Of a stretch of DNA of 64,000 bases, positions 1 through 64,000 are shown in pieces. The stretch is from Verrucomicrobiia bacterium. Its GTDB lineage: Bacteria > Verrucomicrobiota > Verrucomicrobiia > Verrucomicrobiales > DEV007. The stretch lies in NCBI GenBank assembly GCA_030427505.1, contig JAUICH010000010.1, positions 62,001 to 126,000 on the forward strand. The letters run 5' to 3'. How positions within the stretch are numbered: position 1 is the stretch's first letter; each line of letters begins with the position of its first letter. The position numbers and the translations under genes were made by a program. The notes beneath the pieces were generated by a model. That model did not search any database, was not told where the DNA came from, and worked only from the letters and a program-made list of their open reading frames with translations.

Positions 1-2
1 CG

Positions 3-1115
3 GGGCTGACCCGGGAGATCATCCGCATCCTGGACTCCCGCGACGCCCGCCGGAGCGAAAACCCCAGCCGATTTGTCTATGAGCCTGAGGAAATGAAGAT
101 CCTCCTGGAGGAACTTTGCCTGGAGGCCGGCGTGCAAGTTCAGTTGTTCACCCGCGTTACCGCCGCCTACCGCGAGGGTAAGCGGCTGAACACCATCGTT
201 ACCGAATCCAAAGCAGGCCGGCAGGCCTGGCGCGCGCCGGTTTTCATCGACGCCACGGGCGATGGCGACTTGGGCGCGCTGGCCGGTTGCGAATGGGAAA
301 TCGGTCAGTCCGCTGACTGTCCCTGCCAGCCCATGACGATGAACGCCCTGGCCGTGGTGCGGGACACCGAGGCCCTCGGCAAATACATCTCCTTCAACGG
401 CACTGATGCCTTTACCGGGGAAGGGGGGCACATCACCGCCGTGGAAGCCTTCAAGGGCGAGTTGAAAAGGGCGGGGGTGGAAGCCTCCTACGGGCATCCC
501 ACCATCTTCCATGTCCGGGACGGCCTGGTGATGCTCATGCTGAACCATGAATACGGCATCAAACCCTGGGACGCCGCCGCCATTACCGAGGCCACCATGC
601 GCTCCCGGGCCGAAGTCTTCCGCATCATGCGCGCCCTTCGCAAGCTGGGCGGGCCCTGGGAAGGGCTCCAGATTGCCGCTACCGCCGAGCAGATTGGCGT
701 GCGTGACGGGCGGCGCATTCGCGGGCGCTACCAAGTTGTCAGGGAGGACCTCATTACCGGCGCCCGGTTTGATGACGCGGTAGCCAGGGTCACCTTTGGC
801 GTCGATATCCATGCCCACAGCAAAGAGGCGAACCAGAAGGAAGCCATCACCCGGGCCGATACCAAGGCCCGGCCTTACGATATACCGCTCCGCGCCCTGA
901 TCGCGAAGGACGTGGACGGTCTCCTGATGGCGGGCCGCTGCATCAGTGGAGATTTCGTGGCCCACGCCAGCTACCGCGTGACTGGAAATGCCGTCGCCAT
1001 GGGCGAGGCCGCCGGGGCCGTGGCCGCTATAGCCGCCCAGACGAAGCGTCTTCCGCATGAGATTGGCTGGAAGGAAGCCGCGCCTCTGTTGGAAAGCCTG
1101 CGCCGGACCGGATGA
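3..1115 (+). CDS. FAD-dependent oxidoreductase, 5'-truncated by the window edge
   Basis: The reading frame is open from base 3, so the N-terminus with the first dinucleotide-binding motif lies outside the window. The visible part carries the FIDATGDGDLG segment and, near the C-terminus, the FAD-contact stretch GLLMAGRCISGDFVAHASYR followed by TGNAVAMGEAAG. This arrangement is that of the FAD_oxidored family (PF12831), common in Planctomycetota and Verrucomicrobiota. Substrate is unknown; family members are often found with carbohydrate or xanthan-lyase-like genes. The internal ATG at 93 is unlikely to be the start, because family-like sequence (SRFVYEPEEMKILLEEL) continues upstream of it. It is followed by the cimA leader region, which looks like an independent transcription unit. 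Confidence 0.85.
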   Translation, partial: GLTREIIRILDSRDARRSENPSRFVYEPEEMKILLEELCLEAGVQVQLFTRVTAAYREGKRLNTIVTESKAGRQAWRAPVFIDATGDGDLGALAGCEWEIGQSADCPCQPMTMNALAVVRDTEALGKYISFNGTDAFTGEGGHITAVEAFKGELKRAGVEASYGHPTIFHVRDGLVMLMLNHEYGIKPWDAAAITEATMRSRAEVFRIMRALRKLGGPWEGLQIAATAEQIGVRDGRRIRGRYQVVREDLITGARFDDAVARVTFGVDIHAHSKEANQKEAITRADTKARPYDIPLRALIAKDVDGLLMAGRCISGDFVAHASYRVTGNAVAMGEAAGAVAAIAAQTKRLPHEIGWKEAAPLLESLRRTG

Positions 1116-1144
1116 TACGACGCGGGATTTCCCCGGAAAAACCG

Positions 1145-1173
1145 TTGGAATTGGACGAAGCTTGTGCTAGTTT
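1145..1173 (+). promoter_or_regulatory. Putative sigma-70 promoter of the cimA leader
   Basis: TTGGAA at 1145-1150, a 17-bp spacer, then TAGTTT at 1168-1173 preceded by TG at 1165-1166 (extended -10). Initiation would fall near 1180, only about five bases before the leader-peptide ATG at 1185, so the leader mRNA would be nearly leaderless. No clear Shine-Dalgarno precedes 1185. Prediction from sequence only. Confidence 0.45.
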
Positions 1174-1184
1174 CCGGCCTTCTC

Positions 1185-1241
1185 ATGCAGCCCCACGGTC
1201 TGATTATTGACTCCATTATCATTGCAATCATCCATGCCTGA
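1185..1241 (+). CDS. Isoleucine-rich leader peptide upstream of cimA
   Basis: An 18-codon reading frame encoding MQPHGLIIDSIIIAIIHA then TGA. Seven of 18 residues are Ile, in runs of two, three and two, all read from ATT or ATC. It lies 110 bases upstream of the gene for citramalate synthase, the entry enzyme of a threonine-independent isoleucine route. Its 3' half is the 5' arm of a terminator-like hairpin (1222-1263). This is the organisation of classical leader peptides such as those of ilv, leu, his and trp operons: scarce charged tRNA-Ile would stall a ribosome on the Ile run, cover the 5' arm and permit read-through. The role is inferred; the peptide, Ile run and hairpin overlap are seen directly. 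It is too short for ordinary gene callers. Confidence 0.75.
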   Translation: MQPHGLIIDSIIIAIIHA

Positions 1242-1279
1242 GCCTGGGCGGGTTTGATTGCGACCGTTTGTTTTTTCTT
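1222..1279 (+). terminator. Attenuator terminator between the Ile leader and cimA
   Basis: Bases 1222-1230 pair with 1255-1263 (nine pairs, core GCAATC/GATTGC, one G-U). Inside are CC/GG (1232-1233 with 1251-1252) and GCCT/GGGC (1236-1239 with 1246-1249) around a six-base loop. Three bases later comes the T-rich run TTTGTTTTTTCTT (1267-1279). The 5' arm covers the second Ile cluster of the leader peptide. Two alternative pairings would disrupt it: TGATT 1201-1205 with AATCA 1226-1230, and ACGGTC 1195-1200 with GACCGT 1262-1267. Confidence 0.65.
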
Positions 1280-1351
1280 AACAAGCTGCATGTTCCTGAA
1301 CGGCTCGATCTTGCCCGCCATCCGGCACGGCGTTACTACCTCCTGTGTGCC

Positions 1352-2959
1352 ATGAACGACACCTCCACTGCCTCTTCTTTGAAGAGGGTGCAACTGTATG
1401 ACACCACCCTGCGTGACGGAACGCAGGGTGAAGGCGTGAGCTTCAGTTCGCTCGACAAGATCCGCATCGCGCGGAAACTGGACGAGTTCGGCATGGACTA
1501 CATTGAAGGCGGCTGGCCCGGTTCCAATCCGAAGGACGTCGAGTTCTTTAAAGAAGCCCGGAAACAGGAATGGCAGCACGCCAAGATCGCGGCATTCGGC
1601 AGCACTCGCCGGCACGACATGGCGGTCGAAGACGATCCGCAGATCGCCACCCTCTTGGCAGCCCAGACCCCGGTCATCACCTTCTTCGGCAAGAGCTGGA
1701 AGCTCCACGTCACCGAAGTGCTGCGCACCACGGTGGAGACGAACTTTGACATGATCCGCGATACGGCTTCCTACCTGAAAGAACAGGGTAAGGAAGTGGT
1801 TTACGATGCGGAGCACTTCTTCGACGGCTACAAAGACGATCCCGAGCATGGCCTGGCCACCCTTCAGGCCGCCAAGGAAGGCGGCGCGGTGATCCTGGTA
1901 CTCTGCGACACGAACGGCGGCACGTTGCCTGACGAAGTGGCGGACATCACACGCGTCGTCATAGAACGTCTCGACATGCCGGTGGGCATCCACACCCATG
2001 ACGACAGCGGTCTCGGAGTGGCCAATGCCTTGTCCTCGATCAGCGCGGGCGCGGTGCAGGTGCAGGGAACCATCAACGGTTACGGAGAGCGCACCGGAAA
2101 CTGCAACCTGACTTCCGTCATTCCGAACCTTCAGTTGAAGATGGGGATCCCGGTGGTGGAAAATTTGAAGCGTCTGACCATGCTCTCCCACTTCGTGGAT
2201 GACTTGGCGAACTGCACGCCGAACTCTCGCGCGCCTTTCGTCGGCGTGACTGCCTTCTCTCACAAGGGCGGTATGCATGTGAACGCGGTGCAGAAACTGG
2301 CGCGCAGCTACGAACACATCGAACCCGGCGAGGTCGGCAACCGTCAGCACATCCTGGTATCCGAGCTTTCCGGCCAGAGCAACGTGCTCATGAAAGCGGA
2401 AGAACTGGGTATGCCTCTGCAAAAAGGCAGCCCGGAGGTGAAGGCCATCCTGCAACGGATGAAAGAACTGGAGCGGGAAGGCTACGAGTTCGAAGCCGCC
2501 GAAGGGTCGTTTGAATTGCTCGTGCGCAAGTATCTGCAGAACCGGAAACGTTTCTTCCGGCTGCGCGAATACCACTGTAGCTACCGCCGTCATGGAGACG
2601 AGAAGGAAGACTACTCCACCTGCGAAGCCACGGTGAAGGTACATGTGGGCGACCAGCGTGAATATACCGTGGCGGAAGGCGACGGCCCCGTGAACGCCCT
2701 GGACGCCGCATTGCGGAAAGGCCTCGCGGCTTTCTATCCGGAGATCGAAAACATCACTCTCCTCGACTATAAGGTGCGCATCATCGACAGCCACATGGGC
2801 TCCGCCGCGAAGACTCGCGTCCTCATCGTGAGCACGGACGGCAAAGAGACCTGGGGTACCGTCGGTGTGTCCTACAACATCATAGAGGCCAGTTGGGACG
2901 CTCTGGAGGACAGTATTGAGTACTACCTCCACCGCGTGGGGGTGGACTCGAAGGACTGA
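1352..2959 (+). CDS. cimA: Citramalate synthase
   Basis: This 535-residue enzyme condenses acetyl-CoA and pyruvate to (R)-citramalate, giving 2-oxobutanoate for isoleucine independently of threonine. The N-terminal HMGL-like TIM barrel carries LYDTTLRDGTQGEG (about residues 12-25, the LRDGxQ signature), the metal ligands in GIHTHDDSG, and the second signature in NGYGERTGNCNL. The C-terminal 120 residues form the LeuA dimer/allosteric domain that binds end-product in this family, so feedback control is likely. The GWPGSNPKD segment and length fit CimA (TIGR00977) rather than LeuA. The ATG at 1352 is chosen because the longer frame from 1268 would begin inside the terminator T-run. The gene stands alone and is probably controlled by the upstream Ile leader and attenuator. 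Confidence 0.92.
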   Translation: MNDTSTASSLKRVQLYDTTLRDGTQGEGVSFSSLDKIRIARKLDEFGMDYIEGGWPGSNPKDVEFFKEARKQEWQHAKIAAFGSTRRHDMAVEDDPQIATLLAAQTPVITFFGKSWKLHVTEVLRTTVETNFDMIRDTASYLKEQGKEVVYDAEHFFDGYKDDPEHGLATLQAAKEGGAVILVLCDTNGGTLPDEVADITRVVIERLDMPVGIHTHDDSGLGVANALSSISAGAVQVQGTINGYGERTGNCNLTSVIPNLQLKMGIPVVENLKRLTMLSHFVDDLANCTPNSRAPFVGVTAFSHKGGMHVNAVQKLARSYEHIEPGEVGNRQHILVSELSGQSNVLMKAEELGMPLQKGSPEVKAILQRMKELEREGYEFEAAEGSFELLVRKYLQNRKRFFRLREYHCSYRRHGDEKEDYSTCEATVKVHVGDQREYTVAEGDGPVNALDAALRKGLAAFYPEIENITLLDYKVRIIDSHMGSAAKTRVLIVSTDGKETWGTVGVSYNIIEASWDALEDSIEYYLHRVGVDSKD

Positions 2960-3026
2960 GCAACGGGCAAAGGGGGACGGGCGCCAGTCCTTCCCTCTGG
3001 GTCCGTTCGGTCCTTAAAGAAATCTT

Positions 3027-3056
3027 AAAGGGGTAGCGGAGAGCCGCTGCCCCTTT
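3027..3056. terminator. Bidirectional terminator between cimA and the RND gene
   Basis: A 13-pair stem: AAAGGGG (3027-3033) with CCCCTTT (3050-3056), a T-G pair, then AGCGG (3035-3039) with CCGCT (3044-3048) around an AGAG loop. T-rich sequence follows on both strands. It lies between convergent genes. Confidence 0.75.
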
Positions 3057-3067
3057 CTCTTGGAGAC

Positions 3068-6000
3068 TTACGCCGTCGCGGGCTTGCCGCCACCGTCCTC
3101 TTCGGGCGTCGCGTGGCTGATGCCGGAGTCCACCAGGCCCACGGGTTCGATTTCCGTTTTCGTAAGTCCGAGCCCCACGGCCACGCGGTTGGCGGCGGTC
3201 TTCACATCGTGGAGAATGAGGTAAACACTGGGTACCAGGAACAAGGTAATGCCCGTGGCGAACATAATGCCAAAGCCCAGAGACACCGCCATCGGAATCA
3301 GGAACTTCGCCTGGATGTCCGTTTCCAGCAGCATTGGCGTCAGCCCCGCGAAAGTGGTCAGCGAGGTTAGCAGGATGGGCCGGAACCTGGCCGCGCCGGC
3401 TTCCCACGCGGACTCCACCAGACCGAAGCCCTCCGCCCGGTGGCGGTTCACATAGTCCACCAGCACCAGGCTGTCGTTCACCACCACGCCCGCCAGCGCC
3501 ACGATGCCGCACATGGACATGATGCTCAGTTCGAAGCCCATGATCACGTGCCCATAGACCGCGCCGATCAGGCCGAAGGGAATCGCGCACATCACGATCA
3601 ACGGCTGAATGTAGGACTTGAGCGGGACCGCCATCAGCACATACATGCCGATGAGCGCCAGGATGAACTTCGTCATCATTTCGCTCAAGGCTTGGCGCTG
3701 GTCTTTCTGTTCTCCTTCGAAAGAGTAGCGAATGTCGGGATAGCTCTTGCGAAGGTCTTTCAGCGTTCCCGCTTCCAGGCTGGCCACCACTTCGTTGGCG
3801 TTGGCGCCCGATGTGTTGTCGATGTCCGCGGTGATGGTGATGGAACGGCGCCGGTCGGAGCGCTGGATGGTGGAATAGGAACGCCCGAAATCGATCTCGG
3901 CCACTTCAGAGAATGGCACTTCCGCTCCGCCTTGGGTTCGAACCTTGGAGGTCTGGATATCGGAGAGGGAGGCGCGTTCCTCTTTCGGGTAGCGGACAAA
4001 GACCTTCACCTCGTCCCGGCCGCGTTGCAGCCGCTGGATCTCCTCTCCATAGAATCCCTGACGCATCTGCCGGGCCAGGTCCCCCAGGCGCAGCCCCAGG
4101 GCTTCCGCGCTGGGACTGATATTCAGCTTCAATTCGCGTTTTCCCTCGCGGTTGCTGTCGGCAATGTCGATCACGCCTTCAAACTCGCCCAGGGCATTCT
4201 TCACTTCCTGTGCCGCCGCGTCTAGGTCGTCCAGGTTGGGGCCGTTCAGTTGCAGGTCGATCGCGTTGCCGCCTCCCGCGGCCTGAGCCTGGAAGGTCAG
4301 TTCCACCGCGCCAGGAATGTCGCCGGTCAGTTCCCGCCAGCGCGAGGTGATCTGGTCGCCCGTCACGTCCCGGTTGGCGGAGGGCTGTAACTCAATGGTG
4401 ACTTCTCCCAGGCTCACGTCTTTGGGAATACCGCCCGCGTTGAACATACTCACCTGGAACGGCTGCGTGCCCGTGCTCGCCATGATGTGTTTGATGATCG
4501 AATTGCCGTCCTTGTCGGTAAATTCTTCGTTCAGTAGAAGCGCGGCATCTTCCATTTTCTTCACGGCGGCGACCGTGGTCTCATAAGGCACGCCTTTGGG
4601 CATGGTCAGCTTCGCGGATACAATGTCCGCTTCCACATCGGGGAAGAAGCTGAACCGGATCCATCCCAGGCCGACAAACGCGGACGTGGCGAAAAAGACG
4701 CAGATGAACCCGCACAGCACGACCCAGCGGCTGTGAAGCGCCAAGCGCAAGGTGGGGCGGTAGACTTTCTCGATAAAGGTTTCCAGGCCCCGGGAAAACC
4801 GGCGCTGAAATCTCAGGATCGGTCCAGGTTCGTGATCGGGGTCATAACGCTTCAGGCAGGCCAGGTGAGAGGGCAGCACCAGCTTGGACTGCAGCAGGGA
4901 AAAGAACAGGGTGGGGATGACCACCAGCGGAATGTTTGGCCAGATTTTTCCGCTCACGCCGCTGAGTCCCAGCATGGGGGTAAAGGCCATCATAGTGGTC
5001 AGCACGCCAAAGATCACCACCACGCCCACTTCGTGCGTGCCCTTCACTGCCGCTGTTCTCGGGTCCTCGCCCTCGCGCATCCGGCGGTAGACGTTTTCGC
5101 CCACCACGATGGCGTCATCCACCACGATCCCCAGAACCAGGATAAAGGCGAAGAGAGAGATCATGTTAATGGCGATGCCGAGCTGCGGCATCATCCAGAT
5201 GGCGCCCGCGAAGGAGACCGGAATGCCCACCGCGACCAGCAGCGCCAGGCTGGGGCGCAGGAACAGCGCCAGTACCACCGCCACCAGCACCAGACCGAAG
5301 ATGCCGTTTTTCATCAGCAGGTTCATGCGGCCCTCCAGAAAGACGGAATCGTCCTTCCAGATTTCCAGTTTCACGCCGTCCGGCAATAGCCGGGGGGCTT
5401 CTTCATAGACGAACTTCCGCACCAGTTTGGCGATCTTCAGGGTGTCCTGGTTCCCCACGCGGTAGACGTTGATGAGCATGGTGGGACGGTTGTCAAACCG
5501 GGTCGCGATGTCCACGTCCTCAAAGCCGTCCCGGATGACGGAAATGTCCTCCAGCTTCACGACCGAACCGTCTGGCCGCGTCGTCACCGTGATGGGGGCG
5601 AACTCGGCCGCGGTGTAACGGCGGGCCTCCGTGCGGATGAGCACTTCGCCGCCAGAGGTGTCCACCGAGCCGCCAGGCAGATCCAGCGAGGAGTTACGCA
5701 CCGCGTTCGCCACCTGACTGAAGGTCAGCCCATACTGACGCAGGGTGTCCTCCGAGACTTCGATGGAGATCTCGTAGTCTCGCACTCCGGCCAGTTCCGC
5801 CTGGGTGACTTTGACGGGACCTGAATCGACCAGGAGTGACAGCAGAGGCAACTGCGCAAGCGCGTTGTCTGGGTCGAGTTCCTTGGAGGTGAGTTCGTAG
5901 TTTAACAACGAATCCCGGACTTCTTCCGTGAGCTTACGCAGCGTCTTTTCGTCCGTCTCGGCGGAGACGGCAATGCTCATCACCTGATTCTTGATGAGGA

Positions 6001-6391
6001 GCTCCTCCATCACGGGTTCCTCCGCCTCCTCGGCCAGGTTCTGAATGGCGTCGACGCGGGTCTTCACGTCGTCCATCAGGTTGCGGACGTCGTAGCCGCT
6101 GGCCACTTGCACCAACACCACGCCCGTCCCTTCCGCCGAGGTGGAGTTGAGTTCCTCTATTCCATCCAGGTCCTGAATCGCTTCCTCGATGGGGATGACG
6201 ATACCTTTTTCCACCTCCTCTGGGGTCGCATTGGGGTAGGGCACCCGGACGGCGATGGTATCGACATTGGTTTCCGGAAAGATCTCCTTCTTCAGCTTAA
6301 ACCAGGTCGAAAAGCCAAGCAGCAGCACGATCGCCATCAAGAAGTTGGCGGTGACGTGATTCTTGGCGAACCAGTTGATGATACCTTCCAT
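3068..6391 (-). CDS. RND efflux transporter permease (AcrB/MdtB-like)
   Basis: The 1107-residue inner-membrane proton/drug antiporter of a tripartite efflux pump. It has the usual RND plan: a first membrane helix (NHVTANFLMAIVLLLG), a large periplasmic loop, a helix bundle at about 355-560 containing VLGIVVDDAIVVGENVYRR (the TM4 motif with paired Asp used in proton relay), then a second repeat of loop plus helices ending near residue 1060. The extreme C-terminus is hydrophilic. It is the last gene of a four-gene operon (TetR, outer-membrane factor, adaptor, permease), 47 bp after the adaptor, and is closed by the terminator at 3027-3056. Sequence is closer to HAE-type multidrug pumps than to metal CusA; the substrate cannot be read from sequence. 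Confidence 0.93.
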   Translation of the reverse strand: MEGIINWFAKNHVTANFLMAIVLLLGFSTWFKLKKEIFPETNVDTIAVRVPYPNATPEEVEKGIVIPIEEAIQDLDGIEELNSTSAEGTGVVLVQVASGYDVRNLMDDVKTRVDAIQNLAEEAEEPVMEELLIKNQVMSIAVSAETDEKTLRKLTEEVRDSLLNYELTSKELDPDNALAQLPLLSLLVDSGPVKVTQAELAGVRDYEISIEVSEDTLRQYGLTFSQVANAVRNSSLDLPGGSVDTSGGEVLIRTEARRYTAAEFAPITVTTRPDGSVVKLEDISVIRDGFEDVDIATRFDNRPTMLINVYRVGNQDTLKIAKLVRKFVYEEAPRLLPDGVKLEIWKDDSVFLEGRMNLLMKNGIFGLVLVAVVLALFLRPSLALLVAVGIPVSFAGAIWMMPQLGIAINMISLFAFILVLGIVVDDAIVVGENVYRRMREGEDPRTAAVKGTHEVGVVVIFGVLTTMMAFTPMLGLSGVSGKIWPNIPLVVIPTLFFSLLQSKLVLPSHLACLKRYDPDHEPGPILRFQRRFSRGLETFIEKVYRPTLRLALHSRWVVLCGFICVFFATSAFVGLGWIRFSFFPDVEADIVSAKLTMPKGVPYETTVAAVKKMEDAALLLNEEFTDKDGNSIIKHIMASTGTQPFQVSMFNAGGIPKDVSLGEVTIELQPSANRDVTGDQITSRWRELTGDIPGAVELTFQAQAAGGGNAIDLQLNGPNLDDLDAAAQEVKNALGEFEGVIDIADSNREGKRELKLNISPSAEALGLRLGDLARQMRQGFYGEEIQRLQRGRDEVKVFVRYPKEERASLSDIQTSKVRTQGGAEVPFSEVAEIDFGRSYSTIQRSDRRRSITITADIDNTSGANANEVVASLEAGTLKDLRKSYPDIRYSFEGEQKDQRQALSEMMTKFILALIGMYVLMAVPLKSYIQPLIVMCAIPFGLIGAVYGHVIMGFELSIMSMCGIVALAGVVVNDSLVLVDYVNRHRAEGFGLVESAWEAGAARFRPILLTSLTTFAGLTPMLLETDIQAKFLIPMAVSLGFGIMFATGITLFLVPSVYLILHDVKTAANRVAVGLGLTKTEIEPVGLVDSGISHATPEEDGGGKPATA

Positions 6392-6438
6392 GGGAATAGT
6401 CAGTCGTTAACGGGAGGAGGGAATTTCCGAACCAGCCC

Positions 6439-7662
6439 TCAGGGCTTGGGAGCCGGGTTGGGACGGTCGGTTGAGGAGTCGGTCAGGGCCGGCGCCTTGT
6501 CCTCAGCGTCCGCGTCTTCATTCGCAACGCGGACCTTCATGCCTTCGATGACGTCGGCCAGTTCCGTGATCATGATACGCTCCCCTTCCTTGAGGCCTTC
6601 GGTGACCAGGGCGTCTTCACCGGCGCGGCGGGCCACTTTCACGTCGCGGAAGTGCAGCCGGTTGTCCGGGTCGACGACGACGATGGTGTCCAGGTCGTGA
6701 AACGCGCGGAAGGGCACTTGAAAGACACCGGCCAGGGTCACGCCTTCCACCTCTGCCTGCACGAAGAGTCCAGGCTGAAAGAGCCGCCCGTCAGGCGTCT
6801 GGGGCGCGTCCACTTCCGCCACCAGGTAGATGGAGCGGCTTTCCCGTTCCACTTCTCCCTCGGTCCTCACAATCTCGCCATGCCAACGGAAGGAACCGGG
6901 GCCGATGTTGGCCAGGAGATCGGAACCAGCATTGGGCGCGCCTTCCGGGTCCGTCTTGAGAAAGGAATAGTCCTCCAGCGAGACCGGCAGCCGCACTTCA
7001 TAGGGCCCCAGGGAAAAGAGGCTGGCCACTCGGGCGCCAGGCGAGAGGTATGTGCCCAGCTCAGCCTGGATCTCCCGAATCCGGCACGGATAGGGGGCAC
7101 GGACCGTGGTGCGTTCCAGATCCCGCTCGGCTCGCTCCAGGGCGGACTTAGCGGACTCCACCTTGGCGCGCGCGCTGATCAGCTGGGGTTCGCGCAAGGT
7201 CAGCGGGTTAGGATCTTTGTTGCTGCCCAGGGTCTTCCAGTCGAGCGCGGCTTTTTCAGCGCGGGCTTCTTCCAGATCCAGTTCCAGTTTGGCGTCGGCC
7301 AGCGCTGCGGTCGCCTGGGCGGCGGCGGCTTCGTAGTCCGCCTTGTCCAGTTGGACCAGCATCTCGCCCTCTTTGAATTCGCCTCCGGCGTGAAACTTGG
7401 GAGAGACTTCCGTCACCTTTCCGGACACCTCAGAGGCGAGTTGGGTCACCCGCTTGGCTTCGACCAGTCCTTGAGAGGGCAGTACCACCGGAATGTCCTC
7501 CCGCTTGGCGGTCAGGACTTCGACGGCTGGCAAGACTTGGGTGAGTTCCTTCTTCTCAGCCTCCGGCTTGAACATCACGGCGACGAAGATGACGCCCAGG
7601 GTGATCAGGATGATGCAGACCGCGAAGATGACTTTGATGGCAATTCGAGAGGACGATTTCAT
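6439..7662 (-). CDS. RND pump periplasmic adaptor (membrane fusion protein)
   Basis: 407 residues. One N-terminal membrane helix (about 8-30, IKVIFAVCIILITLGVIF) anchors it to the inner membrane. A lipoyl-like half-domain, an alpha-helical hairpin rich in Ala/Glu/Lys (about 120-185), the second lipoyl half (RAPYPCRIREIQAELGTYLSPG) and beta-barrel and membrane-proximal domains follow. This is the HlyD/AcrA-type fold linking the permease to the outer-membrane channel. Its ATG overlaps the TGA of the preceding outer-membrane gene (ATGA at 7659-7662), indicating translational coupling. The C-terminal tail is acidic and Pro-rich. Confidence 0.92.
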   Translation of the reverse strand: MKSSSRIAIKVIFAVCIILITLGVIFVAVMFKPEAEKKELTQVLPAVEVLTAKREDIPVVLPSQGLVEAKRVTQLASEVSGKVTEVSPKFHAGGEFKEGEMLVQLDKADYEAAAAQATAALADAKLELDLEEARAEKAALDWKTLGSNKDPNPLTLREPQLISARAKVESAKSALERAERDLERTTVRAPYPCRIREIQAELGTYLSPGARVASLFSLGPYEVRLPVSLEDYSFLKTDPEGAPNAGSDLLANIGPGSFRWHGEIVRTEGEVERESRSIYLVAEVDAPQTPDGRLFQPGLFVQAEVEGVTLAGVFQVPFRAFHDLDTIVVVDPDNRLHFRDVKVARRAGEDALVTEGLKEGERIMITELADVIEGMKVRVANEDADAEDKAPALTDSSTDRPNPAPKP

Positions 7663-9185
7663 TTACTGTAGATGACGGTTTCGGTGTCGCGGGCTTTGAA
7701 GTCGCCGCCCAGGGCCAGGTGGAGGTCCACCCGGTTTTCGAGACGAAGGCGGCGGACAGAGATCAGGCTTCTCTCCGCCTGGACGGCCCGTTGTTGTGCA
7801 TTGAGCAGGGTTAGGATGTCGCCGACGCCGCCCACGTAGGCTTCTTCGGCCTCGCTGTAGGCTTCGCGGGCATTGTCTGAGGCGGCGATCAGGGCTTGTT
7901 CGCGCGCGGCGAAGTACTTGTCGGCGGACAGGGCGTTTTCGACTTCACCGAATGCGGACAGGGCCGTTTGCCGGTAGCTCGCGAGCGCCGTTTCGGTTTC
8001 CGCCTCGCGGGCCCGCTGGTTCTGAAGCAGGGCGCCTGCCTGGAAGATGGGTTGGGCGGCCTGTCCGGCCAGGCGCCAGACGGTGAAGTCAGTGTTCAGG
8101 AGTTCGCTGAAGTCTTCGCTGGAAGTCCCATAGCTGCCCGTCAAGGACAGGCGCGGCAAACGGCCCAGCTTGGCCTGCAGGGCACGCCGGTCTGCTTCCG
8201 CCACGCGGCGTTCGGCGGCCCGAATGTCCGGGCGGCGCTCCAACAGGGAGGCGGGCACGCCAGACGGCGGGGTCTTCGGCATGCCCGGAAGGCCGGCCGG
8301 GGCTGAGACTTCCGCGGCGGGATAGCGCCCCAGGAGAATCTCCAACTGGCGGGCGGTTTGCTCGATGAGGTCCTGGCTCTGGGCGACGGCCTCTTCCGCG
8401 TTGGCCACATCCACCATGGCCAGACGGAGCTGCGCGGCGGCGTCGGATTGGTCGTTGGCTACACCAAGCTCAAACTGGTCCCGGATGATGCGCTCCGTGT
8501 TTTTGAAGACTTCCAGCGTGCGTTTGGCCAGGGCGTTTAACTGGCGGGCTTCGATCAGGGCCAGCCAGATCTTGGTGGTCTGAGCCGCGACGGAAAGTTC
8601 CGTGGCCGCGAAGTCCGCGCGGGAGGCTTCCACGTTGGCAATGGCGGCGGACTGTCCGGCCCGCACGCGGCCCCAGATGTCCGCTTCCCAGGTGATGTCC
8701 AGAGACAGGCCAAAGTCATTGCTCAGGCTGGTCAGGACGGTTTCCTGAGGTTGAGACGCGGAAGAAGCCGTCGAACCCCCGCTCCGGCTGCTTCCGCCGC
8801 CGCCAAAGGGAAATCCAATGAAACTGCGCTGAGAGCGGCTACCGCTCAGGTTCAGATCCAACTGAGGATACAGGTCCGCGCCAGCGATGCGGGCATTTGC
8901 TTCGGCCAGCCGGATGCGGGCGGCGGCGGCATCCAGATCGAAATTGTTTTCCACCGCTTCGTTGACCAGGCTGACCAGTTGCCGGTTTCCAAAGGAAGAC
9001 ACCCAGTCTGAGTCCGCGACGGCCTTTTTGATTTCCAGGGAGCCGTCGTCCCGGGCCTTCCAGTTTTCGGGAAGCTCCAGATCCAGCTTGTCCTGCTGTG
9101 ACTTGGGCGAGTTCGCGGCGCAGTGGCACAACAGCGTGCAGGCAGACGCCAGGAGGAGGGTGCGGGAGAGAACAGCGGATACCAT
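7659..9185 (-). CDS. RND efflux outer-membrane channel (TolC/NodT family)
   Basis: 508 residues with an N-terminal export signal (LSRTLLLASACTLL) followed by Cys residues; the site CHCAAN does not match a strict lipobox, so lipidation is uncertain. Two OEP-like repeats are visible. The first holds LVNEAVENNFDLDAAAARIRLAEANARIAGADLYPQ-type sequence and the second RRPDIRAAERRVAEADRRA, both hallmarks of NodT/OprM factors that form a trimeric outer-membrane tunnel. It follows the TetR gene by 19 bp and overlaps the adaptor by four bases. A Ser/Gly-rich insert (about residues 120-140) interrupts the first repeat. Confidence 0.92.
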   Translation of the reverse strand: MVSAVLSRTLLLASACTLLCHCAANSPKSQQDKLDLELPENWKARDDGSLEIKKAVADSDWVSSFGNRQLVSLVNEAVENNFDLDAAAARIRLAEANARIAGADLYPQLDLNLSGSRSQRSFIGFPFGGGGSSRSGGSTASSASQPQETVLTSLSNDFGLSLDITWEADIWGRVRAGQSAAIANVEASRADFAATELSVAAQTTKIWLALIEARQLNALAKRTLEVFKNTERIIRDQFELGVANDQSDAAAQLRLAMVDVANAEEAVAQSQDLIEQTARQLEILLGRYPAAEVSAPAGLPGMPKTPPSGVPASLLERRPDIRAAERRVAEADRRALQAKLGRLPRLSLTGSYGTSSEDFSELLNTDFTVWRLAGQAAQPIFQAGALLQNQRAREAETETALASYRQTALSAFGEVENALSADKYFAAREQALIAASDNAREAYSEAEEAYVGGVGDILTLLNAQQRAVQAERSLISVRRLRLENRVDLHLALGGDFKARDTETVIYSK

Positions 9186-9204
9186 TGGTGGGTGAGTTCG
9201 GGAG

Positions 9205-9885
9205 TTATTCTGAAAGCAGGCTCGGGGCGGTCATGCCAGCGGCGGAAAAGGCGATCATTTGTTCGAGAATGGCATCGATGTCCTGGGGGTCGACCTTGTC
9301 GCCCGCGAACAGCGTCAGCGTCTCCGCCTGAGTCAGGGCATAGAGCTTGACGCCCACCGTGAAGTGAAACCGCCAATAGATCTCCGCCTCGCTGAGGTGG
9401 GGCAGGGAACGGATGGCGGCGGCGAAAAAGCGGTCCGCCAGCGCTTTGAACGTTTCGTGCTGAGCTTCCGGTGAGAAGCCGCCTTCCTCGCTCATGCAGC
9501 GCCCGGCCAGGCGGAGAAAGACTTGCCGTGAGTGCTCGGACTTCTTCATCTGGGAAAGCACGGGCAAAAACATGCAGCGCAGGACCCGCTCGATCGGGAC
9601 GGGGTCCTCACCACATTCCGCTTCCGCCTCATCCAAAAGCCGGAGCCGTTCTTCATTAATGGGACCTACCATTCGCAGGAAGACCTCGAAGATGAGGGAT
9701 TCTTTGGAGCCGAAGTGGTAGTTGACCGAAGCGAGATTGACTCCGGCGTGGGCCGTGATCTGCCGAAGCGAGACCGCGCTGAAGCCTTGATTGGCAAACA
9801 GCTCCTCCGCCGCGTCCAATATCCGGGAACGGGTTTCCTGCTGCGCGGTGGACGCGTGACTGGGTTCGGAGACGGGCAGAGACAA
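9205..9885 (-). CDS. TetR-family repressor, PsrA-like, of the efflux operon
   Basis: 226 residues. The helix-turn-helix (about 20-65) reads SRILDAAEELFANQGFSAVSL, then HAGVNLASVNYHFGSKESLI. The NLASVNYHFGSK recognition helix and the C-terminal WRFHFTVGVKLYAL segment resemble Pseudomonas PsrA, a fatty-acid-responsive repressor. The start is TTG at 9885: no in-frame ATG exists upstream before a stop at 9925, and none lies shortly downstream. It is the first gene of the pump operon and faces three AAAC-N4-GTTT palindromes at 9937-9974, which match the published PsrA-type consensus GAAAC-N4-GTTTC. Autorepression and control of the pump are therefore inferred. The ligand is unknown; a fatty acid or other amphipathic molecule would fit. 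Confidence 0.88.
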   Translation of the reverse strand: MSLPVSEPSHASTAQQETRSRILDAAEELFANQGFSAVSLRQITAHAGVNLASVNYHFGSKESLIFEVFLRMVGPINEERLRLLDEAEAECGEDPVPIERVLRCMFLPVLSQMKKSEHSRQVFLRLAGRCMSEEGGFSPEAQHETFKALADRFFAAAIRSLPHLSEAEIYWRFHFTVGVKLYALTQAETLTLFAGDKVDPQDIDAILEQMIAFSAAGMTAPSLLSE

Positions 9886-9936
9886 GATCGCGGAAAGTGA
9901 AAGGTAGCAGCCATCCAGATTCCACTAAGGAACCTG

Positions 9937-9974
9937 AAACAATCGTTTCAAACGCATGTTTAAAACAAACGTTT
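9937..9974. promoter_or_regulatory. Three tandem TetR/PsrA-type operators
   Basis: Three copies of AAAC-N4-GTTT lie at 9937-9948 (AAACAATCGTTT), 9950-9961 (AAACGCATGTTT) and 9963-9974 (AAACAAACGTTT), spaced exactly 13 bp start to start. The first extends to TGAAAC/GTTTCA. They sit 52-89 bp upstream of the TetR start and in the divergent control region facing the DNA methyltransferase, so both could be regulated. Confidence 0.75.
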
Positions 9975-10096
9975 TTCGTGTGCAAGCAACTTTTTAGGCA
10001 GTTTGGCGAGAATCATGGTTGGTCGCGGGAGAAGTTGACGGTGTCGTTCTTTTCTCAAACCATTACGGCGTGACGCCAGGGGACGAGACTCAAGAG

Positions 10097-10918
10097 ATGC
10101 ATTTGCCCGAAATGGGATGCGCGACGGAATTTTCACTGCACCACCAGGATTGCCTCGAAGGAATGCGGGCTTTGCCGGAGGAATCCGTGGACTTGGTGGT
10201 GACTTCGCCCCCTTACAATTTGGGCATTTCCTACTCTACCTATCAGGATCGCCGCACCCCGGAGGATTATCTGGGCTGGTGTGTGGCCTGGGCGGGGGAA
10301 GTGAAGCGCCTCCTCAAGCCAGATGGCGCCATGTTTCTAAACGTGGGGGCCTCGCCCAAGAACCCCTGGATGCCGCATGAACTGGTGCTGGCGTTACGGA
10401 ACCTCTACACCCTGCAGAACACCATTCACTGGATCAAATCGATCACCGTGGAGACTCGCGATGGCCGGACGGTGTCCGCGGGACATTTCAAGCCCATCAA
10501 TTCCAAGCGCTACGTCAACGACTGCCATGAGTACGTTTTTCACCTGACCAAGGAGGGGGAGTGCAAGCTGGACCGGAAGGCAGCAGGCGTGCCCTACCAG
10601 GACAAGTCCAACATTGCCCGCTGGGGACACACGGGCGGTGTGGACCGGCGCTGCCGGGGAAACACCTGGTACATTCCCTACGAAACGATCAACTCTCGCG
10701 ACAAGGAGCGGCCTCACCCCGCTACTTTTCCCGTGGCGCTGGCGGAGCGGTGCGTTTTCCTTCATGGTAAGCCACCAGAAAAAACGGTCATGATGGATCC
10801 CTTTCTGGGCATCGGACACGCGGCGGTGGCGGCCCGGAGTCAAGGTGTTGGAAAATTCATCGGTTTCGAAATTGACGAGGATTATCTGGAAGTGGCCCGT
10901 CAGGCGGTGGCGAAGTGA
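10097..10918 (+). CDS. Orphan site-specific DNA methyltransferase (beta class)
   Basis: About 273 residues. Motif IV TSPPYNLGISYSTY comes near the N-terminus, and motif I DPFLGIGHAAVAARSQG near the C-terminus with the following acidic residue in GFEIDEDYLEVA. This order (catalytic motif before the AdoMet site) defines beta-class amino-methyltransferases; S/DPPY enzymes methylate adenine N6 or cytosine N4. A long target-recognition region lies between them. The reading frame extends to a TTG at 10019, but the ATG at 10097 (ATG also at 10112) leaves a more natural N-terminus and room for the promoter. No restriction endonuclease gene is adjacent, so it is an orphan methyltransferase, possibly with an epigenetic or protective role. 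It is divergent from the TetR operon. Confidence 0.88.
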   Translation: MHLPEMGCATEFSLHHQDCLEGMRALPEESVDLVVTSPPYNLGISYSTYQDRRTPEDYLGWCVAWAGEVKRLLKPDGAMFLNVGASPKNPWMPHELVLALRNLYTLQNTIHWIKSITVETRDGRTVSAGHFKPINSKRYVNDCHEYVFHLTKEGECKLDRKAAGVPYQDKSNIARWGHTGGVDRRCRGNTWYIPYETINSRDKERPHPATFPVALAERCVFLHGKPPEKTVMMDPFLGIGHAAVAARSQGVGKFIGFEIDEDYLEVARQAVAK

Positions 10919-11013
10919 GGGGCTAATCCAAGACTTCTCAAACGGTCCGGGGTTTGATAATCTGACGAATCAATCAGGCCTTTGCCGGACAAACCCCAAG
11001 CCAAAAACTTCCC

Positions 11014-12093
11014 ATGAAATCTTCGCCGCAATCTGATCAACCGTGCCCAGAGTGTGACAGTTCTCCGTCGTCCCGGCGCCAGTTTCTGAAGGCCTCGGGC
11101 GGGGCATTGGCCGCCACGGCCGTGGGTGGAGTGCTGGGTGGCATTCCGTCTTCTGGATCGGCGAAAATTAACGTAGCGGAAGCCAAGCCGGCGACGGATT
11201 CGGAGTCGCTGGTGCGTCAGCTCTTTACCGGGCTGACGCAGGAACAACTCCACGCCATTACCTTCCCCTGGGATCACCCTGATCGGCTGCGGGTGGAGAA
11301 CAACTGGCATATCGTCAAAGAGCAACGAGTGGGGCAGTTATTCGACCGGGATCAGCAGGCGCTGATCCGAGAAATTTTCATGAAGCTCCACAGTGAGGAG
11401 TATCGCGACCAAGTGCTTCACCAGTTCATCCACGACAATCGGGGCAGAGGACTGACGACGGAAGAGGAGATCTTTGGCTCCGCCTCCGTGGCCCTGTTTG
11501 GAGCGCCGGGAACAGGGAAGTTCGAGTTCGTCTTCACGGGCCGCCACTGCACGCGGCGTTGTGACGGCGACTCCGAGGCTGGCGCGGCCTTTGGCGGGCC
11601 GATCTTCTACGGCCACGCGGCCCGCAGTTTCAACGAAGATCCCGGGCATCCGGACAATGTGTATTGGTATCAGGCCCAGCAAGCCAATCAGGTCTTCCAG
11701 ATGCTGGACGGCAAGCAGCGAGATCAAGCCCTGAAAGGTGAGGGCCGGGACGAGAGGGGGTCGAAGACGGTGGAACTTACCGGGAAAGCCGAGGGGCTGG
11801 ACGGCATCGCGGTCAGCGAACTGACCGTCGACCAAAAGGAGCAGGTCCGCAAAGTGCTGGCGGACCTCCTGATGCCTTTCCGCGAAGCCGATCGCGCGGA
11901 GTGCCTGAAACTGGTGGAGCCCCAGTTCGAGCAACTCCACATGGCCTTCTACCGGAATCAGGACATCGGTAAAGACGGCATCTGGGACGTCTGGCAGATC
12001 GAGGGGCCTAACATGGTCTGGTATTTCCGGGGCGATCCTCACGTGCACACCTGGGTGCATGTCAGAGGGCCGGAGCATTCCCAGACCGCGTGA
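11014..12093 (+). CDS. DUF3500 family protein with Tat signal
   Basis: 359 residues. The N-terminus has SSRRQFLKASGGALAATAVGG, a twin-arginine signal (RRQFLK), so the protein is probably exported folded. Downstream it shows the DUF3500 hallmarks: FTGLTQEQ, WHIVKEQRVGQLF, FEFVFTGRHCTRRCDGD followed by AFGGPIFYGHAARSF, and a C-terminal HVHTWVHVRGP motif rich in His. The clustered His, Asp and Trp residues suggest a metal-binding or enzymatic role, but the function of the family is not established. It is monocistronic, with the convergent sigma factor gene 22 bp away. Confidence 0.8.
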   Translation: MKSSPQSDQPCPECDSSPSSRRQFLKASGGALAATAVGGVLGGIPSSGSAKINVAEAKPATDSESLVRQLFTGLTQEQLHAITFPWDHPDRLRVENNWHIVKEQRVGQLFDRDQQALIREIFMKLHSEEYRDQVLHQFIHDNRGRGLTTEEEIFGSASVALFGAPGTGKFEFVFTGRHCTRRCDGDSEAGAAFGGPIFYGHAARSFNEDPGHPDNVYWYQAQQANQVFQMLDGKQRDQALKGEGRDERGSKTVELTGKAEGLDGIAVSELTVDQKEQVRKVLADLLMPFREADRAECLKLVEPQFEQLHMAFYRNQDIGKDGIWDVWQIEGPNMVWYFRGDPHVHTWVHVRGPEHSQTA

Positions 12094-12115
12094 TTGGAGA
12101 AGGAATGGCGGGCTG

Positions 12116-12736
12116 TTACGCCTCCAGATAGTCCTTCAGGCTTTCCTTCAACTGCGCCCGGGCGCGGAAGAGGAGGCTTTTCACGGCTGACAGGGAAAGG
12201 CCGAGAATTTCGGCGATCTCCTCGTAGGGCAGTTCCTCGTAGCGGCGGAGAACAACGGCCAGGCGTTGCTTTTCGGGCAGCGCTTCGATGGCCCGGTCGA
12301 TGGCGGTCTCCAGTTCCTGCTGCAGGGTGGATTCGTCCGGAGTGGGCGAGGACTCGTCCGGCGTTCCCAAGTGGTAGTCGTCCTGGCGTTCGTCGATGGA
12401 CACCGTCTGCTTCCGCTGGCGGCGGCGCATTTCGTTGAAGACCAGGTTCCGCGTGATGGTGAACAGCCAGGTGGTGAACTTGGCGGTCTCTTCATAGCGG
12501 GCGGCGGACTTCCAGACCCGCAGGAAGACCTGTTGCGAGATGTCCTCCGCGTCGTCCGGTCTCCCGAGCATTTTGGCCACCGTGCCGATCACGGCGTGCT
12601 GGTGAAGCTCCACCAGTTCCTCGAAGGCGGCGATGTCGCCGTCTTTCACCCGCATCATCAGGCTGACATGGTAGGCATTCTCGTCGCTCTCGGTCTTCTG
12701 GTTGGGGTGGTTTGACAAATCGTTCGGGGAAGCCAT
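12116..12736 (-). CDS. ECF-type RNA polymerase sigma factor
   Basis: 206 residues from the ATG at 12736 (the frame extends to 12799, but MASPNDLS is the natural start). Region 2 contains AFEELVELHQHAVIGTVAKML, the DAEDISQQVFLRVW helix and TWLFTITRNLVFNEMRRR. Region 4 contains ALPEKQRLAVVLRRYEELPYEEIAEILGLS followed by AVKSLLFRARAQLKE. A charged 45-residue linker joins them. No anti-sigma gene is adjacent, which is unusual for ECF factors and leaves its control open. It is divergent from menF; about 160 bp separate the two starts. Confidence 0.9.
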   Translation of the reverse strand: MASPNDLSNHPNQKTESDENAYHVSLMMRVKDGDIAAFEELVELHQHAVIGTVAKMLGRPDDAEDISQQVFLRVWKSAARYEETAKFTTWLFTITRNLVFNEMRRRQRKQTVSIDERQDDYHLGTPDESSPTPDESTLQQELETAIDRAIEALPEKQRLAVVLRRYEELPYEEIAEILGLSLSAVKSLLFRARAQLKESLKDYLEA

Positions 12737-12895
12737 GGTGAGCGATTCGCGAAAGCCGGACGCTATCAGGACCATATGCCAATGTAAACCGCCGCGCACC
12801 CGAATGGTTGCGGCGTTTGCCGGAATCTCGATAGATCGCGTTTGCGTATTTCACTATGGGAAGTGGTGGCGAGTGAGCGAATTTTAGGGCGCTAG

Positions 12896-13906
12896 ATGAA
12901 TGATTTTGCCTTTCTTGAGACAATTCCGGGCGAGTTTGTCTGCGCGGTAGGGCCTTTTTCGGCCACGGAAACCCCACCAGAAGAGGGAACAGCCTTTTAT
13001 ATCAACGATTTCAGGCTGAGCGACCCCGCGCCCTGGAAAGTTCCCACCAAGGCTTTTTTGACCTCCGATCCCACGGTGGTGCTACCGGACAATGGCGGCA
13101 CCGAAATGCCGGAGATCGTGTGGGACAACGTGCCCGCGGAACCCTTTCGCGCCACGTATTCCGACGTGCAGTCGGACATCGCGGCGGGCAGGATTGAGAA
13201 GTCCGTGCCTGTCATCACTGAAAAAGGACACCTTCACCAAGGAAATCCCGCCGCCGTTATTCGCATGATGCGCACCCTGCGCGAGGCGTTCTGGAGCTAT
13301 GGCTTCCAATTTGGTAGTGAAGGAATGATCGGGGCCACGCCGGAGCGTTTGTTCGCCCTGAAAGGGGGCCGGCTGGAAACCATGGCGCTGGCGGGCACCG
13401 CCGGGGCGGGGGATCAGGAAGCCTTCGCCGCGGATGCCAAGGAAATCCGCGAGCACGAATTCGTAGCCGAGTACCTCATGGCGAAGCTGGAGCCGCTGGG
13501 CACGGTCCGCCGCGAACCCCGGCGCATTCTGGACCTGGGATCCATCGTGCATTTCCACTCGAACATTCAGGTGGATCTGGAGAACCCGCGTCCAGACTTG
13601 AACGAATTGATTCAGTTGATGCACCCGACTCCGGCCCTGGGGGCTTTCCCCAGGGGGGAAGGAGCGCTGAGAAAATTGTTCGACTATCGGGACCGGTTGG
13701 GTACGCCGGCCTACTTTGGAGCGCCGTTTGGGGTGTATCGCAATGGACGCTTCCATTCGGTGGTTGCCATCCGGAATATCGCCTGGCGGGAGCGGGAAGT
13801 CTTTTTACCTTCAGGGTGTGGAATTATCCGGGAGAGTAAGTTTGAGAACGAGTGGCGAGAATTGAGATTGAAACGAAGTTCAGTGAAGGCTCTCCTGGGA
13901 GTGTAG
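12896..13906 (+). CDS. menF: Isochorismate synthase
   Basis: 336 residues of the chorismate-binding fold; converts chorismate to isochorismate, the first step of the classical menaquinone pathway. Visible family motifs are GFQFGSEGMIGATPERLFAL, ETMALAGTAGAG, KEIREHEFVAEYL (catalytic Glu/His region), HFHSNIQVDL, and the C-terminal LHPTPALGAFPR-like MHPTPALGAFPRGEG and AIRNIAWR with SGCGIIRESKFENEW. It is shorter than E. coli MenF (about 430) because the N-terminal domain is reduced. Position at the head of a seven-gene men cluster supports MenF over anthranilate or salicylate enzymes. Confidence 0.9.
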   Translation: MNDFAFLETIPGEFVCAVGPFSATETPPEEGTAFYINDFRLSDPAPWKVPTKAFLTSDPTVVLPDNGGTEMPEIVWDNVPAEPFRATYSDVQSDIAAGRIEKSVPVITEKGHLHQGNPAAVIRMMRTLREAFWSYGFQFGSEGMIGATPERLFALKGGRLETMALAGTAGAGDQEAFAADAKEIREHEFVAEYLMAKLEPLGTVRREPRRILDLGSIVHFHSNIQVDLENPRPDLNELIQLMHPTPALGAFPRGEGALRKLFDYRDRLGTPAYFGAPFGVYRNGRFHSVVAIRNIAWREREVFLPSGCGIIRESKFENEWRELRLKRSSVKALLGV

Positions 13907-13951
13907 CCGTGGAGTCCTCTGCCCTGTTCTGAGTTTCGAAGCCTATCCGTC

Positions 13952-15562
13952 ATGGGAAACGCCCAACGTGCCCGCCAGGTTCTCCAGTATTGCGCCCGGG
14001 CTGGCGTGGCGGAATACATCGTCTGCGCGGGAGCCCGGAACATTCCCTTTCTGGTGCCGCTGCTTCAGGCCTGCGAGGCGCCGGGATCGCCGAGGGTTTT
14101 CCATCATTTCGAGGAACGGGCGGCGGCGTTCTTCGCCCTGGGCCGAATCAAACGGCTGGGACGGCCCGTGGCCGTGGTGACCACCTCAGGTACTGCGGCG
14201 GCGGAATTATTGCCTGCAATGATCGAGGCCCACTACAGCGGTCTCCCGCTGCTGGCCCTGACCGCGGACCGCCCGGCGAATTTTCGGGGAACGGGAGCCC
14301 CGCAGGCCATTGAACAAGTGGGACTCTTCGGACCCTATGCCACCGCCGCATGGGATGTGAGAGACGACGGGATTTTGTCCGAACTTGGTGGATGGGGAGG
14401 GACGGGACCAGCGCACCTCAACGTGTGCTTTGACGAACCGGGTCCTGAACAGAATCCGGATGTAGAAGCGATGACCTTGGCAAATGAGCCAGCATCAGGA
14501 GATTCCCTGTGCGTGGAGGACGAACCACCAGACGCGCTTTTGGAGTTTCTGAAGCGTGCGGAACGCCTCGTCGTCTTGTTGGGAGAGTTGACGCAGGAAG
14601 AGGCCTCGAATCTTGAACCCTGGCTGCGCGATCTAGGGGCTCCTATCTGGGCCGAGGCGGCCAGTCACTTGCGGGAAAGTGACCTTCTGGCGGGTCTGCG
14701 GTTGAAGTCAGGCGAAGCGATCTTGAGAGATCTGCGCCCGGCGCAGGTCTTGAGGCTTGGAGGAGTGCCCAGTTGCCGGTATTGGCGGGATCTCGAAAAC
14801 GAACCCAGCCTTGAGGTGTGTAGCGTGTCCCGGACGGGATTTTCCGGCTTGGCGCGGCCGTCTCTGAATCTTCGGGCCAAAGTTTCCGCGATCGGTGAGT
14901 TACCGGATTCCCGAGCGATGGGGGACACCAAAGCCATGCTGCCACAGGATGAGAAAGCTGCCTGGGGACTGGAAGCGCTCTTCCAAGAATATCCTCACAG
15001 CGAACCCACCTGCTTTCGGCGGCTGTCCGGGATCATTCCGAACGAATCGCTCGTGTTCCTGGGGAACAGCCTGCCCATTCGGGAGTGGAATCTGGCCGCG
15101 ACGGCTGAAAACCGAAAATTCCGCTGTTTCGCCAACCGGGGCGCCAATGGCATCGATGGTCAGCTTTCCACTTTTTTGGGCTGTTCGATGGGTGAAGAGG
15201 CGGAAAGCTGGGGAATTTTCGGCGATCTGACCGCTCTTTACGACACCGTGGCACCCTGGATGCTGGAACAGATGACGGAAGGAGTGTGCCGGATTGTGAT
15301 TGTGAACAATGAAGGGGGCCAGATTTTCTCAAGACTGCCCGCCGTGGCCGGGCAATCCGGACGCGTGCGCCAAACCATCGAAAACCGGCACGCTATCTCT
15401 TTTCAGAAATGGGCTGAATGGTGGGGACTTGAATACCTGTGCTGGCGGGGCGATGGATGGGCACCGCCTGAGGGCAGACATGCAGTCATTGAGATCCGCC
15501 CGGACGCGGAGGAGTCTGAGGCCTTCTGGAAGGCGCTTCCTGACATCTACACCAAATCATGA
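13952..15562 (+). CDS. menD: SEPHCHC synthase
   Basis: 536 residues; a thiamin-diphosphate enzyme that adds the 2-oxoglutarate-derived succinyl semialdehyde unit to isochorismate. The catalytic Glu lies in FEERAAAFFALGRIK (about 50-63); the TSGTAAAELLPAMIEAHY segment is typical. The ThDP/Mg motif begins at WGIFGDLTALYD and ends at IVNNEGGQIFSRLP, as in MenD. NRGANGIDGQLSTFLG is also conserved. The TGA at 15560-15562 overlaps the ATG of the next gene (ATGA), so translation is coupled. Confidence 0.93.
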   Translation: MGNAQRARQVLQYCARAGVAEYIVCAGARNIPFLVPLLQACEAPGSPRVFHHFEERAAAFFALGRIKRLGRPVAVVTTSGTAAAELLPAMIEAHYSGLPLLALTADRPANFRGTGAPQAIEQVGLFGPYATAAWDVRDDGILSELGGWGGTGPAHLNVCFDEPGPEQNPDVEAMTLANEPASGDSLCVEDEPPDALLEFLKRAERLVVLLGELTQEEASNLEPWLRDLGAPIWAEAASHLRESDLLAGLRLKSGEAILRDLRPAQVLRLGGVPSCRYWRDLENEPSLEVCSVSRTGFSGLARPSLNLRAKVSAIGELPDSRAMGDTKAMLPQDEKAAWGLEALFQEYPHSEPTCFRRLSGIIPNESLVFLGNSLPIREWNLAATAENRKFRCFANRGANGIDGQLSTFLGCSMGEEAESWGIFGDLTALYDTVAPWMLEQMTEGVCRIVIVNNEGGQIFSRLPAVAGQSGRVRQTIENRHAISFQKWAEWWGLEYLCWRGDGWAPPEGRHAVIEIRPDAEESEAFWKALPDIYTKS

Positions 15563-16254
15563 TCTGGGCTTTGCATGGGAATATGGGCGATGTTCGCGAC
15601 TGGATGGCCCTGGATATTGAGGTGACCTCCATTGATTTGTGGGCGGAGCTCAAGGACGGCCCGGTTCGCCTGGAGCATTGGGGGGAGACCTTTGCGGCCC
15701 GCGTCGCGCAGTATGATCCCGCGCCCATTCTCATGGGCTACTCCATGGGCGGACGGCTGGCCCTGCACGCCATGGCCGCCCGGCCCGAGCTGTGGAAGGG
15801 CGCCATTCTTATTTCCACTCATCCAGGTCTCGGTTCGGAGACGGAGCGCCACACCCGGGTCGCGGAAGACGAGGTCTGGGCCATGAAGGCCCGCACCATC
15901 CGGTGGGGCGATTTTCTGGACGAATGGAACAGCCAGTTCGTGCTGAAAAACGGTCGCGCCTCCGAGCACGAATGGGAACTGGAGAAACGCCGCGAGCAGG
16001 TGGCGACGTCCTTCGAGTGCTGGTCCACCGGGCATCAGCGGCATCTGGGCGGTCACTTGAGCGCCTGCCATTTTCCAGTTCTGTGGGTGACGGGACAGTT
16101 GGACCGCCGCTTCAATTTCCTGGCCGAAGGCATGACCGGTGTATTGCCGGACATGGAACATGTTGTCATCCCGGACTGTGGGCACCGCGTATTGTCTGAA
16201 AAACCAGAAGCACTTTCCGCGCTGATTCAGGATTTCCAAAAGCGCAGATTGTGA
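15559..16254 (+). CDS. menH: SHCHC synthase-like alpha/beta hydrolase
   Basis: 231 residues. LHGNMGD at the N-terminus forms the oxyanion region, the nucleophile elbow is GYSMGG with Ser at about residue 62, and the catalytic His is in [13 protein letters not shown] near the C-terminus. In the men pathway it would eliminate pyruvate from SEPHCHC to give SHCHC. Assignment rests on fold plus position between menD and menB; the family alone is not diagnostic. Confidence 0.85.
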
Positions 16255-16267
16255 TTCACTACGCGGC

Positions 16268-17080
16268 ATGTGGACAACGATTAAAGAGTTCACCGACATA
16301 CGGTTGGAAAAAACGGAAGACGGGATCGCCAAGATCACGATCAACCGTCCGGAAGTGCGCAACGCCTTCCGCCCCCTGACGGTGAAGGAAATGCTGGAAG
16401 CTTTCGAACTGGCGCACGAAGACCCGGGCGTGGGCGTTATCATTCTGACCGGGGAAGGGGAAAAAGCCTTCTGTTCCGGGGGCGACCAGAAGGTGCGGGG
16501 AAACGCGGGCTACGTGGGCAGCGACGGCGTGCCGCGCCTGAATATCCTGGACGTGCAGAAGAAAATTCGCGGCCTGCCCAAACCGGTGATCGCCATGGTG
16601 GCGGGCTACGCCATCGGCGGCGGACACGTCCTTCATGTGGTGTGCGACCTTTCCATTGCGGCGGACAACGCGATCTTCGGACAGACGGGACCGAAAGTCG
16701 GTTCCTTTGACGGCGGTCTCGGCGCCAGCTACCTGGCACGGATCGTCGGTCAGAAGAAGGCCCGGGAAATCTGGTATCTTTGCCGCCAGTATGACGCCCA
16801 GCAAGCCCTGGAAATGGGCTTGGTGAACACCGTAGTGCCGCTGGCGGACTTGGAATCCGAAACGCTGAAGTGGGCGCGGGAAATCCTGCAACATTCGCCT
16901 CTGGCGCTCCGCTGCTTGAAAGCCGCTTTGAACGCGGATTGCGACGGCCAGATGGGTCTGCTGGATCTGGCGGGCAACGCCACGCTACTCTACTACATGA
17001 GCGAGGAAGCACAGGAAGGGAAGAACGCTTTTGTCGAAAAGCGCAAACCGGACTTTTCCAAGTTTCCGCGTCTCCCCTGA
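16268..17080 (+). CDS. menB: 1,4-dihydroxy-2-naphthoyl-CoA synthase
   Basis: 270 residues of the crotonase fold. [20 protein letters not shown] and [11 protein letters not shown] form the CoA/oxyanion site. The [21 protein letters not shown] and [25 protein letters not shown] stretches are specific to MenB rather than other enoyl-CoA hydratases, including the GxVGSFD loop. It closes the second naphthoquinol ring from o-succinylbenzoyl-CoA. It lies 13 bp after menH and 27 bp before menA. Confidence 0.95.
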
Positions 17081-17107
17081 GCCGGGCGGCAAAGGAAGAA
17101 CGAGAGC

Positions 17108-17989
17108 ATGGCGACGATCCGAACCTGGGTGGCGGCGGCCCGGCCCAAGACGCTTCCGGCGGGACTGGTGCCGGTGGCGGCGGGTTGTGGGCTGGCACAC
17201 GAACTTTCAGGCGCGTTCGACTGGGGACTGGCGCTGCTGGTTCTGGCGAGTTGTCTCTGCATCCAGATCGCGACCAACTTCTTCAACGACGTCATCGACT
17301 TCGAGAAAGGCGCGGACACGGAAAAGCGGCTCGGTTTCCAGCGGGTCACGCAGTCCGGTCAGGCCACCCGGCGGGCGGTGTGGATCGCGGCCTTTGTGTG
17401 TCTGGCCCTGGCCAGCGTGTTGGCCTTGCCCCTCATCCTGAAGCGGGGCTGGCCCATCGTGGCCATCGGTGTGGTGTCGCTCTACCTGTCGTATGGCTAC
17501 ACCGGAGGGCCGCTGCCGCTGGCCTACCGGGGGCTGGGGGAATTGTTCGTGCTGATCTTTTTCGGCCTCATTGCGGTGGGCGGAACAGTCTTCGTGCAAA
17601 CCGGAGCCTGGCCCTGGGAAGCGGTGCTACTGGGGGCGCAGATCGGTCTGCTCTCCTGCGTGCTGATCGCCATTAATAATCTGCGTGACGTGGAGGAAGA
17701 CAGCGCCAGCGGAAAGCGAACCTTCGCGGTGCGCTTCGGACCCAAAGCCGCCCGCGTGGGCATAGGAGTGTATCTCTTGCTGCCTTATGTATTGGGATTG
17801 GGGTGGATAGCTTTCAAACAGATGGGCGCTTTCCTGGCTCCTCTGCCGGTGGCTTTGTTAGGAATACTATTGCTCGTGAAGGTGGCGAAAACGCCGCCCA
17901 GTCCGGCCTACAACAAATTCCTGGCTCTTTCCTCGCTGCATCTGCTCCTGTTTGCCTTCTTGTTTTATGTGGGGCTGCGTTGGTTTTAG
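17108..17989 (+). CDS. menA: 1,4-dihydroxy-2-naphthoate polyprenyltransferase
   Basis: 293 residues with eight or nine predicted membrane helices. The two Asp-rich prenyl-diphosphate sites of the UbiA superfamily are visible: NDVIDFEKGAD (about 58-68) and NNLRDVEEDSASGKRT (about 190-205). Attaches the polyprenyl tail to DHNA in the inner membrane, giving demethylmenaquinone. The tail donor may come from the polyprenyl diphosphate synthase at 26933-27940. The next gene, menC, starts 9 bp downstream. Confidence 0.93.
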   Translation: MATIRTWVAAARPKTLPAGLVPVAAGCGLAHELSGAFDWGLALLVLASCLCIQIATNFFNDVIDFEKGADTEKRLGFQRVTQSGQATRRAVWIAAFVCLALASVLALPLILKRGWPIVAIGVVSLYLSYGYTGGPLPLAYRGLGELFVLIFFGLIAVGGTVFVQTGAWPWEAVLLGAQIGLLSCVLIAINNLRDVEEDSASGKRTFAVRFGPKAARVGIGVYLLLPYVLGLGWIAFKQMGAFLAPLPVALLGILLLVKVAKTPPSPAYNKFLALSSLHLLLFAFLFYVGLRWF

Positions 17990-17998
17990 AATTTCCTG

Positions 17999-18976
17999 AT
18001 GAGTGGGGGCCCCAGGTTGGACGATCTCTACTACTGGCGCTACCGGTTAACCCCGCGCCGGGCCCTTAGCCATGTTTCGGGAAGAACGGACTACGAAGGC
18101 TGCCTGCTCCGTTCCGGCGTGGGCGTGGGCTGCGTGCATCCCTGGCCGGAATTGGGGGACGCGCCTCTGGACGAACAACTGGCAGCATTGGAAAGAGGGG
18201 AACCCTTGGCTCTGGGACGCCGGGCCCTGGACTGTATTGCTCTGGATGCCGCGGCACGGGAGGACAGCAGGAGTCTCTTCGAAGGGTTGACTATTCCACG
18301 CAGTCACTGGACCCTGGGCGCGGATCTGAATGGGTTGCCGCCGGACATAGCGGTCTTTTCGGCGGTGAAACTCAAAGGGCCGTCCGATCCTGACAAAGCC
18401 GCCACCCGGGTGGAAGAACTGTGCGGACGATTGCCGGACTCCGTCCGGGTTCGCCTGGATTTCAATGAGGCGATGAGCATGGACGGCTTCCTCAGCTTCT
18501 GGCGGCAACTGAGGAACGAGGTTCGGGACAGGATTGAGTTTGTGGAAGATCCGGTTCCTCACCAAGAGGCCGCTTGGATGAAGCTGGTGGAAGAGACTGG
18601 CGCCTGTTTGGCCCTGGATCGTGCCGGATATTCTGAACTGAATCCAGCGTCCGTTATCGTGATCAAACCAGCGCTACAGAAATGGTCAGAGGATTCAAGG
18701 TTAACAGGGAAGATGTGCCGTGGCGTGCGCCTGGTATTTACCTCCTACATGGATCACCCGGTGGGTCAGACTTTTGCCGCCTACGAAGCCGCGCTTTTTG
18801 AGAAGATGAATCCAGGAATTCAGTTAGACGCGGGACTGCTGACGCACGAGCTTTTCGAACCGGAAGGATTCGTCGAGCAACTGCGCCGGAGCGGACCCCA
18901 ATTGCAGGCTCCGGAAGGCACGGGGCTGGGCTTCGACGAACTCTTGGAGGCCTTGCCATGGAAACGGCTCTACTAA
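17999..18976 (+). CDS. menC: o-Succinylbenzoate synthase
   Basis: 325 residues of the enolase superfamily. Catalytic-site remnants are seen in order: SAVKLKG (Lys), VRLDFNEAMS (Asp metal ligand), FVEDPVPHQ (Glu), ALDRAG (Asp) and IVIKPALQKW (Lys). Dehydrates SHCHC to o-succinylbenzoate. OSBS enzymes diverge strongly, so identification leans on these motifs plus position between menA and menE. The last 19 bases overlap menE. Confidence 0.88.
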   Translation: MSGGPRLDDLYYWRYRLTPRRALSHVSGRTDYEGCLLRSGVGVGCVHPWPELGDAPLDEQLAALERGEPLALGRRALDCIALDAAAREDSRSLFEGLTIPRSHWTLGADLNGLPPDIAVFSAVKLKGPSDPDKAATRVEELCGRLPDSVRVRLDFNEAMSMDGFLSFWRQLRNEVRDRIEFVEDPVPHQEAAWMKLVEETGACLALDRAGYSELNPASVIVIKPALQKWSEDSRLTGKMCRGVRLVFTSYMDHPVGQTFAAYEAALFEKMNPGIQLDAGLLTHELFEPEGFVEQLRRSGPQLQAPEGTGLGFDELLEALPWKRLY

Positions 18977-20145
18977 CCCAGTCCGAATTTTGGGCCAGCC
19001 CGGAGCCGGTCCTTCTCAAGAACCCCCGGCGGCCCGATTTGCCGGGAGAAGCCCAACTGCGGGAACTGATGTCCCGCGACTCGAGGCTCGCGGGTTGCGT
19101 TCTCCTACCCACCTCCGGTTCGACGGGAGAACCGAAGATCGTCTGTCTGAAGAAAGACGCCCTGCTCGCTTCGGCGGACGCGGTGAATGCCTGGCTGGGC
19201 GCAACGGCGGAGGATCGTTGGCTCTGCGTGTTGCCCTGGTTTCACACCGGCGGACTGGGTATCTTCGCGAGGGCTTTCCGAAACGGAGCAAGGGTGTTCA
19301 CGGATACCGAGCCTTGGGACGCGGCGCGATTCACGGTTACGTGCGAGGAAGAAGGCATCACGCTGACCTCGCTGGTGCCGACCCAGGTGCATGACTTGGT
19401 GACCGCTGGTCTGAAAGCACCGGAATCTCTGCGAGCGGTGGTGGTGGGTGGCGGTGTCTTGGCGCAATCCACCGGGCAGGCGGCGAGGAAACTGGGTTGG
19501 CCCGTTCTGCAAAGCTATGGGCTAACGGAGGCTTCCTCCCAAGTGGCGACCCAGGGACTGGAAGCATTGGAGCGTCCCTATTCGAACGAATGGTTGCCCG
19601 TCCTGCCGGTCTGGGAATGCCGGGCCGGTAGAGACGAGGTTGGACGGGAAGTTTTGGAGATTCGCGGGAGTGCTTTGTTTTCGGCTTACCTGTTTAGGAA
19701 GGGGTGCGGCGCGTCTCCATGGGTTCTTGAAAAAGCTCCGCGGGGTGGATGGTTCCGCACCTCTGACTTGGTGAAACTTCGCGAGCCAGAGGAGGGAAGC
19801 TCTCCCCCGTGTCTGAAACTGAAAGTCCTGGGCCGACTAGATGAGGTAGTGAAAGTGTTGGGCGAACTGATTTCCCTGCCGGGATTACGAGAAAAGCTCG
19901 CGGTGGCCTTCGGCGACGACGCCAGCCGGGCGACCCTGATCGCGGAACCTGACGAGCGCAAAGGCCATCGCCTGGTGGCGGTGGTGGAAGATGGCGTGGG
20001 GGAGGCGGACCTGGCTTCCGCCATCCAGCGCTACGAAGCCGGGGTAGCCCCTTTTGAGAGGATTGATGAAATACGAAGAATTCCCCAGCTTCCCCGGACG
20101 GAGCTCGGAAAGATCCAGTTTGGCGCGCTTTCGAGTTCCGGCTAG
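18958..20145 (+). CDS. menE: o-Succinylbenzoate-CoA ligase
   Basis: 395 residues, an acyl-CoA synthetase of the ANL family, shorter than the roughly 450-500 usual for MenE. Motifs: ATP loop LLPTSGSTGEPKIV, WFHTGGLGIF, SYGLTEASSQVATQG, the GGWFRTSDL adenylate motif and GRLDEVVKVLGELI hinge; a C-terminal LPRTELGKIQ motif bears the adenylation Lys. Activates o-succinylbenzoate for MenB. It is the last gene of the men cluster; the REP-like repeat at 20161 follows the stop codon within 16 bp. Confidence 0.9.
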   Translation: METALLTQSEFWASPEPVLLKNPRRPDLPGEAQLRELMSRDSRLAGCVLLPTSGSTGEPKIVCLKKDALLASADAVNAWLGATAEDRWLCVLPWFHTGGLGIFARAFRNGARVFTDTEPWDAARFTVTCEEEGITLTSLVPTQVHDLVTAGLKAPESLRAVVVGGGVLAQSTGQAARKLGWPVLQSYGLTEASSQVATQGLEALERPYSNEWLPVLPVWECRAGRDEVGREVLEIRGSALFSAYLFRKGCGASPWVLEKAPRGGWFRTSDLVKLREPEEGSSPPCLKLKVLGRLDEVVKVLGELISLPGLREKLAVAFGDDASRATLIAEPDERKGHRLVAVVEDGVGEADLASAIQRYEAGVAPFERIDEIRRIPQLPRTELGKIQFGALSSSG

Positions 20146-20160
20146 CTCATTCAGGGACTG

Positions 20161-20195
20161 GGCGGAAGGTGGTCCTCGACCTCCGGGCGAGGAAC
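20161..20195 (+). repeat. REP-like repeat, copy 1
   Basis: A 35-bp core beginning GGCGGAAGGTGGTCCTCGAC, identical to 63844-63878 and matching 59692-59725 (opposite strand) apart from one missing A. It can fold two ways: CCTCG with CGAGG around a nine-base loop, or AGGT with ACCT. The following GGAAC-(TC)GCG-nnCCGGG tail is partly shared. Placed immediately downstream of a gene end, as REP elements usually are. Confidence 0.75.
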
Positions 20196-20439
20196 TCGCG
20201 GGCCGGGCTGGCCGCAACAATACGTTGGCTGCTTCACGCCGGGCAGCGAAAAAGACGATGTTGCGCCCCACAAAGATAACGCCCGATGTCCATACGAGAA
20301 CGGAGGGGCCACCAGTTCCGCGTTCGCGAACGCGCCCGGAGATCGTGTTCCACCTTTTTCTCGCGATGCGACCGAGAATAGGCCGGCAGGAGGATTATCA
20401 ACACGGATTCCTCCGGTCAGGTAGAAAAAGACCTTTCTT

Positions 20440-20455
20440 CATACCGACCGGTATG
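20440..20455. promoter_or_regulatory. TetR operator palindrome
   Basis: CATACCGACCGGTATG, two perfect seven-base arms (CATACCG/CGGTATG) around AC, 32 bp before the TetR start codon. This is a textbook TetR-family operator form (ATACCGACCGGTAT). Confidence 0.85.
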
Positions 20456-20487
20456 TTTGGTTCTTAGTACAACAATCCACCTTCACT

Positions 20488-21084
20488 ATGGCCAAGAGGA
20501 CATCTTCCAAAGACCGCTTACTAAATGCCGCGGAGGCCCTGATGCTCGGTCAGGGCTACCCTAGCACCACCGTGGAACAAATCTGCGAAGCGGCGGAATT
20601 GACGAAGGGAAGTTTCTACCACTTCTTCAGTAGCAAAGAAGAGCTGGGCCTGGAGGTCCTCCGGCGAGACTACGAGGCCATCCAGAGCGGCATTGCCGCC
20701 TGCGTCTCTCACCAGGAACCGGACCTGGTGAAGCGGGCTTTTTCGTTTCTGGACGCCCTGGAAGAACGGGCCAAGGCCATGTGGAGCAAGGGTAGTCTCC
20801 TCGGCAGTTTCGCCATGGAATTGGCGGAAACAAACCGGAATATCCGGAGCGAAGTTTCCGCGGAGTTTGACGGTCTGGTGGAGACCATCGGGGCGGTGCT
20901 GGAACCCATTCACGAAAGAACAGGGGAAAGTTCGCCGACGGGTGCGGAACTGGCCGTCCAGTTATTGGCGGTGGTGGAGGGAGCGGTCATACTGGCGCGA
21001 GCCTATGGCGATTGGAAACGCATCCCAACCGCAATCCGGCAATTCCGGCGGATGGTGGCGGCTTCCGCCGGTGAACTCGCTTAG
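20488..21084 (+). CDS. TetR-family transcriptional regulator
   Basis: 198 residues. Helix-turn-helix at about 8-55: DRLLNAAEALMLGQGYPSTT then QICEAAELTKGSFYHFFSSKEEL. The C-terminal ligand domain (MWSKGSLLGSFAMELAETNRNIR) resembles TetR_C_11-type NemR/AcuR-like regulators. The perfect operator 32 bp upstream points to autoregulation. The SAM methyltransferase gene follows in the same direction after 114 bp and is the likely second target. Confidence 0.88.
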   Translation: MAKRTSSKDRLLNAAEALMLGQGYPSTTVEQICEAAELTKGSFYHFFSSKEELGLEVLRRDYEAIQSGIAACVSHQEPDLVKRAFSFLDALEERAKAMWSKGSLLGSFAMELAETNRNIRSEVSAEFDGLVETIGAVLEPIHERTGESSPTGAELAVQLLAVVEGAVILARAYGDWKRIPTAIRQFRRMVAASAGELA

Positions 21085-21198
21085 AATAGAGCGGTAATTT
21101 TTGGCTTTTGTTTGGTTGCTTGGCGATCCAATCTTGGCCTGGTGGCGTTCATACTTCCGCCACAATTAATGGCTCGAAAACCAAACTAGACTGCCACC

Positions 21199-22257
21199 AT
21201 GTCCGCCATCGATGAAACCAGGCTGCATGCCTTTGTCGGCAAGATGCTGAACGATCTCGGAGCCGCCGCCGCCGGGCCTCTGATCATGTTGGGCGACCGT
21301 ATGGGACTCTTTGTGACCTTATCACAGCAGGGGCCGCTCACGTCCGCTGGTTTGGCGGAGAAGACCGGGTTCGACGAGCGCTATCTTCGGGAGTGGCTGG
21401 CCGCGATGGCGGCTTCGGAATACATCACCTACGATGCCGAAACGGAAAGCTTCTCGCTTTCGCCTGAACAAGACATGGTCTTCGCCAACCCACAGAGCCC
21501 GGTGCTGCTGACCGGTGGCTACTATGGAATTGGTTCCATGTATTTCGACGAACCTAAGATTGCCGCCGCCTTCCGCACTGGCGATGGGGTCAGTTGGGGA
21601 GAGCATCACGAATGTCTCTTTTGTGGCACGGCCAAGTTCTTCCGGCCGGGATACGCGACGCACTTGGTGAATGAATGGATTCCGGCCTTGGAGGGTGTAT
21701 CCGAAAAGCTCACTGAAGGTGGAAAAGTGGCCGATATTGGCTGCGGGCATGGCTGCTCCACCACCATCATGGCCCAGGCATTTCCGAATTCTGAGTTCAC
21801 CGGTTTTGACTATCACGAGCCGTCAGTGCACACGGCGCGGAAATTGGCCAAAGAGCTGGGCATTGAGAACGTCTCCTTTGAAGTCGCCAGCGCCTCGAAT
21901 TTTCCGGGAGAAGGCTATGACCTGGTGACCGTGTTTGATGCCCTGCACGACATGGGCGATCCGGCCGGCGCTTCCCGGCATGTGCTTTCCACGCTGAAAC
22001 CGGATGGTTCCTGGATGATCGTGGAGCCGATGGCGGGGGACACGCTACAGGAAAACCTGAGTCCCGTGGGCCGCGCATTCTACTGTTTCTCCACCATGAT
22101 CTGCACGCCTGCCTCCAAGAGTCAGGAAGTCGGCCTGGCCCTGGGCGCACAGGCCGGGGAAAAACGCCTCCGGGAAGTCATTCAGGAAGGCGGATTCAGC
22201 CATGTCCGCCGGGCCACGGAAACGCCATTCAATATGATTCTGGAAGCCCGGCCCTAG
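21199..22257 (+). CDS. Class I SAM-dependent methyltransferase with winged-helix N-domain
   Basis: 352 residues. The N-terminal 85 residues form a winged-helix dimerisation domain (LGDRMGLFVTLSQQGPLTSA, EKTGFDERYLREWLAAM). The Rossmann core starts at VADIGCGHGCSTTIMAQAFP (motif I), followed by FTGFDYHEPS (acidic motif II) and YDLVTVFDALHDMGDP. This plan is that of O-methyltransferase-like or UbiE-like enzymes, but it is not MenG/UbiE by motif. Substrate unknown. The stop codon TAG is formed by the CTAG end of the MITE at 22254, so gene and element meet without spacing. Confidence 0.85.
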   Translation: MSAIDETRLHAFVGKMLNDLGAAAAGPLIMLGDRMGLFVTLSQQGPLTSAGLAEKTGFDERYLREWLAAMAASEYITYDAETESFSLSPEQDMVFANPQSPVLLTGGYYGIGSMYFDEPKIAAAFRTGDGVSWGEHHECLFCGTAKFFRPGYATHLVNEWIPALEGVSEKLTEGGKVADIGCGHGCSTTIMAQAFPNSEFTGFDYHEPSVHTARKLAKELGIENVSFEVASASNFPGEGYDLVTVFDALHDMGDPAGASRHVLSTLKPDGSWMIVEPMAGDTLQENLSPVGRAFYCFSTMICTPASKSQEVGLALGAQAGEKRLREVIQEGGFSHVRRATETPFNMILEARP

Positions 22258-22455
22258 TGCACTGACCGCTTTAAAATGATGAGCGCTTGGTCTGAACAAA
22301 GAGCCGCTGGCGGCAGGGCGGGAACCGGTCTTTTTGGCTGGGGTCTTCGTTGCTCTTCAGTCAGTTATGATTCACATAGCCTCCTTCATCGCGCCTTGCC
22401 CCCAGCCAAAAATCCTCGCCAATCACCCATCATCTTAAGGCGGTCAGTGCACTAG
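22254..22455 (+). mobile_element. 202-bp MITE, copy A
   Basis: Ends are perfect inverted repeats CTAGTGCACTGACCGC; with mismatches the arms match at 32 of 37 bases. A second inner pair (TTTTTGGCTGGGG) extends the fold. No coding capacity. The other copy (47674-47875) is in opposite orientation, exactly 202 bp, with about 12 differences, seven of them in one block (about 22308-22331). CTAG at both borders is a likely 4-bp target duplication, as used by IS5-type transposases (YTAR targets). It forms the stop codon of the upstream methyltransferase. Confidence 0.85.
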
Positions 22456-22628
22456 GTTCGGTCTTGCGAATCATCAAATTTCCTCAGCCTATCCCCTAAA
22501 ATCCGGAAAGGCTTCGCACCCTACGTATTTGCGTGATGTGGAGCGTCTTTGCGTGGCATCACCGGCGCCGGGTGGTAATATTGCGCCGCAAATTACACCC
22601 TTACACTTTTTTGAAGCATTCCCTTCAC

Positions 22629-24650
22629 ATGGCGCTGCTGCTGAGCGGCGTTCTTATCCTCAAACTGGCGGCGGCGGCCACGGCCGCTGAAGAAACTGGA
22701 GTTCCGGAACACTTTGCCGCCGTGCGTCACGTGGTCGAAGAACATTGTGGTGAGTGCCACACCGGCTCCAACCGGAAGGGGGGCTTTTCCCTGAATACCC
22801 AGGCAGCGATCCTGGAGGGCAGTGACAATGGCGAGGTGTTGACGCTGGGAGAGGGGGGAGCGGCCAGCCTGCTCTACGAACTGGTCACCACGAAGGACGA
22901 GGACATTCGCATGCCTCCGAAGGGCGAGGGCCTTACGGCGGAAGAGGCGGATGCCTTGCGTGCCTGGATCGATGCCGGTTTGCCCTGGGAGGAGGGCTTT
23001 GCCTTTGGCGAACCGCAGAAGGCGAAGACGCCTTTCCGGGAAGTGGCGCTGCCTGAAGCTACGGCAGTGGACAAAGCGAGTTTGACGAATCCCGTGGATC
23101 GCTTTCTCGCACCCTACTTTGCACGGAACGGCAAGGAACTCGGTGAGCCGGTGGACGACCGCCGTTTTATCCGGCGTGTTTCTTTGGACTTGGTAGGCCT
23201 CTTGCCGGACACGGACCGGGTGGAACGTTTCGTGGCGGATACGGATCCTGACAAGCGCGCCAAGCTGGTGGACGAACTACTCGCTGACCAGATTGCATAC
23301 GCGGATCACTGGATGACCTTCTGGAACGACCGGCTGCGGAACAACTATTACGGCACCGGTTTCATCGATGGCGGACGGCTTCAGATTACTGGATGGCTCT
23401 ATGAATCGCTTCTGGAGAACAAGCCCTACGACCAGTTCGTGCACGAATTGATCGATCCCGTGCCGGGTTCGGAGGGATACGTCAAGGGCATCGTCTGGCG
23501 CGGGGTGGTGAACGCCAGCCAGCGGCCGGTTATTCAGGCGGCGCAGAATGTGTCTCAGGTTTTCCTTGGCACCAATTTGAAGTGCGCCTCCTGCCACGAC
23601 AGCTTTACTGACGGTTGGAAACTGGAGGAAGCCTACGCCTTTGCCAGCCTGTTCTCGGAGGAGGGGGATCTGGAAATTGTGGAGTGCAACAATCCCACCG
23701 GAGAGACCGTGCAAGCCGCCTTGCTGTTTCCGGAGTTGGGGAAGGTGAATGCCTCGGCCCCCTTGGCGGAGCGAAGAAAGCAGGCCGCCGATCTACTGAC
23801 GGGCAAGAACAACGGTCTCTTTGCCCGGACACTGGTGAATCGTTTCTGGAAAGTATTCTTCGGTCGCGGGTTGGTGGAGCCCGTGGATACCATGGCGAAT
23901 GACGCCTGGCACCCGGACCTGCTCGACTGGCTGGCGGCGGATTTCCGGGACAGTGGCTATGACATGAAACACGTCATGCGGACGATCTGCACTTCGCGAG
24001 CCTATCAGTTGGAAGCCGTGGGCCGGCCCGCGCCGGAGAAGCTTCAGGAGAAAAACTACCGCTATGTCTTTGAGGGCCCCTACGTCCGGCGAATGACGGC
24101 GGAGCAATTGTTCGACGCGGTGGCGAAGATGACGGGCTCCTGGGCCAGCGCCGATGCCCGGGACAAGGACCCGGAGAAGAAATTCCGGGGGCAGGGGGGG
24201 CAGTTCATTTCGCTCCTGAAGGCCCAGCAGGCAGTGCTTCAAGAGCAGAAGGAACTGGACGATGCTCACGAGGTGCCCATCCAAGTGGCCATGAGAGCCT
24301 CTGCTTCCAAGGAAAACGATTTCCTCCTCACTCTGGGCCGGCCCAACCGCGAACAGGTTGTGACTCAGCGCGATGTCTTTGCCACCACGCTGCAGGCTCT
24401 GGAGTTGACCAACGGGCAAACCTTTGACGCCATGCTGAAGCGTGGCGCCGTGGAGTGGACCCGCGAGACTCAGGGGTTGAGTCTCGAAGACCGCGTGACC
24501 CGGATCTATCAGCTGGCGCTGGGACGGGCTCCCAACGCGGAAGAACTGAAGATCGCCGCGGAACTCCTGAGACCCGGATTCACGGCAGAGGAGATGGCGG
24601 ATTTCCTGTGGGCGATTTTCATGCTGCCGGAATTTCAGCTATTATATTAA
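22629..24650 (+). CDS. PSD1-family cytochrome c-like protein (DUF1549/DUF1553)
   Basis: 673 residues from the ATG at 22629 (the frame opens at 22533, but the later ATG begins a Sec signal, MALLLSGVLILKLAAAATAA). Order of domains: PSCyt1 with EEHCGECHTG (haem-type CxxCH), DUF1549/PSCyt2 (NPVDRFLAPYFARN to DHWMTFWNDRLRNNYYG) with a second CxxCH in LKCASCHDSF, then DUF1553/PSD1 (ARTLVNRFWKVFFGRGLVEP). Family function is not established; these proteins are always paired with DUF1501 genes in Planctomycetota and Verrucomicrobiota and are thought to act in periplasmic oxidation of complex carbon. It is compact compared with the usual 900-1100 residues. A DUF1501 gene follows 36 bp later. Confidence 0.9.
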   Translation: MALLLSGVLILKLAAAATAAEETGVPEHFAAVRHVVEEHCGECHTGSNRKGGFSLNTQAAILEGSDNGEVLTLGEGGAASLLYELVTTKDEDIRMPPKGEGLTAEEADALRAWIDAGLPWEEGFAFGEPQKAKTPFREVALPEATAVDKASLTNPVDRFLAPYFARNGKELGEPVDDRRFIRRVSLDLVGLLPDTDRVERFVADTDPDKRAKLVDELLADQIAYADHWMTFWNDRLRNNYYGTGFIDGGRLQITGWLYESLLENKPYDQFVHELIDPVPGSEGYVKGIVWRGVVNASQRPVIQAAQNVSQVFLGTNLKCASCHDSFTDGWKLEEAYAFASLFSEEGDLEIVECNNPTGETVQAALLFPELGKVNASAPLAERRKQAADLLTGKNNGLFARTLVNRFWKVFFGRGLVEPVDTMANDAWHPDLLDWLAADFRDSGYDMKHVMRTICTSRAYQLEAVGRPAPEKLQEKNYRYVFEGPYVRRMTAEQLFDAVAKMTGSWASADARDKDPEKKFRGQGGQFISLLKAQQAVLQEQKELDDAHEVPIQVAMRASASKENDFLLTLGRPNREQVVTQRDVFATTLQALELTNGQTFDAMLKRGAVEWTRETQGLSLEDRVTRIYQLALGRAPNAEELKIAAELLRPGFTAEEMADFLWAIFMLPEFQLLY

Positions 24651-24686
24651 AGGAGGCATTGCTTTCGAAGAACCGGAGCGGGTACC

Positions 24687-26099
24687 ATGAAACGACGCGA
24701 CTTTTTAAGAAAAGCCAACATGGCGGCCTACGCGGCCATCGGAGCCACGGCGCCGAATGTCTTGGCGGAGAGGCGGGGCGCGCCCATCCAAGATCCCAAG
24801 GCGGATTCCGTGATTCTGCTCTGGATGGCCGGGGGCATGGCCCACACGGAGACCTTCGATCCGAAGCGCTATGTGCCGTTTGAAACCGGGGTCGAGTCTA
24901 AGCGGGTGCTTTCCACGTTCCCGTCCATCGATACCGCGGTGGACAACATCAAGCTGTCCCAGGGCTTGGAGAATATCGGGTCCGTGATGGATCGCGGTAC
25001 GCTAATCCGCTCCCATGTCTTGGCCGATCTCGGCCACATTCTGCATTCCCGGCACCAGTACCACTGGCACACCGGCTACGAGCCGCCGCTGACGGTGGCG
25101 GCGCCCCATATGGGCGCGTGGGTGGCCTATACCCGGGGCAAGCGGAACGAAGCCATGCCGCCCTTCATCGAAATCGGCCAGTCCTACGATGGCAACGGCG
25201 AGGCCGAGGAATTGAAAGCTTTCACGACGGGCGGTTTTCTGGGCAGCGAGTTTGGCCCCTTCCGCATCGCGGACCCGGAAAACGCCATGCAGACCGTGCA
25301 ACCGCCCGCGGGGATGACGGCGGGACGGTTTGAGAAACGGGATAAAATCTTTCGCAAACTACTGGAGGCCAGCCCGTTAAGGGAATATGGCAGCGACTAC
25401 CAAAAGGACTCCTTCCTGCGCGCGCTCGACAATGCTCATCAGTTGCTGAGCAGTCCCTCCGCCCAGGCTTTCGATCTTTCCCAGGAGCCCAAGGCCATCT
25501 ACGACCGCTACAATACGGGCAAGTTCGGTCAGGGCTGTCTCCTGGCCCGCCGTCTGGTGGAACAGGGCGCGCGTTTCATCGAGGTGACCAGCGAGTATTA
25601 CCCCTTCAAAGGTTGGGACACGCACGACAATGGCCACACCCGGCTGGTTGAAATGAAGCGGATGATCGACGCACCGATCGCGCAGCTCATTCTGGACCTC
25701 GAAGAACGCGGCCTGCTGGACCGGACGCTGGTGATCCTGGCCAGTGAATTCAGCCGCGATCTGATGATGGAAGGGAAGCCCGGCGCGGAAGTGAAACCAC
25801 AGGCGAAGGTCCAGGAAAACATCACGGATCTGAAATTCTACGGCATGCACCGGCATTTCACCGCCGCAAGCAGCGTGGTGATGTGGGGCGGCGGCGTAAA
25901 GCAGGGCTTCGTTTATGGCAAAACGGCGGACGAGCGTCCATGCGAGACGGTCGAAAACCCCATCAAGGTGCGCGATCTGCACGCCACTATCTATCAGGCG
26001 CTCGGTGTTCCGCCGGACTTTGCCCTGGAAATAGAGCGGCGGCCTTTCTTTGTGACGGTAGACGGGAAAGGCCGTCCGCGGCAGGATATTTTTGCCTGA
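24687..26099 (+). CDS. DUF1501 family protein, Tat-exported
   Basis: 470 residues. The N-terminus MKRRDFLRKANMAAYAAIG is a twin-arginine signal. The sulfatase-like alkaline-phosphatase-fold features of DUF1501 follow: SVILLWMAGGMAHTETFDPK, SRHQYHWHTGYEPP, FGQGCLLARRLVEQGARFIEVT, GWDTHDNGHTRLVEMK and ILASEFSRDL. Catalytic activity is unproven for the family. Partner of the PSD1 protein upstream. An AAAGGAGG sequence at 24649-24656 lies too far (about 30 bp) from the ATG to act as its ribosome site. Confidence 0.9.
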   Translation: MKRRDFLRKANMAAYAAIGATAPNVLAERRGAPIQDPKADSVILLWMAGGMAHTETFDPKRYVPFETGVESKRVLSTFPSIDTAVDNIKLSQGLENIGSVMDRGTLIRSHVLADLGHILHSRHQYHWHTGYEPPLTVAAPHMGAWVAYTRGKRNEAMPPFIEIGQSYDGNGEAEELKAFTTGGFLGSEFGPFRIADPENAMQTVQPPAGMTAGRFEKRDKIFRKLLEASPLREYGSDYQKDSFLRALDNAHQLLSSPSAQAFDLSQEPKAIYDRYNTGKFGQGCLLARRLVEQGARFIEVTSEYYPFKGWDTHDNGHTRLVEMKRMIDAPIAQLILDLEERGLLDRTLVILASEFSRDLMMEGKPGAEVKPQAKVQENITDLKFYGMHRHFTAASSVVMWGGGVKQGFVYGKTADERPCETVENPIKVRDLHATIYQALGVPPDFALEIERRPFFVTVDGKGRPRQDIFA

Positions 26100-26172
26100 G
26101 GCCGGGCTTGCCCGGGGATGTGGGCTCGGCTTTACTGCCGCCGATCCCTATTTACCCTCCTTCATACGTTTC

Positions 26173-26883
26173 ATGAAAAGACTCCCCATGTGTGTGTCCG
26201 CCGGCGCGGCTTTGCTGATGACTGTGTCTTGCGCAAAGCAAGAAGCGGTAGCCGAAGATTCCAACAGCCTGTTCGATGGCCAGTCTCTGAACGGCTGGAA
26301 AGCGCCGGACATGAGCTACTGGTCCGTGGAAGAGGGCGCCATAACCGCCCAGTCCTCGGAAGAGCATCCTTGCGATCACAATCAGTTTCTGGTCTGGCAA
26401 GGTGGCGATGTCGCCAACTTCGATTTGAAACTGAAGTTCAAGCTGGAGGGAAGCGACAAGGCGAACTCTGGCGTGCAGGTGCGCAGCCAGATAGAACCGG
26501 ACGGACACGTCGTGGGATACCAGGTCGATATCACGCCTCCGGAAGTGGACTGGCTCGGTTCCATCTATGACGAAAAAGGCCGCAAGAGTCTGGCCATCCG
26601 CGGCGAGAAGACGCTTATTAAACCGGACGGTTCCATGGAGAAGGAACAACTGGCGGAGAAAGACGCCGCCGTGGCGAGTTACAAGCCCGGTGACTGGAAC
26701 GAGTACCACATCACTTTCGTTGGCAACGAACTGACCGTGCGTCTGAACGGCAAGGTCACCGCCATGGTGATCGACGAGCAGGAAGAAGAACGCGAAATGT
26801 CCGGCGTGCTGGCGCTGCAACTCCACTCCGGCCCTCCGATGAAAGTTCAGTTCAAGGACATTGAACTGACAAAGATCGACTGA
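26173..26883 (+). CDS. DUF1080 domain protein (3-keto-disaccharide hydrolase-like)
   Basis: 236 residues from ATG 26173 (a longer frame starts at 26092 inside the DUF1501 gene). The signal peptide MKRLPMCVSAGAALLMTVSC ends at a Cys, but the site is only a weak lipobox. One concanavalin-like DUF1080 domain follows: NSLFDGQSLNGWKAPD, GAITAQS, FDLKLKFKLEG, ANSGVQVRSQIE, GYQVDITPP, GDWNEYHITFVGNELTVRLNG and a C-terminal VQFKDIELTKI. Some DUF1080 proteins hydrolyse 3-keto-glycosides. Third gene of the PSD1-DUF1501-DUF1080 set, so a shared periplasmic glycan role is plausible. Confidence 0.87.
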   Translation: MKRLPMCVSAGAALLMTVSCAKQEAVAEDSNSLFDGQSLNGWKAPDMSYWSVEEGAITAQSSEEHPCDHNQFLVWQGGDVANFDLKLKFKLEGSDKANSGVQVRSQIEPDGHVVGYQVDITPPEVDWLGSIYDEKGRKSLAIRGEKTLIKPDGSMEKEQLAEKDAAVASYKPGDWNEYHITFVGNELTVRLNGKVTAMVIDEQEEEREMSGVLALQLHSGPPMKVQFKDIELTKID

Positions 26884-26932
26884 ACCGGAAGGTTCCAGAC
26901 GGGGGGAGAGCTTGCGCAATCCGGGCGCGGGC

Positions 26933-27940
26933 TTACTCCCGGCACTTGTCCAGCAGTTGGTCCAGGTACTGGGTGACCTGCACCAGGCCCTGAGTGTGGC
27001 TGGAGTCTTCCAGGCCGACCAGGTTTTCGCGGGCTTTCGTCAGCATGCCCTTGGCGGTGCCGATGGCCTCTTCGATGGCGCCTTCGTAGTCGGCGATGCT
27101 GGCGAGGGCGCTGACGTCGATGGGTTCTTTCTGGATGAGCAGCTTGTTCAGCTTTTCCCGCTGACGGTCCGTTGCCGAGCCGAGCAGGTTCAGGATGGGC
27201 AGGGTCAGCTTGCCCTTGTTCAAGTCCGTGCGGAGGGTCTTGCCCACGCTGCTTTCGTCTCCCACCAGGTCCAGGCAGTCGTCGTAGATCTGATAGGCGG
27301 TGCCGAGGAGCATCCCGTATTCGTAGAGGTTTTTCTGGATCTCCTCGCTGCGGCCGTTGAGGCGGGCGCCCAGTTCCATCGCCACGGCGAAGAGGGCCGC
27401 CGTTTTCATTTCGATGATGCGGAAGTAGTCCTCCTTGCTGAGCTTCAGATCGAAGCGCCGCTGAGTCTGGATGATCTCGCCCGAGCACACGTCCTTGGCC
27501 GCGCCAGCGATGCGGGTGGAAATTTCGCGCTCCGGGAATTCGGTCGAAAGAGTCAGCGCATGGGCAAACAGGCAGTCGCCCAGCAGCACGCTGAGGGAGT
27601 TACCCCACTTCGCGTTCGCGGTGGGCGCCTGGCGGCGGATTTCCGCGCCGTCGATGATGTCATCGTGCACCAGCGTGGCGATGTGGATCAGCTCAAGGGT
27701 GACCGCCAGCTTCTGGTGGTCCGGTAAGATGCCGCCCGTGGCTCCGCCCGCCAGCAGGGCTAATGCGGGCCGGATGCGCTTCCCGCTGGTGTTACAGACA
27801 TAGGCGACATATGCTTCCACGGCGGGATCGAACTGGCGTGCCTGGTCGCGAATTTGGTCTTCGATCTCGGAAAGATCCCGCCTTAAGAGATCAAACGGAA
27901 ACCGGATAGCTTTGGTCGTGTTGGTAGGGCGGGTGAACAT
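26933..27940 (-). CDS. Polyprenyl diphosphate synthase
   Basis: 335 residues, trans-isoprenyl diphosphate synthase. First Asp-rich motif LIHIATLVHDDIIDGAEIRR (about 78-97; DDxxD), second YQIYDDCLDLVGDE (about 215-228), plus GKRIRPALALLAGG near the N-terminus (KxxRP). Adds isopentenyl units to make a long polyprenyl chain. IspB/HepT-like enzymes make the quinone tail, and this gene lies 9 kb from menA, so a menaquinone role is likely though chain length cannot be read from sequence. Convergent with the DUF1080 gene. Confidence 0.92.
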   Translation of the reverse strand: MFTRPTNTTKAIRFPFDLLRRDLSEIEDQIRDQARQFDPAVEAYVAYVCNTSGKRIRPALALLAGGATGGILPDHQKLAVTLELIHIATLVHDDIIDGAEIRRQAPTANAKWGNSLSVLLGDCLFAHALTLSTEFPEREISTRIAGAAKDVCSGEIIQTQRRFDLKLSKEDYFRIIEMKTAALFAVAMELGARLNGRSEEIQKNLYEYGMLLGTAYQIYDDCLDLVGDESSVGKTLRTDLNKGKLTLPILNLLGSATDRQREKLNKLLIQKEPIDVSALASIADYEGAIEEAIGTAKGMLTKARENLVGLEDSSHTQGLVQVTQYLDQLLDKCRE

Positions 27941-28151
27941 GGAGATGAAAGAGCAAAAGCTTTGTGAAATTCTTCACAAGTCAAGGCCTGTGTTACCCTT
28001 AAAAGTCCCTGACTGTGTAAAGAGATACGGTCGTCACCGGGTGAAAGACGGCCTCAGTAGAGAGGCATTGGCGTTTCTTGGCTATCTAGTTTTTTGGTCT
28101 TTCCCGAAACAAGAGCGTGACACATGCCAGGAGCGCCTTCCGGTGGCGAAG

Positions 28152-29603
28152 ATGCGGCGGTTTCTGTCCCTGCTGGTGGCGGTGGGAGTTTTGACGGCCT
28201 CGCCGACCCGGGGAGAGGACTCCAAAACGGAAATCATCGAACCGGAGGTTTCCTGGGAGGTGGAGACCAAAGGCGGCCGGACCTTTGTCCCCCTGGAAAG
28301 CGTGGCGGAGATCTATGGCTTTGACGAAGTGAAGACCCAGGGAACGGAAACGGTTTTGAAAAGTTCCTCTGCCGTTCTGAAAGTGAAAATTGATTCGAAG
28401 ACCCTGGAGATCAACGGGATGAAGTATGGCCTGAACCTGGCCATTCAGAAGGGCCGGAAGGGGAAACCCATCATCTCTTCGCTGGATGTGTCCGGCTTGC
28501 TGGACCTGGTATTCCGGCCCCGGGATAACATGCAGCCCCGGCAGGTCCAGGCGATCTACTTCGACTCGTCGCGCGAGCCAGACTGTGAAGAGGCCACGGA
28601 ATACATCCGGCACTACCTCGCGGATTCTGGCCTGGACATCGTGTCGGGTGCTCAGAGCCCCCAGCCCTGGGGCATCAGCCTGCCTTCTGACCTGCCCAGA
28701 AAGCAGCAGGTGGTGGGCGCTGCCCACACGATCCGCATTTTCCTGAGAGGAGGCGCGGACAAGACGCTGAAACCTGGCGAAACGCGCACGGTGTACCTGG
28801 CGCCGGCGGGTTCCCCGGCCTATGCCGCCGAGGACGAGTCCGGGCAATCCATGGAGACCATCTACGCCGGAAACCTTTATGGCGCGGAGAGCCTGGCACT
28901 GGGCACCATGTTTCAGCGTTTCCTTCTGGTGGGGAAGGGCGCGGCGAGCGCCACCCTCGTTCCGGGTTGGGCCACGGAACTGAAGAAGCTGGATCAGCCG
29001 GGCATCCAGATTTTCTGGGGAGCGGAGGTGGAGCCGGAAGCCATTGCCAAGGCGGTGGCGGAGGGCGCCAAAGCCTATGCGGCCTTCATGAGGGAGGAAT
29101 CTCTCCGGAAGTCCGAACAGCAGGCGGCCTTGATGTTGCCGCTTTCCATCGCGAAAACCGACATCCGGATTGAGGCCAGTCAGACCGCGGAGAAGGCTGA
29201 AGAAGGGGACACCAAGAAGAGTAAGGAGGAAGAACTGGCCAGTCTGCACCTGAGGCTGGATATCAAGAAAAATCCCGGAGTCTCGGAAGTCATCGATCCA
29301 TCGCAGGTCGAACTCCAAGTCTTCTTCTTCGACCGGAAAGCGGACGACCGGGTGGACCTGGTCGATTCTCCCATGCCAGAGGTGAAGTGGATTTCCATCC
29401 TGCCGGACTGGACCATCGATGGGCCGGAGGTGGTGGAGCTATCCTACCACGTTTCCAAAGAGGATCTGGACGGAGGCGGCGTGGAGCGGAGCGGGTTCGG
29501 CTACGTGGTGCGACTGGTCTACGGCGAAATGCTCATGGATACCGTCTCCGAGCCGCGCGGGCTCTTGAACCAGCTCTGGCGTTTCACGCCGATCTTTCCC
29601 TGA
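28152..29603 (+). CDS. Exported degenerate N-acetylmuramoyl-L-alanine amidase-like protein
   Basis: 483 residues from ATG 28152, which opens a signal peptide (MRRFLSLLVAVGVLTASPTRG); the frame itself opens at 27912. About residues 35-125 look like a copper-amine-oxidase N-like beta domain (GRTFVPLESVAEIYGFDEV). About 130-310 follow the layout of amidase_3: VQAIYFDSSREPDCEEATEY where active enzymes have a DPGHGG zinc site, IRIFLRG, and NLYGAESLALGTMFQRFL. The zinc-binding His and Glu residues appear absent, so catalysis is doubtful. The C-terminal 150 residues, after a charged linker, are unassigned beta-rich sequence. Probably a periplasmic or envelope-associated structural or binding protein. 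Upstream bases 27941-28151 hold the presumed promoter. Confidence 0.6.
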   Translation: MRRFLSLLVAVGVLTASPTRGEDSKTEIIEPEVSWEVETKGGRTFVPLESVAEIYGFDEVKTQGTETVLKSSSAVLKVKIDSKTLEINGMKYGLNLAIQKGRKGKPIISSLDVSGLLDLVFRPRDNMQPRQVQAIYFDSSREPDCEEATEYIRHYLADSGLDIVSGAQSPQPWGISLPSDLPRKQQVVGAAHTIRIFLRGGADKTLKPGETRTVYLAPAGSPAYAAEDESGQSMETIYAGNLYGAESLALGTMFQRFLLVGKGAASATLVPGWATELKKLDQPGIQIFWGAEVEPEAIAKAVAEGAKAYAAFMREESLRKSEQQAALMLPLSIAKTDIRIEASQTAEKAEEGDTKKSKEEELASLHLRLDIKKNPGVSEVIDPSQVELQVFFFDRKADDRVDLVDSPMPEVKWISILPDWTIDGPEVVELSYHVSKEDLDGGGVERSGFGYVVRLVYGEMLMDTVSEPRGLLNQLWRFTPIFP

Positions 29604-29630
29604 GGTCGGGTTTGGCGGAAGCGCTGGCGG

Positions 29631-31109
29631 TCAGCGCAGAATGTCGCGGACGATGTTGCCGTGCACGTCGGTGAGGCGGAAGTCCCGGCCCTGGTAGCGG
29701 TAGATGAGCCGTTTGTGATCGATGCCCGCCAGATGGAGGATGGTGGCATTCAGGTCGTGCACATGCACGGGATTCTCTACGATGTTGTAGGAATAGTCGT
29801 CGGTCTGGCCATAGGTCAGTCCGGCTTTCACGCCGCCTCCGGCCATCCAGAGGGTGAAACATTTCGGGTGGTGATCGCGGCCGTAGTTGTCGGCGGTCAG
29901 GTCGCCCTGGCTGTAGATGGTGCGGCCAAATTCGCCGCCCCAGATGACTAGCGTATCTTCCAGCAGACCGCGCTGTTTCAGGTCCGCCACCAGGGCGGCG
30001 GAGGGCTGGTCCGTGTCCGCGCACTGGCCGCGAATCTGTTTGGGCAAGGCATTGTGCTGGTCCCAGCCCATGTGGAAGAGCTGGACGAAGCGCACCCCGC
30101 GTTCCACCAGGCGGCGGGCCAGCAGACAGTTGTAGGCGTAGTGACCGCGCTTCCGGGCATTGGGGCCGTAGAGGCGGAAGGTGGATTCCGGTTCGTCCGA
30201 CAGGTCCACCACTTCCGGCACGGAGGTCTGCATGCGAAAGGCCATCTCATACTGCGCGATGCGGGTGAGCGTTTCCGGGTCCTGCTGGCGCTTATATTCC
30301 AGGCGGTTCAGCGCGGAAAGGTCGGCGATGGCGTCCCGGCGAGCTTCTGGCGCCACGCCGGGGGGATTGTTCAGGTAGAGCACCGGGTCGCCCGAGCCGA
30401 GGAATTTCACCCCCTGGTGCCGGGAGGGAAGAAAGCCGCTGCCCCAGAGCCGGTCGTAGAGCGGCTGACAGTTTGGCCGGCCGCTGCCGCGTGAAAGCAT
30501 GACGACGAAGGCGGGCAGGTCATCGTTCGCCGAGCCGAGGCCGTAGCTGAGCCAGGCCCCCAGGCTGGGCCTCCCCGCTTGCTGCGCGCCGGTCTGAAGA
30601 AAGGTGATGGCCGGGTCGTGATTGATCGCCTCCGTATGCATGCCGCGGATGAAGCACAGGTCGTCCGCCACGGTGGCGGTGTGGGGCAGTAATTCGCTGA
30701 TGTCCGCGCCGCTCTGGCCATGTTTCTTAAACTGGAAAATCGTGGGAGCCACGGGAAAGCGGGCCTGCCCGGAGGTCATGGTGGTGAGCCGCTGGCCCTG
30801 GCGGATGGAGTCCGGCAGGTCTTCATTGAACCGGTCCCGCATCGCCGGCTTAGGATCGAAGAGATCGATCTGGGAAGGCGCTCCCGATTGGCAGAGGTAG
30901 ATGATCCGCTTGGCCCGGGGAGCGAAGTTCGGAAAGCTGGCTGGTTGTGGACCGGATGAGGTTGTCGCCGCCAATCCTTCTCGGGACAGTAGCGACCACA
31001 GCGCCGCCGTGCCCAGACCCAGGGAGGCGGCGCCGGTCCGGCTGAAAAACTCCCGGCGGGTCTGGTGGAGAACCGATTCCTGGAACGCTGGATGGGAAGA
31101 AGAGTTCAT
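29631..31109 (-). CDS. DUF1501 family protein, Tat-exported
   Basis: 492 residues. HQTRREFFSRTGAASLGLG near residue 15-35 is a twin-arginine signal. DUF1501 features: RIIYLCQSGAPSQIDLFDPKP, the GVRFVQLFHMGWDQHNALP motif, VIWGGEFGRTIYSQG, DNYGRDHHPKCFTLWMAGGG and the C-terminal DLNATILHLAGIDHKRLIYR. His and Asp clusters match the alkaline-phosphatase-like fold. This version retains more of the canonical motifs than the copy at 24687. It follows the PSD1 gene by seven bases, forming a two-gene operon. Confidence 0.92.
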   Translation of the reverse strand: MNSSSHPAFQESVLHQTRREFFSRTGAASLGLGTAALWSLLSREGLAATTSSGPQPASFPNFAPRAKRIIYLCQSGAPSQIDLFDPKPAMRDRFNEDLPDSIRQGQRLTTMTSGQARFPVAPTIFQFKKHGQSGADISELLPHTATVADDLCFIRGMHTEAINHDPAITFLQTGAQQAGRPSLGAWLSYGLGSANDDLPAFVVMLSRGSGRPNCQPLYDRLWGSGFLPSRHQGVKFLGSGDPVLYLNNPPGVAPEARRDAIADLSALNRLEYKRQQDPETLTRIAQYEMAFRMQTSVPEVVDLSDEPESTFRLYGPNARKRGHYAYNCLLARRLVERGVRFVQLFHMGWDQHNALPKQIRGQCADTDQPSAALVADLKQRGLLEDTLVIWGGEFGRTIYSQGDLTADNYGRDHHPKCFTLWMAGGGVKAGLTYGQTDDYSYNIVENPVHVHDLNATILHLAGIDHKRLIYRYQGRDFRLTDVHGNIVRDILR

Positions 31110-31116
31110 GAAAATT

Positions 31117-34218
<3,102 letters not shown>

Positions 34219-34346
34219 GCTTGCGAAAGTGATGGAGGAAACGATGGGGGATGTGAGAAAGCGGGTTTTGATGGAAGGGAGAATAACGGCTTTTCCCAGA
34301 CCGTCACTCCAGCTATGGTGCAGGAAATCTCAGGTTTTCCGTCACC

Positions 34347-35522
34347 ATGCCGATTCATCCGCGGAGGCTTCCCCGCGTGGCCTTGCTTGTGGAAACAAGC
34401 CGGACCTATACCCGCGAACTGCTTGCGGGCATTCGCCGCTATGTGGCCGGGGCCGGTCCTTGGTCCACCTTCATCGAGGCCCGCGCCGTTGGCGCCGCCC
34501 CACCGCCTTGGCTGGAAAAATGGGATGGAGACGGCATTCTGACCCGGACCTTTACCCCGGAGACGAACAATCTGATCACCGCCACGGGATTGCCCGCGGT
34601 GGAACTGCGCACCACCCTGTTGCCGCACAACCGCCCCTTTGTGGGCATGGATAACCGCCGGGCGGGGGTGATGGTGGCGGAGCATTTCCTGAATCGGGGC
34701 CACCGCCACTTCGCGGTTTATGGCTTGGCCAGTGAAGCGTTTTTCCAGGAGCGGGTGCAGAATTTCGTCAGCCGGATCGAGGCGGAAGACCTGCCCTGTG
34801 CCGTGCTGCCCGAACCGGTCACCGAAGACGTGTCCGACTGGGAACAGCACCAGCACGAACTGACCAGCCTGCTCCAAGATCTGCCGAAACCCGTCGGCAT
34901 CTTTGCCGCCAACGACCAACTGGGCGTCTATCTCCTGGATGCCTGTCTGCGGGCGGGCCTGGCGGTGCCGGAAGAGGTCGCCGTGGTGGGCTGCGAAAAT
35001 GAAGAAACCCTCTGCTCGCTTTCGACTCCGCCCCTGACCAGTGTCCAGCCGGACGGCCGCCGCATTGGCTACGAAGCCGCCCGCATGCTGGACCGCCTGA
35101 TGAAGGGCGAAGCCGTGTCCCGGGAGCCGCTCCTCATCCAGCCGCGCGACGTCATCACCCGGGAGTCTTCCGACGATCTCGTCATTACCGACCGCCTCGT
35201 CGCTCACGCCGTGCGCCTGATCCGGGAGAACGCCACCCAGGGCCTGACGGTGGAAGACCTGTGCCGCGCCCTGAACGCCTCCCGTAGCACGCTGGAACGG
35301 CGCATGAAAAGGGCTCTGCGACGCACACCCAAAGAGGAAATCCTGCGCCTTCGCTTTCGCGAAGTGGAGCGGCTGCTCCGGGATTCCGATCTAACGATAG
35401 AGGTAATCTCGGAAAAGACCGGCTTCGCCCATCCGCACTACTTGCAGACCGCTTTCCGGGAACGGCAGGGGCAGACTCCCGGGTCTTTCCGGAAGCAGTA
35501 CCGGTCCGGTGGCGGCGCGTGA
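34347..35522 (+). CDS. XylR-type regulator: LacI-like sensor plus AraC helix-turn-helix
   Basis: 391 residues. Residues 1-275 form a periplasmic-binding-like sugar sensor (RVALLVETSRTYTRELLAGI, VGMDNRRAGVMVAEHFLNRGHRHFAVYG, GIFAANDQLGVYLLDACLRAGLAVPEEVAVVGCEN). Residues 285-385 carry two AraC helix-turn-helices (LTVEDLCRALNASRSTLERRM and LTIEVISEKTGFAHPHYLQT, with RTPKEEILRLR between). E. coli XylR has this plan; such fusions are very frequent in Verrucomicrobiota. Divergent from the PSD1/DUF1501 operon, 128 bp away, which is the likely target; a sugar ligand is inferred. Confidence 0.93.
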   Translation: MPIHPRRLPRVALLVETSRTYTRELLAGIRRYVAGAGPWSTFIEARAVGAAPPPWLEKWDGDGILTRTFTPETNNLITATGLPAVELRTTLLPHNRPFVGMDNRRAGVMVAEHFLNRGHRHFAVYGLASEAFFQERVQNFVSRIEAEDLPCAVLPEPVTEDVSDWEQHQHELTSLLQDLPKPVGIFAANDQLGVYLLDACLRAGLAVPEEVAVVGCENEETLCSLSTPPLTSVQPDGRRIGYEAARMLDRLMKGEAVSREPLLIQPRDVITRESSDDLVITDRLVAHAVRLIRENATQGLTVEDLCRALNASRSTLERRMKRALRRTPKEEILRLRFREVERLLRDSDLTIEVISEKTGFAHPHYLQTAFRERQGQTPGSFRKQYRSGGGA

Positions 35523-35545
35523 TGATTTTGTGCAAGCCGGAGAGA

Positions 35546-36058
35546 TCACTCCAAGAACATCGCCGGAACCAGCGTGCCCACGAGAGCAAAGCCAATGCTG
35601 AAAACAATGTTCAGGGCAAAGGAGACGATCACCACGATTCCGCAGATTTTCCAAAAGGCCCGCTGTTGGTCCATGGCGTCTTCCAGATCGGACAAGGCAC
35701 TGGTCCGCATGAGGTTGGCAATCCGGCTGGAGTATTTCCAGAGCTTCAGAGACGGCAATAGAGCGACCACGCCCATCGCTAAGTAAATGCCACCAATACC
35801 GGCGCCCAATCCGATGCCCATTCCGGGGGAGAAATCCTCGTCTTCCATAAATCCCAAGACGGAAAAAATAAGGAACATGGCCACACCAGCGAGCATCATG
35901 AGACCGGTGCCTATGAATCCGAGGATGGCGAGAAACATCACCCAGGGCCGGGTACGCCGGAGATGTTCGAGAATCGCTCCCGTGAGGTGACCGTCGCCGC
36001 TCAGGGACGACCCTGGCTGAACGATGTCTGAGCCTGGGCTGGTGTATGGATTGTCCAT
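35546..36058 (-). CDS. DUF5362-like membrane protein
   Basis: 170 residues from ATG 36058 (the frame begins at a TTG at 36064). A hydrophilic N-terminus (MDNPYTSPGSDI) is followed by LRRTRPWVMFLAILGFIGTG, which resembles DUF5362/DUF805-neighbour membrane proteins, and four hydrophobic segments (about 37-65, 80-105, 140-170). No catalytic motif. An eight-base inverted repeat GAAAGGCG/CGCCTTTC (36079-36086 with 36110-36117) lies 20 bp upstream. Function unknown. Confidence 0.65.
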   Translation of the reverse strand: MDNPYTSPGSDIVQPGSSLSGDGHLTGAILEHLRRTRPWVMFLAILGFIGTGLMMLAGVAMFLIFSVLGFMEDEDFSPGMGIGLGAGIGGIYLAMGVVALLPSLKLWKYSSRIANLMRTSALSDLEDAMDQQRAFWKICGIVVIVSFALNIVFSIGFALVGTLVPAMFLE

Positions 36059-36287
36059 AAACAAGAGAAGATTGGAGAGAAAGGCGCGGTCCTGGTTTTG
36101 TAAGCACTCCGCCTTTCCCGGTCAAGCGTGCGAGCCGATAAGCGGTGAGTCCGTGTATGAGGCATTCTTTGGCCGGATGACGGAGTTGTTAGTCAAAAAA
36201 CTTTTCTAGCGGCTCAAATATGGTTTCATGCTGCCGGGCTTCTAACGCTGAAAACTGCTTTTTGGCCTAGAAGCTCTGGCTTTAGCG

Positions 36288-37019
36288 ATGGAAGAGAAGA
36301 TCGATACGCTGCAGCAGATAGAGCTGTCCGAAGGGGTCGTGATTAACCTGCGGATCGCGGGACCGATTCCGCGTGGGCTGGCCTTTCTACTGGACATGGT
36401 GATTCAGGTGGGGATTACCATCGGGATCTCTTTCGCTTTGCTTCTTGTTGGCGAGATCATGGGGATCGAGATTGCCATGGGAGTGACATTGTTGATCCTC
36501 TTCTTTCTGTGGTGGTTTTACTTTGTTTACTTTGAGGCGGGTAAACGCGGGGCCACGCCCGGAAAGCGGGCTTTCGGACTGCGAGTGGTGAAACCGTCCG
36601 GAGCGCCCATTACATTGGGGCAGGCGATTATCCGGAATTTTCTACGTATCGCCGACTCCTTCCCGGCGGCTTTCTTGTTGGGATTGGCTTCCTGCGTTCT
36701 GACCCGGAATTTTCAAAGGCTGGGCGACCTGGCGGCCGACACGGTGGTGGTCTACGACAGTGTTCCCGTCACGGCACCCAGGCCGGTGGTTCCGATGTTG
36801 AGAGACGCGGGTCCGCTGGCCCCGCCGGTGGCATTGGCGAGAGAGGAACAACAGGCCATGGCCGCGTACCTGGAGCGGCAGTCCCTTTGGTCGCAGGCGC
36901 GCAAGGAGGAACTGGCGAGTCATGCCGTGGCTCTCACGGGTGTGGCTGGGGCAGAGGGCGCGGAACGGTTGCTGCGCATGGGCGCCTGGGTGGAAACGGC
37001 TCAAGGATCCGGAACATGA
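36288..37019 (+). CDS. RDD family membrane protein
   Basis: 243 residues. Three membrane segments (about 28-75 and 110-130) bracket the RDD features PRGLAFLLDMVIQVG (RxxxxxxD) and GKRGATPGKRAFGLRVVKPSG. The C-terminal 90 residues are soluble. RDD proteins are small membrane proteins of largely unknown role, some linked to Na+ or Li+ tolerance. First gene of a six-gene operon (RDD, SpoIIM, DUF4129, DUF4350, MoxR, DUF58) that recurs in several phyla. Its TGA overlaps the next ATG. Confidence 0.87.
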   Translation: MEEKIDTLQQIELSEGVVINLRIAGPIPRGLAFLLDMVIQVGITIGISFALLLVGEIMGIEIAMGVTLLILFFLWWFYFVYFEAGKRGATPGKRAFGLRVVKPSGAPITLGQAIIRNFLRIADSFPAAFLLGLASCVLTRNFQRLGDLAADTVVVYDSVPVTAPRPVVPMLRDAGPLAPPVALAREEQQAMAAYLERQSLWSQARKEELASHAVALTGVAGAEGAERLLRMGAWVETAQGSGT

Positions 37020-37996
37020 GTGTGAAGAAATTTGAGCAGGACCGGGAGCGTACCTGGTCGGAATTGGAAGCCCATTTGATGGAGCTTGAGAAAAGGAAGG
37101 GCCGGCGGAAGCAGGCGGACGTGACCGCCGTGCCGGGACTCTTTCGCCAAGTCTGCGCGGACCTGGCCCTGGCCCAATACCGGATGTACGGCCTGAAGCT
37201 CTGCGACCGGCTGAACGACTTGGTTATCCGTACCTACAAACTGCTTTACCGCGGTGGCCAGGGGAGCCTGACCCGGGCCCTGGAGTTTTTCTGGACGGGA
37301 TTTCCCAACGCGTTCCGCAAGGAATGGCGCCTGTTTGCTTTTTGCACCGCGGTCTTTCTCCTTCCCGCTCTGGGACTGATCTTTTCGGCTGAAGCTTCCC
37401 TGACCTGGATCCAGGCTACTCTGGGGCCGGAGGGGATGGCGGACATGGACGGGATGTATGCTGGAGACTCTCAGGTGGAATTCCTAAGGAATAAGTTCGG
37501 GTCGGACTTCCAGATGTTCGCCTTTTACATTTTCAACAATGTGGGGATCGACTTCCGGACTTTTGCCTCCGGGCTTCTCTGCGGCGTGGGGACGTTGTTT
37601 ATCTTGTTCTTCAATGGTCTGTATCTCGGCGCGGCGGCGGGCTACGTGAACTATGCCGGGCACGGGCAGAATTTTTATACCTTTGTTGTGGGCCACGCCG
37701 CGCTGGAACTCGTGGGCATGTTGATCTCCGGCATGGCCGGCATGCGCCTGGGTCTGGCGATCTTGCGCCCAGGCCGGATGACGCGGCGTGAGGCCCTGGT
37801 CCAGGCGGGCCACTCCTCCATCAAGCTGCTGTATGGCGCGGCCGTGATGACGGTGCTCGCGGCCTTTGTGGAGGGATTCTGGTCACCCCGTCCCTTCGAT
37901 CCCACCCTAAAGTATGCCGCCGGGGGCTTCATGGCTCTCCTGTTGATGATGTATCTGACGTTCGCGGGAAGGAGGGCCTCCACGGATGCGGCTTGA
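37016..37996 (+). CDS. Stage II sporulation protein M-like membrane protein
   Basis: 326 residues from the ATG at 37016 (MSVKKFEQDRERTWSELEAHL). A 100-residue cytoplasmic helical N-domain is followed by five or six membrane helices containing the SpoIIM motif region (FIFNNVGIDFRTFASGLLCGVGTLF, NGLYLGAAAGY, HAALELVGMLISGMAGMRLG). The organism shows no sporulation genes here, and in this operon context SpoIIM homologues are probably general membrane proteins. Overlaps RDD by four bases and the next gene by eleven. Confidence 0.87.
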   Translation: MSVKKFEQDRERTWSELEAHLMELEKRKGRRKQADVTAVPGLFRQVCADLALAQYRMYGLKLCDRLNDLVIRTYKLLYRGGQGSLTRALEFFWTGFPNAFRKEWRLFAFCTAVFLLPALGLIFSAEASLTWIQATLGPEGMADMDGMYAGDSQVEFLRNKFGSDFQMFAFYIFNNVGIDFRTFASGLLCGVGTLFILFFNGLYLGAAAGYVNYAGHGQNFYTFVVGHAALELVGMLISGMAGMRLGLAILRPGRMTRREALVQAGHSSIKLLYGAAVMTVLAAFVEGFWSPRPFDPTLKYAAGGFMALLLMMYLTFAGRRASTDAA

Positions 37997-39503
37997 AGAC
38001 ATCACGGCGGCGATCCGTCCCCGGAGCGATTGGGAAGCCGTGGACTTGGGATTCGTCCTGGTCCGGAAACGCTTTGGGCCGCTGATCCGCCTGTGGCTGG
38101 CCTCGGTGGTTCCGCTGTGGGCGCTCCTGTCAGGGGTGCTGTGGCAGCACCCGCATCTGGTTTTCTTGATCGTCTGGTTTCTCAAACCGGCCTACGACAT
38201 GCTGGTGCTGCATTTCCTGAGCCGGGATCTCTTTGGCGCGCCGCCAGCGGTCGGGGAAGCTGTCAAAGCCTGGCCGGGCCTGGTATTTCGTGGCTTTTTC
38301 CGGTGGATACTGGGTTTTCGCCGCTTCAGTCTGCAGCGCAGTTTTCGCATGCCCGTCTGGCAGTTGGAGGGTCTGAAGGGAAGAGATTACCGGCAGCGGG
38401 TGAATGTATTGGGTCGGCGTGGGGGAGACGCGGCCACGAAGGCTGCGTTAGGCTTTTCGCTGATTGAGCTAAGTGTTTTCTTTGGGCTCTACACGGCTGT
38501 CGTGATGTGCATTCCGTCTCGCTACCTTCCGGACGCAGAGACTTTCTTTCAGGATCTGGATGCCGCCGGTGAGTTCAATCTGCCTCTGTGGTTCACCTGG
38601 GTGGTGGTGGGGATCTACATGGTGACGGTGACTTTTATCGAAAGTTTTTACGTGGCGGCTGGATTTGCCGTGTATCTGAACAGCCGCACTCATCTGGAAG
38701 GGTGGGATGTGGAGCTGGCTTTCCGCCGCATGTCGGAACGTCTGAGCCTGCCTTCGCGAACGAACGAGGCCGGAAAACTGAGCGGCACTGGTAGCAAGGC
38801 GGCGTTACTGGCCCTTGCCTGCGGTCTGGCCGGTAGCTTCGCGTCCGGTCCTTCGGCCACGGCTCAGGAAAGCGTGGAGGATGGCCCTTCCTCCGTGATT
38901 CGAGACATCTTGACGGAAGAGGACTTCAAAGTTCACAAGGTGGAGCGATGGGAGTTTGAGGGGGAGGAAAGGGAACGGAGCCGAGGTCCCTCCTGGTCGC
39001 TGGCTCCCTTTTTCGAAGCGATGGCCCGGTTGCTGTTTGTCGGAGCGGTGGTCGCGGCGATTGTGGGGCTGGTCTATCTCATTTACACGAATCGTCATGC
39101 CTTCGGCTGGTTCCGCGGGCAAAGGGATAAAGCGCCGCGCCAGGGACCGCGCGTGGTGATGGGCATGGAGGTCAGCGCCGAGTCCCTTCCGGATGACTAC
39201 GCTCGGCTGGCCTGGGAGCGGTGGCAGAAGGGGAAATTCCGCGAAGCGCTCAGCCTGCTGTATCGGGGCGCCATTTGCTGGCTGGTGGAGAAAGCGCGCC
39301 TGCCCATCGTGGAAAGCGATACTGAGACGGATTGTCTGCTGCGGGTGAGCGAGCTGCCCGACAGCGGAAGAGTTAACTACTTCCGCGAGCTAACCTCTTG
39401 CTGGATCTCCCTGGCCTATGCCCGCACCCAACCCAGCGACGACACGGTGCGCTGGCTCTGCGAGAACTGTCCTTTCGATCTCCGGGAATCCAAAGCGCGA
39501 TGA
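37986..39503 (+). CDS. Multi-pass membrane protein with C-terminal DUF4129
   Basis: 505 residues. N-terminal half has about five membrane helices (LASVVPLWALLSG, LIELSVFFGLYTAVVMC, FTWVVVGIYMVTVTFIESFYVAAGF). A Gly/Ser linker with a helix (AALLALACGLAGSFA) and another single helix (about 340-360) come before the DUF4129 domain: LPDDYARLAWERWQKGKFREALSLLYRGAICWLVEK through SCWISLAYA. DUF4129 is typical of MoxR/DUF58 operons and of protein-glutaminase/transglutaminase loci. Function unknown. The TGA overlaps the next ATG. Confidence 0.8.
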   Translation: MRLEDITAAIRPRSDWEAVDLGFVLVRKRFGPLIRLWLASVVPLWALLSGVLWQHPHLVFLIVWFLKPAYDMLVLHFLSRDLFGAPPAVGEAVKAWPGLVFRGFFRWILGFRRFSLQRSFRMPVWQLEGLKGRDYRQRVNVLGRRGGDAATKAALGFSLIELSVFFGLYTAVVMCIPSRYLPDAETFFQDLDAAGEFNLPLWFTWVVVGIYMVTVTFIESFYVAAGFAVYLNSRTHLEGWDVELAFRRMSERLSLPSRTNEAGKLSGTGSKAALLALACGLAGSFASGPSATAQESVEDGPSSVIRDILTEEDFKVHKVERWEFEGEERERSRGPSWSLAPFFEAMARLLFVGAVVAAIVGLVYLIYTNRHAFGWFRGQRDKAPRQGPRVVMGMEVSAESLPDDYARLAWERWQKGKFREALSLLYRGAICWLVEKARLPIVESDTETDCLLRVSELPDSGRVNYFRELTSCWISLAYARTQPSDDTVRWLCENCPFDLRESKAR

Positions 39504-40792
39504 TGGCCGGTGTTACCAGGAAGCTAACCGCGATATTCGTGGCGACAGTCCTCTGCGGTCTCCTGGCTGGCTGCCAGGGCGAGTGGGTCAAGAAAGAGCG
39601 CACCCTGGGCTACCGGGGAGAAGCCCGCTACAATCCCTTTCTGGCGGCGGAGTGGATGCTGAATGACCTGGGGTTCTGGGCCGCGAGTGAGCCCGGCTAC
39701 ACCGAACTGCCCCCCACGGACGAAGCGCTCATGGTGCCCGCCTCTGCTGTCCGGGCCAAGGCGGTGGCGGATGAACTGGAACGCTGGGTGGCCCAGGGCG
39801 GCCACCTGATCTACATCATGATGGCGGGCGAGGGGTTCCGGAATGATTGGGACGAATCCTTTGAAGATTGGCTGAGCGGTACGGAAGAGGAGGAGGAAGA
39901 AGACGAGGAAAGTCCGGCGGGCGACGCCGAAGAGACTGACAAGAAAGCGGAGGGCGAGGAAAGCAAAGACAGCGCCGGGGACGATGATGCCGAGGCTCAG
40001 GACGGTTCCGATGACGATTCCGAGTCAGAGGTGGCCAAGCGCCATCCTTTTCTGACTGCCGTGGGGGTGGAACTGACGGACTCCTCCTCCGAAACGAACC
40101 GGCCGGTCCGGATGGGTAGAGACCGCTATTCCGTGGACCTTCCCGCCACGGCGGGATTCAGGCTGGATCGCGAACTAAAGAAGCGGGAGTTCGAGGCGGG
40201 CGAACCGGGAAAGGCATACTTCCTGAGTTTCCGGCACCGGATGGGCCGGGTCTCGGTGCTCGCAAACGGGAAACCCTTTCGAAACCGTTGGATTGGAGAG
40301 CGGGATAACGCGGCCTTTCTGCACCGGTTGGTGACGCTGAACTCGAAGTCTGGAGTCACCATGATTTATGCCTCGCAGACTTCCCTATGGGATCTTTTGT
40401 GGAGCCGCGGCTGGATGCCACTGGTGGCGTTGATCGTCGCGACACTGGTATGGCTGTGGCGAAACATGCCCCGGTTTGGCGCCGTCAAAGCCCTCGCGCC
40501 CGTTTCGAGCCGGGACTTTTCGGAGCACATCGCCATGACCGCGAAGTTCCTGTGGGACTATAAGAATAGTGACGTGCTGTTGGAATCTCCCCGCCGCTAC
40601 ATCCGCTCCGTGATGGCCCGCCGGTGGATGCAGCCGGGGGACTCGGAGGAGGAGCACTACGGACGTCTGGCGGAACGAACTGGACTGTCCGCGCAGCGTG
40701 TGCGAGAGGCCATGAACCGTCAGGATGTTTTCGAACCCGCCGCAATGACCCGCCTGATGCAGGATCTGCAAACGATTGAATCTGTCTTATGA
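39500..40792 (+). CDS. DUF4350 lipoprotein-like membrane protein
   Basis: 430 residues from ATG 39500. Signal [13 protein letters not shown] contains a good lipobox (LAGC). DUF4350 region: [20 protein letters not shown] and [18 protein letters not shown]. About residues 127-177 are an extreme acidic low-complexity run of Glu, Asp, Ser and Lys splitting the domain. A late membrane helix ([16 protein letters not shown], about 312-330) and a helical C-tail follow. In family members the DUF4350 domain resembles a GATase-like fold. Coupled by ATGA overlaps to genes on both sides. Confidence 0.78.
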
Positions 40793-41916
40793 ACCAAGAA
40801 AACTTACCGCAACCTGGAGGGGAATCACCGGCGCCGCCCCTGCCTCCGGCTACTTCGCCGGACAGTCCGGCGACGAACATGACGCCCTTGCCCGCCACCA
40901 CGGGCGAAGCAGAGACCCACTCCCTGGCAGCCACGGAACCAGCGGCTGGAGCCGATTCAGCCTTCGTGGAAACCGCGGCCATGCTCGGGCGCATCCGCGA
41001 GCAAGTACAGCGCGTCTTCCTGGGGCAGAGCGAAGTGGTGGATCAGGTCCTGACCGCCCTGGTAACCGGGGGGCACATTCTTCTGGAAGGCAAGCCGGGG
41101 CTGGGCAAGACTCACCTGGTCATTGCGCTGGCGCGAACCTTTGGAGGTCAGTTCGCGCGCATCCAGTTCACGCCGGACCTGATGCCTTCCGATGTAACGG
41201 GGCATACCATTTACGAAATGGGCACTCAGTCCTTCCGTGTAAGGAAGGGGCCGGTGTTCACGAATCTCCTCTTGGCGGATGAGATCAACCGCGCGCCCGC
41301 GAAGACACAATCCGCGCTGCTGGAGGTCATGCAGGAGGTTCAGGTCACCATCGATGGCGATACCCACAAGCTGGACCCGCCCTTCATGACACTGGCGACG
41401 CAAAACCCCATCGAACAGGAAGGGACCTATCCGCTGCCTGAGGCGCAACTGGACCGTTTCCTGATGAAGGTGCTGATCGACTATCCCAGCGCGGAAGAGG
41501 AGGCCACCATTGTTTCCCTGGTGTCCGCCGGGGCGTCGGGCAGTGGCTTGAGCCCTTCCATCGTGCAGCGGGTGTGCGAACCGGAAGATATCTTGCGTGC
41601 CCAGATGGACTGTGCCGCCGTGCAGGCGGTGGACTCCGTGGTGAAGTATGCCATCGACATTGTGCGGGCCACGCGGGAGTCCCAGGGCATCAGCCTGGGA
41701 GCCGGGACGCGTGGAGCCATCAGCCTTATCCGGGTGGCCAAGGGGTATGCCATTCTGAATGGGCGAAACTACGTCATACCAGCGGACGTGAAGTCCGCCG
41801 TCCTGCCAGTGTTGCGTCACCGCATCAGCCTGGCGCCAGAGTTGGCCATCAGCGGCCAGCAGGTGGACGATACCCTGGCCTCCCTGGTGGCCTCCATCGA
41901 AGCACCGCGCCAATGA
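40789..41916 (+). CDS. MoxR-family AAA+ ATPase
   Basis: 375 residues. After a Pro/Ala-rich 60-residue N-terminus comes the AAA_3 core: Walker [14 protein letters not shown], Walker [21 protein letters not shown], sensor-1 region [20 protein letters not shown] and the arginine-finger region LDRF. A lid domain completes it. MoxR ATPases act as chaperones that mature or assemble partner proteins with VWA or DUF58 domains, the next gene here being DUF58. The start overlaps the previous stop. Confidence 0.93.
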
Positions 41917-41950
41917 TTTCCGCCGGAGTATCCGTCCGGTCTCTTTTGAA

Positions 41951-43255
41951 ATGAAGCCCACCAAACTGGTCTTCTGGTCTGCCATTGCCTGGGGTCTCCT
42001 GGGTTTGGCGGCCTCCTTTGGTGAGGGCTTCGCCAAGCCCTGGCTGGGCCTGGGTGGCGTGGCGGCGGCGGTGATGTTGTTGGACATGATCTGGTTGGCT
42101 GCCCGGAAACCGCCCCGGGCGGAGCGAAAGCTGCCGGGCCGTTTTGCCCTGGGGGAGTACCAGGATGTGGAGGTCGTTCTCCACAATCCCCGGCGCCACC
42201 GGGTAAGGGTGATGATGTTCGACGGCATTCCGCCCGAGGCGGAAACGGAACACCTCCCGTGGGAAGGAGAGGTGCCGGCGGACAGCTTCACGCGAGTCAT
42301 CTATCAGGCCCGGATGATGAAGCGGGGGAAGGTCCATTTCACGCCCGTGCAGTTGCTGGAGGAATCTCCGCTACGCTTTTGGCAGCGGAAGGCCGTGGCC
42401 GCGGAGACTGCGGAAGTGCGGGTGTATCCCAACTACGAGCCTATCATTCAATTCGCTCTCTTGGCTCTGATGCACCGCGAAAGCCAGATGGGCATCGTGA
42501 AGCGAAACTGGGTGGGGATGAGCCGGGAGTTTCATCAACTGCGCGAATACCACGAGAGCGATGTGCTTTCTCAAGTGGACTGGAAAGCCACCGCGAAGCG
42601 TCACCAGCTCATTTCACGGGAGTACCAGGAACAGCGGGATCAGAACATCATTCTCATGGTGGATTCCGGCCGGAGGATGAGGGCCATGGATGGCGCGCTG
42701 TCCCAGTTCGACCACTGCCTGAACGCCATGCTGCTGCTTTCTTACTTTGCCCTCCGGCAGGGCGATCATGTGGGGGTGCTGGGCTTTGGAGGAACCAAGC
42801 GCTGGCTGCCGCCGGTAAAGGGCCAACATTCCATGCCGGTGATTCTGAACCACCTCTACGATTTCGAAACCAGTACCGATCCCAGCGACTTTCGCGAAGC
42901 CGCGGAAATGCTGGCCGCCCGCCAGAAACGGCGGGCCCTGGTGATTCTCTTGACCAACCTGCGCTCCGAAGACAACTCCCTGATCCTCCCGGCGCTGAAA
43001 CTGATTCGCCGCCGTCATCTAGTACTGCTGGCCAGCCTGCGGGAGAAAACGCTGGAGGAGGGGTTGAAGCGTCCGGTGAACACCCACGAGGATGCGCTCA
43101 AGCACGGCGCGACGCATCTCTATTTTGAAGAGCGCCGCCAACTCATCGAGCAGATCGCCGCATTCGGCGTTTCCATGGTGGACACCACGCCGCAGAACCT
43201 GCCCATCACCCTGACAAACCGCTATTTCGAGATCAAGCGCAGTGGTATGTTGTGA
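41951..43255 (+). CDS. DUF58 domain protein (VWA-like)
   Basis: 434 residues. Two N-terminal membrane helices (about 5-45), a beta domain (PGRFALGEYQDVEVVLHNPRR), then DUF58: GMSREFHQLREYHESDVLSQ, VDWKATAKRHQLISREYQEQ, RDQNIILMVDSGRRM (the MIDAS-like DxS-type loop). The C-terminus (LILPALKLIRRRHLVLLASL) continues the VWA-like fold. Presumed client of the MoxR ATPase. Last gene of the operon, 34 bp after moxR. Confidence 0.9.
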   Translation: MKPTKLVFWSAIAWGLLGLAASFGEGFAKPWLGLGGVAAAVMLLDMIWLAARKPPRAERKLPGRFALGEYQDVEVVLHNPRRHRVRVMMFDGIPPEAETEHLPWEGEVPADSFTRVIYQARMMKRGKVHFTPVQLLEESPLRFWQRKAVAAETAEVRVYPNYEPIIQFALLALMHRESQMGIVKRNWVGMSREFHQLREYHESDVLSQVDWKATAKRHQLISREYQEQRDQNIILMVDSGRRMRAMDGALSQFDHCLNAMLLLSYFALRQGDHVGVLGFGGTKRWLPPVKGQHSMPVILNHLYDFETSTDPSDFREAAEMLAARQKRRALVILLTNLRSEDNSLILPALKLIRRRHLVLLASLREKTLEEGLKRPVNTHEDALKHGATHLYFEERRQLIEQIAAFGVSMVDTTPQNLPITLTNRYFEIKRSGML

Positions 43256-43271
43256 GAGAGAGCTGGGGAAG

Positions 43272-43312
43272 CGATGACCGGGCGCGGGCGCTCCGTCACA
43301 GTTGCTTTTTTT
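43272..43312 (+). terminator. Possible terminator of the RDD-to-DUF58 operon
   Basis: Imperfect hairpin AAGC-(GA)-TGAC / GTCA-(CAGTT)-GCTT with a GC-rich interior, followed by a run of seven T at 43306-43312. Mismatched stem lowers confidence. Confidence 0.4.
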
Positions 43313-43356
43313 CGCTTCTCTGGCTGAAGCGTGGGAAATGGCGTTCCCAGAAAGAA

Positions 43357-43389
43357 GAAACCCCCGCCTTTTTGAAGGGCGAGGGTTTC
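43357..43389 (-). terminator. Terminator downstream of korB
   Basis: GAAACCC (43357-43363) pairs with GGGTTTC (43383-43389); after one C/A mismatch CGCC (43365-43368) pairs with GGCG (43378-43381). Read on the minus strand the stem is followed by TTCTTTCT, as expected at the end of korB. Confidence 0.7.
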
Positions 43390-43452
43390 GAAAGGGAATG
43401 AAGGCCGCGCGCGCCAGTCGTGGGCGGCCTGGGGTTGAGAGCGATCGAGCGC

Positions 43453-44382
43453 TTACTTCAAGGAATCAAACCGCTGCTGAATCAGTTGGGCGGCGGTAGC
43501 GGAGCCGACTTTTTCGCGGGTGGAATCGATCCACTTCTGCTCCAGTTGATTCTTCGTCGGGCGCTCTTCCTGGTAGAAGACGCCGAACTTGCCGGGGAAC
43601 GGCAGGTTCGCGATGGCGTAGGCGGCGGCTTCATCGGTCACGTCGTGACGTTCTTCGTCTTCCGGCGTGTTGTCGTACTGTTTCTCTTCGATGAGGTTGA
43701 ACTCACCACCCTTACGGGGGTTGCCCTGGTCGAAGGCGCCGGGGTAAAAGACGACGCACTCGGAGAGCACCTCCACCACGGAAAAGCCGTTGTGGCGGAT
43801 GGCGCGCTCGAACATTTCCATCATGTGCTTCACCTGAGCGGCATGGGTGCGGCCGACGAAGGATGCGCCGCCAGAAACCAGCCGCTTCATGGGGTTGATG
43901 GGCCGGTCGATGGCGCCGGTGGGGTCGGTCTTGGACTTATACCCCAGGGGCGAGGTGGGAGAGGTCTGCTTCTTTGTCAGGCCATAGACGAAGTTGTCCA
44001 TGATGACGTAGGTGATGTTCACGTTCTTCCGGGCGGCGTGGTCCAGATGGTTGCCACCGATGGAGAAGCCGTCACCATCACCACCGAAGGCGAAGACGTG
44101 GACGTCCGGACGGGAAAGGCTGACCCCCGTGGCCAGGGGCAGAGCCCGGCCATGGATGAAGTGCATGCCGTGGGAATTGACGAAATACGGGAAGCGTGAG
44201 GAACAGCCGATGCCCGCGATGGTGACGATCTTTTCGTGGGGGATCTGGAGCTTTTCCAGGACTTTGAAGAAAGCGGCCAAGACGGCGAAGTCGCCGCAGC
44301 CGGGACACCACGTCGGGTGGTCGGCGGTCAGCGCTTTCTTAGTCAGCTTTTCCGGTTCGGCGGGAGGAGAGGCGGTAGCCAT
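43453..44382 (-). CDS. korB: 2-Oxoacid:ferredoxin oxidoreductase, beta subunit
   Basis: 309 residues from ATG 44382 (a longer frame starts at 44466 inside korA). HPTWCPGCGDFAVL bears the conserved CPGCG of the ThDP-binding beta subunit, IAGIGCSSRFPYF follows, and the ThDP/Mg motif is FAFGGDGDGFSIGGNH. It forms with korA an enzyme that oxidises a 2-oxoacid, probably 2-oxoglutarate, to the acyl-CoA with ferredoxin reduction. Closest to KorB rather than pyruvate enzymes in organisation (two-subunit, alpha fused with gamma). The terminator at 43357-43389 follows. Confidence 0.9.
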   Translation of the reverse strand: MATASPPAEPEKLTKKALTADHPTWCPGCGDFAVLAAFFKVLEKLQIPHEKIVTIAGIGCSSRFPYFVNSHGMHFIHGRALPLATGVSLSRPDVHVFAFGGDGDGFSIGGNHLDHAARKNVNITYVIMDNFVYGLTKKQTSPTSPLGYKSKTDPTGAIDRPINPMKRLVSGGASFVGRTHAAQVKHMMEMFERAIRHNGFSVVEVLSECVVFYPGAFDQGNPRKGGEFNLIEEKQYDNTPEDEERHDVTDEAAAYAIANLPFPGKFGVFYQEERPTKNQLEQKWIDSTREKVGSATAAQLIQQRFDSLK

Positions 44383-44443
44383 GGGACGTTTGTGAATCCG
44401 TTCGGGTTCGGAATCGTTTAAGGTTCGACAGACAAGAGAGGGT

Positions 44444-46270
44444 TCAGGATTCGGCAACAATGGCATCCACGCCTTTCAGGATTTCGCGGACCCGGTAGGT
44501 GAGGCCGTCGGTCTTGCAGAGGCTGCGGATCTTCGGATCGCAGTAGCGGGCGCGCAGCAGGGTGGCCAACTGGCCGTTGCCGTAGAGGCCTTCGTCGTTC
44601 ATTTCCACGACGATGACATGCTTGAAGCGGGCGAAGAGGGTTTCCAGACCGTTCGGCAGCGGATTGACGTAGCGAATGTGAATGGAAGACAGAGAGCGGT
44701 CTTGAGAACGGGCCCGGATGGTGGCCTCGCGGATTGGGCCCCAGGTGGAACCCCAGCCGACCAGCAGGACGTCGCCCTCTTCGTCGCCGAAGATTTCCGG
44801 CAGGTCGATCTCTTCGGCGAAGGCCTTGATCTTCTCCCGCCGGCGGATGGTCATTTTCTGGTGCAGTTCCGGGCTGGAGGAGGGGTGGCCCCACTCATCG
44901 TGTTCCAGACCGGTCACCACCGGATATTTTCCGCCCGCCATGGGGGTGCCGGGAGGCGCGTGCCGGGTTTCGCCGTCCAGCGGGTAGGGTTTGAAATCTT
45001 CGCCGCGGGTTTCGAGGTCCAGTTCAGGCTCGATGACGACTTCGTCGACGACCGGCTCGCGGAAGGCTTCGATGCGGGTGGCCAGCGCCTGATCCGTCAG
45101 GACGATGACCGGCACGCTGTATTTCTTGGCCAGTTGGCAGGCTTCCAGGGCGGTGTAGAAACAGTCCTGCACGTTCTTCGGCGCGATGACAATGCGAGGG
45201 CAGTCGCCGTGACTGCCGTAGATGGCCTGCATCAGGTCGCTCTGTTCCACGCTGGTCGGAAGACCGGTGGAGGGGCCGCCGCGCTGCACGTTAATGATGA
45301 CCAGCGGCAGTTCCGCCATGGTGGCGTAGCTGAGGGCCTCCATCTTCAGGGAGAGACCCGGCCCCGAGCTGCCGGTCACGGCAATGTGGCCGGAGAAAGA
45401 AAACCCGACGGCCATGGAGACGGCGGCCAACTCATCCTCCGCCTGCACGAACATGCCGCCATACTTGGGCAGTTCCGAGCGGAGCTGCTCCATGATGGTG
45501 GACCAGGGAGTAATGGGATAACCGGCCCCAAAACGCACGCCGCCAGCCAGCAGGCCGAAGACGATGGCGGTGTTTCCGTCCGTGGTGATGCGGTGGGTGT
45601 CCGCTGAGGTGCCTTCCCGCAGGGTGTAGGCATCCGAAAAGATATCGCCGATCTGGTAGGAGAACCCGGCGTCGAAGGCGAGCATGGCGTTGCGCAGCAC
45701 GTCTTCGCCCTTGCGGCCAAACTGGCGCTCCACGATCTCGATGAGTTTGTCCCGCTTCAGGCGGAAGATCTGGCAGACCAGGCCCAGCACGAAGAGGTTC
45801 TTGCCCCGGTCGCGCGCGGTGCCACCGAGAGCTTCGATGGTCGTGCTGGTAATCGGCACGCCCACGTAGGTGATGTCTTTGTCCCGGTCTTCCGGGAGTT
45901 CGACGTGGTCCGTGTCGTACAGGCACACGCCGCCATGCCGGAGAGAGGCAATGTGGTCGTTGTAGCTGTGCTGGTAGAACGTGACCAGGAAGTCTGCTTC
46001 ATCCCCAGCCGAAAGGACCTCGCCCGAGCCCAGGTGGACCTGGAAGATGGACGGGCCACCGGAGATGGTGGAAGGGATGGTCATGTAAGTCATGACCTCC
46101 CGGGCGCTTCGTCCCGCCAGTTTTGCCAGAAAACCACCAATGGTCTGAATACCATCCTGGGAGTCACCCGCGAAACGGATGACCGCGTTGGACAGGTCGA
46201 CTTGGGGGTTGCTGCTGGAGGGGTTGTTGTCTGCTTCGTTTTTTGGAGCCGAAGTGGCTGGGGCACTCAT
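44444..46270 (-). CDS. korA: 2-Oxoacid:ferredoxin oxidoreductase, fused gamma-alpha subunit
   Basis: 608 residues from ATG 46270 (the frame extends to 46360). Residues 25-220 are the gamma domain (VIRFAGDSQDGIQTIGGFLA, VPITSTTIEALGG). From about 230 the alpha (pyrimidine-binding) domain: GVRFGAGYPITPWSTIMEQL, FVQAEDELAAVSMAVGFSFS, AVTGSSGPGLSLKMEALSYA and NVQRGGPSTGLPTSVEQSD. Such gamma-alpha fusions characterise KorA-type enzymes of the reductive or ferredoxin-linked TCA cycle. korB follows after 61 bp. The promoter sits in a nine-base inverted repeat at 46290-46323. Confidence 0.92.
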   Translation of the reverse strand: MSAPATSAPKNEADNNPSSSNPQVDLSNAVIRFAGDSQDGIQTIGGFLAKLAGRSAREVMTYMTIPSTISGGPSIFQVHLGSGEVLSAGDEADFLVTFYQHSYNDHIASLRHGGVCLYDTDHVELPEDRDKDITYVGVPITSTTIEALGGTARDRGKNLFVLGLVCQIFRLKRDKLIEIVERQFGRKGEDVLRNAMLAFDAGFSYQIGDIFSDAYTLREGTSADTHRITTDGNTAIVFGLLAGGVRFGAGYPITPWSTIMEQLRSELPKYGGMFVQAEDELAAVSMAVGFSFSGHIAVTGSSGPGLSLKMEALSYATMAELPLVIINVQRGGPSTGLPTSVEQSDLMQAIYGSHGDCPRIVIAPKNVQDCFYTALEACQLAKKYSVPVIVLTDQALATRIEAFREPVVDEVVIEPELDLETRGEDFKPYPLDGETRHAPPGTPMAGGKYPVVTGLEHDEWGHPSSSPELHQKMTIRRREKIKAFAEEIDLPEIFGDEEGDVLLVGWGSTWGPIREATIRARSQDRSLSSIHIRYVNPLPNGLETLFARFKHVIVVEMNDEGLYGNGQLATLLRARYCDPKIRSLCKTDGLTYRVREILKGVDAIVAES

Positions 46271-46289
46271 CGATGAGAAAAGGGAAGTT

Positions 46290-46323
46290 TTGAAACTATG
46301 GTTTACCCCACTGGTAGTTTCAA
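46290..46323 (-). promoter_or_regulatory. korAB promoter overlapped by an inverted repeat
   Basis: Perfect nine-base arms TTGAAACTA (46290-46298) and TAGTTTCAA (46315-46323) flank 16 bases. On the minus strand they contain TTGAAA (46318-46323) as -35 and CATAGT (46295-46300) as -10, exactly 17 bp apart. The ATG lies about 25 bp further on. A dimeric repressor on this palindrome would cover both promoter elements. Confidence 0.55.
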
Positions 46324-46459
46324 GGCGGTTTTGCGACGAAAAACGGCTTGATTTTGACAAGCGGGAGGATGTTAGGCAGTCTGCGCGGAACCGGTCTCCA
46401 GCGAGAGGTTGGGTCAGGTTTCCACCCGTAAGACAAGCGCCCCCTATTTATCTTCCATC

Positions 46460-47656
46460 GTGAATTCTTCGTCCAGTCTTTGGTCCGTTTTTGTCACCTT
46501 TCTCCGTCTGGGGGTTACCTCCTTTGGGGGACCCACGGCTCACCTCGGTTTCTTTCACGAGGAATTCGTGAGCCGTAAGAAATGGCTGACGGAACAAGCC
46601 TACGGCGACTTGCTGGCTCTGTGCCAGTTTTTGCCCGGCCCGGCCAGCAGTCAGGTGGGCTTCGGCATTGGGCTGATGCGTGGCGGTTGGGCGGGCGGCT
46701 TGCTCGCCTGGGCGGGCTTTACCCTGCCTTCGGCGGCCATCATGTGTCTCTTTGCATTGGGGGTCATGAGCTGGGGCAGCGGGGGCGGCTGGCTGACGGG
46801 GCTGCAACTGGCGGTCATCGCCGTTATCGCCAAGGCGGTGTGGAATCTGGCGAGTTCGCTGTGCCCCAATCGCGCGACTCAGACCATGGCGCTGGCGGCG
46901 GCGGCGGTCATGCTGCTGGTCTCCGGCTCGATCATCCAGATTGGCCTGATGGTGGCCGGGGCCCTGGTGGGGGCCTTTTTTCTGAAGGCGGATGCGAAGG
47001 CTCCGGAGGGGGAAGCGGGCCAGACGGAACCGGAGATCACCGACCAGAGTGGGGGGGCGGTCAGTTCCACGGTGTGCCTGACCCTGTTTGTCACGCTGCT
47101 CGTCACCCTGCCCATCATCGCCGCCACCAGCGGTCCCGGGCTGGGCTGGAAACTGGCGGACAGTTTTTACCGGACCGGTTCCCTGGTCTTTGGCGGCGGG
47201 CATGTGGTGCTGCCGCTGCTCCAGCAGGAGACGGTGGAGCCGGGCTGGGTGGCGGAGGACACCTTTCTGGCGGGCTATGGAGCCGCCCAGGCGGTGCCGG
47301 GCCCGCTCTTTACCTTTTCCGCCTTTGTCGGCACGGCAGCCTCGGGCGTGGGGATGGGGCTGGTGGCTCTGGTCAGCGTCTTTCTGCCTTCCTGGCTGTT
47401 GGTGGGCGGGCTGCTGCCGCACTGGAACAAGCTGCGGCGCATCCACTGGATCCGGCGCGCGCTGGCGGGGACGAACGCGGTGGTGGTCGGGTTGCTGGTG
47501 GCGGCGCTGTACCACCCTGCGTGGACGCGCGGCGTGTCGGGGATGAAGGACGTGGCCTTTGTCCTGGTTACATTCGCCCTGTTGGTGGTGTGGAAGCTGC
47601 CACCCTGGCTGGTGGTGGTCGTGGCCGGTATCGCGGGGGCGGTGGTGCTTTCCTGA
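46460..47656 (+). CDS. chrA: Chromate efflux transporter
   Basis: 398 residues from GTG 46460; the frame opens earlier at a TTG (46409). Two homologous CHR halves: RLGVTSFGGPTAHLGFFHEE with FLPGPASSQVGFGIGLMRGG in the first, and SLVFGGGHVVLPLLQQE with AVPGPLFTFSAFVG in the second. About ten membrane helices. Full-length (long-chain) CHR proteins export chromate in exchange for protons. No chrB or other metal gene is near, so chromate as the natural substrate is not certain. MITE copy B begins 18 bp downstream. Confidence 0.9.
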   Translation: MNSSSSLWSVFVTFLRLGVTSFGGPTAHLGFFHEEFVSRKKWLTEQAYGDLLALCQFLPGPASSQVGFGIGLMRGGWAGGLLAWAGFTLPSAAIMCLFALGVMSWGSGGGWLTGLQLAVIAVIAKAVWNLASSLCPNRATQTMALAAAAVMLLVSGSIIQIGLMVAGALVGAFFLKADAKAPEGEAGQTEPEITDQSGGAVSSTVCLTLFVTLLVTLPIIAATSGPGLGWKLADSFYRTGSLVFGGGHVVLPLLQQETVEPGWVAEDTFLAGYGAAQAVPGPLFTFSAFVGTAASGVGMGLVALVSVFLPSWLLVGGLLPHWNKLRRIHWIRRALAGTNAVVVGLLVAALYHPAWTRGVSGMKDVAFVLVTFALLVVWKLPPWLVVVVAGIAGAVVLS

Positions 47657-47673
47657 GACGGCTTTTTGCCCGG

Positions 47674-47875
47674 CTAGTGCTCTGACCGCCTTAAGATGAT
47701 GGGTGATTGGGGAGGATTTTTGGCTGGGGGCAAGGCGCGATGAAGGAGGCTATGTGAATCATAACTGACTGAAGAGCAACGAAGAACCCAGCCAAAAAGA
47801 CCGGGTCGCGTCCTTTTGCCAACGGCTCTTTGTTCAGACCAAGCGCTCATCATTTTAAGGCGGTCAGAGCACTAG
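47674..47875 (-). mobile_element. 202-bp MITE, copy B
   Basis: Same length as copy A and about 94% identical to its reverse complement. Terminal repeats read CTAGTGCTCTGACCGC on both ends: at position 8 copy A has A in both arms and copy B has T in both, so the pair is kept. CTAG occurs at both borders. The minus-strand end supplies the TAG stop of the Trm112-like gene. It lies between convergent chrA and that gene. Confidence 0.85.
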
Positions 47876-48132
47876 CTCAGGTCGATCGATTCGTCTATCA
47901 GCAGAATGGGGAAGCCTTCGCGGATTTCGTAGAGGCGGGCGCCGCTTTTCGTGATCAGGCCCGCGGTGAGGGCATTTTGAAGGGTGGAGCCGTCATGGCG
48001 CAGAATGCGGCCCTCCGCCAATTTTCCGTTGAGCTTTGCGATCTCAGCGGCCGTCGCCAGCCGGAGCGGCTCCTTGGTTTCGGGGCAACGGAGCACGTTC
48101 AGCAGCTCAGAGGGAATGATGGCGTCCGGCAT
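47873..48132 (-). CDS. Trm112-family small protein
   Basis: 86 residues: IPSELLNVLRCPETKEPLRL at the N-terminus and ARLYEIREGFPILLIDESIDL at the C-terminus match the UPF0434/Trm112 fold. Only one of the usual Cys pairs is present (RCPETKEP instead of CPxCK), so zinc binding is doubtful. Bacterial members are of unclear role. The gene ends on the MITE: its TAG stop belongs to CTAG at the element border (47872-47875). It follows moeB by 67 bp in the same direction. Confidence 0.82.
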
Positions 48133-48199
48133 GGAAGAATGAATCTGGTGAGTTGCGATCTTGGGGGAGGACTGAATGGGAAATATTTGTCCATACTGC

Positions 48200-49393
48200 C
48201 TAGTATTTCGGTACGCTGGTGTCTATTTCTTCAGCCCAGGCGAGGATGCCGCCGGACACATTGTAGACCTGGCCGAAGCCGCGGTCTTTGAGAAGCTTCA
48301 CTGCTTTGGTGCCGCGTGGGCCTGCTTTACAGTGCACCAGGATTTCGTGACCCTCGGGCAACTCGTGCAGGCGGCTTTCCAGTTCGCCCAGGGGAATGAG
48401 GCGCGAGCCGGGAATCCGGCAGATGGCATACTCTGACTCCTCGCGGACGTCCAGCAGGGTGAAGTTTGCACCCCGGTCCATGCGCTGCTGAAGTTCCTGA
48501 ACGGAAACGCAGGGCACTTCGGCGTCCTTTCCCGCGCCGGAACTTTCGCCGGACGGCACGCCGCAGAAGGCCTCGTAATCGACGGGTTCGGTAATCGAAG
48601 GTTTTTCTCCGCACACCGGGCAGTCCGGGTCGCGGCGCAGCTTGAACTCGCGGAAGCGGAACTTCAGCCCGTCGAAGTGGACGAGCCGTCCCACTAGAGA
48701 ATCGCCCAAGCCCAGGATAAGCTTCACGGCTTCCAGGGCCTGCAGGGAGCCCACGATACCGGGTACTACGCCCAGCACGCCGCCTTCCGCGCAGCTGGGC
48801 ACCAGGCCGGGCTTCGGCGGTTCGGGAAACAGACAGCGGTAGCAGGGACCGCCCAGGTGGGGCGCGAAGACGGAGACCTGCCCTTCGAAGCGAAAGATGG
48901 AGCCGTAGACATTCGGCTTCTTCTGCCAGACGGCGATGTCGTTACTCAGGTAGCGGGTGGGAAAGTTATCGGTGCCGTCGATGATGAGATCGTAGGGCTC
49001 GGCCAGGGCGGGGGCGCTTTCGGCGGTGAAGGCTGTATCGTGAAGATCCAGCCGCACATGGGGATTGATTTCCCGCAGGGTCTCGGCGGCGGATTCGATT
49101 TTGGGGCGGCCCGTGTCGCTTTCGCCGTGAAGGATCTGACGTTGCAGGTTAGAAAGATCCACTTTGTCGAAATCCACGAGGCCGATCCGGCCCACTCCGG
49201 CTGCGGCCAGATACATGGTGATGGGGGAGCCCAGGCCCCCCGCGCCGATGCAAAGGATGGAGGCGGCCCGCAGCCGCTTCTGTCCTTCCGGGCCCACTTC
49301 CGGGATGGACAAGTGGCGGGCATAGCGCTGGATTTCCGGCGAGCTCAGGGGCGTGGCATCCACTTGGGATTGATCGATCGGGAGGTTTGCCAT
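48200..49393 (-). CDS. moeB: MoeB/ThiF-type adenylyltransferase with rhodanese domain
   Basis: 397 residues. The E1-like domain has ASILCIGAGGLGSPITMYLA (nucleotide loop), GLVDFDKVDLSNLQRQILH, and zinc Cys pairs GPCYRCLF and PDCPVCGEKP. After about residue 285 a rhodanese domain ends with HEILVHCKAGPRGTKAVKLL, holding the sulfur-carrying Cys. It would adenylate and sulfurylate a ubiquitin-like carrier (MoaD or ThiS type) for molybdopterin, thiamin or cysteine synthesis. Neither carrier gene is in the window, so the pathway is not settled. Confidence 0.88.
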   Translation of the reverse strand: MANLPIDQSQVDATPLSSPEIQRYARHLSIPEVGPEGQKRLRAASILCIGAGGLGSPITMYLAAAGVGRIGLVDFDKVDLSNLQRQILHGESDTGRPKIESAAETLREINPHVRLDLHDTAFTAESAPALAEPYDLIIDGTDNFPTRYLSNDIAVWQKKPNVYGSIFRFEGQVSVFAPHLGGPCYRCLFPEPPKPGLVPSCAEGGVLGVVPGIVGSLQALEAVKLILGLGDSLVGRLVHFDGLKFRFREFKLRRDPDCPVCGEKPSITEPVDYEAFCGVPSGESSGAGKDAEVPCVSVQELQQRMDRGANFTLLDVREESEYAICRIPGSRLIPLGELESRLHELPEGHEILVHCKAGPRGTKAVKLLKDRGFGQVYNVSGGILAWAEEIDTSVPKY

Positions 49394-49528
49394 CGTAGAT
49401 AATAATGAATTGCCAAGACAGAATCACGAACGCGCACCGCTACATAGGGCAAAGAGATAACTGCCACAACCAGAGCTAGGCAGATTCGCTAGATTCGCAT
49501 AGACTATACAACCCACCCAATTTTCAAT

Positions 49529-51058
49529 ATGAGGATTCAACCACTTTCCCGGAAACTGATCGGCGGAACCGCTGCCTTGCTTTTGGCGGCAGGAGCCGTG
49601 GGTCTGACCACCGGACTGTTAGCGCAAGACAAAGTCAGCTACACGGATCTGAGTTCGAAGATCACCTTCGACAAGTCCGATCTGAAACGGCAGGCCGCCG
49701 TCACCAGCTACGCCGACGTGCTGGAGGGCGTGCTACCCGCCGTGGTAACCATCTACTCCACCAAGGAGGTCGACACCCGGCGTTCGCCAATGTTTGACGA
49801 TCCTTTGTTCCGCCGCTTCTTCGGCCTGCCCGAAGGCGAAGTGCCGGACATGCACCGGAAGCAGCACGGCCTGGGCTCCGGTGTTATCATCACGACTGAC
49901 GGCTACATTCTGACCAACAACCATGTGGTGGAAGGCGCCGATGAAATCATGGTCTCGCTCTCCCGCGACCAGAAAGACTACGAAGCCAAAGTCGTGGGGA
50001 CCGACCCTCAGACGGACGTGGCGGTCATCAAGATAGAAGCCTCCAATTTGGCTCACGCGACCATCGGCGACAGCAGCAAGCTGCGCGTGGGCGACGTGAC
50101 CCTGGCCATCGGCAACCCCTTCGGCCTGGAACAGACCGTCACGCGGGGCATCGTCAGCGCCCTGGGCCGCAGCAACCTGAACATCACCGGCGGCGGCTAT
50201 GAGAACTTCATTCAGACCGACGCTCCCATCAACCAGGGGAACTCCGGCGGCGCGCTGATCGATGCGCAGGGCCGCCTGGTGGGCATCAACACCGCCATTC
50301 AGTCCGGCTTTGGCGGGGGCAACATCGGCATCGGCTTTGCCATTCCGGTGAACATGGCACTCGACATCGTGGAAGAACTCCTCGACCAAGGCCGCGTCAG
50401 CCGCGGGTTCCTGGGAGTTTACCTGAAGGAGTTGGATTCCACCATGGCAATGGCCCTGGGCCGCGACGACCGCAGTGGCGTCCTGGTCACTGAAGTGGGT
50501 AAGGATACGCCCGCTGAAACTGCTGGGCTGAAAGCGGGCGATCTGATCGTGGCCTACAACGGTAAGCCCGTGCAGAGCATGACCAAGCTGCGCCTGGACA
50601 TCAGCAACACGGAACCGGGCACGGAAGTGACGTTCAGCGTCGTCCGCACCAATAAGAAAATGGACCTGGAAGTGGTCCTGGGCGATTTGGAAGACCGGTC
50701 CCTGGCCATGGGCGGCGGCAGCGAAGATGAAGATGCCGGCTCCGCCGAGCCCGCCAAGAGCGACACGAAATTCCTGCCCGGCGTGGAGATTGGCGAGCTG
50801 GATGACTCCGTCCGCTCGGCCCTGGAACTGGACGAAGATGTGAAGGGCGTGGTCGTGACCCGCGTAAATGGAGGCTCGCTCGCCGCGGAGGCGGGTTTGC
50901 AGTCCGGACACATCATTACCCAGGTGGATCAAACAGACGTGGCTTCGGTGGACGAGGCCATGAAAGCCCGCAAGGCTTTGGATGGCGAAGCCCTCTTGCT
51001 CCAGGTCTATGAAGGCGGACGGCGCGACATCCTGGCCATCCGGGTCGAAGAGGAATAA
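49529..51058 (+). CDS. Periplasmic Do/DegQ serine protease
   Basis: 509 residues. N-terminal signal (LIGGTAALLLAAGAVGLTTG), trypsin-like domain with triad His in GYILTNNHVVEGAD, Asp in DPQTDVAVIKIE and Ser in NQGNSGGALIDAQG, then two PDZ domains (about 285-375, LDQGRVSRGFLGVYL start; about 415-505). This is the HtrA family quality-control protease/chaperone of the periplasm. Monocistronic, with a nine-base direct repeat AGATTCGCT-AGATTCGCA before the start. Confidence 0.93.
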   Translation: MRIQPLSRKLIGGTAALLLAAGAVGLTTGLLAQDKVSYTDLSSKITFDKSDLKRQAAVTSYADVLEGVLPAVVTIYSTKEVDTRRSPMFDDPLFRRFFGLPEGEVPDMHRKQHGLGSGVIITTDGYILTNNHVVEGADEIMVSLSRDQKDYEAKVVGTDPQTDVAVIKIEASNLAHATIGDSSKLRVGDVTLAIGNPFGLEQTVTRGIVSALGRSNLNITGGGYENFIQTDAPINQGNSGGALIDAQGRLVGINTAIQSGFGGGNIGIGFAIPVNMALDIVEELLDQGRVSRGFLGVYLKELDSTMAMALGRDDRSGVLVTEVGKDTPAETAGLKAGDLIVAYNGKPVQSMTKLRLDISNTEPGTEVTFSVVRTNKKMDLEVVLGDLEDRSLAMGGGSEDEDAGSAEPAKSDTKFLPGVEIGELDDSVRSALELDEDVKGVVVTRVNGGSLAAEAGLQSGHIITQVDQTDVASVDEAMKARKALDGEALLLQVYEGGRRDILAIRVEEE

Positions 51059-51126
51059 TACCGGTTTGGCCCGGGGTGCTGAAAGATTTAAACTGAGTTG
51101 AGTCGAGACCTGAGACCCGCCAGCCG

Positions 51127-51567
51127 ATGGGAGCCGAAGATCCTCTTTACGGGATCACACGCCTCGACAACGAGGCGGCCGGCACCCACGGCTGGCAGGT
51201 GCGTCTCCAGCGAAAGGGCGTTCGCCACGCCCGCTTTTTTTCGGATTCCGCGGCGGGAGGCCGGGACGAATCGCTGAGGCGGGCCGCCCAGTTTCGCGAC
51301 CGCCTGCTGCGCCGCCTGGAAGATCCCGGCGAATCCGTCCGGGTGCATACCCTGACGGTGCGCAATACCTCCGGCATGGTGGGTGTCTGCCGGGTGGTCA
51401 ATGTTTCCGCGAAAGGCGTGGAATACATCTCCTGGCAGGCCACCTGGTCCCCGGAGCCGGGCCGCCGCAAGAGCGTGCGTTTTTCGGTAACCCTGTATGG
51501 CGAGGAAGAAGCCTACCGCCTGGCCTGTGAAGCGCGGTTGAAGGCGGTTTCCGGTGAGCGGGAGTAG
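51127..51567 (+). CDS. Small protein with two AP2-like repeats
   Basis: 146 residues with no clear export signal. Two similar modules are visible: YGITRLDNEAAGTHGWQVRL to RRAAQFRDRLL (about 8-60) and VRNTSGMVGVCRVVNVSAKG to EAYRLACEARLKAV (about 78-140). Each starts with a GxxR strand, contains a central Trp strand and ends in a helix with paired Arg/Ala, the shape of an AP2/ERF or integrase-type DNA-binding fold. I infer DNA binding; no catalytic domain or homing endonuclease is attached. It could also be an unrelated beta-hairpin protein. It lies alone between htrA and a hydrolase gene. Confidence 0.65.
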   Translation: MGAEDPLYGITRLDNEAAGTHGWQVRLQRKGVRHARFFSDSAAGGRDESLRRAAQFRDRLLRRLEDPGESVRVHTLTVRNTSGMVGVCRVVNVSAKGVEYISWQATWSPEPGRRKSVRFSVTLYGEEEAYRLACEARLKAVSGERE

Positions 51568-51650
51568 CTCCAAAAGACGGATGGTGATTGACGAATCGAG
51601 TCGCCGCCGGAGAGGATGGGTGAGGCTTTGAAGCAGACGCAATCATCCCA

Positions 51651-52547
51651 ATGAAACCCGGCATCGTTCACCGCCTGAAACGCCTTATGGTCATCGCGCT
51701 CGTCACCGTGGTTTCGTTCTTTCTCCTGTTGGGCTGCACCCTGTATTTTGCCCAGGATCAGCTCATTTACTACAAGCGCTCATACAAGGCCGGAGAAGCG
51801 GTCGAGACGGACACCCTTCACCGTTTGGAGTATGAAACTTCCCAGGGCGCGCAGGTGGCCTACTACATTTCTCCCAGTGGTGGCGGCGAATCGGCCAACC
51901 AGGGTACGCCACCGGAGCGCTTGTGGGTGCTGACCGCCGGGAACGGGTCGCTGGCCCTGGATTGGTTGGACTATCTGTTGCCGCCATCCCCGGACCGTGC
52001 CGATACCTGCGGCTTTCTCCTGGTGGATTACCCCGGTTACGGAGAGTGCCAGGGTAAGCCGGACCCGGAAACGATTCGGGAGAATGTGGGCGCGGCCCTG
52101 GCAGCTCTGGTTCAAGACAAAGCGTGGGGGAGTGTGGAAAGTCTCCAACCCCGCCTGGGATTCTTCGGTCACTCCATCGGCGCGGCCGTGGCCCTCCAGG
52201 GAGCGGTCGATCACGGCGCGCGGGAAATCGTGCTCATTTCACCCTTCACTCGCATGAGCGACGTGGTGGCTCACGTGATGAACCCCTCCGTAAAACCCCT
52301 GCTGCGCCACCGGTTCGATAATGTGAAGAACCTCGCCATCCTGGACAAAAGGGAAGACCGGGTTCCCGTCACGATCTTCCACGGCAGCGAGGATAAACTC
52401 GTGCCGGTGACGATGGGGAAGGAACTGGCGGAAAAGTTTCCTGATCTGGTGACCTTCCACGAAATCCCGGAGGCGGATCACAACTACATCGTCATGATGA
52501 TCAGCCACGAGATCCAGGGCCGGTTTTATGGGGTGGAGGGGCCATAG
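51651..52547 (+). CDS. Membrane-anchored alpha/beta hydrolase
   Basis: 298 residues. A membrane or lipoprotein-like N-terminus (MVIALVTVVSFFLLLGCTLYF) precedes an alpha/beta hydrolase core with DYPGYGECQG, nucleophile motif FFGHSIGAAVALQ, Asp in FHGSEDKLVP and His in EADHNYIVMM. Substrate unknown; serine-esterase or BAAT-like families fit. No close operon partners. Confidence 0.8.
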   Translation: MKPGIVHRLKRLMVIALVTVVSFFLLLGCTLYFAQDQLIYYKRSYKAGEAVETDTLHRLEYETSQGAQVAYYISPSGGGESANQGTPPERLWVLTAGNGSLALDWLDYLLPPSPDRADTCGFLLVDYPGYGECQGKPDPETIRENVGAALAALVQDKAWGSVESLQPRLGFFGHSIGAAVALQGAVDHGAREIVLISPFTRMSDVVAHVMNPSVKPLLRHRFDNVKNLAILDKREDRVPVTIFHGSEDKLVPVTMGKELAEKFPDLVTFHEIPEADHNYIVMMISHEIQGRFYGVEGP

Positions 52548-52670
52548 GTAATCTGGCCGCCTCTCAGGGGCTGGCAGTCCGCGGGCGGCTGGAGTGGACA
52601 TCGACGAGCCCGGGCATTCGATGCGGACAGCAAGTTTCCCGGTGAGTTTTCTTCAAGGAAACGGCTGAGG

Positions 52671-52708
52671 CATTAAATAATTTAATTGACTGATTGAATT
52701 ATTTAATG
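52671..52708. promoter_or_regulatory. 12-base perfect inverted repeat before the DUF2089 gene
   Basis: CATTAAATAATT (52671-52682) and AATTATTTAATG (52697-52708) flank 14 bases; imperfect pairing continues inwards. The whole site is nearly pure A/T in a GC-rich genome, 19-56 bp before the start codon. Likely an operator, probably of the downstream helix-turn-helix protein, overlapping its promoter. Confidence 0.65.
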
Positions 52709-52726
52709 TGAAAGAAGGCAATACTG

Positions 52727-53116
52727 ATGTCTGAATCCAAATCTCTGATATCACGGTGTCCCTTTTGCGATGGAGAATTGCAGATTGCCCGCCTCTGTTG
52801 CGCGCGGTGCGATACAACGATCGATTCCGAGCTTCCGGTCCCGGCCTTTTTCCGGTTGCCGGGCGACTTGCAGCAATTCGTCTTCGTCTTTCTGCGGTGT
52901 CGCGGAAACATCCGGGAGGTGGAGAAAGCGCTGGGGATTTCCTATCCGACGGTGTGCAAGAGGCTCGATCTGGTGAATGAGCTGATCGGTAACTCGAAGC
53001 GAAGTCAGCCCGCGTCCCAATCCGGCCGCGATGACATCCTGCAACAGGTGGAGGACGGCAAGCTGACGGCCAAGGAAGCGGCCCAACTTTTGAGAAACAA
53101 CAAACACAATCCCTGA
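52727..53116 (+). CDS. DUF2089 helix-turn-helix regulator
   Basis: 129 residues. An N-terminal zinc ribbon (RCPFCDGELQIARLCCARCD, two C-x2-C pairs), the DUF2089 segment LPGDLQQFVFVFLRCRGN and a helix-turn-helix IREVEKALGISYPTVCKRLD. The C-terminus DILQQVEDGKLTAKEAAQLL is a short helical motif that recurs in the next gene product (LRMLEEGKISPDDGADLLKA, about residues 180-200). Probably regulates itself and the membrane gene 14 bp downstream through the palindrome at 52671-52708; this resembles YvlB/DUF2089 systems. Confidence 0.8.
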   Translation: MSESKSLISRCPFCDGELQIARLCCARCDTTIDSELPVPAFFRLPGDLQQFVFVFLRCRGNIREVEKALGISYPTVCKRLDLVNELIGNSKRSQPASQSGRDDILQQVEDGKLTAKEAAQLLRNNKHNP

Positions 53117-53130
53117 CCAAACTAACGACG

Positions 53131-54252
53131 ATGCATTCACAGATACCGGTGATTCACTTCCTCCACGCGGGGGGCGTTGCGGCGCTGGCTACCCTGTTCC
53201 TCCTGCGGTTCTACTCGGGCCTGAAATGGAAGAGTGCCCTGGCTCTCACACTCGTGGGAACCGTGGGGTACGCCGTGCAGGTTACTCGCATGGTAAGAAG
53301 TCATGACGCGGGCATGGAGCAGACTCTTCTGCCAGTTGTAGCATCTCTGGTTGCCGGGCTGGCGATCGCGGCAAAGCTCTACCGGAAGTGGCTGGCGGCG
53401 GAGTTGACCGGGGCCGAGCGAACCCCAGGCGTCGCCGGATTCCGGGCGTGGTTCAGTGGGGCGAACCTGGTATTGGGGATCGTCTTTTCCGTGCTGACAG
53501 CGTGGGCGTTTCATGTGCCCGTTGTGACGACGGTCATCCTGACTTTCGCGGTATTTGCCCTTTATCCGGGCATCATCACGCTGAATGCTCCGGAACTGGC
53601 CGGCGCGGACGGTGGGAATTCGAGTAATAACACGGCCGCGCCGGACATCGGCCGCGAGCGGGATCGCGTGCTACGGATGCTGGAGGAAGGCAAGATCAGT
53701 CCCGACGACGGGGCGGATTTGCTGAAGGCTTTGGGAGCGGAAGCGCAGATGAGCCCGCCGCAGGTGTCGGTTCCGCGTCAGCGTTTTTTCCTGATTGGCG
53801 CGTTGCTGGTTTTGTTCGGTTTCCTGATTCCGTGGTTGCGGGTGGACGTGGGAGCCGAGATGAATCGCGCGGTTCGGGCCCTGGCGATGCCGCTCGAAGG
53901 TCTGCAAAATCAAATGATGCCTACCGCCACGACGGGAGGGGTAATCGCCACCGTGAAAGGGGGCGATCTGGAGTATGGGATGGGGTGGATCATGCTCATC
54001 GCCGGATTGGGCACCTCGATGCTCTGGCTGTTCGCGCCGACCATTGACCCGGCGACCAAGCGAACCGTGACCCTGGTCAGCCTGGTGGCCGGAGGGGTGA
54101 TTCTGCTGTACGTGGTCTCATCGGCGTTTCGCTTTCTCAGCTTTGGAGCGCCGGTTACATTGGTTGGTTATGTCCTGATCGGCACTGCCGCCTTTCGCCG
54201 GAAAGTGATACCCAAAACGCCTGACTACGTGCCTGCAGCCGCAACCAACTGA
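53131..54252 (+). CDS. Membrane protein, partner of the DUF2089 regulator
   Basis: 373 residues with about eight membrane helices (for example AALATLFLLRF, LPVVASLVAGLAIAA, VVTTVILTFAVFALYPGI, FFLIGALLVLFGFLIPWL, MLIAGLGTSMLWLF, LVSLVAGGVILLYVV). A cytoplasmic loop at about 175-210 contains VLRMLEEGKISPDDGADLLK, the same short helical motif that ends the DUF2089 protein. Not recognised beyond that; a membrane-stress sensing unit with its regulator is plausible. Co-transcribed with the upstream gene. Confidence 0.72.
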   Translation: MHSQIPVIHFLHAGGVAALATLFLLRFYSGLKWKSALALTLVGTVGYAVQVTRMVRSHDAGMEQTLLPVVASLVAGLAIAAKLYRKWLAAELTGAERTPGVAGFRAWFSGANLVLGIVFSVLTAWAFHVPVVTTVILTFAVFALYPGIITLNAPELAGADGGNSSNNTAAPDIGRERDRVLRMLEEGKISPDDGADLLKALGAEAQMSPPQVSVPRQRFFLIGALLVLFGFLIPWLRVDVGAEMNRAVRALAMPLEGLQNQMMPTATTGGVIATVKGGDLEYGMGWIMLIAGLGTSMLWLFAPTIDPATKRTVTLVSLVAGGVILLYVVSSAFRFLSFGAPVTLVGYVLIGTAAFRRKVIPKTPDYVPAAATN

Positions 54253-54355
54253 GATCTCCTTTGGCTGGGAGCCGAGTCCCGAAAAGGGGGATTTGCCATA
54301 CCAGGGGCGTGGGCCCCTGGTAAGCTTTTCCAGGAAAGAATTCCTGACAGAACCC

Positions 54356-55030
54356 CTACAATGCCTTGATCCGGATATTCCGGAACCACATCACCAGGCC
54401 GTGATCCTGGAGACCCACGAATCCGGTCAGGGGTTTGTCCTTGGTGCTGTCAAACTGGCTCAGGTCCAGGTCCTGGATCTGCTCGCCGTTCAGGACGACT
54501 TTCAAGTGGGTGCCCTGGCAGGTGATGGTCATGCGGTTCCATTCGCCCGGCGGTTTCGCCATGTTCTTGCTGGGTCCCTGGGTCTTGATGACGCCGCCCA
54601 GGTCGTGGTGGCCGAGTTCTTTTTCTTCGCCGTAAGAATCCAGGATCTGAACCTCGATACCGGAGGTGACCGGGTCCACCAGGTCGCCGACGCGGAAAAA
54701 CGCGCCGCTGTTTCCGCCTTCGGGGTGCTTGTATTCGAAGTCGAACACGAAGTCGCCGTACTGGTCTTTCAGCCACAGATAGGCGTCGTAGCGTTTCCAG
54801 CCGGTCTCGCCTTCGCGGGGTTTGATGGCCAGGGTGCCGTCTTCTTCCACCAGCCAGTTTCCAGTAGTGGTGAAATTTTCGGCCAGTTGCTCGGCCTTAC
54901 CGTCGAAGAGTGTGACGAAGCCGTCTTCCTCTTCAGCGAAAAGGGGAAGGCTGACAGAAAGGGCGGCCGCGGCAGAGGCGGAGCCGAGCGCGATCAAGAG
55001 GGCGCGCCGGGAAAGGAGGGATTTTTTCAT
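54356..55030 (-). CDS. DUF1080 domain protein, exported
   Basis: 224 residues. MKKSLLSRRALLIALGSASA is a Tat-like signal. DUF1080 features: VTLFDGKAEQLAENF, LWLKDQYGDFVFDFEYK, GNSGAFFRVGD, GIEVQILDSYG, GEWNRMTITCQGTHLKVVLN and the C-terminal MWFRNIRIKAL. Last gene of a set with a sugar phosphate isomerase and a Gfo/Idh/MocA oxidoreductase, a combination seen in 3-keto-glycoside breakdown, where the DUF1080 enzyme cleaves the oxidised sugar. A terminator lies between it and the isomerase gene, so a second promoter is likely. Confidence 0.88.
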   Translation of the reverse strand: MKKSLLSRRALLIALGSASAAAALSVSLPLFAEEEDGFVTLFDGKAEQLAENFTTTGNWLVEEDGTLAIKPREGETGWKRYDAYLWLKDQYGDFVFDFEYKHPEGGNSGAFFRVGDLVDPVTSGIEVQILDSYGEEKELGHHDLGGVIKTQGPSKNMAKPPGEWNRMTITCQGTHLKVVLNGEQIQDLDLSQFDSTKDKPLTGFVGLQDHGLVMWFRNIRIKAL

Positions 55031-55094
55031 CGGGGGGTAAAGAATGGTGTTGGTTACTTGGCGGGCAGACTAAGCCAGCCTGGGATAGAAAAAA

Positions 55095-55121
55095 GGCCGG
55101 ACGCCACGGGGGCGCCCGGCC
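55095..55121 (-). terminator. Terminator after the sugar phosphate isomerase gene
   Basis: GGCCGG (55095-55100) pairs with CCGGCC (55116-55121); after an A/C mismatch CGCC (55102-55105) pairs with GGCG (55111-55114). Read on the minus strand it is followed by TTTTTT. It separates the isomerase gene from the DUF1080 gene. Confidence 0.75.
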
Positions 55122-55142
55122 CGAAAGGGAGGGGCAGCCCGG

Positions 55143-56147
55143 TCAGGACTGCTTTTCCTTATCGAACTGCGCGTCGAAGACGATGTTTGACGGCGGGAAG
55201 TCGATGTCCTTCACATACGCGGCGGACTCGGTGGCGCCGTGTTCGCGGTCCATGCCGCCGTCTTCCCATTCCACGGAAAGGGGCCCGGCGTAGCCGATGT
55301 CGTTCAGGGCGCGGATGACGCGCTCGAAGTCGATGTCGCCCCGGCCCATGGACTTGAAGTCCCAGTAGCGGCGGCGGTCATGAAAGTCCACGTGCCCGCC
55401 GAAAACGCCCACGGTGCGCGGCACGTCGCTCCAGGCCACGTCTTTCATGTGCACGTGGTTGATGCGGTCGGCGAACTTGTAGATGAACTCCACGTAGTCT
55501 ACGCCCTGGTAGCCGAAGTGGCTGGGATCGTAGTTGAACCCGAAGGCGGGGTGGTTGCCGATGGCTTCCAGCGCGCGCTCGGCGGAAGCGATGTCGAAAG
55601 CGATCTCCGTGGGGTGTACTTCCAGGCCGAACTTGATGCCGTTTTCCTGGAAGACATCCATGATGGGACCGAAGCGGTTGGCGAAGTCTTCGTAGCCTTT
55701 GTCGATCTGGCCGGGCAGGTTCGGCGGGAAGCTGTAAACCAGGTGCCAGATGGAGCTGCCGGTGAAGCCGTTCACCACGCTGACGCCAAATTCCTTGGCG
55801 GCGATGGCGGTCTTCTTCAGTTCCTTAGCCGCGCGCTGGCGGACGCCTTCCGGGTCGCCGTCTCCATAGATGTACTCCGGCAGGATCTGGGCGTGGCGGG
55901 CGTCGATGTTATCGCACACCGCCTGACCGACGAGGTGAGACGAAATCGCGAAGCACTTCATGCCGTGCTGGTCCAGTAGTTCGCGCTTGGCCTGGCAGTA
56001 GGCGGCGTCCGCTTTGTCCACTTCGAAGTGATCGCCCCAGCAGGCCAGCTCCACGCCGTCGTAGCCAAACTGCTTGGCCTTCTGGATCATCGTGTCGCAG
56101 GGAAGGTCGGCCCACTGGCCGGTGAAAAGGGTTACAGGTCTTGGCAT
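55143..56147 (-). CDS. Sugar phosphate isomerase/epimerase (TIM barrel)
   Basis: 334 residues of the xylose-isomerase-like AP_endonuc_2 fold. [24 protein letters not shown]-type [31 protein letters not shown] (metal Glu), [19 protein letters not shown] (Asp/His), [10 protein letters not shown] and the C-terminal [12 protein letters not shown] (Glu) are metal-site elements in order. Acts on a keto- or inositol-type sugar; exact substrate unknown. Follows the Gfo/Idh/MocA gene by 67 bp. Confidence 0.9.
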
Positions 56148-56214
56148 GTCCGTGAGTGATTAGGGTTTGTCGATTGGTTGTTTTGTTAGAGGGTCGTGTC
56201 GCGAGGTGGGAGGC

Positions 56215-57381
56215 TCAGGCATAGTTGCTCATCGGCACCCAGGCGGCGCCTTGGCTGGAGCTGTCCACCACGGCGGAAATGAAAGCCATGCCGCGGATGC
56301 CGTCGTCGATCTTCGGGTAGTCCGTGACTTTCGGGTCTGGCGTTTCTCCCGCGTTCACCGCGCGGATGTGGTTGGCGAAGTTCCGGTAAACGTTGGCGAA
56401 GGCTTCCAGGTAACCTTCCGGGTGGCCGAAAGGCGTGCGGGTGTTGGCCGCCGCGTTTTCGCCCACGTAGCCGTTGCCGGTGCGCCAGATTTCGCAGGGC
56501 TTGTCAGCGCGGTAGACGTAGAGGGAATTAGGCTCCACCTGGTTCCAGCGCAGGCCGCCTTTCTCGCCATAGACGCGGATGTTGAGGTCATTCTCCGTGC
56601 CCACGGAAATCTGGCTGGCGTGCAGGATGCCTTTGGCGCCGTTCTCGAAACGCAGCAGGACGTTTCCGTCGTCATCCAGGGCGCGGCCCGGGACAAAGGC
56701 GGTCAGGTCGGCGAGCAGTTCCTTGATCTGCAGGCCGGTGATGTACTCCGCCAGGTTTTCCGCGTGGGTTCCAATGTCACCCATGCAACCCGCCGCGCCG
56801 GAACGCTTCGGATCGGTGCGCCATTCCGCCTGCTTCGCGCCGGAGTCTTCGATCTTCGTCGCCAGCCAGCCCTGCGGGTATTCCACGACGACCTTCCGGA
56901 TCTCGCCAAGCTCGCCCGCGGCCACCAGGTCCTTGGCCTGCTTCACCATGGGGTAACCGGTGTAGTTGTGCGTCAGGCCGTAGAGCTTGCCGCTACCTTC
57001 GATAATGGCTTTCAGGTCTTTCGCTTCCTGGAGGTCGAAAGTGGCCGGCTTGTCGCTCAGGACGTGGAAACCGCTTTCCAGCGCCAGCTTGGCCGGGGGA
57101 AAGTGCATGTGGTTCGGCGTCACGATGGTCACGAAGTCCATCCGCTCGCCCTCGGGCAGGGCGGCTTCCTTCTCCATCATGTCCTGAAAGGTGCCGTAGC
57201 AGCGTTCCTCAGGCAGGAAGAAATCTTTTCCCGAAGCGATCGACTTTTCCGGCGTGGAACTGAAGGCCCCACAGACCAGTTCGATTTGCTGATCGATCGC
57301 GGCGGCGATGCGGTGGACGCCACCGATGAAGGCGTCGCGGCCGCCACCAACCATTCCCATGCGGATTTTTCTGCTGCTCAT
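56215..57381 (-). CDS. Gfo/Idh/MocA family NAD(P)-dependent oxidoreductase
   Basis: 388 residues from ATG 57381 (frame opens at 57450). Rossmann start KIRMGMVGGGRDAFIGGVHR, VTIVTPNHMHFPPAKLALES, HVLSDKPATFDLQEAKDLKA (the EKP-like Lys), GLTHNYTGYPMVKQAKDL, and the catalytic region GCMGDIGTHAENLAEYI (Asp/His). Oxidises a sugar or inositol hydroxyl. First gene of the isomerase-DUF1080 set; together they suggest a 3-keto-sugar pathway. Confidence 0.92.
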   Translation of the reverse strand: MSSRKIRMGMVGGGRDAFIGGVHRIAAAIDQQIELVCGAFSSTPEKSIASGKDFFLPEERCYGTFQDMMEKEAALPEGERMDFVTIVTPNHMHFPPAKLALESGFHVLSDKPATFDLQEAKDLKAIIEGSGKLYGLTHNYTGYPMVKQAKDLVAAGELGEIRKVVVEYPQGWLATKIEDSGAKQAEWRTDPKRSGAAGCMGDIGTHAENLAEYITGLQIKELLADLTAFVPGRALDDDGNVLLRFENGAKGILHASQISVGTENDLNIRVYGEKGGLRWNQVEPNSLYVYRADKPCEIWRTGNGYVGENAAANTRTPFGHPEGYLEAFANVYRNFANHIRAVNAGETPDPKVTDYPKIDDGIRGMAFISAVVDSSSQGAAWVPMSNYA

Positions 57382-57483
57382 AGCTATATGTAAGAAAGGG
57401 GTGTTAGTCAGGTCTAAGGGTTCAAATAATCGGGGGAAAGGGGAGACCACTATTAAAGAAGGGCCTCAAGGTGGCAATAAAGA

Positions 57484-57506
57484 TTTCCCGCCGTATATAC
57501 GGGAAA
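57484..57506 (-). terminator. Terminator-like hairpin after the 57528 gene
   Basis: TTTCCCG (57484-57490) pairs with CGGGAAA (57500-57506). The interior contains the perfect palindrome CCGTATATACGG (57491-57502), an alternative pairing. Minus-strand tail TCTTTATT follows. Confidence 0.5.
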
Positions 57507-57527
57507 AAAGTGGGGGAATCCTCCCTC

Positions 57528-58121
57528 CTAGTGGCCCTGAGTGGCCAAGGCAAAGAAACGCTGCCCGTCGGTCCAGAGGGTAAGGGAGACGCCGTCTTTG
57601 CGTGCCTGACTGGGGCACAGGACCTTAAGCTCCTCCGTCAGGCCCGTGACATAGAGCGTACCGGGAAACTCCGTGGCGCGGTCGATGACTTTCAGGGCGG
57701 CGGCGGGCTCGCCCATGACCGTCGCGTAGCTCAGGCCCATGAGGGCGAAATTTGGTTCCAGTTCGTAGGCCGCCTCGTTCATGCCGAGCTGGAGCCGGGT
57801 GCCCAATTCGCGCTCGATATCGGCATACCGGTCGGTCTCCACCTCCGGGGCCTTGCGCAGCGCGTGGTCTCCCGCCAGGGCGGCCAAGACCTGGTCCGCG
57901 TAACGTTCCGGCTCCTTCTTATTGTAGAAAACAAAACCGGCCAGGGCCGCGCCAGTCGCCAGTGCCATGAAGAGGGGCGCCAAGGCAGAAGCCGGGGCGC
58001 TGCGGCGGACTGTTCGGGCCTTTCGGTCCGGCAGGGGCGAATTGGAATCTTCTCCCGGAGAAGCCGGACGGCCGGCTTTTGGATCTTGGGGTTGTGCGGG
58101 GTCTGAGGAATCCGGATTCAC
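57528..58121 (-). CDS. Membrane-anchored hypothetical protein
   Basis: 197 residues, GTG start. A 45-residue Pro/Asp/Ser-rich cytoplasmic head, one membrane helix (ALAPLFMALATGAALAGFVFY, about 47-67), and a periplasmic domain of 125 residues. The end VSLTLWTDGQRFFALATQGH resembles the C-terminal beta domain of anti-sigma or MucA-like proteins, but I cannot assign a family. 81 bp downstream of apbE, probably co-transcribed with it; a terminator-like hairpin follows at 57484-57506. Confidence 0.55.
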   Translation of the reverse strand: MNPDSSDPAQPQDPKAGRPASPGEDSNSPLPDRKARTVRRSAPASALAPLFMALATGAALAGFVFYNKKEPERYADQVLAALAGDHALRKAPEVETDRYADIERELGTRLQLGMNEAAYELEPNFALMGLSYATVMGEPAAALKVIDRATEFPGTLYVTGLTEELKVLCPSQARKDGVSLTLWTDGQRFFALATQGH

Positions 58122-58202
58122 GAATTGGCGGGAAAGTTTTGCCGAGGCGGAAAGGTCTTGGGTCAGGTCCGCCTGACGCCACCTGAGAATGCCCTATTTG
58201 TT

Positions 58203-59351
58203 CTAAGGTTTCGAGCCCGCATTCGGCAGTTCCGCTTCCTGAATCTCGGGGAATCCGCTGGACTGGTGCCGCAGAAGTTTGGGCTCGGCCTCGCCGGAGG
58301 ACGATTCTTCCATTTCGAAAATCAGGCATTCCACGCCCGCCTTCTTCTCGATGAAGTTCAGGCCCCGCTCCCGGCCCATCACGCTGACCGCTGTGGCATA
58401 GCTATCGGAAGTCGTAGCGTTCGGGGCAATGATGGTGACGCCGATGCGCTCCGTAAGGCCGAGCCCGGTGCGGGGATTCACGATGTGGCTGTAGCGCACG
58501 CCATCGAGTTCCACGAACTGATGAAAGTCGCCGGAAGTGGAGATGGCCGCGTTGCGGAGCAGGACCGTGCCGGTCAGCGCGCCGCTGTTTTCCACGTCCA
58601 GATTTTCGATACCCACCCGCCAGCCGTCCTTCCCAGGCGGGGGCTCGCCCAGCGCAATGTCCCCACTGGCGGCGACCAGGGCACGGGGGAAACCCTGCTC
58701 CCGGAGGTGTTTTAAGATAGCGTCCGAAGTATAACCCTTCGCGATGCCGCCGAAGTCCAATTGCATACCATCCGTGGAAAGAGTGATCGTCTCGTCCTGA
58801 GGAGATAAGGAGACCTTTTCCCAACCAGTGCGGGTTAAAGCCTCCGCCGCTTTTGCGGGGTCCGGTAGCTGGCCGTTCTTCCGCGTCAGCTTCCACAAAC
58901 GCACCAGTGGCCCCACCGTGGCGTCAAACGCGCCGTCCGTTTCCTGAGACAGGGTGAGGGAACGGGACAGCACGTCGTAGAGCACGGGACTGACCTTCAC
59001 CGGCGTCCCCGCCGGCGTCCGGCACAGGGCATTCACCTCGCTGTCCGGCCGGTAATCGGAGAGAGTCTGTTCCAGTTCCTCCGCCCGGGAAAAGGCGTCC
59101 GCCACCACAGTCTTCACCGTTTCCGTTTCCGCCGGGTCCGCCCAGACCCGCATTGTAAACTGCGTGCCCATGTGGGCCTCCTGGAAGGTGTGGAGGGTCA
59201 GTTCAGGGGCAGGGGAGGAAGGCGCGGGCGTTTCTTTCGCCGGGGGATTTGTTTGGGTCTGGCTGGTTCCCTTTTCCCCGCAACCGGCTAGAAGGATCAG
59301 CGCCAACCCCAATCCATAGCCTTTCCGTTCCATTCGCGGGAGCTTCGTCAT
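58203..59351 (-). CDS. apbE: FAD:protein FMN transferase
   Basis: 382 residues. Lipoprotein signal GLALILLAGC (lipobox LAGC). ApbE features: GTQFTMRVWADP, DGAFDATVGPLVRLWKL, LDFGGIAKGYTSDAILKHLR, LVAASGDIALGEPP, SHIVNPRTGLGLTERIG and the metal/nucleotide Asp-Ser ATTSDSYATAVSVMG. Transfers FMN from FAD onto threonine of periplasmic Nqr, Rnf or similar flavoproteins. No Nqr or Rnf genes lie in the window. Confidence 0.92.
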   Translation of the reverse strand: MTKLPRMERKGYGLGLALILLAGCGEKGTSQTQTNPPAKETPAPSSPAPELTLHTFQEAHMGTQFTMRVWADPAETETVKTVVADAFSRAEELEQTLSDYRPDSEVNALCRTPAGTPVKVSPVLYDVLSRSLTLSQETDGAFDATVGPLVRLWKLTRKNGQLPDPAKAAEALTRTGWEKVSLSPQDETITLSTDGMQLDFGGIAKGYTSDAILKHLREQGFPRALVAASGDIALGEPPPGKDGWRVGIENLDVENSGALTGTVLLRNAAISTSGDFHQFVELDGVRYSHIVNPRTGLGLTERIGVTIIAPNATTSDSYATAVSVMGRERGLNFIEKKAGVECLIFEMEESSSGEAEPKLLRHQSSGFPEIQEAELPNAGSKP

Positions 59352-59862
59352 GACCTACCATTCCACGCCGCTCCGTTGTTTTACAGCGCATACATCGCGA
59401 TTTCAGCGGAAGCGCGAGCGCCCTCAGTCCACCAGAATAAAAGGTAACTCCGGGGGAGAAATATCTCGTCTGACGTGATCGCCGGACATGGGTAAACCCG
59501 GTTGCATCAAAGATTGGTCAACCTTGGGAAAGGTGGAACGCGATCTCCGAGCGCGTTCACGGAAGCAGGGTCAGGAGCCTTTTCATCACAGCTTGGACCT
59601 CACTCCGCTTCCGGGTGTGGCAGGGCCACTTTCGTCTGAGCTTCCCTTCTGAGAATGGAGTGCCGCTACGTCCCGTTCTCTCGGTTCCCAAGTTCCTCGC
59701 CCGGAGGTCGAGGACCACCTCCGCCGGGGTTTTGGGTTTGGCCTTCGGGGAAAGAATCCTCTGTCGCAAGTCATGCGAGGCTGATTTTCCGAGTGTATGC
59801 GCCTGTTGCCACGGCAATATCCATTCTCGCCTTTCTTGTCCTGGCTGCCTATTTTCAGAGGC
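59352..59862. other. Intergenic stretch with a REP-like copy
   Basis: Divergent 511-bp region between apbE and the amidase. It holds REP-like copy 2 (59692-59725, minus) and a seven-base hairpin GAACGCG/CGCGTTC (59536-59558) without a T-run. A minus-strand open frame (59557-60396) overlaps the amidase gene and is not credible. The sequence 59575-59690 may belong to a longer repeated element, but it occurs only once here. Confidence 0.5.
59692..59725 (-). repeat. REP-like repeat, copy 2
   Basis: Reverse complement begins GGCGGAGGTGGTCCTCGACC and ends CGAGGAAC, one A shorter than the other copies. Here the extra stem GGAGGT/ACCTCC is six pairs long, so the alternative fold is stronger than in copies 1 and 3. 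Confidence 0.72.
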
Positions 59863-60717
59863 ATGGCGTCGCGGAACACCACGTTGAAATTGGCGACCTG
59901 TATGGTCATGCTTTCCGCCGCCGGATGGGCGGGATGCGTGGCTTTGCCCAACGGCGGGACAGAAAGTGACCTTAGGGTTTCGGCTGTTTCGCGTAAAAGT
60001 TGGCAGGCACAAGAGGCTAAGCCAAGGGGCGCCGATCCCGGCCAATATGTCTTCAGAAAGGAACCAGTCCGCTATGTCACGATCCACCATACGGAAAGCG
60101 ATCCCAGAAATCTGATTGGACAGAAAACCGGAGACGAGCAACTCCGGGCGGAAGAGGCCAGTCTCAGGGCGGTACAGCGCTTTCACATTGAGCAGGGCTA
60201 CGGAGACATTGCCTATCACTTTCTCATTGGTCCGTCCGGAACGCTGTATGAAGGACGGAATGTGGGGGTGACTCCCGCCAGCGGCACAGTTTACGCAACC
60301 GAAAGCGTTTGGAAACCTCGAGAAAACCACTTTCCGGACAGCGGTCAGCTCGCGGTGGAAGGGAACGGCGCAAAGCCCGGCGCCGTGGAAGGTCACCTGA
60401 CAATCTGCCTGTTGGGTGATTTCCGTTCGTCAGGAGAAGGCAAAGAAACACCGGAGTATTCCCCGACAACGGCGGCTCAGGAAACCTTGGTCAATACGGT
60501 GGCGCGGCTTCTGCACGTTTATCACCTCACTCCGGATGATGTCCTGGTTCACCGCGAAGTGGCGAATACGAGTTGTCCCGGAGAGGGCTTATATAGGTTG
60601 GTCAGAGGAGAGCAGAGGTATCCTGGCGGATCGGGTTCGCTGATGAAAGAAGTGTGGAGGCAGTATTCGGCGGAATCTTCAAACCGTTCCCAATGGTCGA
60701 ACGAAGCTCTTCCGTGA
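59863..60717 (+). CDS. N-acetylmuramoyl-L-alanine amidase (amidase_2/PGRP type)
   Basis: 284 residues from ATG 59863 (frame opens at 59797). Lipoprotein-like N-terminus (VMLSAAGWAGC). The zinc site is complete: first His in YVTIHHTESDP, second His in VLVHREVAN, Cys in TSCPGEGLY; FHIEQGYGDIAYHFLIGPSG and LYEGRNVG are typical. Cleaves the stem peptide from peptidoglycan in cell-wall turnover. Its TGA overlaps the ATG of the next gene. Confidence 0.88.
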   Translation: MASRNTTLKLATCMVMLSAAGWAGCVALPNGGTESDLRVSAVSRKSWQAQEAKPRGADPGQYVFRKEPVRYVTIHHTESDPRNLIGQKTGDEQLRAEEASLRAVQRFHIEQGYGDIAYHFLIGPSGTLYEGRNVGVTPASGTVYATESVWKPRENHFPDSGQLAVEGNGAKPGAVEGHLTICLLGDFRSSGEGKETPEYSPTTAAQETLVNTVARLLHVYHLTPDDVLVHREVANTSCPGEGLYRLVRGEQRYPGGSGSLMKEVWRQYSAESSNRSQWSNEALP

Positions 60718-61184
60718 TGAGATGGATGAAAGTGTTCCGTTTCATATTGCTTTGTGGGGGCATGATAGTCCTAGGCATCTTGGGGGTTGGGGCTCTTTTT
60801 TTCTGGCCGGCATTCCGGCACGATGCCTGGGTGGAAGAAAGGCTCGCGGTATTCGATGGCTACACGGCACTGGAGTGGCGCGAGGTCTTCGAAGCATGCG
60901 CGGAATTTGCCGAATCTGGAAAGGAGCGAGGGTTTAGCTGGGGAACGGAAAGCTACGGGAACCTGCCGCTCGCGATTCAAAAAACGGAAGTCAGATCCGT
61001 CTGGGTCCAGCCGCCCAATGTGTCCCTCCGATTCAGCGGCGGGCATTTTCGATACGTGCACCTTGAATACTGCGGTGAGCAAGATCCTCCCGTCCTGATG
61101 ATGAATGCACCGAGCTTCTTCTGCGGGGACGTTTTTCCCAGCGAAGGTTCCAGACCGTTGAGCGAACGCGAAGAGGTGAACTGA
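60717..61184 (+). CDS. Small membrane-anchored hypothetical protein
   Basis: 155 residues from ATG 60717. One N-terminal helix (FRFILLCGGMIVLGILGVGALFF), then about 120 extracytoplasmic residues with WREVFEACAEFAESGKERGF and a conserved-looking ending LEYCGEQDPPVLMM. Not recognised. Translationally coupled to the amidase gene, so an envelope role is possible. A frame from 60654 exists but overlaps the amidase. Confidence 0.6.
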   Translation: MRWMKVFRFILLCGGMIVLGILGVGALFFWPAFRHDAWVEERLAVFDGYTALEWREVFEACAEFAESGKERGFSWGTESYGNLPLAIQKTEVRSVWVQPPNVSLRFSGGHFRYVHLEYCGEQDPPVLMMNAPSFFCGDVFPSEGSRPLSEREEVN

Positions 61185-61217
61185 AGTAGGGAATCTGAAT
61201 ATCGCAATCGCCGCGAA

Positions 61218-61580
61218 CTAAGATACATCCTGGAGCACTTGAGTTAGTTCGATGGTATGCCCTTCAAAGTCTCGAACGACGGCTCGGCGGCCCCATTCCG
61301 ACTCGGCAGGCATCGAGACGACTTTAGCTCCCATCGTTTCTAGTTTGGCTACCGTCTCATCCACCGCAGCAACGGAGAAGCCAAGCCGGGTTGCGGCCGT
61401 AGTCTCATTCGCGTTTCGCGACGGGTAAATCTCAAAGACCATCGCACTCATTTCACAGGCAAAGTGCTCCGCGCCTTTGCCATGCCGGTGTTTTTTAAAG
61501 CTCAACCCGAGGACCTCATACAACGAAACGAGGCGGACCGGATCTTTTGCGCGAATGACGAGGAGATTGAGCGAAGTCAT
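61218..61580 (-). CDS. VOC-family (glyoxalase/bleomycin-resistance-like) protein
   Basis: 120 residues from ATG 61580 (frame opens at 61631). LNLLVIRAKDPVRLVSLYEV and GLSFKKHRHGKGAEHFACEM give the first beta-alpha-beta-beta-beta unit, LGFSVAAVDETVAKLETMGA and VRDFEGHTIELTQ the second. In VOC proteins the final Glu of such an EL motif is a metal ligand. Substrate unknown; stands alone. Confidence 0.82.
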   Translation of the reverse strand: MTSLNLLVIRAKDPVRLVSLYEVLGLSFKKHRHGKGAEHFACEMSAMVFEIYPSRNANETTAATRLGFSVAAVDETVAKLETMGAKVVSMPAESEWGRRAVVRDFEGHTIELTQVLQDVS

Positions 61581-61724
61581 GAAAGGCGGGATCGGAGAGA
61601 AGAAATCTTCATCAGCGTATGGGCGTCTCAATTCAGGCGGGTGTTCTCTCAGTGGTAGTGGCTAACACTATCGGACCAATTCTAGAGAATTGCGCAAGGC
61701 AAGACCTCGCGGCATGCTGATGGA

Positions 61725-63788
61725 ATGTCCCCAGACAGTTGCCGCAATCCCAAAAGGCCGCTTGATGCCGCGGTCTTGGCGGCTTCTTTCTTTTTCGGAC
61801 TAGCCATGTCAGCCCAGGCTCAGGTCCTACACTCCGCACTCGAAGTCCGCTCCCTGAGTTTCGAAGCCGCCGAAGCGGGCCGACCGGTGGACGTCACGGG
61901 CGTGGTCATCTTTGCCGATCCGCCCAGCACGGTTTTTATCCAGGACGAAACGGCGGGCACTTTTTTCCGGCTGGGAAATGCGCGGCCGCCGAAGCCGGGG
62001 GACGAAGTGCACGTCACCGGAATTTCGCACACCGGGCTCTACCTGCCGGGAATCGAGGACTCCACTTTCCAGGTGTTGCGTCACGTAGGACTGCCGGAAG
62101 CGATACCGGCCACGTTCGACGATCTCATGTCCGGACGCTACCATTACCAGCGCGTGGCGATCGAAGGCGTGGTCCGCACCCTGAGCCTGGAGGGGGAGAG
62201 TACCACCATCGCCCGCGTCTCGCTGGGTTCCCGGGTGGTGGAGGTAAAGGTGGAACAGCCGCTGCCGGAAGCGCTGGACTTGGTCGATAGCCGGGTGCGC
62301 GTCGCGGGGTTGGCGGCGGGACACATCAACGCGCGCCGCCAGTTGGTGGCGCCCTATCTGCGTTGCCGGGATTGGAACGAGTTTACCATCCTGACACCTT
62401 GTCCGGGGGAGGAAAACATCCCGTCCGTGTCGTCGGCGCAGTTGATGAACTTCGACGTCGAAGGACAGGGCGGGCACTTGGTGCGGCTGAGTGGAACGGT
62501 GTTGGCTGTTTTTTCGCGGGACGAACTTTTCCTGCGGGATGAAAACGCCGGCATCGGCGTGAAGCTCCTCCAGCCGGACCCGAACGTGCGGGTGGGAGAC
62601 CGGCTGGAAGTCGTCGGTTTTCCCGAAATGGAACGCTTCAGCGCCTTCGTGGTGGATGCCGCCATCACCGCCATCGAACCAGGCGAGACCGAGCCCGAGC
62701 CGGTGGAAGTGGCCTTCGCCGACCTGATGGAAGGAACCGAAGACGGCAACCTGGTGTCGGTAGTGGGTGTGCTAACCGATAAATACCGCTCCGGCGCCGG
62801 AGGTGTCCTGGTGCTCCAGGAAGGGAAGGGGACGCTCCAGGCGCGGACACCCGAACTGCCGGAAGGACTGCCCGCCGGGGCCCAGGTGCGGGTCACTGGC
62901 ATCTGCCAGGTGGAAACCACGCGCGGCCAGGAATACCGGTCCCAGCCCGAGTCCGTGTCCCTCCGGCTGCGGACGGCGGCAGACATCCAGGTGCTGCGGG
63001 CTCCTTCGTGGTGGACGGCGGAGCGGCTGGCGTTCGTGCTGGCGGCGGCCTTGGTGGCCATCCTGCTGGCGGGTTTGTGGATTGCATTGCTGCGGCGGCA
63101 GGTGTCCCGGCAGACCGTCGCCCTGCGCCACCGCATCGAGCACGAGGCCACGCTGGAGGAACGGCAGCGCATCGCCCGCGAGTTTCATGACACACTGGAG
63201 CAGGAACTGGCCGGACTGTCCCTCCGGCTGGATGCCGCCGTGGCCAAAGGCGGCGAGGACAAGCTGATGGGTCTACTGTCCGGCTCCCGCAGCCTGGTGG
63301 GCCGCATTCAAACCGAGACGCGAAACCTGGTGTCTGACTTGCGCGATACCACGGGCGAAAACACTAACTTGGAAGCTGCCCTGAAAGACCTGGCCGCCGG
63401 GCACCCAGAGGGCCTGGGGCCCGAAATCCGCTACGAAACCCCGCCCGGAGACAACGGCCTGCCCCGGCTGGCGCCGCGCACGGTACATCACCTGAAAATG
63501 ATCGCCCGGGAGTCTATCGCCAATGCGCTGAAACACGCCCAGGCCAATCACGTCACGCTTCGAGCGGGTTCGGAAAACGGAGCCCTGATCCTGACGATTA
63601 CCGACGATGGGCAGGGCTTCGACGTGGCGAACGATACCCGAGGTAAGTCCGGCCACTTTGGCTGCATGGGAATCCGGGAGCGCTGCCTCAAACTGGGCGC
63701 CAGCGTGGAATGGCACAGCGAGCCAGGGAAGGGCACCACGGTGGAGGTGCGTCTGTCTTTGAAGGAAGAAAACAAGGCAATTGGTTAG
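61725..63788 (+). CDS. Sensor histidine kinase (NarL-type) with OB-like sensor repeats
   Basis: 687 residues. Signal or first helix at about 16-32 (AVLAASFFFGLAMSAQA), then about 390 extracytoplasmic residues with three repeated OB-like beta units (DVTGVVIFADPPSTVFIQDE, RLSGTVLAVFSRDELFLRDE, SVVGVLTDKYRSGAGGVLVL). One membrane helix (LAFVLAAALVAILLAGLWIAL, about 436-456) and HisKA_3 with the phospho-His in EERQRIAREFHDTLEQELAG. The ATPase domain has ESIANALKHAQANHVTL (N box) and TDDGQGFDV (G1). Length is normal for this architecture. No response regulator is in the window; one may lie beyond the right edge. Confidence 0.9.
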   Translation: MSPDSCRNPKRPLDAAVLAASFFFGLAMSAQAQVLHSALEVRSLSFEAAEAGRPVDVTGVVIFADPPSTVFIQDETAGTFFRLGNARPPKPGDEVHVTGISHTGLYLPGIEDSTFQVLRHVGLPEAIPATFDDLMSGRYHYQRVAIEGVVRTLSLEGESTTIARVSLGSRVVEVKVEQPLPEALDLVDSRVRVAGLAAGHINARRQLVAPYLRCRDWNEFTILTPCPGEENIPSVSSAQLMNFDVEGQGGHLVRLSGTVLAVFSRDELFLRDENAGIGVKLLQPDPNVRVGDRLEVVGFPEMERFSAFVVDAAITAIEPGETEPEPVEVAFADLMEGTEDGNLVSVVGVLTDKYRSGAGGVLVLQEGKGTLQARTPELPEGLPAGAQVRVTGICQVETTRGQEYRSQPESVSLRLRTAADIQVLRAPSWWTAERLAFVLAAALVAILLAGLWIALLRRQVSRQTVALRHRIEHEATLEERQRIAREFHDTLEQELAGLSLRLDAAVAKGGEDKLMGLLSGSRSLVGRIQTETRNLVSDLRDTTGENTNLEAALKDLAAGHPEGLGPEIRYETPPGDNGLPRLAPRTVHHLKMIARESIANALKHAQANHVTLRAGSENGALILTITDDGQGFDVANDTRGKSGHFGCMGIRERCLKLGASVEWHSEPGKGTTVEVRLSLKEENKAIG

Positions 63789-63843
63789 AATGTTAGGGAG
63801 CCTGAGCTACCATGATCGCAAGAATGGAGTTTAAAGCAGCGGA

Positions 63844-63878
63844 GGCGGAAGGTGGTCCTCGACCTCCGGGCGAGGAAC
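63844..63878 (+). repeat. REP-like repeat, copy 3
   Basis: Identical to the 35-bp core of copy 1 (20161-20195). Lies 55 bp behind the histidine kinase stop. The rest of the window end (63879-64000) contains no gene I can support; a 21-codon frame MAWLIREASQVYGNKFEPIE (63932-63997) is not recognised. Confidence 0.75.
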
Positions 63879-64000
63879 GCGCGAACCGGGCGTGCGATTT
63901 CGTGACGGAGTTCAACCTTCTCTCTAAATGGCATGGCTCATCCGAGAAGCCAGCCAAGTCTACGGAAACAAGTTCGAACCAATTGAGACATAACGTGACC

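Follow-up and report, generated by a model that had tools for sequence, protein, structure and literature searches.

Three exact copies of a 12-bp palindrome stand head to tail in front of a gene for a PsrA-like TetR repressor in the window (the whole 64-kb stretch of DNA that was analysed). This array is very probably an autorepression operator, through which a dimer of the adjacent repressor would control a dedicated RND efflux operon. More surprising than the array itself is a fused form of the repressor that is present in sister lineages.

A scan of the window gave exact matches to AAACNNNNGTTT, of the form AAAC-N4-GTTT, at 9937, 9950 and 9963. The copy closest to tetR occupies 9937-9948 (AAACAATCGTTT) and has in-register counterparts in relatives; the middle copy occupies 9950-9961 (AAACGCATGTTT) and the copy most distant from tetR 9963-9974 (AAACAAACGTTT), none with an assigned strand. 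The array spans 38 bp and the step from copy to copy is 13 bp both times, just as the original prediction had it; by arithmetic this is about 1.24 helical turns. It is located between the start of tetR (minus strand) and a divergent DNA methyltransferase gene.

Elsewhere in the 64-kb window, AAACNNNNGTTT has a single extra match, at 46293, with 0.74 matches expected in all. This lone site (AAACTATGGTTT, 46293-46304) directly precedes a minus-strand 2-oxoacid oxidoreductase-like gene; chance alone would put about one site of this kind in a window of this size. Two or more AAAC-N4-GTTT copies in register occur at one place in the 6.4-Mb genome, and at none for a reversed-pattern control. When a site-and-a-half pattern with one mismatch was sought genome-wide, the count equalled that of the control, and in the same genome no further tandem or 1.5-site match rose above control. 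A genome-wide regulon of the array is thus unsupported.

The repressor gene (9205-9885, minus strand, presumed TTG start) encodes a protein with both TetR_N (59.1 bits) and TetR_C_30 (88.3 bits), above the Pfam gathering scores of 24 and 26.3. Its nearest solved relative by sequence is 2fbq, which is PA3006, the PsrA of Pseudomonas aeruginosa (phmmer E 1.2e-34). The same structure is also top by fold (Foldseek E 1.2e-10) when a confident model of the protein (mean pLDDT 91) is compared. In the recognition-helix region the window protein has AGVNLASVNYHFGSK and PsrA has AGVNLAAVNYHFGSK. The resemblance to PsrA proposed from the sequence is therefore borne out by sequence, fold and a near-identical recognition helix. 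However, its top NCBIfam match, the PsrA equivalog NF053516, scores 146.6 bits against a cut-off of 300, so the protein is called PsrA-like rather than PsrA.

PsrA, an autorepressor, recognises C/GAAACN2-4GTTTG/C, and two of its sites precede psrA in P. fluorescens (PMC13104628, PMC3510223). Sites of this type are present in the window repressor's own promoter, as three AAACN4GTTT cores; the first, when extended (GAAACAATCGTTTC, 9936-9949), fits the full PsrA site GAAAC-N4-GTTTC.

Behind tetR on the minus strand are genes for a NodT-type outer membrane efflux channel with a lipoprotein-like signal (7659-9185; OEP, TIGR01845 above cut-off), a periplasmic adaptor of the RND pump (6439-7662; TIGR01730 above cut-off) and an RND permease of the AcrB/AcrD/AcrF family (3068-6391; PF00873, 572 bits). 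Channel, adaptor and permease in a row, as assigned with Pfam and NCBIfam, make up the tripartite RND efflux operon that had been expected here. As the genome encodes no other TetR_C_30 protein and has no other array, the window repressor and the array would form a switch dedicated to the pump.

Conservation of the site was followed in 80 TetR homologues with 37 to 55% identity. When loci were aligned on their best site, a second copy (≤ 1 mismatch) was found at an offset of -13 in 16 of 81 and +13 in 10 of 81, with 0 to 2 at other offsets. Loss of the spacing in relatives had been named as the result that would count against the original prediction; in a set thinned to < 60% identity, a partner at exactly 13 bp was retained in 15 of the 26 diverged loci with a site at ≤ 1 mismatch, against 0.03 expected from shuffled flanks. 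Spacings of 21, 26 and 30 bp were found in two to three loci each of this set and some homologues have one copy alone; thus, the 13-bp pair is not obligatory in all homologues.

The proposed search before homologous operons gave a site (≤ 1 mismatch) in all 52 pump loci with distinct upstream sequences, a 13-bp pair in 35 and, in 11, a pair spaced differently within the range of 8 to 59 bp. The array had been described as uncommon. This does not hold for 13-bp pairs, which are the norm in pump loci, but it does for three perfect copies, which among the 52 are found in the window alone. Three copies with ≤ 1 mismatch in each are present in L087 and L044, and the closest relatives, L086 and L087, have three in-register units with a degenerate middle copy (AAACGTGTAATT and AAACGTATGATT, respectively). 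In the window's own family most loci have in-register pairs whose N4 letters differ, which points to selection on half-sites rather than recent duplication. Because the 13-bp spacing recurs upstream of related repressor genes across several phyla, it would mark the array as a conserved self-repression switch.

The association also emerged from a scan that made no use of protein homology. Of 289 genomes of the order, 30 contained an exact double site, at one locus apiece; the reversed pattern, used as control, gave 0. A tetR gene adjoins 29 of the 30 places. Taken with the homologues, this co-conservation of AAAC-N4-GTTT with the TetR group supports the direct protein-site link that had been suggested. 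The exception, L163 (1501-1525), adjoins no recognisable tetR, and its neighbours resemble, by eye, a NikR-type regulator and glycogen phosphorylase. At three of the 29 (position 1501 of L181, L182 and L183) the 13-bp double operator accompanies a different TetR subfamily, which has a similar recognition helix (VNVASINYYFGSKEGLY) and weak matches to the RefZ and CecR models; an RND-like gene is alongside the double operator in L182.

Placement relative to the promoter is likewise conserved. A -35-like hexamer, TTGCAC (9980-9985, minus strand), has its TTG starting 11 bp before the first operator copy when read towards tetR. Among 57 loci, 30 have the TTG of such an element 10 or 11 bp ahead of their first copy, by far the dominant distance, in a count that includes a few near-duplicates and two loci (L006 and L089) for which the first copy was chosen wrongly. 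A 17-bp spacer from TTGCAC places the -10 element at TAAACA, over the middle operator copy, although its match to a -10 is poor. A strict sigma-70 scan of the tetR intergenic region called no promoter, so the promoter is deduced from its conserved position. The array would then cover the presumed core promoter, with the most distant copy within the presumed -35/-10 spacer and the others reaching over the -10 and the start region, where repressors that block polymerase usually bind. In P. putida, PsrA occupies its own promoter from -18 to +20 (PMC13104628). In L024 (about 60 bp ahead of the tetR gene) and in similar Rhodocyclaceae loci, the site centres a long near-perfect palindrome whose left arm contains a -10-like TATGATT and whose right arm is its mirror (TTCTTATGATT...AATCATAAGAA).

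From this arrangement we infer how binding and repression might work. One dimer would bind each AAAC-N4-GTTT copy, so that up to three could be bound simultaneously, in fixed 13-bp register across the promoter from which tetR, channel, adaptor and pump are expressed. The first would lie in the spacer that follows the -35, the second on the presumed -10 and the third around the start point; on rotated faces, such dimers might give the graded response first suggested. With ligand absent, bound dimers would exclude RNA polymerase and keep both repressor and pump low. Dimers would come off in response to a hydrophobic ligand, for which a fatty acid or other amphiphile is the likeliest candidate; the operon would then be expressed, and newly made repressor would reset the switch.

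Alternatively, a single dimer may recognise an extended palindrome of about 20 to 28 bp (ATTC-AAAC-N4-GTTT-GAAT), the array being one extended operator and the 13-bp copies its reinforced flanks. Many betaproteobacterial homologues do have one central site with mirrored flanks (for example, TATGATT...AATCATA), the P. putida rpoS site is TTCAAACN4GTTTGAA (PMC13104628), and where sites repeat every 13 bp, the flanks of each fall on the half-sites of its neighbour. Nevertheless, this reading is unlikely: in 35 of 52 pump loci there is a complete second copy at 13 bp, with different N4 spacers, and three full copies over 38 bp exceed the 15 to 17 bp covered by single TetR-family dimers (PMC4150764). 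In addition, gel shifts of Smlt2053, which has two repeats, show an extra complex at higher protein (PMC10304680). Dimers might instead bind as cooperative pairs on nearly opposite faces, on half-sites that belong to neighbouring copies rather than on one copy each. Binding as a dimer of dimers is known for QacR, CgmR, SlmA and CprB, over 22 to 32 bp where given (PMC4150764). This is rather improbable here, as homologues with a single copy exist and, by arithmetic, a 13-bp centre spacing sets neighbours about 86 degrees apart, not opposite. QacR and CprB resemble the proposal for the window in placing more than one TetR-family dimer on an operator region, but their 22- to 32-bp operators for two dimers (PMC4150764) differ from whole palindromes set head to tail every 13 bp.

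It is very unlikely that the array chiefly controls the divergent gene. This encodes a DNA methyltransferase (N6_N4_Mtase; about 10100-10918, plus strand; YhdJ and CcrM models below cut-off), and a homologue with 61 to 71% identity is divergent from tetR in seven relatives (L006, L011, L072, L086, L087, L089 and L111). However, the array is present in many relatives that lack this methyltransferase, and its position with respect to the tetR promoter is conserved. AT-rich intergenic DNA commonly has short palindromes, yet a chance repetition or unrelated short repeat is refuted by the 15 of 26 diverged loci with a partner, as well as by the return of the array, with other letters in the spacers, at further tetR promoters and no control match in 289 genomes.

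The preferred reading, autorepression by a PsrA-like dimer, has close parallels. PsrA of Pseudomonas (PA3006, 2fbq) is like the window repressor in sequence, fold, recognition helix, GAAAC-N4-GTTTC palindrome and an operator in its own promoter; the window repressor differs in that no further array was found outside the local operon and its neighbours are RND rather than beta-oxidation genes. Smlt2053 of Stenotrophomonas maltophilia is a PsrA-like autorepressor with two such inverted repeats upstream, heading its own operon, and long-chain fatty acids reverse its DNA binding; unlike that of the window, its operon encodes beta-oxidation enzymes (PMC10304680). Repressors of the AcrR/TtgR/NalD type share with the window the arrangement of a local TetR repressor adjoining an RND pump operon, but sequence and fold matches to them are far weaker than to PsrA.

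By analogy, a fatty acid or amphiphile is a plausible inducer for the pump operon. An acyl-CoA dehydrogenase gene is downstream of tetR in 50 homologues, mostly betaproteobacterial, and in the case that was checked (L009) it is followed by a thiolase gene. Pump operons follow tetR in Verrucomicrobiota and at single loci in Planctomycetota, Latescibacterota and Acidobacteria. The PsrA and FadP fatty-acid degradation regulons are known in Proteobacteria (PMC5343134). A lipid inducer is reasonable in view of the acyl-CoA dehydrogenase neighbours, these regulons and the release of Smlt2053 by long-chain fatty acids.

In the window and its nearest relatives tetR and the channel are separate genes. 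In many other relatives the tetR frame runs without a stop into a basic linker, a hydrophobic stretch, a lipobox-like cysteine and the outer-membrane channel; in L007 and L040, a single protein has Pfam matches to TetR_N, TetR_C_30 and OEP. Of the 53 distinct pump-type TetR sequences, 27 are fused, and these fall in two clades: one comprising L006 (1862-4093), L007 (5881-8157), L088, L090-L102, L104-L109, L139 and L140, and the other L040, L112 and L135-L138. Parsimony on the tree of the 53 sequences requires two changes, which gives the fusion two origins, compared with at least 13 changes for shuffled labels. A long ORF in L054 was rejected as an additional fusion because its OEP is in a different frame from TetR. 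Seven distinct fused loci (L093, L096, L099, L102, L106, L137 and L140) have no ATG, GTG or TTG between the last TetR codons and the lipoprotein-like signal, which makes separate production of the channel scarcely possible at these loci; a possible internal start is present in others. Fused loci keep the operators and conserve the recognition-helix residues. Structure prediction for the fused protein gave a mean pLDDT of 66, a low confidence, and none of the conclusions draws on it. No report of a TetR-outer-membrane-channel fusion was found in searches of open-access papers, which is weak evidence of novelty.

A broader proposal, given a little less than an even chance, is that selection has maintained the 13-bp register across phyla as a geometry on which PsrA-type dimers can stack, despite neighbours that differ between fatty-acid breakdown and efflux, and that in the two sister clades the repressor forms the cytoplasmic front of a precursor of the outer-membrane channel, in the order TetR, basic linker, lipoprotein signal and channel. 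If so, cleavage by signal peptidase II would leave a membrane-tethered repressor equal in number to exported channels, and channel export could feed back on transcription. If made as predicted, the fused protein would be unusual in holding a soluble repressor within an exported lipoprotein precursor, and this is directly testable.

An operator code, AAAC-N4-GTTT every 13 bp, is tied to a recognisable TetR group over several phyla, and its targets should therefore be predictable from sequence. One fatty-acid-type regulator and its operator appear to be common to beta-oxidation and RND efflux operons. This sharing with beta-oxidation suggests that an uncharacterised group of pumps has a lipid-like inducer or substrate.
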